A stretch of DNA of 35,258 nucleotides from Accumulibacter sp. (GTDB lineage: Bacteria > Pseudomonadota > Gammaproteobacteria > Burkholderiales > Rhodocyclaceae): contig JAEUOJ010000177.1 in the NCBI GenBank assembly GCA_016789495.1, positions 1 through 35,258 of the forward strand, written 5' to 3'. The notes under the pieces are model-generated. The model was not told where the DNA came from and made no database searches. It saw only the letters and a list, made by a program, of their open reading frames with translations. Numbering within the stretch: position 1 is the stretch's first letter; every line of letters starts with the position of its first letter. Made by a program: the position numbers and the translations under genes. This document shows positions 1-35,258 of the stretch, in pieces.

Positions 1-141
1 GGCAAGTACGGTCTGCTTCGCTATTTTTATCTCATCCTGCCCAACAATCCGGGCCGGGCGACGCTTGCCTTCGCCAACTGGCTCTCATCACCGGCGGCGC
101 TGGCTGTAGCGCGCAAGCTGGATTACCTTCCCTTCAGGTGA
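1..141 (+). CDS. C-terminal end of a periplasmic solute-binding protein (PstS-like), 5' truncated by the window
   Basis: An open frame runs from the first base to a TGA at 139-141 and gives 46 residues. The tail has the pattern of the closing helix of phosphate/anion-type ABC substrate-binding proteins: a Phe-Ala-x-Trp-Leu stretch, Ser-Pro, a run of small residues ending in Ala-Arg-Lys, then a short Tyr-Leu-Pro-Phe end. Only this end is visible, so ligand and full domain are unknown. It lies 13 bp before a hybrid sensor kinase on the same strand, so the two may be co-transcribed and the binding protein could feed a signal to the kinase. That link is inference. Confidence 0.5.
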   Translation, partial: GKYGLLRYFYLILPNNPGRATLAFANWLSSPAALAVARKLDYLPFR

Positions 142-154
142 TGTAACGGCCAAG

Positions 155-2656
155 ATGAATTCCGTAGCGGCGGATTCGCCGCACGACCCCAGTGACCGAC
201 TCGGCCTTCTGAAGGGCTTGGTGGCGTTTGCCATTCTTGCCATTTGCGTGATCCCACCGCTGTTGATGGTCTACGTGCAATATATTGGCCTGCGGGACCG
301 AATCCAACACCTTGCAGAGACGCAGGCAACGATCATCGGCCAATATGCCAGCGAGAACCCGGATGTCTGGCGCTTCAAGCCGGAACATATCGCCGTCAAA
401 CTAAAAGGCATTCGCCCGGACAACACCCGCACGGTGGTCGAATCCCCCGGCGGCGAGCGTCTGATGGAAATCGGCGATGCCGTCATCCCATCGTGGTTCG
501 AAGGTTATGCCGACTTTTCCTCGCATGGACAGCCCGCCGGTCGCGTTCGCGTCATACATAGTCGCGAAAACGTGCCGCGCAATGCCGTCCTCGCCGGATT
601 AGCTGGCATTGCGGTTGCCCTGGCCCTCCTCCTGACCTTCCGCTACGTGGTGGTCCGTCCGCTGGAGGAAGCCGAACGTCAGCGTCGTGCTGTCGAGTCA
701 CGTATGACTGATCTGGTCGAACTAGGCTCAGACTGGTTCTGGGAACAGGATGCGGAGTACCGCTTCACCAGGAACCTGATCAGAAACGTTGACGCCCTCG
801 GTGCGCTCGAGGGGAAGCGCCGTTGGGACCTGCCCATCCTTCTCAGCGAGGAGGAGTGGGCCAAGCATCGCGCCGATCTCGATGCCCGCCGCCAATTTAC
901 CCTGCGTTATCCGATCGATGTCGGCGGCACGGAATCATGGTTCGAAGTCCGTGGCAAGCCGCTGTTCGACAACGACGGCACTTTTATCGGCTACCGCGGC
1001 ACCGGACGCGACATCACGAGTAGCATGCACTATGACATGCTGCTGCACCGCGACAAATATCAGCGTGCGCTACTCGACAACTTTCCCTTTGCCGTCTGGC
1101 TGAAAGATACGGCGAGCCGATTCCTAGCCGTCAACTCCGGGTTCGTCACGCTGTTTGGCGCGCGCAGTGCGGATGACCTGGTCGGCAAGAACGATTTCGA
1201 TATCGTGCCGCGCGAGCGGGCGGAAGCCTATCGCGCTGAGGATCGAGAAGTGCTTGCTTCCGGGCGGAAGAAACACGTCGAAGAAGAAATCGTCGATGCC
1301 CAGGGCACGTGCAAATGGTTCGAAACCTACAAAGCGCCGGTGGTCGATGCGGCGGGTAATGTCGTCGGGACGGTGGGTTTTGCACGAGACATTTCCGACC
1401 GCAAGCAAGTCGAAGCGGAGTTGGCACGTCACCGCCAGCACCTCGAAGATCGGGTGCTGGAACGGACGGCGGAACTTACCGAAGCCAAGGTCGCCGCCGA
1501 ATCCGCCAACCGCGCCAAAAGCGCCTTCCTCGCCAACATGAGCCACGAACTGCGCACGCCGATGAACGCCATCATGGGCATGACCGAGCTGGCTTTGTAC
1601 AAGGCCAGCGACTCCCAGCAAATCGCCTATCTCAGCCAGGCCCAGACGGCCTCCAAGCACTTGCTGAACGTCATCAACGACATCCTTGACCTTTCAAAGA
1701 TCGACGCCGAGCGGTTGCAGCTCGAACAGGCTGATTTCCGGCTGGGCGAGGTCCTGGAAAACCTGCTCAGCCTGATCAGCCACAAGGCCACCGAAAAAGG
1801 CTTGAAACTCGTAATCGACCTGCAGGATGGGCTGCAAGCGCGCCACTGCAACGGTGACCCTACGCGCCTCGGCCAGATTCTGCTCAACCTGGTCGGCAAT
1901 GCCGTCAAATTCACCGACCAGGGTACGGTTACCGTGCGTGCTCGCTTGATCGAAGACAACCCGGACAGCGTACTGCTGCGCTGGGAGGTGGCCGACACTG
2001 GCATTGGCATCGACACCGAGACCCAGTCTCGCCTGTTTCGAGCCTTCGAACAGGCAGACAACAGCACGACCCGCAAATACGGCGGCACCGGCCTGGGCCT
2101 GGCGATCAGCCAACGGCTGGTGCACCTGATGGGCGGCGAGATTGGCGTGGACAGCGTACCTGGTCAGGGCAGTACCTTCTGGTTCTTCTTGCGGCTGCAT
2201 AAGGCCAGTAGCGTTACCGTTCCGCCAACGGCGATACTTTCTGCCCAAGCCGTTGACAAGCATCTGTTGGAGTTGCATGCCGGCGCCCACATCCTGCTTG
2301 TCGAAGATGAGCCGATCAACCAGCAAGTCTCTCGCCTGCTGCTGGAGAAAAAAGGGTTGGTGGTCGAACTGGCCGAGGACGGCCTGCAGGCGCTGGCACT
2401 GGCCCGCCAGAACCGCTACGCTCTGATCCTGATGGACATGCAAATGCCTAATTTGAACGGTGTCGACGCCACCAGAGCGATCCGCACTGATTCGCTCAAT
2501 ACCGACACGCCCATCCTGGCGATGACGGCCAATGCTTTCGGCGAGGATCGGGAAATCTGCCTCGCTGCCGGCATGAATGACCATATCGCCAAGCCAGTCA
2601 AACCGCAGAAGCTGTACGAAACGTTGCTGACGTGGTTGGAGAAGCGCGGCGCTTGA
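155..2656 (+). CDS. Membrane-bound hybrid sensor histidine kinase with two PAS domains and a C-terminal receiver
   Basis: The 833-residue protein has a transmembrane helix at about 21-43, an extracytoplasmic segment of about 100 residues and a second helix at about 144-167. Two PAS-type domains follow (about 185-290 and 300-420); the second ends in the usual Gly-Phe-Ala-Arg-Asp-Ile-Ser signature. After a coiled coil comes the HisKA H-box with His464 in SHELRTP. The ATPase domain shows the N-box around Asn582, DTGIGID at 614-620 and GGTGLGLA at 643-650. The receiver domain has acidic residues Glu717 and Asp718 and phospho-acceptor Asp761 in LMDMQMP. This is the architecture of a sensor that phosphorylates its own receiver. 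No separate Hpt protein or output regulator lies beside it, so the target is unknown. Confidence 0.93.
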   Translation: MNSVAADSPHDPSDRLGLLKGLVAFAILAICVIPPLLMVYVQYIGLRDRIQHLAETQATIIGQYASENPDVWRFKPEHIAVKLKGIRPDNTRTVVESPGGERLMEIGDAVIPSWFEGYADFSSHGQPAGRVRVIHSRENVPRNAVLAGLAGIAVALALLLTFRYVVVRPLEEAERQRRAVESRMTDLVELGSDWFWEQDAEYRFTRNLIRNVDALGALEGKRRWDLPILLSEEEWAKHRADLDARRQFTLRYPIDVGGTESWFEVRGKPLFDNDGTFIGYRGTGRDITSSMHYDMLLHRDKYQRALLDNFPFAVWLKDTASRFLAVNSGFVTLFGARSADDLVGKNDFDIVPRERAEAYRAEDREVLASGRKKHVEEEIVDAQGTCKWFETYKAPVVDAAGNVVGTVGFARDISDRKQVEAELARHRQHLEDRVLERTAELTEAKVAAESANRAKSAFLANMSHELRTPMNAIMGMTELALYKASDSQQIAYLSQAQTASKHLLNVINDILDLSKIDAERLQLEQADFRLGEVLENLLSLISHKATEKGLKLVIDLQDGLQARHCNGDPTRLGQILLNLVGNAVKFTDQGTVTVRARLIEDNPDSVLLRWEVADTGIGIDTETQSRLFRAFEQADNSTTRKYGGTGLGLAISQRLVHLMGGEIGVDSVPGQGSTFWFFLRLHKASSVTVPPTAILSAQAVDKHLLELHAGAHILLVEDEPINQQVSRLLLEKKGLVVELAEDGLQALALARQNRYALILMDMQMPNLNGVDATRAIRTDSLNTDTPILAMTANAFGEDREICLAAGMNDHIAKPVKPQKLYETLLTWLEKRGA

Positions 2657-2726
2657 TCAATCTGGATTCGGAAATTCCCCATGAATACCTGCCGGCATGG
2701 CCGACGGCTGTCACCCTCTCGCGACG

Positions 2727-2837
2727 ATGACAGACTGGCGAGAACAGCCTCATAAGAAGTGGCTCGGCGAATTTGAACAGTGCGACATGGGCATCCTGCT
2801 GGGCCGTAGAGGGCTTGGCGATAAGCGTTTTCGATGA
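2727..2837 (+). pseudogene. N-terminal scrap of an IS4/Tn5-like transposase
   Basis: A 36-codon frame opens with ATG at 2727. It reads like the start of IS4-family (Tn5-type) transposases: a Trp-rich opening, then a Glu-Phe-Glu-x-Cys-Asp segment and the Leu-Gly-Asp-Lys-Arg block typical of their N-terminal domain. The frame stops at 2835-2837 and no continuation with the DDE catalytic motifs is seen downstream, so it is a remnant. The next 170 bases (2838-3006) contain no recognisable coding sequence. The match is short and made from memory, hence the low confidence. Confidence 0.4.
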
Positions 2838-3006
2838 AAGATGAAACCGAAATCAGGATGCCGGACCCGGCGCACGCACGATGCGGATCTTGAAAGGGCT
2901 ACCGACAGACAACGATTTTGAAGAAGCAAGCGACTTGACTGGTTCGCCTCTACCATGAGCCACCAGGGGTTGGTGCCTGAAGCCCCGTCTTCGGGTAACC
3001 ACAGAT

Positions 3007-3901
3007 TTGTCATCGGCGCGAGCCGTAGGGCGTCGACGGTTTTCTAGGGACGCCATGATGAATCGCCTACGCGCGAAAAGATTGGTTTGCCTTGTTGACC
3101 GGATCCGGCGAATGGATGACCTCGCCGGCTGCCGCTACCTCTACGGGTGGGCCGACGCCATCCACACCCGTGTGCGTGAGAAGATGGTGCGCGCTCCTGC
3201 CTGCGGGTAATCATCGGGGTCACCGCCGCGGGAACCAAAGAACGGGTCAGCCTTCGCGACGGCCTGCGCGAATCGGCGACCTTGTGGCTGGAACTCCTGC
3301 ATGACCTGAAGGGACGCGGCCTGAAAAGAGGCCTCCTGCTGGCGGTGGGCGACGGGGCCCTCGGCTTCTGGGCGGCGCTCGATGAGATCTATCCCGAGAC
3401 CCGACCTCAGCGCTGCTGGGTACACAAGAGCGCCAACGTGCTCAAAGAACGTCCAAGAGCCTGCAGGGCAAGGCCAAGGTGGCGCGGCACGAGATCTGGA
3501 TGGCGCCCACCCGAGCGCAGGCGATCGTCGCCTTCGATGTCTTCCTGAAGAGCGACCAGGCGAAGTAGCCAAAGGCCACCGACAAGCTCGTCAAGGACCG
3601 CGAAGCCTTGCTCGCCTTCTACGACTTTCCGGCTGAGCACTGGATGCACCTGCGCACCACCAACCCCGTCGAGTCGACCTTTGCCACCGCCCGACAGCGC
3701 ACCAAGCGCACCAAGAACTGCGTGTCACGGGCTACTTTCCTGGGGCTCGCGTTCAAACTAGTCCAAGAGGCAGAGAAGAGCGGGCGGTGGATTCGCGGGA
3801 TCGAACGCATTGTCGATCTGCACGCCGGCGTCGTCTTCAAGGACGGCGTTCCGGTGCCCGACCATCCCCCGGAGCCAGCAGATGGCCACCTGATTACTTA
3901 A
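3007..3901 (+). pseudogene. Degenerate IS256-family (mutator-type) transposase
   Basis: Pieces of one IS256-type transposase lie in three frames. Frame 1 carries the YLYGWADAIH catalytic block near 3130-3180. Around 3180-3185 the reading moves to frame 3, which carries VIIGVTAAGTKE, the VGDGALGFW block and RCWVHKSANVL. Around 3448 it moves to frame 2, which has an in-frame TAG at 3566-3568 where the family usually has Tyr, and then the diagnostic segment FYDFPAEHW with TTNPVESTFAT. It ends at 3901. With two frameshifts, one stop and no recognisable first 130 or so residues, it cannot make active enzyme. I found no matching left inverted repeat, so the element's left end is probably lost. Confidence 0.85.
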
Positions 3902-4427
3902 TGTTCATGGAATGCCAGAATTGACAATAGCTCCTCATTCACGTGTACCCTTGTTTCGCGAGTTCCTTCTGATTTAGCTTCCTGTTCTAGGAGCCGTGGC
4001 GATGGGTAAGTTACTTGCTCCTTTCTTCTCTGATTTTGTAGAGGTTACATGATGACGAGCAGATGTCCGTTTGGGTATCAACTGGCAGGCGGTGTTTAGC
4101 GAATGCCTGCAAATACTGCAAGAGCATAGAAAATGACTGTGTCGCCGCCATCTCGGGGCGCTGGGCTTGAAGCGAAGTCCCGGCCGTGAGGATGGAGGGA
4201 TGACTTCAGGACGAGGAACACCGTTGGTTCACAGCACGCCCGTAGGGCAAACGCTGTGAGTTGACTCCGGGAAGGCGGGAATCCTGTGGGCAGGGATTCG
4301 TCTCCATGCGACGGGTCGGCTTTGCTCGTCCATCCGGCATGGCCAGTTTGCCAAACTCGCCGGAGGCACTCCGTGCGACGGGTATAATGCGCGACTTGCT
4401 CATTCAACTCATCGATCAGGGACGTCC
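3902..4427. other. 526-bp spacer between IS debris and prfB, no convincing gene
   Basis: No frame here has convincing coding character. A minus-strand open frame of about 100 codons (4096-4407) has no recognisable domain and is probably chance. Visible structure is limited to the end of the IS remnant (TTGACAATAGCTC near 3921), short hairpins such as GCCC-gta-GGGC near 4240, and an imperfect 15-bp direct repeat (4302-4316 and 4369-4383) whose second copy runs into the prfB -10 box. It may hold further decayed mobile DNA. Confidence 0.5.
4383..4388 (+). promoter_or_regulatory. Candidate -10 box for prfB
   Basis: TATAAT matches the sigma-70 -10 consensus exactly and lies 39 bp before the prfB ATG. 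No good -35 hexamer sits 16-18 bp upstream; the nearest TTGCCA (4348-4353) is 29 bp away. If it is real, the promoter is probably helped by another factor. Confidence 0.4.
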
Positions 4428-5532
4428 ATGGAAGCCGAACAACTCAACGCCATCAGCAATCGCCTTGTCGACCTTGCCCAACGGGCGTCAGAACTGCGGA
4501 GGTATCTTTGACTACGATCGGAAGGCCGATCAGTTAAAGACCGTCGAGCGCGAGCTCGAAGATCCGACGGTCTGGGACAACGCCGAACGGGCGCAGGAGC
4601 TGGGGCGCGAAAAGCGTTCGCTGGAGAATGTGGTGCTGACCCTCAATCAGGTCGGCGATAACCTGCGTGACACCGGTGAATTGTTCGAAATGGCCCGCGA
4701 TGAGGACGATGAGGCGACCTTGCGGGCGGTGAATGACGACATCGACGGCATCGAGCAGGCGGTCGCCGGTCTCGAATTTCGCCGGATGTTCAACAATCCG
4801 GCCGATCCGCTGAACTGTTTCGTCGACATCCAGGCCGGCGCTGGCGGCACCGAAGCCCAGGACTGGGCGGCGATGCTGCTGCGGATGTACGTTCGCTACG
4901 GCGAGCGCAAAGGTTACGCGGTCGAAATCCTCGAAGAATCGGAAGGCGAGGTCGCCGGGATCAAGACGGCGACGATCAAACTTTCCGGCGACTACGCCTA
5001 TGGCATGCTCCGTTCGGAAACCGGCGTCCATCGGCTGGTCCGTAAATCGCCTTTCGATTCCAATGCCCGTCGGCATACCAGTTTCTGTTCGGTGTCGGCG
5101 TATCCGGAAATCGACGATTCGTTCGAGGTGGAGATCAATCCGGCCGACTTGCGCATCGATACTTACCGCGCGTCGGGGGCCGGTGGTCAGCACATCAACA
5201 AGACCGATTCGGCGGTCCGCATCACCCATTTGCCGACCAATATCGTCGTCCAGTGTCAGAACGACCGCTCCCAACACCGTAACCGTGCCGAAGCGATGGC
5301 GATGCTCAAATCGCGGATTTACGAAGCGGAAATGCGCAAACGGCAAGCCGAGCAGCAGAAGCTGGAAGACGCCAAATCCGACATCGGCTGGGGGCATCAG
5401 ATTCGCTCTTATGTTCTCGACCAGTCGCGGATCAAGGATTTGCGGACCAACGTCGAAATCGGCAATACCCAGGGCGTACTCGACGGCGACCTCGATCCGT
5501 TCATCGAAGCCAGTCTCAAGCAGGGCGTCTGA
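4428..5532 (+). CDS. prfB: Peptide chain release factor 2, expressed by programmed +1 frameshift
   Basis: RF2 recognises UGA and UAA and releases the finished peptide. Translation starts at ATG 4428 and meets TGA at 4509-4511 after 27 codons. The site has the classic layout: an internal Shine-Dalgarno-like GGAGG (4498-4502), then TAT CTT TGA C. A +1 slip on CTT T continues at GAC (4510) to the stop at 5530-5532, giving about 367 residues, the normal RF2 length. The codon-recognition tripeptide Ser-Pro-Phe begins at residue 207 and the catalytic Gly-Gly-Gln is at 252-254, close to the E. coli positions. The enzyme regulates itself, because low RF2 lengthens the pause at UGA and favours the shift. 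lysS follows 33 bp later, the common prfB-lysS pair. Confidence 0.97.
4498..4512 (+). promoter_or_regulatory. prfB: Programmed +1 ribosomal frameshift site in prfB
   Basis: The site consists of GGAGG, then TAT, CTT and the stop TGA followed by C. This is the standard RF2 autoregulatory signal: a stimulatory internal ribosome-binding motif 3 bases upstream of the slippery CTT and a poorly terminating UGA-C context. The stimulator is GGAGG rather than the commoner AGGGGG. Confidence 0.95.
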
Positions 5533-5565
5533 GGCGCCCGTCATTGTCATAGACGAGAATTCACC

Positions 5566-7080
5566 ATGATCCGCAACGAAGCCTCCCCGGAATCCGCCCC
5601 CGCGCACGACGAAAACCGCCTGATCGCCGAGCGCCGCGGCAAACTCACCGAATGGCGGCAGAGCGGCGCCGCGTATCCCAACGACTTTTCCCGCGAAAAC
5701 ACCGTCGGCAAGATCAACGATCTGTACGCCACGCGGACGATCGATGCATTGCGGGACACGCCGGTCGATGTCCGCGTCGCCGGCCGCATTCTGCTCAAGC
5801 GGCTGATGGGCAAGGCCTCGTTCATCACCATTCAGGACTTGTCGGGTCGGCTGCAGGTCTACGTTGCTCGCGACGAACTCGGCGAGGAAGACTACGACGC
5901 CTTCAAGCGTTGGGACATCGGGGATATCGTCGGCGTGGTCGGCCATCTTTTCCGCACCCGGACCGGCGAACTGACGATTCATGCCGGCGAACTGCGTCTG
6001 CTCAGCAAATCGTTGCGGCCGCTGCCCGAAAAATTTCATGGTCTGACCGACCAGGAACAAACGTATCGCCAGCGCTATGTCGATCTGATCACCAACGAAA
6101 GGTCGCGTGAAACCTTCGTGATCCGCAGCAAGATCGTGCAATCGATCCGCGGCTATATGGTCGAACACGGTTTCCTGGAAGTCGAAACGCCGATGATGCA
6201 CCCGATTCCCGGCGGGGCGACGGCACGACCTTTCAAGACGCACCACAACGCGCTCGACATGCCGCTGTTCCTGCGCATCGCGCCGGAGCTCTATCTGAAG
6301 CGCTTGGTGGTTGGCGGGCTGGAAAAAGTCTTCGAAATCAACCGCAATTTCCGCAACGAAGGACTCAGCCCACGCCATAACCCCGAATTCACGATGATGG
6401 AGTTCTACGAGGCGTATTCCGAGTACCGGCAATTGATGGACTTCACCGAAGGGCTGTTGCGGCACAGCGCGCGACTGGCGCTGGACGGCGAAACCTTTAC
6501 CTATCAGGGACGGACGCTGGATTTTGCCAAGCCTTTCGCGCGGCGGACCATCGTCGAGGCGATTCGCGATCAACATCCCGAGTTCGGCGCCGATCAACTG
6601 GCCGATGCCGATTGGTTGCGCCGGCAGCTGGCGGCGATGAAGATCGACCTGCCGCCGCAGGCCGGCGTCGGCGCCCTGCAACTGCTGCTGTTCGAGGAAA
6701 CCGCCGAGGCCTCCCTCTGGCAACCGACGTTCATCATCGATTACCCGGCTGAAGTCAGTCCGTTGGCACGGCGCAGCGACGCCAACCCGGAAATCGCCGA
6801 GCGCTTCGAACTGTTCATCGCCGGCCGCGAAATCGCCAATGGCTTTTCGGAGCTCAACGATCCGGAGGAGCAGGCGGCCCGCTTTCTCGAACAGGCGCAA
6901 GCCAAGGACGCTGGCGACGAAGAAGCGATGTATTACGACGCCGATTACATCCGCGCGCTCGAGTACGGCCTGCCGCCGACCGGTGGTTGCGGCATCGGCA
7001 TCGACCGGCTGGTGATGTTGCTCACCGATGCGGCGAACATTCGCGACGTGATCCTCTTTCCGCAGATGCGCCCGGAATGA
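5566..7080 (+). CDS. lysS: Lysyl-tRNA synthetase, class II
   Basis: The 504-residue enzyme charges tRNA-Lys with lysine using ATP in the cytoplasm. The N-terminal OB-fold anticodon-binding domain spans about 65-150 (a VRVAGRIL start). Class II motif 2 begins at about residue 256 with [11 protein letters not shown] and continues through the [13 protein letters not shown] segment. Motif 3 is GIGIDRL at about 476-482 near the C terminus. Length and motif order are normal for bacterial LysS. It lies 33 bp after prfB and is followed 17 bp later by an FAD oxidoreductase gene, so all three may share a transcript. Confidence 0.97.
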
Positions 7081-7097
7081 GCGGCTGACGGTCAACG

Positions 7098-8312
7098 ATG
7101 ACTCGTCACGCCATTGTCATCGGCGCTGGCTTGGCGGGCAGCAGCGCCGCTGAACGGTTGGCGGCGCGTGGCTGGACGATCGAAGTCGTCGACCGGGCGC
7201 CGGCGGCCGGGCAGGGCGCTTCAGGCAACTTGGCGGGCGTTTTTCGTCCGTTGCCCTCGCTGGACGACAATCGGCTGGCGCAATTGACCCGTGCCGCTTT
7301 TCGCCTGGCTGGCAGGCATTTCGCCGTTTTACAGGCGGAAGGGTGGCCACTGCGCTGGGCGCAGACCGGTGTCCTGCATTTGGCGCGCGATGACACTCAC
7401 GCCCGGACGCAACGTCTGGTGGTCGACCGACAGGGGGAAGTCAATGCTGGCTTGTCCTTCGTTGACCGGTCGCGGGCCAGTGAATTGGCTGGTTGGCCGG
7501 TGGCCATCGGCGGCTGGTGGTTCGCCGATGGGGGGTGGGTCGATCCGTCGTCGCTGTGTCGCGCCAACCTGGCGCGCCATGGTTCGGCGGTTCGCTGCCG
7601 CTTCGGCTGCCAGATCACCGGGATCGACTACGACGGGCAACGGTGGCGGATCGTCGATACCGACGGCGTCATTGTCGCCAGCGCCCCGGTACTGATCGTG
7701 GCCAACGCCGTTTCGGCGCGTCAGTTTGCGCCGACCCGGCATCTGCCGCTGCGCAGCGCGCTCGGCCAAGTGTCGCATTTGCCGGCGGTTGCCGGCAGCG
7801 CGCCGCGGATCGTTGTCTGCCGCCGGGGCTATGTCACCCCGGCGATCGATGGCCTGCGCTGCGTCGGCGCCACCTTCGTCATCGACGCCGACAGCGCCGA
7901 TCAAGCGCCGACGCCAGCCGGACATCTTGAAAACCTGGCCCGCCTCGATGCCATTCTGCCGGGATTCGGCGCCGACCTGACGGTGGCCACGCTCACTGGC
8001 CGGGTCGGCGTTCGTCCGATGTCGTCCGATCGCCTGCCGATGATCGGTGCAGTGGTCGACACCGCGGCGCTCGATCCGTCCCGACCATTGCCGAAATCGA
8101 CCGAGCTGCCGCGTCTGCCGGGTCTCTATCTAACCAACGGTTTCGGCGCGCGCGGTCTGGTGTGGTCGACGCTGGCCGGCGAGCTGTTGGCCTGCCAGAT
8201 TGCCGGTGAACATCTGCCGTTGTCCGCCGAATTGGCCGACGCGCTCGATCCCGCTCGCTTCTTGCGCCGTAACCGCCGAGCCCTCCGTCCAATCGATACC
8301 GTGACCCGTTGA
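7098..8312 (+). CDS. mnmC: Stand-alone MnmC2-type FAD-dependent tRNA-modification oxidoreductase
   Basis: The 404-residue protein begins with a Rossmann dinucleotide fold, GAGLAGSSAAERLAARGW, followed by the QGASGNLAGVFRPL segment characteristic of the C-terminal half of MnmC. A second conserved block, GVRPMSSDRLPMIG, and a closing NGFGARGLVWSTLAGELLA region fit DAO-type flavoproteins. In MnmC this half oxidatively removes the carboxymethyl group of cmnm5(s2)U34 in tRNA, and a separate methyltransferase half finishes mnm5(s2)U. Here only the oxidase half is present; no methyltransferase half is fused or adjacent, so MnmD should be encoded elsewhere. Placement after lysS gives a tRNA-themed group. 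A generic D-amino-acid oxidase is the alternative. Confidence 0.8.
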   Translation: MTRHAIVIGAGLAGSSAAERLAARGWTIEVVDRAPAAGQGASGNLAGVFRPLPSLDDNRLAQLTRAAFRLAGRHFAVLQAEGWPLRWAQTGVLHLARDDTHARTQRLVVDRQGEVNAGLSFVDRSRASELAGWPVAIGGWWFADGGWVDPSSLCRANLARHGSAVRCRFGCQITGIDYDGQRWRIVDTDGVIVASAPVLIVANAVSARQFAPTRHLPLRSALGQVSHLPAVAGSAPRIVVCRRGYVTPAIDGLRCVGATFVIDADSADQAPTPAGHLENLARLDAILPGFGADLTVATLTGRVGVRPMSSDRLPMIGAVVDTAALDPSRPLPKSTELPRLPGLYLTNGFGARGLVWSTLAGELLACQIAGEHLPLSAELADALDPARFLRRNRRALRPIDTVTR

Positions 8313-8408
8313 TCGCTGACCGTCAATGGGTGGCCGCGAATCCGCATGAGCCGGATTTGCCTAACTGGATGAAAATTTCACAGTGCGGCCGGCGGGCTTG
8401 AGAGAGAC

Positions 8409-8439
8409 TTGCAATTCCTTGGTTAAGAACGCATTTAAT
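8409..8439 (+). promoter_or_regulatory. Weak sigma-70 promoter candidate for the 8547 gene
   Basis: TTGCAA (8409-8414) and TTTAAT (8434-8439) are separated by 19 bp, slightly long. They lie about 110 bp before the ATG at 8547. The spacer also holds an inverted 9-bp pair, TGACCGTCA (8317-8325) and TGACGGTCA (8455-8463). Confidence 0.25.
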
Positions 8440-8546
8440 TGCCAGGTGATATGCTGACGGTCAGGTCCACATGCGCAGCGATGGGCCGCCGATCGACGGG
8501 CTGGACCGATCAGCGATGGTGAATAAATTTTTTCGAGGATTGTTCA

Positions 8547-8999
8547 ATGGCTGTTAAACAGCTTTCGCTAAATTCGCTGGTTGGCTTGCCGGTTTCGCAC
8601 GTCTGGTTTGGTCACGGCCCGGCGCTGTTCCTGGAATTGGGACCCTTATCGGAAAATCGTCTGCAGGACGGCTCGCTGACCAACCCCAAGGGAAGCGTCA
8701 CGGTGATGGCCGAGTTCGGCTGGCGGATCGAAAAGCCGCGGTCGATCGCCTGTGGCAGCGGCGATTCGAAAGCGCGCTGTACCGCCGTGGCCCGGAAACT
8801 GGTCGGCACGATGATCGCCGATGCGCAGGTGGTTGGCCGAATCCCGGAACTGTACCTCGAATTCTCGTCGAGATTGTGGTTGCAGACCTTCAGTCATTAC
8901 CAGGGCCAGCCGACCTGGACGATTTTCTTCAATGCCCGCGGCTGCGGTTCCTTATGCGTCAAGGGCGGCCAGTTGCGGTTCGACAAGCGCCGCGACTGA
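8547..8999 (+). CDS. Uncharacterised 150-residue protein
   Basis: I do not recognise this family. The ATG at 8547 has a good ribosome-binding site, GAGGA, 7 bases upstream, and base composition matches the neighbours. There is no signal peptide, no membrane helix and no cysteine-pair metal site. The C-terminal half has a run of alternating hydrophobic and aromatic residues (SRLWLQTFSHYQGQPTWTIFF), suggesting a beta-sheet protein. It has its own upstream spacer of 234 bp and stops only 6 bp before the convergent flavocytochrome gene. It may be a lineage-specific cytoplasmic protein; no function can be given. Confidence 0.75.
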   Translation: MAVKQLSLNSLVGLPVSHVWFGHGPALFLELGPLSENRLQDGSLTNPKGSVTVMAEFGWRIEKPRSIACGSGDSKARCTAVARKLVGTMIADAQVVGRIPELYLEFSSRLWLQTFSHYQGQPTWTIFFNARGCGSLCVKGGQLRFDKRRD

Positions 9000-9005
9000 C
9001 AGCGA

Positions 9006-10331
9006 TCAACGGATAGCGAACGCCTCGTGATGAAAGCGCAGGCCGCTGGCCGGCGGCCGATGACGCAAGCCGGCGCGCAGAGCGTTGGCCAATCCGGCCG
9101 GACCGCAATACCAGATTTCCAATCGTTGCCGTCGATCGTGTCGCTCGAAGAGTTGTTCGGCGGTCAGTCGCTCGCCCTGACGATCGCCATGCAGATGCAG
9201 GACGACGCTCGGCAGCTCGGCGGTCAGCGCCCGTAAGCGGCCGACGAAAGGATCGGATTCCCGATCGACCGTGCAGTAATGCAGCTCGGCCGCCGGCGCG
9301 CGACCCGGATCGCCGCGCAAGGCATCGAGCCAGGCCAGAAAGGGCGTGATGCCGATCCCGCCGGCGATCCAGACCTGCTGTGCGTCCGACCGGTGGCGCA
9401 CCAGTTCGAAGCGGCCATAAGGACCTTCGACGGTGGCGAGCTGTCCGATCGACAGGTTTTCGCCGAGACGCCGCGTGTAATCGCCAAGAGCCTTGATCTG
9501 GAAAGTGACCTGCCGGTCGCCGTGGTCGGCGCTGGCGATGGTGAAGGGATGCGCTCCCTCGCCGGGGTCGAAAGTGACGAAGGCGAACTGTCCGGCGCGA
9601 TGCCCTGGCCAGGTGGCTGGTAGCCGCACGGTGATTCCAAGGATGTTGGTCGTTGGATGCTCGATGGCGACGATTTCACCGCTCACCCGCCGTGAACGAC
9701 CGATCCAGCCGGCCAGGGATTGTACGCTGCCGATGCTGCCGGCGAAGAGCGCCAGCGCCAGCAGTATGCCTGACGGTTGGCGCCAATAGGCGCCCGGCAA
9801 CAACAGGACGGCATGAAAGGCCACCAGCAGGTAGAGCAGAGGCATGACCCGATGCAGCAGGCGCCAGTGACGGTACGGGAAGCGTCGCCAGAGGGTGATC
9901 ACCAACAGCGTCAGCAAGGCGTAGATCGCCCACTCGCCCACATCCTTCGCCAGATGGTGCAGGCCTTCGCCGAGCGGCGCGGCGAATTTTTCCTGGGGAA
10001 CACGCCCGGCGCGTCCGACCCACGCTTTGATCGGCCCGTCGGACAGTTCGATCAGCCAATGTGTCACCGAGAACACCCCGGCCAGGATGCCGGCCCATTT
10101 ATGCGTGCGATACACGCGATCCATGCCGCCCAGCGGCCCTTCCAGCCACTGCGGCCGGGTTGCCAGATACATGGCCAGCGAAATCATCGTCACGGCCAAC
10201 AAGCCGCTGAGGTGCAAGCCATGTTGGCGCATGACCCACAACGGTGCGCCGACCAGCGCTGGCGCGTCGATGACGCTCCAGCCCCAGCCGAGGGCAACGA
10301 CGGCGATCAGAGCGGTAAGTAGGAAATTCAT
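9006..10331 (-). CDS. Ferric-reductase-like flavocytochrome b with FAD and NAD(P) domains
   Basis: The 441-residue protein has an N-terminal membrane part of about six helices (residues 1-210) with histidines placed to bind b-type hemes (H77 and H91; H160 and H173). A ferredoxin-reductase-type part follows: FAD-binding HPFTIAS at 261-267 and the nucleotide-binding AGGIG at 323-327, with a Cys-Gly-Pro segment near the C terminus. It should move electrons between cytoplasmic NAD(P)H, flavin and membrane heme. I chose ATG 10331 over an upstream in-frame TTG because AAGGTG lies 7 bases before the ATG. It is the last gene of the operon SHP-DHC-flavocytochrome, so its electrons may pass to those periplasmic cytochromes. 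Family assignment is strong; the substrate is inferred. Confidence 0.88.
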   Translation of the reverse strand: MNFLLTALIAVVALGWGWSVIDAPALVGAPLWVMRQHGLHLSGLLAVTMISLAMYLATRPQWLEGPLGGMDRVYRTHKWAGILAGVFSVTHWLIELSDGPIKAWVGRAGRVPQEKFAAPLGEGLHHLAKDVGEWAIYALLTLLVITLWRRFPYRHWRLLHRVMPLLYLLVAFHAVLLLPGAYWRQPSGILLALALFAGSIGSVQSLAGWIGRSRRVSGEIVAIEHPTTNILGITVRLPATWPGHRAGQFAFVTFDPGEGAHPFTIASADHGDRQVTFQIKALGDYTRRLGENLSIGQLATVEGPYGRFELVRHRSDAQQVWIAGGIGITPFLAWLDALRGDPGRAPAAELHYCTVDRESDPFVGRLRALTAELPSVVLHLHGDRQGERLTAEQLFERHDRRQRLEIWYCGPAGLANALRAGLRHRPPASGLRFHHEAFAIR

Positions 10332-10422
10332 GATCAATCACCTTGCGAATTGAGCCGGACGGGACTGTCCCGGCGGCAGGGGGTCGGCGGAGGGTCGGCG
10401 GGGATGGTCGGATCGCCGCCGG

Positions 10423-10908
10423 TCATTCGTCGAAATATCCACGTTCGGCGTCACGGTGGCACGCCGGACAATTGGCTTTGCTGCGCACCTCCTGCTGCTG
10501 CCATTCCCGGTTCTTCACCTTGCGGTGTTCCTTGAGCCAGCGCGGCAATTCGGTGATTCGCAGCGGCGGGTCTACGGTTGACACCCCGCGCAGCAGTTTT
10601 TCCGCGTAGCGGGCTCCGCCCGTATCGCCGGCATGGGCGGTCAGGTAAGCCGTGATCCGGCTGACGCTGGCCGGGTCGAGGCTGACATCGTCGCCGAAAT
10701 GATTTTTCAAGCCACCCATCAGGCGTTGCCAGGAGGTCGACGGCAGCATCGACGGCGGAAAGGCCAGATGACAGCTACCGCATTCCTCCTTGACCAAGGC
10801 ATCGCTGACCGGCGGATAGTAGTTGCCACCGGCACGGGCGATCTGCAGCAGCATCGCCGAAGCGACGACCACGAACAGGCCGAAGATCATCGAACGGTAA
10901 AGTCGCAT
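10423..10908 (-). CDS. Periplasmic diheme cytochrome c (DHC family)
   Basis: The 161-residue protein has an N-terminal signal/anchor helix (about 8-26) and two heme c sites, CGSCH at 43-47 and CPACH at 147-151. The segment between them, with Phe-Pro-Pro-x-x-Leu-Pro followed by a Trp-Gln-Arg-Leu-Met-Gly-Gly-Leu stretch and HFGDDVSLD, is typical of the DHC family. DHC is known as the electron partner of SHP cytochromes in Rhodobacter and Shewanella. A very strong ribosome-binding site, AGGAGG, stands 5 bases before the ATG. The gene follows the SHP gene by 44 bp and precedes the flavocytochrome b gene by 91 bp. Confidence 0.92.
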   Translation of the reverse strand: MRLYRSMIFGLFVVVASAMLLQIARAGGNYYPPVSDALVKEECGSCHLAFPPSMLPSTSWQRLMGGLKNHFGDDVSLDPASVSRITAYLTAHAGDTGGARYAEKLLRGVSTVDPPLRITELPRWLKEHRKVKNREWQQQEVRSKANCPACHRDAERGYFDE

Positions 10909-10921
10909 CGCATCCTCCTAA

Positions 10922-10941
10922 TGAATCTGATTGAATCTGAT
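10922..10941. repeat. Perfect tandem repeat of a 10-bp unit between the SHP and DHC genes
   Basis: TGAATCTGAT occurs twice head to tail with no gap, 14 bp before the DHC start codon. The 10-bp period is close to one helical turn, and each unit starts with TGAA, the same core seen in the operator upstream of the SHP gene. It may be a second regulator site or an mRNA feature. Confidence 0.6.
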
Positions 10942-10952
10942 CGCAGAGTGGT

Positions 10953-11378
10953 TCAGCGCGAATACAGCCAACTCAGCCAGTCGCCTTTCTCCCGCACGGT
11001 GCATTCGCGGCCAAGTACTTCAAGGCAGTTGCGCTTGAACCATTTTTCGACCTTTGCCGGGTCGCTGAAGCGCGTCGGTGTCAGCGACACGGCCATCGGC
11101 TCGATGCTCTTGCCGGTTGGCGTGCGGCCGTTCTGCCGCGGGTCGCTGTCGTGGCAGGTGCTGCATGACGGGGTTTCGGCTTTGCCACCGGCGAAACGCT
11201 GACGATGCAGGGCCTCGCCGCGTGCCGCCGAAAAGCCATTGAAACCCTGGTCCGCTGACTTGGCCGCCGCGACGTAGCCTGCGAGAATGTCGTCTCGCGG
11301 TGCCGCCGCCAGCGCCAGGGGGATCGAAAGCAACGCCAGGCCGGCGAGGGCGTGCCACTTGCGGGAAGCAGTTTCCAT
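10953..11378 (-). CDS. shp: SHP-type (sphaeroides heme protein, DUF1924) oxygen-binding cytochrome c
   Basis: The 141-residue protein has a signal peptide (cleavage near Ala25-Ala26) and one heme c site, CSTCH at 72-76. The C-terminal region KWFKRNCLEVLGREC (about 112-126) followed by a Glu-Lys-x-Asp-Trp-Leu-x-Trp-Leu helix matches what I recall of Rhodobacter SHP. There an Asn just before the first of two disulfide cysteines is the unusual sixth heme ligand that leaves on reduction and lets oxygen bind; the equivalent here appears to be Asn117, with Cys118 and Cys126 as the disulfide pair. It is the first gene of the leftward redox operon and is divergent from the PepSY/two-component genes across a 111-bp spacer. 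Confidence 0.88.
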   Translation of the reverse strand: METASRKWHALAGLALLSIPLALAAAPRDDILAGYVAAAKSADQGFNGFSAARGEALHRQRFAGGKAETPSCSTCHDSDPRQNGRTPTGKSIEPMAVSLTPTRFSDPAKVEKWFKRNCLEVLGRECTVREKGDWLSWLYSR

Positions 11379-11428
11379 GAGCGGAATTCCTTATCGATTC
11401 GACAGCGCCCAGTTTGCCGGCGACCGGC

Positions 11429-11465
11429 TGAATGGCGCATGAAGCCTTCGTTCATCGCCGGTTCA
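11429..11465. promoter_or_regulatory. Symmetric phased operator candidate between shp and the PepSY gene
   Basis: Four tetranucleotides stand at exact 11-bp steps: TGAA (11429-11432), TGAA (11440-11443), TTCA (11451-11454) and TTCA (11462-11465), each separated by 7 bp. The right pair lies within a direct repeat GTTCATC-N4-GTTCATC. OmpR-family regulators commonly bind direct repeats with 11-bp period, and one is encoded just downstream. Two oppositely facing pairs would suit control of both divergent transcripts. Assignment to that regulator is inference. Confidence 0.5.
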
Positions 11466-11489
11466 TCTTCTTGGGCGTAAAACGGCCGG

Positions 11490-11840
11490 ATGAGCAAACA
11501 ATGGCTTTTTCTTGTCGGGCTGCTCGCCGTCAGCGGATTGCCCGTGGCCCAGGCCGACGACGGTGATCACGATCGGGCGCGACAGGCGCTGGAAGCCGGC
11601 GAGGTGCTGCCGCTGCCGAGGATTCTGCAAGCCGTTGGGCGGGACCATCCCGGGCAGGTGATCGGTGTCGAACTCGAACGTCACCGTGAACGTTGGATAT
11701 ATGAAATCAAAATGTTGCAGAACGATGGCCGGTTGTTGAAGCTGAAGGTGGATGCGCGCGAGGCGACGATTCTCGCCGTCAAGGGACGCGACGGCCGTGA
11801 TCAGCGGCGGCGGGAGCATTCGCTGCCCGCCGCCGATTGA
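11490..11840 (+). CDS. Periplasmic PepSY-domain protein
   Basis: The 116-residue protein starts with a signal peptide (residues 1-22, cleavage after Ala-Gln-Ala). The mature part contains one PepSY-like domain: a helix ALEAGEVLPLPRILQAV, then beta strands with GVELERHRERWIYEIKML and GRLLKLKVDAREATIL. PepSY domains are small periplasmic modules thought to modulate proteases, sensors or redox partners. The gene lies 10 bp before an OmpR-type regulator and is divergent from the cytochrome operon, so it may be a sensory accessory of that two-component system or a partner of the cytochromes. No strong ribosome-binding site precedes the ATG. Confidence 0.85.
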   Translation: MSKQWLFLVGLLAVSGLPVAQADDGDHDRARQALEAGEVLPLPRILQAVGRDHPGQVIGVELERHRERWIYEIKMLQNDGRLLKLKVDAREATILAVKGRDGRDQRRREHSLPAAD

Positions 11841-11850
11841 GGACGGAACG

Positions 11851-12513
11851 ATGCGTCTGCTGCTCGTCGAAGACGATCCGATCCTGCGCCAACAGCTCGT
11901 CGAAGCCTTGCGGACGGCGGCATACGTCGTCGATAGCGCCGACAACGGCATCGACGGCCGTCATCTCGGCGAAAACGAAGCTTACGAGGCGGTGATTCTC
12001 GATCTCGGCCTGCCGCAGCTCGACGGCTTGACCGTTCTGCGCCACTGGCGGCGTCTCGGCAAGACGATGCCGGTATTGATCCTGACCGCGCGCGACAGTT
12101 GGCACGAGAAAGTCGCTGGCATCGACGCCGGCGCCGACGATTATCTGACCAAGCCGTTTCACGTCGAGGAGCTGCTCGCCCGTCTGCGGGCGCTGATCCG
12201 ACGGACTGGTGGCCACGCCAGCGCTGAATTGAGTTGTGGACCGCTGACCCTGGACACCCGCAATGGTCGGGCGGCGGTAGACGGACGGACGCTGACCCTG
12301 ACCAGCCACGAGTACCGCCTGCTCGCCTATCTGCTGTTGCATCGCGAGCAGATCGTTTCGCGCGGCGAATTGGTCGAGCACCTCTATGCCCAGGATTTCG
12401 ATCGCGACTCGAACACCGTCGAAGTGTTCATCGCTCGTCTGCGCAAGAAGTTGCCGCCCGGGCTGATCGAAACCGTCCGTGGCCTGGGCTATCGGCTCAG
12501 CGCGCCGCAGTGA
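11851..12513 (+). CDS. OmpR/QseB-type two-component response regulator
   Basis: The 220-residue regulator has a receiver domain with the acidic pair in LLVEDDP (Glu7, Asp8, Asp9), phospho-acceptor Asp51 in ILDLGLP, and Lys102 in the TKPF motif. A winged-helix DNA-binding domain follows (about 128-218), ending in VEVFIARLRKKL and RGLGYRL, as in OmpR, PhoP and QseB. The ATG at 11851 was chosen because the receiver fold starts immediately; longer frames upstream overlap the PepSY gene. The partner kinase begins 4 bp after the stop. It probably controls the divergent cytochrome operon and its own operon through the phased repeats at 11429-11465. Confidence 0.94.
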   Translation: MRLLLVEDDPILRQQLVEALRTAAYVVDSADNGIDGRHLGENEAYEAVILDLGLPQLDGLTVLRHWRRLGKTMPVLILTARDSWHEKVAGIDAGADDYLTKPFHVEELLARLRALIRRTGGHASAELSCGPLTLDTRNGRAAVDGRTLTLTSHEYRLLAYLLLHREQIVSRGELVEHLYAQDFDRDSNTVEVFIARLRKKLPPGLIETVRGLGYRLSAPQ

Positions 12514-12517
12514 GTCC

Positions 12518-13933
12518 ATGAGTCTGCTTGCCGTGCGCCGGTCACTACGCCTGCGATTGTTCGTCGGCACCGTCAGCTGGATCGTCGTCTCGCTGCTCGC
12601 CGCCGGCTGGGGGTTGAGCGCCCTGTTTCGCCAGCACGTCGAGACGCAATTCCTGGCCGAACTCAACCGGCATCTCGACCAACTGACCGCCCAACTGGCG
12701 ATCGACGCGCGCGGTCGTCCGACGCTGAGTGCCTCGCTGAGCGACCCGCGCTGGCAACAGCCGTATTCCGGACTCTATTGGCAGATCGATGCGGTCGACG
12801 AAGTCGCTGCCGCTCAGCCCGCCGTCCTACGCTCGCGTTCGCTGTGGGACGTCGTCCTCGTCGCGCCCGTGGACACGCCCGCCGATGGTCAGATCCACCG
12901 ACATCGCTTGGCGGGCCCGAACGATCGTCCGCTGACGACCATCGAGCGACAGGTCCGTCTGGGCAACGATGACGAAACGGCGACCGCGACCCGCCCCCGC
13001 ACATTCCGCCTGCTGGTCGCCGCCGAACAAAATCTGTTGGCCGAGCCGCTGAGTCGCTTCAACGATGCCTTATGGCTGGCGTTGAGCGTTCTTGGCGGCG
13101 GACTGGCGATTGCCGCGTTGGTGCAGGTGATCGTCGGCCTGGCTCCCCTCCGCAAGCTGCACGCCGCGCTTGCGCGGGTGCGCGACGGCGACACCGTCAC
13201 GCTGCAAGGCGACTTCCCGGCGGAAGTGATGCCGCTGGTCGATGAATTCAACCACGTCCTGGCGCACAACGCCGCCGTCGTCGACCGCGCCCGCACGCAG
13301 GCCGGCAACCTGGCCCACGCGCTGAAAACACCGCTCAGCGTGCTGGCCAATGCCGCCACCGGCCAGGATGACGACCTGGCAAGACAGGTCCGGCGGCAGG
13401 TGACAGTCGCCAACAACCAGGTGCAATACCATCTCTCCAGGGCGCAGCGCGCGGCCGCCGTCCGCCTGGCCGGCGCGCGGACACCGCTGACGGCCGTGGT
13501 CGACGGCCTGTTGCGGACGATGCGCCGGCTGCATGCCGCGAAAACGCTCGAACTGGTGTGGCAGCCGCCGGCGACGGACATTCTTTTTCGCGGCGAAGAA
13601 CAGGACTTGCAGGAAATGCTCGGCAATCTGTTCGACAACGCCTGCAAATGGGCGCGTTCGCGGGTCGAGGTCAGTGCGCGGCTGCGGCAGACGTCATTGA
13701 TCGTCGATATCGACGACGACGGTCCGGGAATCGCCAGCGAGCTGCGCGATGCCGTCCTGCGGCGTGGCGTTCGCGCCGACGAGCGGACGCCGGGTAGCGG
13801 TCTCGGTCTGGCGATCGTCGACGAGCTGGCGCAGCTTCATGGAGGAGAACTGCATCTGGCCGATTCGACACTCGGTGGTCTGCGCGCGCGGCTGACATTA
13901 CCCGCGGCCGTTTTGGGAGCCAGCCGGAGTTGA
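12518..13933 (+). CDS. Two-component sensor histidine kinase (PhoQ/QseC-like)
   Basis: The 471-residue kinase has a transmembrane helix at about 12-37, a periplasmic sensor of about 145 residues, and a second helix at about 184-208 followed by a HAMP-like linker. The phosphorylated His267 lies in NLAHALKTPLS, the PhoQ-type H-box. The ATPase domain has the N-box GNLFDNACKWA, the G1 box DIDDDGPGI and the G2 box GSGLGLAIVDELA. ATG 12518 lies 4 bp after the regulator stop, which argues for translation coupling. The periplasmic sensor has no recognisable ligand-binding fold. The PepSY protein two genes upstream could act with it. Confidence 0.93.
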   Translation: MSLLAVRRSLRLRLFVGTVSWIVVSLLAAGWGLSALFRQHVETQFLAELNRHLDQLTAQLAIDARGRPTLSASLSDPRWQQPYSGLYWQIDAVDEVAAAQPAVLRSRSLWDVVLVAPVDTPADGQIHRHRLAGPNDRPLTTIERQVRLGNDDETATATRPRTFRLLVAAEQNLLAEPLSRFNDALWLALSVLGGGLAIAALVQVIVGLAPLRKLHAALARVRDGDTVTLQGDFPAEVMPLVDEFNHVLAHNAAVVDRARTQAGNLAHALKTPLSVLANAATGQDDDLARQVRRQVTVANNQVQYHLSRAQRAAAVRLAGARTPLTAVVDGLLRTMRRLHAAKTLELVWQPPATDILFRGEEQDLQEMLGNLFDNACKWARSRVEVSARLRQTSLIVDIDDDGPGIASELRDAVLRRGVRADERTPGSGLGLAIVDELAQLHGGELHLADSTLGGLRARLTLPAAVLGASRS

Positions 13934-14131
13934 GTCGGTGACTGCAGTCCTCCCACTCCTCACGTCGATCTTCCCTTGCTTCATCGGTTGCGCTCGCATC
14001 GGGTTTCCGCCCGCGGTGGCCATCCGATGCTGACGCCGGGGTCGCGGGATTCCAGCGGGCCTTCTGAGCGGCCGCTTAAACTGGTAAGCTGGCCACCCTC
14101 CGTTACTGTTCACGGTTGGATTGCTGCTGTG

Positions 14132-15019
14132 ATGAACATCGCTCTGCTTCGCGAAAAGCTCGACAATTACGAACGATTGATGCGGCTCGACAAGCCGATC
14201 GGCATTTTGTTGCTGCTCTGGCCGACGTGGTGGGCGCTGTGGTTGTCGGCGAGGGGTTGGCCGGATTGGCGAGTATGGTGGATCTTCACTTTGGGGACGG
14301 TGTTGATGCGTTCCGCCGGCTGTGTGATCAACGATCTCGCCGATCGCAACTTCGACCCGCACGTCGAGCGCACCCGTTCGCGACCGCTGGCGGCGCGGAC
14401 CGTCTCTCCGCGGGAAGCCCTGGTGCTCTTTTTGGCGCTGGTCGCCTGCGCGGTGATCGTGGTGCTGCCGTTGCGCAGCATGTTGCTGGCCGGTTTGTGC
14501 GCGGCGGCGCTGTTCCTGGCGGCGTCGTATCCGTTCACCAAACGATTTCTGGCCGTGCCGCAAGCCTATCTGGGCGTCGCTTTCGGTTTCGGGATTCCGA
14601 TGGCCTACGCGGCGCAACTCGGCACGTTGCCGGCGGAATGTTGGTGGTTGTTGCTGGCCAATGTCTTCTGGGCGATCGCTTACGACACCGAATACGCGAT
14701 GGTCGATCGTGCCGACGACCTGAAGATCGGCATCCGCACTTCGGCGATCACTTTCGGACGGTTTGAGGTGATGATGGTGATGTTGTGCTACGCACTGACG
14801 CTGGTCGTGCTGGCGATGATCGGGCATCACTACGGCCTGGGCGGCGTGTTTTATGCGGCGTTGCTGCTGGCGGCGGCGATCGCTGGCTACCATTACACGT
14901 TGATCCGCGAACGCCTGCCGGCTCGCTGCTTTGCAGCGTTTCGGCACAACAACTGGTTCGGAGCGACCATTTTCGTCGGCATTGCTGGCGACCATCTGTT
15001 CAGGGAGTATTTCAAGTGA
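14132..15019 (+). CDS. ubiA: 4-hydroxybenzoate octaprenyltransferase
   Basis: This membrane enzyme attaches a polyprenyl chain to 4-hydroxybenzoate in ubiquinone synthesis. The 295-residue protein opens with the family hallmark YERLMRLDKPIGILLLLWPT. It has the two Asp-rich motifs that bind Mg-diphosphate, NDLADRNFD starting at residue 67 and YDTEYAMVDRADD in the second half, spread among about eight hydrophobic helices. ATG 14132 was chosen because a longer upstream frame adds about 50 non-family residues. The stop overlaps the GTG start of the next gene (GTGA). Confidence 0.96.
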   Translation: MNIALLREKLDNYERLMRLDKPIGILLLLWPTWWALWLSARGWPDWRVWWIFTLGTVLMRSAGCVINDLADRNFDPHVERTRSRPLAARTVSPREALVLFLALVACAVIVVLPLRSMLLAGLCAAALFLAASYPFTKRFLAVPQAYLGVAFGFGIPMAYAAQLGTLPAECWWLLLANVFWAIAYDTEYAMVDRADDLKIGIRTSAITFGRFEVMMVMLCYALTLVVLAMIGHHYGLGGVFYAALLLAAAIAGYHYTLIRERLPARCFAAFRHNNWFGATIFVGIAGDHLFREYFK

Positions 15020-15441
15020 GAACCGGATTGCTGATCGTGTTGTGCCTGGCGGGAACCGCGATGGCCGCCGATGACGGGCGGCAGTTGGTGCGACTGCCGC
15101 CGGCCGCGGAATCGACCTTGCGCGCCGAAATGCGCGCCAACATGTTGGCCGTCAACGATATTCTGGCGCTAGTGGCTGCCGGGAAGCTGGAGGAAGCCGG
15201 CGCGCGCGCCGAGCAGGATCTCGGGCAGGCGATGATGGGACGGCATCGTTCCCTGCCGTTCGATGCGCGACCCGGCCCCCATATGCCGCCAGCGATGCAC
15301 CAGTTGGGGATCGACGGGCACCGAGCGGCGAGTGCTTTCGCGCGCGTCGCCGCCTCCGGCGACCGGGAAAAAACGATCGCCGCCTTGCCGACCCTCACCC
15401 AGTCCTGTGTGGCCTGTCATTACGCGTATCGCCTGCGTTGA
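15016..15441 (+). CDS. Class II c-type cytochrome (cytochrome c'/c556-like)
   Basis: The GTG at 15016 overlaps the ubiA stop and gives a 141-residue protein with a signal peptide (cleavage after Ala-Met-Ala, residues 15-17). The mature part is mostly helical and carries one heme site near the C terminus, CVACHYAYRLR, the placement typical of class II four-helix-bundle cytochromes. It should work in the periplasm as an electron carrier or gas-binding cytochrome. Its insertion between two ubiquinone-biosynthesis genes, translationally coupled to ubiA, is unusual. The exact redox partner is unknown. Confidence 0.85.
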   Translation: MRTGLLIVLCLAGTAMAADDGRQLVRLPPAAESTLRAEMRANMLAVNDILALVAAGKLEEAGARAEQDLGQAMMGRHRSLPFDARPGPHMPPAMHQLGIDGHRAASAFARVAASGDREKTIAALPTLTQSCVACHYAYRLR

Positions 15442-15546
15442 TCGCCACCGATCGCCGCTTGGTGGCGGCGATTCCCATTCCTCTCTGTCCTTTGGCGTCC
15501 GGCGGCGGCGTTCCTGCGCCGGTAGTCGCCGATTTGGAGTGCTGGC

Positions 15547-17010
15547 ATGAAATACCACGATCTGCGCGATTTCGTTGCTCAACTCGAAACGCTGGGTGAA
15601 CTGAAGCGCATCGCTGTCGAAGTCGACCCCTGTCTGGAAATTACCGAGATTTGTGACCGCGTGCTGCGTGCCGCTGGCCCGGCGCTGCTGTTCGAGCGGC
15701 CGCGCGGGCACAGCGTGCCGGTGCTGGCCAATCTTTTCGGCACCCCGCGGCGGGTGGCGCTGGGCATGGGTCAGGAGTCGGTGTCGGCCCTGCGCGAAGT
15801 CGGCAAACTGTTGGCTTATCTCAAGGAGCCGGAGCCGCCGAAGGGCTTAAAGGACGCCTGGGAGAAATGGCCGATCCTCAAACAGGTGCTGAACATGGCG
15901 CCGCGTCTGCGTTCGTCGGCGGCGTGCCAGGAAGTGGTCGTCGAGGGATCGGCGGTCGATCTGGCGTCTTTGCCGATCCAGCACTGCTGGCCGGGCGACG
16001 TCGCGCCGCTACTGACCTGGGGGCTGACGGTGACCCGCGGACCGCAAAAGGCGCGACAGAACCTCGGCATCTATCGGCAACAGGTGCTCGGACCGAACAA
16101 GGTGATCATGCGCTGGCTAGCGCATCGCGGCGGGGCGCTCGATTTCCGTGATCATTGCCTGCAGCATCCTGGGCAACCGTTTCCGGTGGCCGTGGCGTTC
16201 GGCGCCGACCCGGCGACGATCCTGGCGGCGGTGACGCCGGTGCCGGACAGCCTGTCGGAATACCAGTTCGCCGGTCTGCTGCGTGGTGCCAAGAGCGAAG
16301 TCGTCTCCTGCCTGGGCTCGGATTTGCAAGTGCCGGCGTCGGCCGAAATCGTCCTCGAAGGTCATATCGACCCGGCGGAAACGGCGCTGGAGGGACCGTA
16401 CGGCGACCATACCGGCTATTACAACGAACAGGCGCGTTTTCCGGTGTTGACCATCGATCGCCTCACCCGCCGCCGGCAACCGATCTACCACAGCACGTAT
16501 ACCGGCAAACCGCCTGACGAGCCGGCGATGCTCGGCGTCGCATTGAACGAGGTGTTCGTGCCATTGCTGCAGAAACAGTTTCCTGAAATCGTCGATTTCT
16601 ATCTGCCGCCGGAAGGATGCTCGTATCGCCTGGCGACGGTCAGCATCCGCAAGCAATACCCCGGCCACGCCAAACGGGTGATGTTCGGCATCTGGAGCTT
16701 CCTCCGCCAGTTCATGTACACCAAATTCATCATCGTCGTCGATGACGACGTGGACGTGCGCGATTGGAAGGAGGTGATCTGGGCGATGACCACGCGGGTC
16801 GATGCGGCGCGTGATACGCTGATCGCCGAGAACACGCCGATCGATTATCTCGATTTCGCCAGTCCGGTGGCCGGCCTGGGCAGCAAGATGGGTATCGATG
16901 CCACCAACAAGTGGCCCGGCGAAACCCAGCGGCCTTGGGGAACGGCGATTGTCATGGATGCGGCGGTCAAGGCGCGAGTGGATGCCCTCTGGTCGCAACT
17001 GGGGCTATAG
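15547..17010 (+). CDS. ubiD: 4-hydroxy-3-polyprenylbenzoate decarboxylase
   Basis: The 487-residue enzyme removes the carboxyl group of the prenylated ring in ubiquinone synthesis, using the prenylated FMN made by UbiX (not seen in this window). It begins with [22 protein letters not shown] and has the [19 protein letters not shown] block, the [11 protein letters not shown] segment and the PEGCSYRLA region typical of UbiD. Length is normal (E. coli about 497). GGAG lies 7 bases before the ATG. It follows the cytochrome gene by 105 bp and probably belongs to the ubiA group. Confidence 0.97.
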
Positions 17011-17074
17011 TGGCGCCCGATGAAGAGTTGCTTTTCGCGGCGGGCTGGAGCCGGCCATCTTTCTGGAGACGGTA

Positions 17075-17479
17075 ATGAGTAACGATTTGATTCCCGCCAA
17101 CTACCTCGACGGCGCCCGCGCCTGGTGCCACGTGTGCTATGGGCTGCATGCGTTGGCGGTGGTCATCGGGGTGGTTGGCGCGTCGAGCGTCGCCGGCGCC
17201 TTTGTCTTCGGTGTTCCGTCGCTGCTGGCGGTGATCCTCAATTACATCAAGCGGAGCGAAGTGAACGGCACCTGGCTGGAAAGCCATTACCGCTGGCAGA
17301 TCCGGACTTTCTGGATCACGCTGGCCTGGCTGGTGGCCTACGGGGTGCTGATCATCACCATCGTCGGCATCCCGATTGCCTGGGTGCTGATCGCCGTGCT
17401 CGGGGTGTGGGTGGCCTACCGGGTGATCCGCGGCTGGCTGGCGCTGGCCAACCGGCAACCGCTGACCATGGCCTCCTGA
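17075..17479 (+). CDS. Small inner-membrane protein (DUF4870-like)
   Basis: The 134-residue protein has three to four predicted membrane helices: about 22-45 (rich in Val, Gly and Ala), a shorter one near 45-58, then about 78-98 and 98-118. The loop NYIKRSEVNGTWLESHYRWQIRTFW resembles the conserved segment of DUF4870-type proteins. The family function is unknown. GGAGA precedes the ATG by 5 bases. It ends 16 bp before the convergent dacB. Confidence 0.75.
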   Translation: MSNDLIPANYLDGARAWCHVCYGLHALAVVIGVVGASSVAGAFVFGVPSLLAVILNYIKRSEVNGTWLESHYRWQIRTFWITLAWLVAYGVLIITIVGIPIAWVLIAVLGVWVAYRVIRGWLALANRQPLTMAS

Positions 17480-17495
17480 GCCGGCCGGCACGCGC

Positions 17496-18926
17496 TCAGC
17501 GCTTGGCGACCCACAGCAGCAGCGCGTCCATTGCCGGCTTGCCGAGCCGGAAATTCGGGTCATTGAGCAGAAAGACGACGATCCAGCGTCGTCCGCTGTT
17601 GTCGAGCACGTAGCCGGCGAGCGCCCGTACCCCGTCGAGGTAACCGGTTTTCAGGTGCGCGCGTCCGCTGGCCGAACCGTGGCCGAGCCGTTTCTGCAAG
17701 GTGCCATCGACACCGGCGATCGGCAGCGAGGCGACCAGTTCGGGCATCACCGGGCTGCGCCAGGCGGCCAGCAGGATTTGCGCCAGCCCTTCCGCCGAGA
17801 TCCGTTCGCTGCGCGACAGACCGGAACCGTTGTCGAGCACCAGTTCGGGAAGTTTCAGCCCTTTGCCCTGCAGCCAGGCAGCAATCTGACGGCGGGCGCC
17901 GTCGCCGGTCGCCGGTCGTTGCCCGTCCAGGCCGAGGAAGACCTGCCGGGCCATGACGTTGTTGCTGTATTTGTTGATTTCACGAACGATTTCGCCGAGC
18001 GGCGGCGAATCGTGTACCGCCAGGACCCGCGCCTCGGCCGGGATCCGACCGTCACGGACGCGACCGTTGAAGTTGCCGCCAAGCTCGCGCCACAGCGCCC
18101 GGAACAAACTGTCCACCTGCTGATCGGCCGGCCAGGGAACCAGATGCAGCGCCTTTTCACCGCAGGCGGCGGGGTAGCTGCCAGCGAGTTCGAGCGTCTG
18201 CCCGGTTACCGTCGGTCTGATCTGCTCGCGCCAGTCGCCACAGCCGTCGCGACCAAGAGTCAGGCGGTTGGCGACCCGCACACCCTCGCCCGGGGTGTCG
18301 ACGATGATGTTGACCCTGTTCTGTACCGGCTCGGGCTGCAAGGTCAGGCGCAAGCTTTTCAGATTGATCAGCAGCGCGTCGGGGCCGGCGTTATAGGGGC
18401 GAAGCGGTTCGCGGTCGAATTCGCCGGGATCGTGCGCCACCGGCGCGAACGCGCTGCGGTCGAGAATCAGATCGCCATTGATTTCACTGACTCCGCGGGA
18501 ACGAATCTGGCGCAGCAGCAGCCAGAAGTGTTCGAGCGCTAGTTTCGGGTCACCGCTGCCTCGCAGATACAGCGGCCCGTCGAGACGGCCGTTCTTCGGC
18601 GGGCTGACGACCAGCGCCTCGGTGCGCCAACTGTGCGCCGGGCCGAGCAGCTCGAGCGCCGCGTAAGTGGTGACCAGCTTCATCGCCGACGCCGGGTTCA
18701 TCGCTTGTCGGGAATTGTGACTGATCAACGGCGGGCCGCCGTCTACCGCCTGGACGACGATGCCCACCGAAGTGGTCGGAATACCGGCGTCCTGCAGCGC
18801 GTTGACCACCGTCGGCGGCAATTTCACCGGGGCCGGCGCTTCGGCCGCGGCCAGGGTGATCTGCAGCGTGCCCATGGCGATCCAGCCCAGCCCCAATCGA
18901 GGAAGGCAACGCCGTCTTGACGACAT
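17496..18926 (-). CDS. dacB: D-alanyl-D-alanine carboxypeptidase/endopeptidase (PBP4 type)
   Basis: This periplasmic class C penicillin-binding protein (peptidase family S13) cleaves cross-links and terminal D-Ala in peptidoglycan. The 476-residue protein has a signal peptide ending near residue 30. The three active-site motifs are present: SAMK at 80-83 (nucleophile Ser80), SNN in the YSNNVMARQ segment, and KTG in HLKTGYLDGVRALAGY. The long insertion between the first two motifs is normal for PBP4. It is 6 bp downstream of the CYTH/CHAD gene on the same strand. Confidence 0.95.
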   Translation of the reverse strand: MSSRRRCLPRLGLGWIAMGTLQITLAAAEAPAPVKLPPTVVNALQDAGIPTTSVGIVVQAVDGGPPLISHNSRQAMNPASAMKLVTTYAALELLGPAHSWRTEALVVSPPKNGRLDGPLYLRGSGDPKLALEHFWLLLRQIRSRGVSEINGDLILDRSAFAPVAHDPGEFDREPLRPYNAGPDALLINLKSLRLTLQPEPVQNRVNIIVDTPGEGVRVANRLTLGRDGCGDWREQIRPTVTGQTLELAGSYPAACGEKALHLVPWPADQQVDSLFRALWRELGGNFNGRVRDGRIPAEARVLAVHDSPPLGEIVREINKYSNNVMARQVFLGLDGQRPATGDGARRQIAAWLQGKGLKLPELVLDNGSGLSRSERISAEGLAQILLAAWRSPVMPELVASLPIAGVDGTLQKRLGHGSASGRAHLKTGYLDGVRALAGYVLDNSGRRWIVVFLLNDPNFRLGKPAMDALLLWVAKR

Positions 18927-18932
18927 CGCCGC

Positions 18933-20411
18933 CTAGTTCGTCCGCCAAGGCGTTGGATGACCGAGAAAGCCGCCGAGCCGATCGTCGAGTTCGCCGAGCA
19001 TCAGATCGCTTCGGCCGGCTAGCCAGCCACGAACCAGGTCGCTAGGCGGATCGTCGCTCGTCGAGACGATCAACTGTTCGGCGACGGCGAGGTCGTTCAG
19101 GCGACCGAGCAAGTCGAGGAGGGGGGTGACGCGGCTGAGATAGCGTTCGAGGCGTTGCGCTGGCAGCAGAGACGCGAAAAACTCCAGCGCATAGCGCAAC
19201 CGTTTCAAAGCCACCCGCAGATCGTGCCGTGCTTCCGGGGCGACATCGCGGGTGAGTCGGGCCAGGTTGACGACCTTTTTGGCGCACTTCTCCAGACAGC
19301 TTGGCGCGAATTTCGGCAGCGAGGGTTTGGGACTCTCGGGCAGCGCCAGCGTGGCGGTGGTGAATTCGAGCAACAAATGCGAGTACGCCCGGCCGGTGAT
19401 CGATGCTTTGGCGGCTTTACGGGCCACGGCCAGTCGTTCGTTGGCATGCTGATCGAGAGCCAACGGCCCGGGGTGTTGCGGAAAGGCTTTTGCCAGCGGC
19501 GGCAGGATTTCGGCGATGAAGACATCCCAATTACGCGTATCGCCAAGCGAGGCGGCGATTCGCCGCCAACGGGGGTCGAAATCGGTCACGTACTCGGCTG
19601 GCAACAAGGGTCGCCAGACGCGGATCGCCGAGCGCAGGCGACGAATGGCGACGCGCGATTGGTGAACGTATTCCGGGGCGTCGGTTTCGCGTAGACCGCG
19701 TTCGTTGCCCTGTAGCTGAGTGAGGCAGGCGAAAACGGTTTTACGGTAGGCGGCCAAAGCCGTGTCGCTTGGTTCGAGGACCACCGCCGTTGCCTTGACC
19801 GGCGACAGTCCGCCGCCAGCAGCCAGACGATAGCCGCGTTCCGCCTTGCTGCTGATCTGCGGGTGCAGCGGCAGGCTGTTTTGCAAAGTCAGCGCGACCT
19901 GAAAAAGATCGCCGATCTCGCCCTCGAGAAGTTCGAGTTCAACTTCGCAGATGGATTCCTGCCGTTTGCCGGCAATGATTTTCCCCTTATCAACAGCCAC
20001 TTCCACCCGGACGTTTTCGCTTGGGGTCACCAGCCAGAGGTCGCGGGTGAAGTCGGTGGTGAACAGCGGAACGAGTTCGCTGCTCAAGGATTCCAAAAAG
20101 CGACGGATTTTTGGACTATCCACATGCGAGAAGTCGAACTGGCCGGGCTGTGCCGGTGCTTCCCACTCACTGCGTCGCGCCAGACCACCTGGAGAGGCCG
20201 CGTCGCGTTTGATCGTCAACAGCCAGTCGTCTCCCTTTTTGCGGAAGCGCACGGCTAGTCGTTTTTTTTGCAAGCGCCAGTCGGGCGTGTCGTAATAGGT
20301 GTTGCTCAGTTGCAGCTGCTGCGGGAGCTGGTCGGCGAACATCGGGTGTGCCGACAAGCGTTTGGTGGTCGCTGGCGAAAGCGCCAGTTTGATCTCAGTT
20401 TCCAATGCCAT
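18933..20411 (-). CDS. CYTH and CHAD domain protein (inorganic triphosphatase YgiF-like)
   Basis: The 492-residue protein starts with the CYTH signature ETEIK (Glu4, Glu6 and Lys8 of the ExExK motif), which binds triphosphate and metal; the CYTH domain runs to about 205. The second half (about 215-485) is a CHAD domain: helices with conserved basic residues, for example VHQSRVAIRRLRSAIRVW and RHDLRVALKRLRYALEFF, thought to bind polyphosphate or polyphosphate granules. E. coli YgiF, with this architecture, hydrolyses triphosphate. The gene lies 45 bp downstream of a Crp/Fnr regulator. A role in polyphosphate metabolism is inference. Confidence 0.92.
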   Translation of the reverse strand: MALETEIKLALSPATTKRLSAHPMFADQLPQQLQLSNTYYDTPDWRLQKKRLAVRFRKKGDDWLLTIKRDAASPGGLARRSEWEAPAQPGQFDFSHVDSPKIRRFLESLSSELVPLFTTDFTRDLWLVTPSENVRVEVAVDKGKIIAGKRQESICEVELELLEGEIGDLFQVALTLQNSLPLHPQISSKAERGYRLAAGGGLSPVKATAVVLEPSDTALAAYRKTVFACLTQLQGNERGLRETDAPEYVHQSRVAIRRLRSAIRVWRPLLPAEYVTDFDPRWRRIAASLGDTRNWDVFIAEILPPLAKAFPQHPGPLALDQHANERLAVARKAAKASITGRAYSHLLLEFTTATLALPESPKPSLPKFAPSCLEKCAKKVVNLARLTRDVAPEARHDLRVALKRLRYALEFFASLLPAQRLERYLSRVTPLLDLLGRLNDLAVAEQLIVSTSDDPPSDLVRGWLAGRSDLMLGELDDRLGGFLGHPTPWRTN

Positions 20412-20456
20412 AAGCGCGGTGCTCCTTCAACAGTCTTGGGGGTGACCAGGACGAGT

Positions 20457-21149
20457 TCAGCAGTCGTAGGTTCGCAAAGCCTCGACACTCGGAATTTTGA
20501 TGCGACGCCCTTCGACGACGATCAGACCTTTTTCGGAAAACTCGTGCAGGATACGCGAGAAGTGTTCCTGGGTCAGATTCAGTCGCGAAGCGATGATCCC
20601 CTTGCTGGTCTGCAAAGTGACCGTCAGCTCTTCGGTCGTCTCGTCGGGCTGATCGCGCAGCAGATAACCGACGATCCGCTGCCGACCGGAATGTAGGGAA
20701 TATGATTCGACATCGGTGATCAGGTGATGGAGTCGCATCGACAATCCGGCGATCATTTTGCGTCCCAGTTTGGGATCGCGGTCGAGTTCATCAATGATCG
20801 CTGATTTGGCGATGTGCAACAGCAGCGAGTCGCTCAACGCCTGGGCAAAGACCATGAACGGCCGATCCATGAACATCACCGCTTCGCCGAAAGTTTGTCC
20901 TTGATCGAGGATTTTGACCACCTTTTCACCACCACTGGCCGAGGTGAATGCCAGCTTCACCTGCCCATAGACCAACAGAAAAAAACCCTTGGGAGTATCG
21001 CCTTTGTGAAAAATGACGTCGCCTCGAGCGACGGTCAGCTCACGGGTGCCGCGCGCCAACCGGGCAATTTCGTCGGGTTCCAGCTCGTTGAACAGCGGAA
21101 CGCGCGCCAGCAAAGCATCGATATTGATAGCGGACGAATGAACGGGCAT
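20457..21149 (-). CDS. Crp/Fnr-family transcription regulator without Fe-S cysteines
   Basis: The 230-residue protein has an N-terminal cyclic-nucleotide-binding-type beta roll (about 12-125), a long dimer helix and a C-terminal helix-turn-helix (about 170-215). The recognition helix LTQEHFSRIL keeps Glu195, Ser198 and Arg199, the residues by which FNR reads TTGAT half-sites. The only cysteine is the last residue, so it cannot carry an FNR-type [4Fe-4S] cluster; it may instead sense heme/NO (DNR-like) or another signal. I chose ATG 21149 because the family N terminus starts there; upstream residues in the same frame are not family-like. No strong ribosome-binding site is visible. Confidence 0.88.
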   Translation of the reverse strand: MPVHSSAINIDALLARVPLFNELEPDEIARLARGTRELTVARGDVIFHKGDTPKGFFLLVYGQVKLAFTSASGGEKVVKILDQGQTFGEAVMFMDRPFMVFAQALSDSLLLHIAKSAIIDELDRDPKLGRKMIAGLSMRLHHLITDVESYSLHSGRQRIVGYLLRDQPDETTEELTVTLQTSKGIIASRLNLTQEHFSRILHEFSEKGLIVVEGRRIKIPSVEALRTYDC

Positions 21150-21303
21150 GGCCGATGGTCGGAAGCGATCGTGGCGAAAGTGTGTAATGTCGGCAATATT
21201 CGCATGTGTCCGAACCCTCGGCAAGCAAGCCAGGGCGAATGTGCGCATGCCATTGCCGTGTGACCTTCGAAAATGATCTCCTCGGCTCGAGGATCTGCCA
21301 AGT

Positions 21304-21317
21304 GGCTGTGCACAGCC
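21304..21317. promoter_or_regulatory. Perfect palindrome GGCTGTGCACAGCC
   Basis: The 14-bp sequence equals its own reverse complement and sits 155 bp upstream of the Crp/Fnr start codon. It could be an operator for a dimeric regulator. It does not fit the LexA spacing (CTGT-N8-ACAG) or the FNR consensus. Confidence 0.35.
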
Positions 21318-21761
21318 TGAATTAAGGAGTTCTCAGCCTTATTGGAGTTTTCCATGGTGGCCGGGAGCGGGGTTGGTTGATCGGTCAGAAAGGTCGGGCA
21401 CGGCCGGGTGACGATGTCGGCGATGTGCGCGTTACGGTGCGGTGACCAGGGTGTCGTCGAGGCAGTCCCTGGATGCCGAAAGGTGCGCTGCTCGGGCGAG
21501 TCGGCAGCGGTTTGCGCAGGAAGTGCCCGGGCGTCGCTTTCGTCGATGAGCGGATGCGCATACCTGCGGTCATGCCGCCCGCGCTCCCGCCGTCTGGCGC
21601 TAGACCGTCCTCAACCGCCTGCGCACCGCCCCGGTGCTACGCGAAGGCGGCCTCCAGACCCTTACCTCGTCACCGACACCTTCCGCGCTCAAGTCGGAGT
21701 CTGGTTCAGGATGGATGCAATTGGACACGCGTTCTGCCGGCGAATGGCGGTGTAAACCCGA

Positions 21762-21767
21762 TATAAT
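21762..21767 (+). promoter_or_regulatory. Candidate -10 box of the ribF-ispH operon
   Basis: TATAAT is a perfect -10 match, 30 bp before the ribF ATG, which would leave a leader of about 20-24 bases. No good -35 hexamer is found at 16-18 bp. Confidence 0.4.
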
Positions 21768-21797
21768 CACAAGCTTTTTGGCCTTTCACGGTTCCCG

Positions 21798-22721
21798 ATG
21801 CTCGTCTATCGCGGTTATGCCCGCACCGCGCCCCAATCCACCGTTCTCACCATCGGCAATTTTGACGGCGTTCATCGCGGTCATCGCGCCCTGCTTGCCC
21901 GCTTGAAAGCGGTGGCGGGAGCGGTCGGCCTGCCGTCGGCGGTGCTCACTTTCGAGCCGCATCCCCGCGAGTTTTTTGCCGCCGACTCGGCGCCGGCGCG
22001 GTTGACCACGCTGCGTGAAAAGCTTGAACGGCTGGCGGCCGACAGCGTCGATCTGGCGTATGTCTGTCACTTCAACACTCGTTTCGCGGCCTTGACCGCC
22101 GATGAATTCATCGATCGCGTGCTGGTCGACGCCTTGCGTGTGCGGCACTTGCTGGTTGGCGACGATTTTCGTTTCGGTGCGCGCCGCACGGGTGATTTCG
22201 CTTTGTTGCGGGCGGTGGGCGAACGCGCCGGTTTCCGGGTCGAAGCGATGGAGAGCGTGGTTTTCGACGGTGAACGCGTTTCCAGCTCGGCGGTTCGCGA
22301 CGCCCTGCAGGATGGACGCCTGGAACAGGCCGGACAATTGCTCGGGCGGCCGTATTCCATTGACGGCCGGGTGGTCCGCGGCGAACAGCTCGGTCGCCAA
22401 CTCGGCTTCGCCACCGCCAATATTCGCATCAAGCATGCCAAGCCACCGTTGCAAGGTGTTTTCGCCGTCGAAGTCGACGGCCTGCCGGGTGGTCCGCATC
22501 GCGGAGCGGCCAACCTCGGCTATCGACCCAGCGCAGGTCTGACCAACCGTTTGTTGCTCGAAGTGCACCTGTTCGATTTCTCCGCCGACATCTATGGGGC
22601 GCACCTCAGCGTCCGTTTCCTGCACAAATTGCGCGACGAAATCAAGTTTGCCGATTTGTCCGCCTTGAAGGCGCAGATCGCTCGCGACGTCGGCGCCGCG
22701 AAAGCGTTTTTCCAGTTGTGA
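21798..22721 (+). CDS. ribF: Bifunctional riboflavin kinase / FAD synthetase
   Basis: The 307-residue enzyme phosphorylates riboflavin to FMN and adenylylates FMN to FAD. The N-terminal nucleotidyltransferase half has [10 protein letters not shown] starting at residue 20 and a later [17 protein letters not shown] segment. The C-terminal flavokinase half has [27 protein letters not shown] and the NLGYRPS region. Length is normal. It starts the cluster ribF-ileS-lspA-fkpB-ispH; ileS follows after 7 bp. Confidence 0.97.
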
Positions 22722-22728
22722 GACCGTC

Positions 22729-25551
22729 ATGACCGATTACAAAAAAACTCTCAACCTGACCGACACCCCCTTTCCGATGCGCGGTGATCTCGCCAGACGC
22801 GAACCACAATGGGTCGCCGAGTGGCGTGAACAGGGCCTCTACCAGCGCATCCGCGAGGTTTCGCGGGGACGTCCGCGTTTCGTGCTGCACGACGGCCCGC
22901 CCTACGCCAATGGCGACATCCATATCGGTCATGCGGTGAACAAAATTCTCAAGGACATCATCGTCCGCTCGAAAACGCTGGCCGGTTTCGACGCCCCCTA
23001 CATCCCCGGCTGGGACTGTCACGGGCTGCCAATCGAGCACCAGATCGAGAAGCAGCACGGCAAGCACCTGGCCGCCGACCGTGTGCGCGAGCTATGCCGG
23101 GCTTTCGCGGCTGAACAAGTCGAACGGCAGAAGAAGGATTTCATCCGTCTCGGCGTTCTCGGCGATTGGGACCGGCCCTATCTGACGATGGATTTCAAGA
23201 CCGAAGCCGACGAGATCCGCACCCTGGCGCGAATCCTCGACAAGGGTTACCTCTACCAGGGATTGAAACCGGTCAACTGGTGTCTTGATTGCCACTCCGC
23301 ATTGGCCGAGGCCGAAGTGGACTATGAAGACAAGACCTCGGCGGCGATCGACGTCGCGTTCGCGGTGCATCCCAACCACGCGGACAAGGTGGCGCATGCT
23401 TTCGGGCTGGCGCATCTGCGCGGCCCGGCCTTCGCGGTGATTTGGACGACCACCCCGTGGACCTTGCCGGCCAACGAGGCGGTCTGCGCGCATCCCGATT
23501 TCGACTACGTGCTGGTCAATACGCCGAAGGGTAGCCTGATCCTGGTTCGCGAACTGGCGATGACCTGTCTGCAGCGCTACGGCTTCAGCGGTACCCTGCT
23601 CGGTTCGGCCAAAGGGTCGGCGCTCGAGCAGGTGTTGCTCAGACATCCGTTCCAGAGTCGGGACGTGGCGATCATATGCGGCCGGCACGTCACTCTCGAG
23701 GCCGGCACCGGCCTGGTGCACACCGCGCCGGCGCACGGCTCCGACGACTACCTGATCGGCAAGGTTTATGGGCTGCCGGTCACCAACCCGGTCGGCGACG
23801 ACGGCTGTTTCGTCGCCGATGTGCCGCCGCTGTCGATCGGCGAACTGGCTGGCAAAACGGTCTGGCAGGCCAACCCGCTGGTCGTCGAGGAACTGGCCGT
23901 CAGTGGCCATCTGCTGCACAACGAGACCATCCGCCACAGCTATCCGCACTGCTGGCGGCACAAGACACCGATCATTTTCCGGGCGACGACGCAATGGTTC
24001 GTCGGCATGGACCACCGCGCGCCGGGCGAGAACGCAGCGACCACCGACGAACAACCGCCGACTTTGCGCTGGCGCGCCGAACGAGCGGTCGATGAAACGA
24101 AATTCTTTCCAAGCTGGGGCCGTGCCCGCCTTGAAGCGATGATGCGCACCCGACCCGACTGGTGCGTTTCCAGGCAACGCAACTGGGGGGTTCCCCTGCC
24201 TTTTTTCCTGCACCGCGAGACGGCCGCCTTGCATCCGCGGACCAGTGAGTTGATCGAGGAGGTGGCCCGGCGGGTGGAAAAAGACGGCATCGAAGCTTGG
24301 TTCGCGCTCGACGCGGCGGAGTTGCTCGGCGACGAGGCCGCCGATTATCGCAAGATGAGCGACACGCTCGACGTGTGGTTCGATTCCGGCGCCACCCACG
24401 CCAGCGTGCTGCGCGGCTCGCATCGCGACGATCTGGCGTATCCGGCGGATTTGTATCTCGAAGGTTCGGACCAGCATCGCGGCTGGTTCCAGAGCTCGTT
24501 GCTGATCGGTTGCGCCACCGATGGCCGCGCGCCTTACGACGCCTTGCTGACGCACGGCTTCGTGGTCGACGGCAAGGGACTGAAAATGTCCAAATCGAAA
24601 GGCAATGTCGTCGCGCCGCAAAAAATCGCCGACACGCTGGGTGCCGAAATTCTCCGCTTGTGGGTGGCGGCGACCGATTATTCCGGCGAATTGTCGATTT
24701 CCGATGAAATTCTCAAACGGGTAGTCGAGGCCTACCGGCGCATCCGCAACACGGTTCGTTTCCTGCTTGCCAATACCGTCGATTTCGATCCCGTAGCCGA
24801 CCGCCTGGCGATCGATGAATGGCTGGAAATCGACCGCTACGCGCTGGCGATGACTCGGCAACTCCAGACGCAGTGCGAAGCGGACTACGCCCGCTTCGAA
24901 TTCCATCGCGTGGTTCAATCGCTGCAAACCTTCTGTTCCGAAGACCTCGGTGGTTTTTATCTCGACATTCTGAAGGATCGTCTATACACCACCGTCGCCA
25001 CCTCCCGCGCCCGCCGCTCGGCGCAGAATGCGCTGTGGCACATCTTGCAGACGGTGGTCAAACTGATGGCGCCGGTGCTCAGTTTCACCGCCGAGGAAAT
25101 CTGGCGTCTGCAGACTGGCGATCCTGCAAGATCGGTGATGCTCGAAACCTGGCAGCCGTTGCCAGCACCGGCGGAGGAGGGCGCTCTGCTCGAGAAATGG
25201 CGGCTGATCCGCGGGCTGCGGGCCGAAGTGCTGCGGGCGCTGGAGGAATTGCGCATCGAAGGCAAAATCGGTTCGTCGTTGCAGGCCTCTGTCGAAGTAC
25301 ATTGCCACGGCGACAAATTCGCCGCGTTGTCATCGTTGGGGGATGATCTGCGCTTCGTGTTGATCTGTTCCCACGCCCGCGCTGTCGATGACCCGGGCGA
25401 GCACTTGCTCTGCGCGCCCTTGCCACATGCCAAATGCGAACGATGCTGGCACGTCCGCGACGATGTCGGCAGCGACGCCGAACACCCCGGCTTGTGTGGT
25501 CGTTGCCTCAGCAATCTGTTTGGAAAGGGTGAGCGGCGTGCCTACGCGTAA
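22729..25551 (+). CDS. ileS: Isoleucyl-tRNA synthetase
   Basis: The 940-residue class I enzyme charges tRNA-Ile. HIGH is at residues 65-68 in [12 protein letters not shown] and the KMSKS loop at about 619-623. Between them lies the CP1 editing domain with the TTPWTLPAN segment. The C-terminal zinc-binding region has [10 protein letters not shown] and a later CGRC, as in E. coli-type IleS. Length is typical. The end overlaps the start of lspA by 14 bases, supporting coupled translation. Confidence 0.98.
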
Positions 25552-26059
25552 CATCGATCGCTGGCTGTGGCTGGCGGGAATGATCGTCCTGCTCGATCAG
25601 CTCAGCAAATGGCTGGTGCTGTCTTTGCTGCGGCCGGGCGACTCGATCTACGTCGCGCCTTTCTTCAATTGGGTGCTGACCTACAATCCAGGTGCCGCTT
25701 TCAGTTTTCTTTCGGATGCCGGCGGTTGGCAACGCTGGTTTTTCACTCTTTTGGCGCTGATCGTTTCCGGATGGATCGTCAGCACCTTGCGGCGGCACGT
25801 CAGTCACTTCCGTTTGTCGCTGGCGCTGACGCTGATCCTCGGCGGTGCGATCGGCAACGTCATCGACCGTCTGCGTTTCGGAGCGGTGGTCGATTTCATC
25901 CAATGGCACCTCGGCGGTTACTACTGGCCGGCGTTCAACGTCGCCGATTCGGCCATCAGCATCGGCGCGGTGCTGATGATCTGGGATCAACTGGTCAGCA
26001 AGCCGGCGGCGCCGGCCGACGCACCGGCCGGGCCCACGACACGGGGAGAAGGATCTTGA
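25538..26059 (+). CDS. lspA: Lipoprotein signal peptidase (signal peptidase II)
   Basis: This inner-membrane aspartyl protease removes signal peptides from diacylglyceryl-prolipoproteins. The 173-residue protein has four membrane helices and both catalytic Asp motifs, GNVIDRL and FNVADSAIS, plus the NPGAAFSFL block. I chose GTG 25538 because GGAAAGG lies 8 bases upstream; an in-frame GTG at 25529 is too close to that site. It overlaps ileS by 14 bases. The stop shares bases with the TTG start of fkpB. Confidence 0.95.
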
Positions 26060-26520
26060 CGGCGATCGATGATGAGCCCCGGCCGGCCGTCGATCGGGTC
26101 GGTCCCGACAGTTACCTGACGTTGCATTACAGTCTGAGCGCGCTCGACGGCAGCGAATACGTCAGCACGTTCGATCTCTCGCCAGCCACCCTGCAGATGG
26201 GCAGCGGCCAACTGGCCGACACGCTGGAACGCTGTCTGCTCGGTCTGCCGGTCAGCGAACGGCACGTTTTCGAACTGGCGCCGGCGGATGCCTTCGGCGA
26301 ACACAACCCGCGTCTGGTCGAACGGATCGCGCGTAGCGCCTTGCCGCCGGAAGTGGAACTGAAGGAAAACTCCTTGATCGAATTCGCTGCACCGGACGGC
26401 GCCAGTCGATTCGCCGGATTTTTGCGCGAATTGGACGATACCAGCGCACTGTTCGATTTCAATCACCCGCTTGCTGGCCGGCCGGTGCGTTTTGAAGTTC
26501 AGATCATCGCCATTCTCTGA
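26056..26520 (+). CDS. fkpB: FKBP-type peptidyl-prolyl isomerase (SlpA/FkpB-like)
   Basis: The 154-residue protein has the short FKBP fold with the SlpA pattern: [38 protein letters not shown], and the flap segment with [20 protein letters not shown]. It is a prolyl isomerase and chaperone. The only reasonable start is TTG 26056, overlapping the lspA stop by 4 bases (TTGA) and preceded by GGGGAG 7 bases upstream. The order lspA-fkpB-ispH is the same as in E. coli. Confidence 0.93.
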
Positions 26521-26530
26521 GGCCTCTGCC

Positions 26531-27451
26531 GTGAAGATCATCCTTGCCAATCCGCGCGGTTTCTGCGCTGGCGTCGACCGGGCGATTGCCATTGTCGAGC
26601 GGGCCATCGAAAAATTCGGCGCACCGATTTATGTCCGCCATGAAGTGGTGCATAACCAGTTCGTCTGTAACGAACTGCGGGCCAAGGGTGCCATTTTCAT
26701 CGACCATCTAGCCGAGGTGCCGGCCGGGAATACGGTCATTTTCAGCGCTCACGGCGTTTCCAGGGCTGTTCGCCGCGAGGCCGAGGAACGCGGCCTGAAA
26801 GTATTCGACGCCACCTGCCCACTGGTGACCAAAGTGCACGTCGAAGTGGCCCGGATGCGACAGGAAGGCTGCGAAATCGTCATGATCGGTCACAAAGGCC
26901 ACCCGGAAGTCGAAGGGACGATGGGTCAGGCCAGCGACGGCATGTATCTGGTCGAAACGGTCGATGACGTACGCCAACTGACGGTGAAAACGCCGCAGCG
27001 TCTGGCCTACGTCACCCAGACCACCTTGTCGGTCGATGACGCGACGCAAGTGGTCAATGCGTTGCGCGCCCGCTTTCCGCAGATCCTCGGCCCGAAGAAG
27101 GATGACATCTGTTATGCCACCCAGAACCGGCAGGACGCGGTCAAGCAATTGGCGCAGAGCGCGGACGTGGTGCTGGTCGTCGGCAGCCGGACCAGTTCCA
27201 ATTCCAATCGCCTGCGCGAAGTGGCCGAGTTGCGCGGCGCCCGGGCGTACTTGATCGACAGCGCGGCCGATATCGAGGCGGCGTGGTTGGACGACGCCGA
27301 ACAGATCGGCGTCACCGCCGGTGCCTCGGCGCCGGAAAATCTGGTCAACGAGGTCGTCCGTCAACTGGCCGGCGAGCAACAGGCGCCGGTGGATGAACTC
27401 GCCGGTGTGGTCGAGAGCGTCGTTTTCGCCTTGCCGCGCGAATTGCAGTAG
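26531..27451 (+). CDS. ispH: 4-hydroxy-3-methylbut-2-enyl diphosphate reductase
   Basis: This Fe-S enzyme catalyses the last step of the MEP isoprenoid pathway, giving IPP and DMAPP. Starting at GTG 26531 the protein has 306 residues. Cluster ligands Cys12 (GFCAGV), Cys96 (DATCPLV) and Cys194 ([11 protein letters not shown]) are present, as are His41, His74, His124 and Glu126 ([10 protein letters not shown]). GAGG at the fkpB stop lies 8 bases before the GTG. It ends the operon and faces the GMC gene convergently 63 bp away. Confidence 0.97.
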
Positions 27452-27514
27452 TCGATAACCCGTCGTTGCCCGCCGCTGCTGGCAAGGCGGCCATTGGCCG
27501 TCGATGACGAACGA

Positions 27515-29122
27515 TCAGGGCAGGGCGGGCAGCGTGCGGCTGGTCAGTTCGCCCGCCAGCAGGCTGGCATTGCGGGCGGCCAGACCGTAGATCGTCAGTT
27601 GTGGATTGGCGCCCAGGCTGGTTGGCAGCAATGAACCATCATTCACGGTCAGATTGTCCAGCCAGAAGTGCCGGCCGCGATGATCGACCACGCCACGCTG
27701 GGCACTGTCGGCCATCCCGCACCCGCCCATGACGTGTGCACTGACCACCCGGCAGGCCAAAGGCTTCAAGGGCAGGGCGGCGATCGCCTCCTTCGCTTCC
27801 GCCCAACTGGCATATCCGCTGGCGAGTTCATGCACCGGCGTCACCGACCGCGCACCGGCGGCGAACTGGATTTCCGCCATCGCCAGCAAGGCCCGTCGGG
27901 CGGCCTCCCAGATCGTTTCGTTGAGCGGATAGTCGAGAATCGGTGTCCCGTCGCTCGCCAGCCGCACGTGGCCGCCCCGGCTTTCCGGATGAAATCCGTC
28001 GCGCAGCAACGCCAGTAGCACCTGCGCGTGGGTGAATTCGCGCATCACGCGTTGATGCGCGGCGCCAAAGCCTGGCAAGGTGGTCGAAAACAGCACCGGA
28101 TGCAGCGGCGCGCTTTCGATCTTGAAACCGAGAGCGCCGTCGATCGGTGCTTGGTGCAGAAAATGGTCGGTATAGATGGTCTGCGGAGCGCCGGCGTAGG
28201 CATCGACCCGATTCGGCATCAGCGCCGCCGAAATGACGACTGGATGGAGAAAAGTGCGCTTGCCGATCAGTCGCTGGGGATCAGGGACGCCGCTGCGCAG
28301 CAGCAGCGCCGGGCTGCCGATGGCCCCGGCGGCCACGACGAAATGGCGGGCGCGCAGTTGCAAACGTTTGCCGGAGAGATGGAGGCCATCCGACTGCAAG
28401 GCCAGGCAGTCAAGTGCGGAGACGGTATGGCCGGCGAAACGCAGACGTTCGGCGCGCAGCCGGGTGTACAGCGTGGCACCGTGCTGCAGGGCGACCGGAA
28501 TGCTGGTCAACAGCATCGACTGTTTGGCGTTGGTCGGGCAGCCCATGCCGCAGTAGCCCAGGTTCCAGCAACCTTTGACGTTGCGTTTGATCTGGCCGAC
28601 CGGGATCGCCAGTTTCTCGCCACCGACCGCCAGAAGCTGATTGTTGGCGTTTGGCGGCGTCTCCCATGGCCGGATCGACAGTTTGTGTTCGATCACCGCG
28701 AACCATGGAATCAAGGCGTCTACGGTCAACGAGCGTAGTCCGAACTGGCGCTGCCAATAGTCGAGCACTTCGGACGGGGTGCGGAAGCTGCTGGTCCAAT
28801 TGACGGTCGTCGAGCCGCCGACACAGCGTCCCTGCAGAATGTTGATCGCTTTGTCGGCTGTTTTGCGGGCGGCGGAATCCTGATACAGCTCGGGATAAGC
28901 GACGGATTCGAGCATCTTGAAATCGCTGGACGAACGCAGCGGCCCTTCCTCGACCATCGCGACGCGCAGACCGGCGGCGCTGAGCAGTTCGGCGGTCACC
29001 CCGCCGCCAGCGCCGGTGCCGACGATGACCACATCGAAGTCGACGGTGTGATTCCTGCCCAGGGTCGAGGCATCGATGTGCCGCCAGCCGCTGGCCAGAC
29101 CGGCTTTGATCGGATCGACCAT
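27515..29122 (-). CDS. GMC-family FAD oxidoreductase (membrane-linked alcohol dehydrogenase type)
   Basis: The 535-residue flavoprotein has the FAD-binding GTGAGGGVTAELLSAAGLRVAMVEEG at residues 35-60. It also has a Cys-rich NLGYCGMGCPTNAKQS segment typical of the cytochrome-linked rather than oxygen-using branch, and the C-terminal active-site block with His463 (SAHVMGGCGM) and Asn506 (GANPQLT). No signal peptide is seen. The ATG overlaps the stop of a Tat-signal small protein (ATGA), so the small partner may carry the large subunit across the membrane, as in gluconate/sorbitol dehydrogenases. Substrate is unknown; the aldehyde dehydrogenase in the same operon suggests an alcohol. Confidence 0.9.
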   Translation of the reverse strand: MVDPIKAGLASGWRHIDASTLGRNHTVDFDVVIVGTGAGGGVTAELLSAAGLRVAMVEEGPLRSSSDFKMLESVAYPELYQDSAARKTADKAINILQGRCVGGSTTVNWTSSFRTPSEVLDYWQRQFGLRSLTVDALIPWFAVIEHKLSIRPWETPPNANNQLLAVGGEKLAIPVGQIKRNVKGCWNLGYCGMGCPTNAKQSMLLTSIPVALQHGATLYTRLRAERLRFAGHTVSALDCLALQSDGLHLSGKRLQLRARHFVVAAGAIGSPALLLRSGVPDPQRLIGKRTFLHPVVISAALMPNRVDAYAGAPQTIYTDHFLHQAPIDGALGFKIESAPLHPVLFSTTLPGFGAAHQRVMREFTHAQVLLALLRDGFHPESRGGHVRLASDGTPILDYPLNETIWEAARRALLAMAEIQFAAGARSVTPVHELASGYASWAEAKEAIAALPLKPLACRVVSAHVMGGCGMADSAQRGVVDHRGRHFWLDNLTVNDGSLLPTSLGANPQLTIYGLAARNASLLAGELTSRTLPALP

Positions 29123-29625
29123 CAGAAATATCCTCGGGGTGGCCCGGGATAGGCGATGGCCTGCCAGCTTTCCGGACGCCCGTACCAGGCAGCGAAGGTC
29201 AGGTCATGCAACGCCGCGTAAGCGCTTTGCAGCAATTTCAGGCGGCTGGCTCGCCAGGTTTGCAGAAACTCGCTGACCTCATCGACAGTCGTCTGTCGCC
29301 AAGGCCGGCTGACGCCGGCGAGCATCAGCCGACCCGGAGCGAGGACCAGCAGTCCAAACAGTTCGCCGAGTTCTCGTTGCGTCGCCAGCGAAAATCCGCT
29401 TGCCACCTGCTCGATGCCATCGACGGTCACGGCCAGCCGCTGCCGCCGTTCTTCCGCCGCTTGCGGCAGGAGGTCGTCCAGCAGGGCATTGGCGACCGCG
29501 GTCAGCATGTCGCGCTCGACGCCAGTCAATCGGCGGCCGCCGGCGGCGTTGAGCCAGCCCGAGATCGACAACAGCAGTGCACCAGCCAGTCCGGTGCGCA
29601 GAAGTTGCCTGCGTCCGCTGTTCAT
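29122..29625 (-). CDS. Tat-signal small subunit/partner of the GMC dehydrogenase
   Basis: The 167-residue protein starts with a twin-arginine leader (Arg5-Arg6 followed by Gln-Leu-Leu and a hydrophobic stretch to about residue 28). The rest is helical, with a Glu-Arg-Asp-Met-Leu-Thr-Ala-Val-Ala-Asn-Ala-Leu-Leu block recalling gluconate 2-dehydrogenase subunit 3-like proteins, and aromatic residues near the C terminus (FAAWYGRPESW). In characterised systems such small subunits guide export of the FAD subunit. ATGA overlaps on both sides tie it to the aldehyde dehydrogenase upstream and the GMC gene downstream. Confidence 0.78.
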   Translation of the reverse strand: MNSGRRQLLRTGLAGALLLSISGWLNAAGGRRLTGVERDMLTAVANALLDDLLPQAAEERRQRLAVTVDGIEQVASGFSLATQRELGELFGLLVLAPGRLMLAGVSRPWRQTTVDEVSEFLQTWRASRLKLLQSAYAALHDLTFAAWYGRPESWQAIAYPGPPRGYF

Positions 29626-31037
29626 CGGATCATCAACCGCGTCAGACGGTCGAACAGCGCGCCATACGGCGGTTTGAACATGCCGATTCCCGAAAGTCGT
29701 GACTGTCGGAAGACCGCCCGTTCGACCGAAAAGGTCTTGAACCCGGCAAAGCCATGGTAACGACCCATGCCACTCGGTCCGACGCCGCCAAAAGGCAACT
29801 CGTCTTGAGCGATATGCAGAATCACGTCATTGACCGTCACCCCGCCGGAAACCGAGCCGTTGAGCACGCGCTCGATATTCGCCGGCCGTCGGTCGAAGTA
29901 ATACATCGCCAACGGTCGCGGTTGGCGATTGACGTAGCGCAGTGCCTCGTCGAGACTGCCGTAAGCGCGTAACGGTAGCAGCGGACCGAAGATTTCTTCG
30001 CGCATCACCCGTAATTGGTCGTCCGGATTAAGCAAGAGGACTGGCGGCAAGCAGCGGCGCAGCGGGTCGGCGACCACGCCGGGCGCCAATTCGACCAAGC
30101 GGGTGCCAGCTCGGCGTGCCTCGTCGAGCAAAGCCAGCAGTCGCGCATACTGGCGTTGGTCGATCACCGACGAATAGTCCGGCGAATGGGTGATGTCTGG
30201 ATAGCAGGCGGCGAAGACGCGTCGCGCCTGGTGGACGAACGCCTCCTCCTGGCCGGCCGGCAGCAGCACGTAGTCGGGTGCGATGCAGGTCTGGCCGGCG
30301 TTCAAGCACTTGCCGATGATGATTCGCTCGACGGCGTGGGCGAAATGTCGGTCCGACAGCGCCGGACCGATGATCGCCGGTGATTTGCCACCGAGTTCGA
30401 GCGTCACCGGCGTCAGATTGTCCGCCGCCGAACGCATGATCGACCGGCCGACCGTCGTCGAACCGGTGAATAGCAAATGGTCGAACGGCAGCCGGGCGAA
30501 TTCCTGGGCGACGGCGACATCGCCTTCGACGACTGACAATTCGTCGTCGGCGAAATGCCGCGCCAGCAGTTCGGCGAACAGTGTCGCGGTCGCTGGGGTG
30601 AATTCGGACATCTTGACCAGGGCTCGATTGCCGGCGGCGAGCGCCGAGGCCAGCGGCGCGACCGCCAGATAGAGCGGATAATTCCACGGCACCATCACGC
30701 CGACCGCACCCATCGGGGTATAACGCACTTCGGCGCGAGCCGGCTGAAACCACATGCCGACCGATCGGTTTTGCGGTCGCATCCACCGTCGCAAATGGCG
30801 CAGCGCGTGCCGCAAGGCCTGATGGCTGGGAAAAAGTTCGAACAAACGGGTTTCCGCCGGCGAACGGTGGCCGAAATCGCGGCGTACGGCATCGATCAAC
30901 GCCGCTTCGTTATCACTCAGCAGAGCCCCGAGGGTCTTCAACCGCCGTTCCCGGACCGCTGGCGGTGGATTGGAATCGTCTCGCGCGGCGGCCTGCAAAC
31001 GGGCGAAGCGGCTGGCCAGGGAATCGGCAACGGGCAT
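29622..31037 (-). CDS. Aldehyde dehydrogenase, coniferyl-aldehyde dehydrogenase type
   Basis: The 471-residue NAD(P)-dependent enzyme has the class 3-like ALDH core: PWNYPLYLAVAPL at about 118-130, FTGSTTVGRSIM near 190-201, general base Glu214 in LELGGKSP and nucleophile Cys251 in GQTCIAPDYVL. Opening and length resemble coniferyl aldehyde dehydrogenases (CalB). ATG 31037 has GAGGA 7 bases upstream; an upstream TTG-type extension is not family-like. It is the first gene of the minus-strand operon and would oxidise the aldehyde produced by the GMC enzyme. Substrate specificity cannot be read from sequence alone. Confidence 0.92.
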   Translation of the reverse strand: MPVADSLASRFARLQAAARDDSNPPPAVRERRLKTLGALLSDNEAALIDAVRRDFGHRSPAETRLFELFPSHQALRHALRHLRRWMRPQNRSVGMWFQPARAEVRYTPMGAVGVMVPWNYPLYLAVAPLASALAAGNRALVKMSEFTPATATLFAELLARHFADDELSVVEGDVAVAQEFARLPFDHLLFTGSTTVGRSIMRSAADNLTPVTLELGGKSPAIIGPALSDRHFAHAVERIIIGKCLNAGQTCIAPDYVLLPAGQEEAFVHQARRVFAACYPDITHSPDYSSVIDQRQYARLLALLDEARRAGTRLVELAPGVVADPLRRCLPPVLLLNPDDQLRVMREEIFGPLLPLRAYGSLDEALRYVNRQPRPLAMYYFDRRPANIERVLNGSVSGGVTVNDVILHIAQDELPFGGVGPSGMGRYHGFAGFKTFSVERAVFRQSRLSGIGMFKPPYGALFDRLTRLMIR

Positions 31038-31143
31038 CGTCAAATCCTCGCAACAGTACCGGCAGAGTGTAATCCGCCGCCGGCCCATCGGTTAGGTTGC
31101 GGCGACTAAACTTGTGGCGTGTGATCCATGGATAATTCAGCCG

Positions 31144-31872
31144 ATGAATCAGCCATCCCCTCCGGACGACCGACGAACCAGCGCCGAGGCGCTGCGGCAA
31201 CACCTGCTTTCGGCGAAAACGTTGCGCCGGCAAGCCAAGGTCGATGCGACGACCGCCCATCATCACATGCGCCTGCGCGCCTGGCAGGCCGGGCGGCTGG
31301 CACGCACCCACGCCGACCTGCTGTGTAGCGCGCGTTTCGGCGAAGCGGCGCGATTTTTTCTGACCGATCTGTACGGTCCCAAGGATTTCAGTCGACGTGA
31401 CGAGGAACTGGAACGAATCCTGCCGCTGCTGATCAAGATGCTGCCGGCTTCGGCACTATACACCGTCGCTCTGGCGGTGGAGCTCGACGCGTTGACCGAA
31501 CGGCTGGATGCGGCGATGGTCCAGGCACTGGCGGCGGATGCGGCGATCGATGACCTCGACGAAGCCCGTTACGCCGATGCCTACCGTTTCGTCGGGCTTC
31601 GTGAGCTGCGTTTACGCCAGATCGAACTGATCGGCCAGATTGGCCGCTTTCTTGAACGGCTGGCTGGGAAACCGTTGCTGACCCAACTGCTCAAGCTGAT
31701 GCGGCAACCCGCGCAAGCCGCCGGGCTCGGTGACTTGCAGGAATTCCTTGAACGAGGTTTTCTCGCCTTTCGCCACATGGGGCCGGCCAAGGAGTTCCTC
31801 GAGGCAATCGAATATCGGGAGCAGCGGCTGCTGAATCAGCTCTTTTCCAGCGCGGCGGACCCCTTTGCCTGA
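31144..31872 (+). CDS. FFLEELY-motif protein of unknown function
   Basis: The 242-residue, mostly helical soluble protein contains RFFLTDLYGPKDFSRRDEELERILP, the variant here of the FFLEELY motif that names a proteobacterial family of unknown function. The N-terminal part is rich in Arg and His, and the C-terminal part is Leu-rich with amphipathic helices. I prefer ATG 31144; an in-frame GTG at 31114 is possible, and neither has a clear ribosome-binding site. It is divergent from the aldehyde dehydrogenase. A short hairpin with ACGGCC/GGCCGT arms lies 16 bases after the stop. Confidence 0.82.
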   Translation: MNQPSPPDDRRTSAEALRQHLLSAKTLRRQAKVDATTAHHHMRLRAWQAGRLARTHADLLCSARFGEAARFFLTDLYGPKDFSRRDEELERILPLLIKMLPASALYTVALAVELDALTERLDAAMVQALAADAAIDDLDEARYADAYRFVGLRELRLRQIELIGQIGRFLERLAGKPLLTQLLKLMRQPAQAAGLGDLQEFLERGFLAFRHMGPAKEFLEAIEYREQRLLNQLFSSAADPFA

Positions 31873-31887
31873 GCGGAGCCGCTGCTG

Positions 31888-31905
31888 ACGGCCGCTCAAG
31901 GCCGT
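31888..31905 (+). terminator. Weak hairpin after the FFLEELY gene
   Basis: The arms ACGGCC and GGCCGT enclose a 6-base loop, followed by TCGCTTCTT rather than a clean T run. It may end transcription of the gene at 31144, but it is not a strong intrinsic terminator. Confidence 0.3.
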
Positions 31906-31923
31906 TCGCTTCTTACATGCCGT

Positions 31924-31950
31924 CACAGAAATCCACAGAGAATTCACAGA
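31924..31950. repeat. Three CACAGA direct repeats, helically phased
   Basis: CACAGA occurs at 31924-31929, 31934-31939 and 31945-31950, with starts 10 and 11 bp apart, on one face of the helix. The array lies 21-47 bp upstream of a TAGTAT -10-like box (31971-31976), a position suited to an activator. Confidence 0.5.
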
Positions 31951-31980
31951 TCCGGTGCGATCGGGTGCGGTAGTATTCAC

Positions 31981-32075
31981 CTGTCGCCGAGGTGCTCCTT
32001 TCCTCCCCCTCCCCTCCGGAGTATCGCGGTGACGGCAACACCGGCCCGCCCAGCCCCCTGCGCGGGCCGTTTTTA
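31981..32075 (+). ncRNA. Candidate small RNA with C-rich anti-Shine-Dalgarno loop
   Basis: Bases 31981-31998 pair with 32018-32035 in an 18-position stem with one A-G mismatch and a few G-U pairs. The 19-base loop (31999-32017) is entirely C and T and contains CCTCC several times, the complement of a ribosome-binding site. Six bases later a strong intrinsic terminator follows. A TAGTAT box at 31971-31976 would start transcription about where the stem begins, giving an RNA of about 95 bases. No open frame of note lies within. The layout resembles the C-rich-loop riboregulators of other Proteobacteria (for example the CCUCCUCCC 'cuckoo' RNAs and Xanthomonas sX13), though I do not recognise this one. 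No -35 box is evident. Confidence 0.55.
32042..32074 (+). terminator. Strong intrinsic terminator
   Basis: CGGCCCGC (32042-32049) pairs perfectly with GCGGGCCG (32062-32069), enclosing a 12-base loop, followed directly by TTTTT-A-TTTTT. No protein gene ends within 160 bp upstream, so it most simply ends the candidate small RNA. Confidence 0.85.
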
Positions 32076-32119
32076 TTTTTGGAGCGGCCTGAAAAGCGTG
32101 CCTGCGAAGGAGGGTAGGA

Positions 32120-32148
32120 TTGATCAGCAACATACTGCTTCATATATC
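32120..32148 (+). promoter_or_regulatory. Candidate sigma-70 promoter for the 32258 membrane protein
   Basis: TTGATC (32120-32125) and TATATC (32143-32148) are 17 bp apart, each matching 4 of 6 consensus bases. They lie about 110 bp upstream of the ATG and after the small-RNA terminator. Confidence 0.3.
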
Positions 32149-32164
32149 TTGCCAGCCCTCTGGA

Positions 32165-32178
32165 TTGAATATGATCAC
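32165..32178. promoter_or_regulatory. FNR-like box upstream of the 32258 gene
   Basis: TTGAA-TATG-ATCAC matches 8 of 10 positions of TTGAT-N4-ATCAA. It lies 80 bp upstream of the membrane-protein ATG. The Crp/Fnr protein at 20457-21149 has the Glu-Ser-Arg recognition residues for this type of site, so it could bind here; this is inference. Confidence 0.3.
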
Positions 32179-32257
32179 TGAGTTCCGATCTGAAAACCGT
32201 GCGCAAAGCGAATAATTCAGCCTTTCCCGGAATACTGTCTCGAACGCAAGGACTGTG

Positions 32258-32659
32258 ATGAATACCGATCGACATGCCGTCCCCGATAGTTCAGAAAGCT
32301 TCATGACCTCTCCCAAGACCGCCTGGCTGGCCAAGGTGCTCGCACTGCTGCTCGGCGCGGTCGCGGTCACCGTCGGCGTGATGTTTTCCATGCTGGCCTT
32401 GGCCGTATTGCTGGTCGTCGGGGTGATTCTTTTCGGCGTGCTGCTCTGGAAGACACGCCACTTGCGTCGGCAACTGCAACAGCGGATGAACTCGCCGGGG
32501 GACTGGCCGGCCCCGGCCTGGCAAGAGGATCGCGGCCACGGCACGATCATCGATGGCGAAGCGGTCCGTCAACCGGCGAATGAGCAGGGACCCGCTCTCG
32601 TCGACCCATCCTCACAAGCGCGCGTCAAGCCGCACGGAGCTAATTTCGGAACCGACTGA
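32258..32659 (+). CDS. Small two-helix membrane protein of unknown function
   Basis: The 133-residue protein has two adjacent hydrophobic helices at about 26-45 and 48-67 (AKVLALLLGAVAVTVGVMF and ALAVLLVVGVILFGVLLW), followed by a basic segment KTRHLRRQLQQR and a polar tail. I do not recognise a named domain; similar short proteins with a WKTRxLRRQL end occur in Rhodocyclales. ATG 32258 has AAGGA 5 bases upstream. It lies between the candidate small RNA and the lytic transglycosylase gene. Confidence 0.7.
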   Translation: MNTDRHAVPDSSESFMTSPKTAWLAKVLALLLGAVAVTVGVMFSMLALAVLLVVGVILFGVLLWKTRHLRRQLQQRMNSPGDWPAPAWQEDRGHGTIIDGEAVRQPANEQGPALVDPSSQARVKPHGANFGTD

Positions 32660-32721
32660 TCTGCCGCCCTCCGCTTTCGCTGCTATTCTTGCGCCTTTTC
32701 CATCAATCCCCGGGCTGACGT

Positions 32722-33939
32722 ATGCCGATCATCCGCCGTTTTTGTGCCGCCATTTTTCTGCTCGCCGCTGCCGCTGGCGCCGCGCAGGCGGCTACCGACG
32801 ACACCCGTTTCGGCGCCTGTCTGTCGTCGCTACGCAACGAGGCGGCTGGCAAAGGGATCTCGGCGGGCACTTTCGACAATCTGACCCGTGGTCTGTCGCC
32901 CGATCTGAGTGTTCTTGAATTCCTGGATTACCAGCCCGAATTCCGTGCGCCGATCTGGGATTATCTGGCCAGTTTGGTTGACGAGGAACGGGTGACCGAC
33001 GGTTTGGCCATGCGAGAGAAGTGGGCCAGCGCGCTGACCGATGCCGCGCAGCGCTATCAGGTCGATCCGGAGACAGTCATCGCCATCTGGGGTGTCGAAA
33101 GCAACTACGGACGCAATTTCGGCAAACGTCCGTTGCTGACCTCACTGGGCACGCTGTCTTGTTATGGCCGTCGACAAGCGTATTTTCGCGGCGAGTTTTT
33201 CAGCACCCTCAAAATTCTGGCCAGCGGCGACATCGCTCCCGAACGGCTGGTCGGTTCCTGGGCGGGAGCTTTCGGGCATACCCAGTTCATGCCGTCCACT
33301 TTCCTGCGTCTGGCGGTCGATGGCGACGGTGACGGCAAGCGTGACTTGATCGATAGCGTTCCCGACGCGCTGGCGTCGACGGCCCATTTCCTGCGCCGGG
33401 CCGGTTGGCGCAAGGGCGAACCCTGGGGCTACGAGGTGATTTTGCCCGCCAGCTTCGATAGCAGCCTGAATGGACGACGTAACAAACGGCCGCTAGCGTA
33501 CTGGGTCTCGCAAGGCCTGCGGCGTGCCGATGGGCAACCGCTCGCCGCCACCGAGGCCGGTGCCGGATTGCTGTTGCCGGCCGGTCGGCACGGTCCGGCG
33601 TTTCTGGTCTTCGCCAATTTCGATGCCATTTATGGCTACAACGCCGCCGAAAGCTATGCCTTGGCCATCGCTTTGCTGGCCGATCGCTTGAAAGGAAGCA
33701 AGGGACTGCTGTCCGCCTGGCCGACCGACGATCCGGGACTGTCGCGGCAGGAGCGTCGGGAACTGCAGACTCTGCTCGCCGCCCGCGGCCATCCGATCGG
33801 CGAGATCGACGGCATGATCGGCGCCAACTTGCGGCAAGCGATCGAGGCGGAGAAAAAGCGCCTTGGCCTGCCGGCGGACGGTCGTGCCGGACAGAAACTG
33901 CTGCGGCTTTTACGGACGGCGCCGAGCGCGAAAAACTAG
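32722..33939 (+). CDS. MltB-type lytic murein transglycosylase
   Basis: The 405-residue periplasmic enzyme has a signal peptide (cleavage after Ala-Gln-Ala, about residue 23; no lipobox). It cleaves glycan strands of peptidoglycan to 1,6-anhydro products. The catalytic domain carries Glu126 in IWGVESNYGRNFG, then LGTLSCYGRRQAYFRGEF and GAFGHTQFMPSTFLRLAVDGDGDG, typical of the SLT_2/MltB_2 family. A C-terminal peptidoglycan-binding domain spans about 340-400 (LQTLLAARGHPIGEIDGMIG). The protein is soluble rather than lipid-anchored, unlike E. coli MltB. Confidence 0.93.
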   Translation: MPIIRRFCAAIFLLAAAAGAAQAATDDTRFGACLSSLRNEAAGKGISAGTFDNLTRGLSPDLSVLEFLDYQPEFRAPIWDYLASLVDEERVTDGLAMREKWASALTDAAQRYQVDPETVIAIWGVESNYGRNFGKRPLLTSLGTLSCYGRRQAYFRGEFFSTLKILASGDIAPERLVGSWAGAFGHTQFMPSTFLRLAVDGDGDGKRDLIDSVPDALASTAHFLRRAGWRKGEPWGYEVILPASFDSSLNGRRNKRPLAYWVSQGLRRADGQPLAATEAGAGLLLPAGRHGPAFLVFANFDAIYGYNAAESYALAIALLADRLKGSKGLLSAWPTDDPGLSRQERRELQTLLAARGHPIGEIDGMIGANLRQAIEAEKKRLGLPADGRAGQKLLRLLRTAPSAKN

Positions 33940-33958
33940 CCGCCGGTCTGCCGGCGGC
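33939..33958. terminator. GC-rich hairpin at the end of the lytic transglycosylase gene
   Basis: GCCGCCGG and CCGGCGGC form a perfect 8-bp stem with a TCTG loop starting at the last base of the stop codon. No T tract follows, so it may act as an mRNA 3'-end stabiliser or a weak terminator. Confidence 0.4.
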
Positions 33959-33994
33959 GAAAAGACGGTGCCAGACAGCCGGCAGCCACGTCTG

Positions 33995-34023
33995 CCTGGT
34001 TCCCAAGGTCTTTGGGAACCAGG
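33995..34023. repeat. 12-bp inverted repeat (REP-like hairpin) between mltB-type gene and gpmI
   Basis: CCTGGTTCCCAA (33995-34006) pairs with TTGGGAACCAGG (34012-34023) around a 5-base loop, with a partial second copy CCAGGAAA nearby. It lies between convergent genes and has no T tract on either strand. The GTTCCCAA/TTGGGAAC core resembles dispersed intergenic palindromes seen in several bacterial genomes. Confidence 0.6.
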
Positions 34024-34081
34024 AAACCAGGAAAAATTCGGCAATTTACAAACGTATCCTAATGAAGGCGCGCGGAAATGG

Positions 34082-35258
34082 TTAATCGACGTTGACGGTC
34101 AATACGCTGTCGTCCCATTTGGGATGTTTTTCGAAACCCAGCAGGTTGGCGATCGTTGCGGCGATATTCGACAAACCGGCTTCGGCGGTCTGTCGCAAGC
34201 CCAGTTTGCCGATACTGACATTGTCGTAAAGAATCAACGGTACCGGGTTGAGCGTGTGTGAGGTTTTGGCCTTGAACGAGCCATCTGGATTTTTTGCCGG
34301 TTGCTTGGTCTTTTTGTCGATTTCGTACATCTCATCGGCGTTGCCATGGTCGGCGGTAATCAGCGCAACGCCGCCCAAGGCGTCGATCACCGGCAGGATG
34401 CGCGCCAATTGCAGGTCGACCGCTTCGATGGCCATCGTTGCCGCGCGGAAACTGCCGGTGTGGCCAACCATGTCGCCGTTGGCGAAATTGCAACGCAGAG
34501 TGTGGTACTCGCCGCTTTTCAATGCCGCAATCATCGCATCGGCGATTTCGGCCGCTTTCATCCACGGGCGTTGCTCGAAGGGAACGACGTCACTCAGTAC
34601 TTCCTGATAGGTTTCGCCGTCGAATTTATTCGAGCGGTTGCCGTTCCAGAAGTAGGTGACATGCCCGAATTTTTGTGTTTCCGAGCAGGCGAACTGGCGG
34701 ATGCCGGCCTTGGCGAACCATTCGCCCATGGTGTCGAGAATCGCCGGCGGATCGACGAGAAACCGTTTGGGCAGTTTCAGATCGCCGTCGTATTGCAACA
34801 TGCCGGCGTAAGTCACTTTCGGCACCCGCAGACGATCGAAGATGTTGAAGTCGGCTTCCTCGAAAGCGCGGGTGATTTCGATCGAGCGATCACCTCGGAA
34901 ATTGAAAAAGACCACCGAATCACCGTCTTCGATGGTGCCTACGGCCTGGCCGTCACTGGCGATGACGAATGGTGGCAGATCCTGGTCGATGGTGCCGGGG
35001 AATTGCTGGCGCAGGGACTCGACCGCCGCCGTTGCGCTGGTGAACTGCGGACCTTCGCCGAGCACATGCGTCCGCCAGCCTTTATCGACCATTTCCCAGT
35101 TCGCCTCGTAGCGGTCCATGGTGATATTCATTCGTCCGCCTCCCGAGGCGATGCGGGCGTCGAAGCCGCCAGTGCTCAACTCGGTGAGAAAAGCCTCGAA
35201 AGGCTTGACGTAATCCAGTGCGCTGGTTTCGGGGACATCGCGACCATCAAGAAGAATG
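34082..35258 (-). CDS. gpmI: 2,3-bisphosphoglycerate-independent phosphoglycerate mutase, 5' end outside the window
   Basis: This glycolytic and gluconeogenic Mn-dependent enzyme interconverts 3- and 2-phosphoglycerate. The visible 391 or so residues include LLDGRDVPETSALDYV at the window edge, a phosphatase/transferase-domain region with GGRMNITMDRYEANWEM, the ATMAIEAVDLQLARIL stretch and the metal-binding ITADHGNADEM. The frame is open to the last base, so the true start (about 120 residues earlier in the family) lies beyond 35258. It is convergent with the lytic transglycosylase gene, with two hairpins between them. Confidence 0.96.
   Translation of the reverse strand, partial: ILLDGRDVPETSALDYVKPFEAFLTELSTGGFDARIASGGGRMNITMDRYEANWEMVDKGWRTHVLGEGPQFTSATAAVESLRQQFPGTIDQDLPPFVIASDGQAVGTIEDGDSVVFFNFRGDRSIEITRAFEEADFNIFDRLRVPKVTYAGMLQYDGDLKLPKRFLVDPPAILDTMGEWFAKAGIRQFACSETQKFGHVTYFWNGNRSNKFDGETYQEVLSDVVPFEQRPWMKAAEIADAMIAALKSGEYHTLRCNFANGDMVGHTGSFRAATMAIEAVDLQLARILPVIDALGGVALITADHGNADEMYEIDKKTKQPAKNPDGSFKAKTSHTLNPVPLILYDNVSIGKLGLRQTAEAGLSNIAATIANLLGFEKHPKWDDSVLTVNVD

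What the first reader, a model, noticed from the sequence alone, without database searches (positions are those of the whole stretch)
31981..32075. Candidate undescribed small RNA with an all-pyrimidine CCTCC-repeat loop
A long stem (31981-31998 with 32018-32035, 17 of 18 positions pairing) displays a 19-base loop made only of C and T, with several CCTCC motifs that could block Shine-Dalgarno sites. A strong terminator follows 6 bases later with no protein gene to serve. The geometry (a -10-like TAGTAT, then stem, loop and terminator) suggests a dedicated RNA of about 95 bases that represses many mRNAs by pairing with their ribosome-binding sites. Strong local sites such as AGGAGG before the DHC gene would be possible targets.
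Basis: partly seen in the sequence, partly recalled or inferred. Interest (0 to 1): 0.75.

Follow-up and report, generated by a model that had tools for sequence, protein, structure and literature searches.

The report
Conserved C-rich-loop small RNA of Accumulibacter
The window carries a gene for a short, apparently undescribed regulatory RNA, kept in two forms by bacteria of the wastewater genus Candidatus Accumulibacter, whose exposed C/T-only loop looks built to cover ribosome-binding sites on messenger RNAs.

Summary
It is very probably a real RNA gene. A covariance model from 25 relatives' copies hits 28 of 28 held genomes of its genus, including 9 genomes and a whole second locus not used to build it; named contigs identify the genus as Candidatus Accumulibacter. 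Locus A (this one) follows an FFLEELY-motif gene; locus B precedes an M16 peptidase. The stems covary, G-U pairs outnumber A-C mismatches 107 to 23, and the loop stays about 95% pyrimidine while its length changes. Both loci share ACA half-sites 10-11 bp apart resembling RstA/OmpR boxes. No Rfam family reaches threshold. Likeliest mechanism: C-rich loops pair with G-rich Shine-Dalgarno regions and block translation, as for sX13, NmsR and ar14 RNAs. prpC is a candidate target, though not found in the window's own draft genome. Transcription, regulator and targets are inferred.

The parts
31912..31952 (+). Upstream array of four ACA half-sites (ACA at 31915, 31925, 31935, 31946; spacing 10, 10, 11), RstA/OmpR-type box
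   Evidence: Sequence; similar arrays upstream of locus A and B copies in relatives; pattern TNACANNNNGTNACANARNNNNACA hits 31913-31937; resembles published RstA box and OmpR motif
31971..31976 (+). -10-like element TAGTAT; no recognisable -35 hexamer
   Evidence: Sequence; TAGYAT-like (locus A) or TATTCT/TACTCT-like (many locus B) elements at this place in relatives; simple promoter scan negative
31981..32076 (+). Small RNA gene, about 95 nt (5' end inferred from the -10 element)
   Evidence: Model hit 31975-32075, E 4.2e-16 (this copy is in the model); fold; covariation
31981..32035 (+). Hairpin 1, 17 pairs of 18 positions
31999..32017 (+). All-pyrimidine apical loop TTTCCTCCCCCTCCCCTCC, proposed anti-Shine-Dalgarno region
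   Evidence: loop columns hold 55 purines in 1125 letters of 57 copies, the linker 209 in 430
32042..32080 (+). Intrinsic terminator hairpin (32042-32069) with C-rich loop, and U tract

Best explanation
31981-32076 (+) encodes a trans-acting small RNA, one of two paralogous RNAs (loci A and B) of Candidatus Accumulibacter. An OmpR-subfamily response regulator (RstA- or OmpR-like) probably activates it from the half-site array at 31912-31952 through a promoter that lacks a good -35. The RNA ends at its own terminator. Hairpin 1 presents a long C/U-only loop, and the terminator loop is C-rich too. They can pair in many registers with G-rich Shine-Dalgarno regions and so block ribosome binding. 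Shown here: structure, strand, conservation, paralogy, shared upstream box. Inferred: transcription, the regulator, pairing, repression and targets (prpC first candidate in genomes that have it, bamB weaker).
For: Fold z -6.33. Model R1, built from 25 locus A copies of 19 genomes, hits 28 of 28 genus genomes, so 9 of 9 not used in the model, and finds locus B, of which no copy was used. On 58 aligned copies 92.8% of cells pair against 85.5% shuffled (0 of 500 reach it) and at most 54.0% when slid; 12 pairs have changes on both sides. In 1205 cells: 1011 Watson-Crick, 107 G-U, 23 A-C or C-A, 64 other, which marks the + strand as the RNA. Loop purines 4.9% against 48.6% in the linker; CCTCC in the hairpin-1 region of 57 of 57 full copies. 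Upstream array at both loci. TNACANNNNGTTACA has 12 sites in 6 genomes, 6 of them the locus B promoters, one per genome; reversed control 5. It resembles the RstA box TACATNTNGTTACA (PMC4117788, passages) and OmpR GTTACATTTTGTTACAT (PMC5438342, passages). prpC start regions pair with four loops at mean -16.8 kcal/mol (25 sequences; about -16.4 without the G015 one that drew attention) against -7.1 for 168 genes of G009, 4 of 168 at or below -16.8. Precedents: sX13, NmsR, ar14/NfeR1, passages only.
Against: No transcript data. The window's own draft genome has no prpC match. prpC was picked because one relative (G015) matched a G-rich start pattern, so it is ascertained, and strong Shine-Dalgarno sites give strong energies with any C-rich loop. 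At the likely start codons five of six response regulators examined show no pairing (about -1 or weaker), so no feedback site is evident; the sixth, L183, gives -9.0. Only 2 of the 8 Trans_reg_C matches of the window's genome were scanned for family: L186 best RstA, 293.5 bits, and L190 best OmpR, 259.7 bits, both below cut-off. Four of the 22 loci titled Accumulibacter gave no RNA hit (L105, L106, L108, L123); L108 ends in N inside the loop. The A2 alignment was fitted to a model with 18 of the 23 pairs counted.
Confidence: 0.66

Rival explanations
1. The hairpins are only the 3' UTR and terminator of the upstream FFLEELY gene, without a trans function.
For: FFLEELY gene ends 108 nt before the stem, same strand; a homologue lies beside locus A in 24 of 28 genomes, not in G005, G007, G010 or at the G019 contig end (counted).
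Against: Conserved upstream box and -10 between gene and hairpin; tandem copies each with own -10 and terminator in G002, G017, G023, G027; locus B has other neighbours and a like box; a terminator does not need a pyrimidine-only loop.
Confidence: 0.08
2. The RNA is a sponge or protein-binding decoy (for an RNA-binding protein or another RNA with G-rich loops) rather than a blocker of mRNA start regions.
For: Loop sequence varies in register and length (11 to 30 letters; the columns counted allow at most 30) while staying C/U, so composition more than sequence is kept.
Against: No G-rich partner RNA is known here (none was searched for); C-rich or anti-SD loops of sX13, NmsR and ar14 RNAs act on mRNA start regions.
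Confidence: 0.15
3. The pyrimidine tract is kept for a DNA-level role (G-quadruplex or triplex on the other strand), and the RNA is incidental.
For: 32 of 57 copies have at least four runs of three or more C in the region; N stretches lie in or next to the loop in L108 and G021.
Against: Covarying stem with G-U excess on one strand; conserved terminator and promoter-like elements; 25 of 57 copies lack four such C runs.
Confidence: 0.06
4. A small protein is encoded here.
For: Mechanical ORFs overlap on the minus strand.
Against: Loop length varies without regard to frame; no Pfam match for 31913-32275 (31612-32133 not scanned); long open frames are common by chance in GC-rich DNA.
Confidence: 0.02

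Closest known systems
sX13 of Xanthomonas (RF02232; PMC3771888, abstract and passages)
   Same: Stable stems with apical C-rich loops; repressed mRNAs carry G-rich motifs near the start codon; 115 nt
   Different: Three stems, other sequence, 12.6 bits against threshold 50; no paralogue pair or RstA/OmpR-type box in the passages seen
ar14 / cuckoo RNAs, NfeR1 (RF02344; PMC10746234, passages)
   Same: Unpaired regions with redundant anti-Shine-Dalgarno motifs; stems vary in sequence
   Different: Three hairpins each with CCUCCUCCC; here two hairpins and one long loop of variable length; 17.5 bits against threshold 58.8
NmsRA/NmsRB sibling RNAs of Neisseria (PMC5362039, passages)
   Same: Betaproteobacterial sibling RNAs with UC-rich anti-SD regions; PrpC 5' UTR among their predicted interactions
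   Different: Tandem, three stem-loops, anti-SD partly in a single-stranded linker; no sequence comparison made here
OmrA/OmrB (RF00079; PMC12692685, passages)
   Same: Paralogous RNA pair activated by an OmpR-type regulator
   Different: Pair through conserved terminal regions, not C-rich loops; 16.1 bits against threshold 40; the regulator here is only inferred
Betaproteobacteria toxic small RNA (RF02278; PMC4603805, passages)
   Same: Short multi-copy RNAs with terminators in a betaproteobacterium
   Different: No match even at E 10; their anti-SD action is recalled, not read here

Membership tests
sX13 (RF02232) | Score at or above the Rfam gathering threshold (50 bits) | tested here: not met
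   12.6 bits; no family at threshold in 12 loci, 2 of them from the window's genome
sX13 (RF02232) | C-rich apical loops | tested here: met
sX13 (RF02232) | Three stems | tested here: not met
   Two hairpins
ar14 / cuckoo RNA (RF02344) | Score at or above gathering threshold (58.8 bits) | tested here: not met
   17.5 bits
ar14 / cuckoo RNA (RF02344) | Three hairpins with CCUCCUCCC | tested here: not met
   Two hairpins; the window's loop reads TTTCCTCCCCCTCCCCTCC
ar7 (RF02342) | Score at or above gathering threshold (60 bits) | tested here: not met
   18.9 bits
OmrA-B (RF00079) | Score at or above gathering threshold (40 bits) | tested here: not met
   16.1 bits
Betaproteobacteria toxic small RNA (RF02278) | Covariance match | tested here: not met
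   Not among the 8 matches up to E 10
NmsR sibling RNAs | Sequence or structure homology to NmsRA/B | not tested
   No comparison with their sequences was made
C-rich-loop anti-Shine-Dalgarno small RNAs (functional kind) | Conserved unpaired C/U-rich loop on a stable stem | tested here: met
C-rich-loop anti-Shine-Dalgarno small RNAs (functional kind) | Represses translation by pairing at ribosome-binding sites | not testable with these tools
   Only duplex energies computed
RstA/OmpR-regulated RNA | Tandem TACA/GTTACA-like half-sites 10 bp apart upstream | tested here: met
   Locus B mostly YACANNNNGTTACA; locus A TTACANNNNGTCACA or variants
RstA/OmpR-regulated RNA | Regulator binds and activates | not testable with these tools
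   Needs a binding assay

The most novel reading that the evidence does not exclude
A pair of RNAs kept throughout Ca. Accumulibacter is the main output of a dedicated RstA/OmpR-type signal. Their slippage-prone pyrimidine loops act as a tunable, many-register brake on genes with the strongest G-rich ribosome-binding sites, including entry of propionyl-CoA into the methylcitrate cycle (prpC), in an organism central to biological phosphorus removal.
Probability: 0.25. Interest if true: 0.72.

Novelty: new member of a known kind. Interest (0 to 1): 0.55.

Why it matters
Ca. Accumulibacter is a model organism of biological phosphorus removal (PMC12604563, start of abstract) and has no pure culture (same paper, passage). 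I found no report of a small RNA in it, within these limits: 'Accumulibacter' + 'small RNA' + 'sRNA' together, 0 papers; two looser searches of which I saw only the listings, 15 of 814 and 12 of 30,234. One listed paper, PMC11999188, holds the term 'non-coding RNA' once and was not read. A riboregulator found in each of 28 held genomes, with a recognisable promoter box and a testable pairing rule, can be looked for at once in existing stranded metatranscriptomes.

Tried and rejected
Rfam membership: rejected, none at threshold. Homologues outside the genus: in 297 genomes of the family 15 hit, 12 of the genus plus G143 (E 3e-7, with the same kind of box, accepted) and G187, G248 (E 0.002-0.003, no box, taken as chance); in 300 of the order 3 hit, own plus two at E 0.002-0.003, taken as chance without further study. 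The first DNA search hit 28 of 101 relatives; 3 of the 28 lay outside the genus with matches of 24-34 nt in the terminator part. G020's second hit (E 0.0054, L076) lacks the box and the M16 neighbour; it was dropped as a copy and not given to the A2 search.

Feedback on the response regulators: no evident site in five of six. A first start-region comparison in the window (29 genes, p 3.6e-5) chose start codons by Shine-Dalgarno strength and so was biased; I do not use it. One search has the same kind of start choice, which there works against the prpC contrast. Of 25 G-rich start-like sites in 6 genomes, 17 precede a frame shorter than 100 codons; only prpC and bamB were followed. bamB is weaker: mean -14.1 over 27 loci, 5 of 27 weaker than -7. 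One search dropped tblastn rows under 55% identity, rows starting after residue 30, and repeated upstream sequences; its four control families include loci of other genera. One search printed 25 of 26 prpC places (G002, at a contig edge, left out). A2 includes one 33-nt partial copy (L091), left out of the 57 full copies. The longer box pattern with one mismatch gave 7 sites in 6 genomes: 5 at the RNA's promoters, 2 elsewhere (G009:C1:2772445, G000:C16:11804), with 2 control hits; it missed both promoters of G009, so a strict form of the box is not universal.

Full report
Observation. The fold is far below shuffles (z -6.33, 0 of 200 as low). A scan of both strands for 18-bp arms with at least 17 pairs around a 12-30 nt C/T-only loop returns only 31981. 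Rfam gives nothing at threshold in the whole window; with permissive filters the best scores are ar7 18.9 (threshold 60), Hrs10 18.6 on the other strand (108), ar14 17.5 (58.8), Hrs13 17.4 (52), OmrA-B 16.1 (40) and sX13 12.6 (50).

Host. The genus is therefore taken as Candidatus Accumulibacter. The window is contig 164 of a draft genome of 3.26 Mb, 87.6% complete.

Conservation. A DNA search found matches in 28 of 101 relatives, 25 of them in the genus. I aligned 25 copies (A1), built model R1 and searched 28 genomes of the genus: 28 of 28 hit, 25 with two matches and 3 with three. The 25 copies come from 19 of these genomes, so 9 of the 28 are independent of the model; no locus B copy was in it. 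In 80 named loci around relatives of the FFLEELY gene, 24 matches fell in 19 loci: 18 titled Accumulibacter and L104, titled Pseudomonadota, whose contig length equals that of genus member G006. Four more loci titled Accumulibacter had no hit: L105, L106 and L123, in whose next 330 bases I saw no box, and L108, whose contig has the box and then N inside the loop. Whether those genomes carry the RNA elsewhere was not searched. In the family sample only G143 outside the genus is credible; it shows the same kind of box and TAGTAT.

Two loci. All 28 genomes have a locus A copy (G019's is cut by a contig end). A homologue of the FFLEELY gene lies beside it in 24 of 28, and of mltB in 21 of 28, within the roughly 1.5 kb held on each side, contig ends included as misses (counted). 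Locus B, in the window's genome at contig 110:13576-13674 (-), has a copy in 25 of 28 genomes (G023's partial; none accepted in G002, G020, G024), with the M16 peptidase gene in 24 of the 25; the 25th (G014) is at a contig end. Tandem copies at locus A occur in G002, G017, G023 and G027; their downstream copies keep the last half-site(s) and the -10 but lack the distal pair of half-sites. G024's two copies lie on different contigs.

Structure. On 58 copies (A2) the 23-pair structure gives 92.8% paired cells (shuffled 85.5, 0 of 500 reach it), 12 pairs with changes on both sides (shuffled 7.1), covariation score 0.277 against 0.165; sliding by 1-3 columns drops pairing to 32-54%. A2 was fitted to a model carrying 18 of these 23 pairs, so the figures lean towards the structure; two added pairs next to the loop have almost no letters and never pair. 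The cells divide into 1011 Watson-Crick, 107 G-U, 23 A-C or C-A and 64 other: changes tolerated as G-U on the + strand would be A-C mismatches on the other, so the RNA is the + strand. Loop columns of 57 full copies hold 55 purines in 1125 letters (4.9%), the linker 209 in 430 (48.6%); all 57 contain CCTCC in the hairpin-1 region, 55 of 57 have a pyrimidine run of at least 12 there. The terminator loop is C-rich as well: runs of four or more C in most locus A copies, CCCTCCC or CTCTCCC in 23 of 24 full locus B copies (read).

Promoter region. Upstream of the -10-like element lies an array of ACA half-sites 10-11 bp apart: in the window 31915, 31925, 31935, 31946. Locus B reads roughly TCACANNCCGTTACACAAC..GGGACAGAG..CAACAGAT, with variants. 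This fits the published RstA box TACATNTNGTTACA (PMC4117788, passages seen) and OmpR motif GTTACATTTTGTTACAT (PMC5438342, passages seen). TNACANNNNGTTACA occurs 12 times in six genomes, one in each being the locus B promoter; the reversed control occurs 5 times. A longer pattern with one mismatch gave 7 sites, 5 at the RNA's promoters. The window's genome has 8 matches to the Trans_reg_C family, G009 15. I scanned six of these 23 proteins: G009's L193 is OmpR above cut-off (398.9 against 331) and its L197 OmpR-like below it (313.1); the window genome's L186 is best matched by RstA (293.5 against 330) and L190 by OmpR (259.7), both below cut-off. The regulator's identity is open.

Mechanism. 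The sequence facts fit a trans-acting RNA whose C/U loops pair with G-rich start regions. In Xanthomonas, sX13 uses C-rich loops on G-rich motifs and does not need Hfq (PMC3771888, abstract and passages). In Neisseria, NmsRA/B act on TCA-cycle genes through anti-SD regions, with predicted interactions at PrpB, PrpC, GltA and SucC 5' UTRs (PMC5362039, passages). In rhizobia, ar14 RNAs carry three redundant anti-SD motifs (PMC10746234, passages). A G-rich start pattern in six genomes gave 25 places, among them prpC of G015 and a bamB-like gene of G006 (prpC identity by NCBIfam, 617 bits against 550; bamB named by me from the sequence, no family call). prpC is present in 25 of 28 genomes at E 1e-100 (not in the window's, G011's or G018's), and most of its start regions are G-rich: mean duplex energy with four loops -16.8 kcal/mol over 25 sequences against means of -1.5, -4.0, -7.3 and -9.4 for four other gene families and -7.1 for 168 reading frames of G009, of which 4 are as low. 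bamB averages -14.1 over 27 loci. These are leads: both genes came from a list made with a G-rich pattern, and strong ribosome-binding sites would look alike for other reasons.

Verdict. A new small-RNA family of a known functional kind, well supported as an RNA gene, with regulator and targets inferred. I put a real dedicated RNA at about 0.95, an RstA/OmpR-type activator at about 0.6, repression through start-region pairing at about 0.7.

Noticed in passing
L108 end; G021:C56:12611-12756; G019:C24 end; G024:C68 end: Contigs end near, or carry N inside, the RNA gene, so the pyrimidine tract may break assemblies and the RNA may be missed in drafts.
   Followed up: partly
L020, L090, L043, L051: Tandem copies of the RNA in four genomes; the downstream copies lack the distal half-site pair, so their control may differ.
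   Followed up: partly
L176 (G009:C1:2772445-2772469): A similar half-site array precedes a small protein with a signal-peptide-like start (my reading); a possible further regulon member in that genome.
   Followed up: no
window 12283-12498: A Trans_reg_C (OmpR/PhoB-type) response regulator lies in the window itself (ORF 11752-12513, +).
   Followed up: no
   Followed up: partly
window 27515-31088 (-): GMC-type oxidoreductase, a small neighbour protein without Pfam match and an aldehyde dehydrogenase in a row, next to the FFLEELY gene.
   Followed up: no
G143:C256:2116-2212: One genome of another genus of the family carries a single copy with the same kind of box, between other genes, which suggests an older origin or transfer.
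   Followed up: partly
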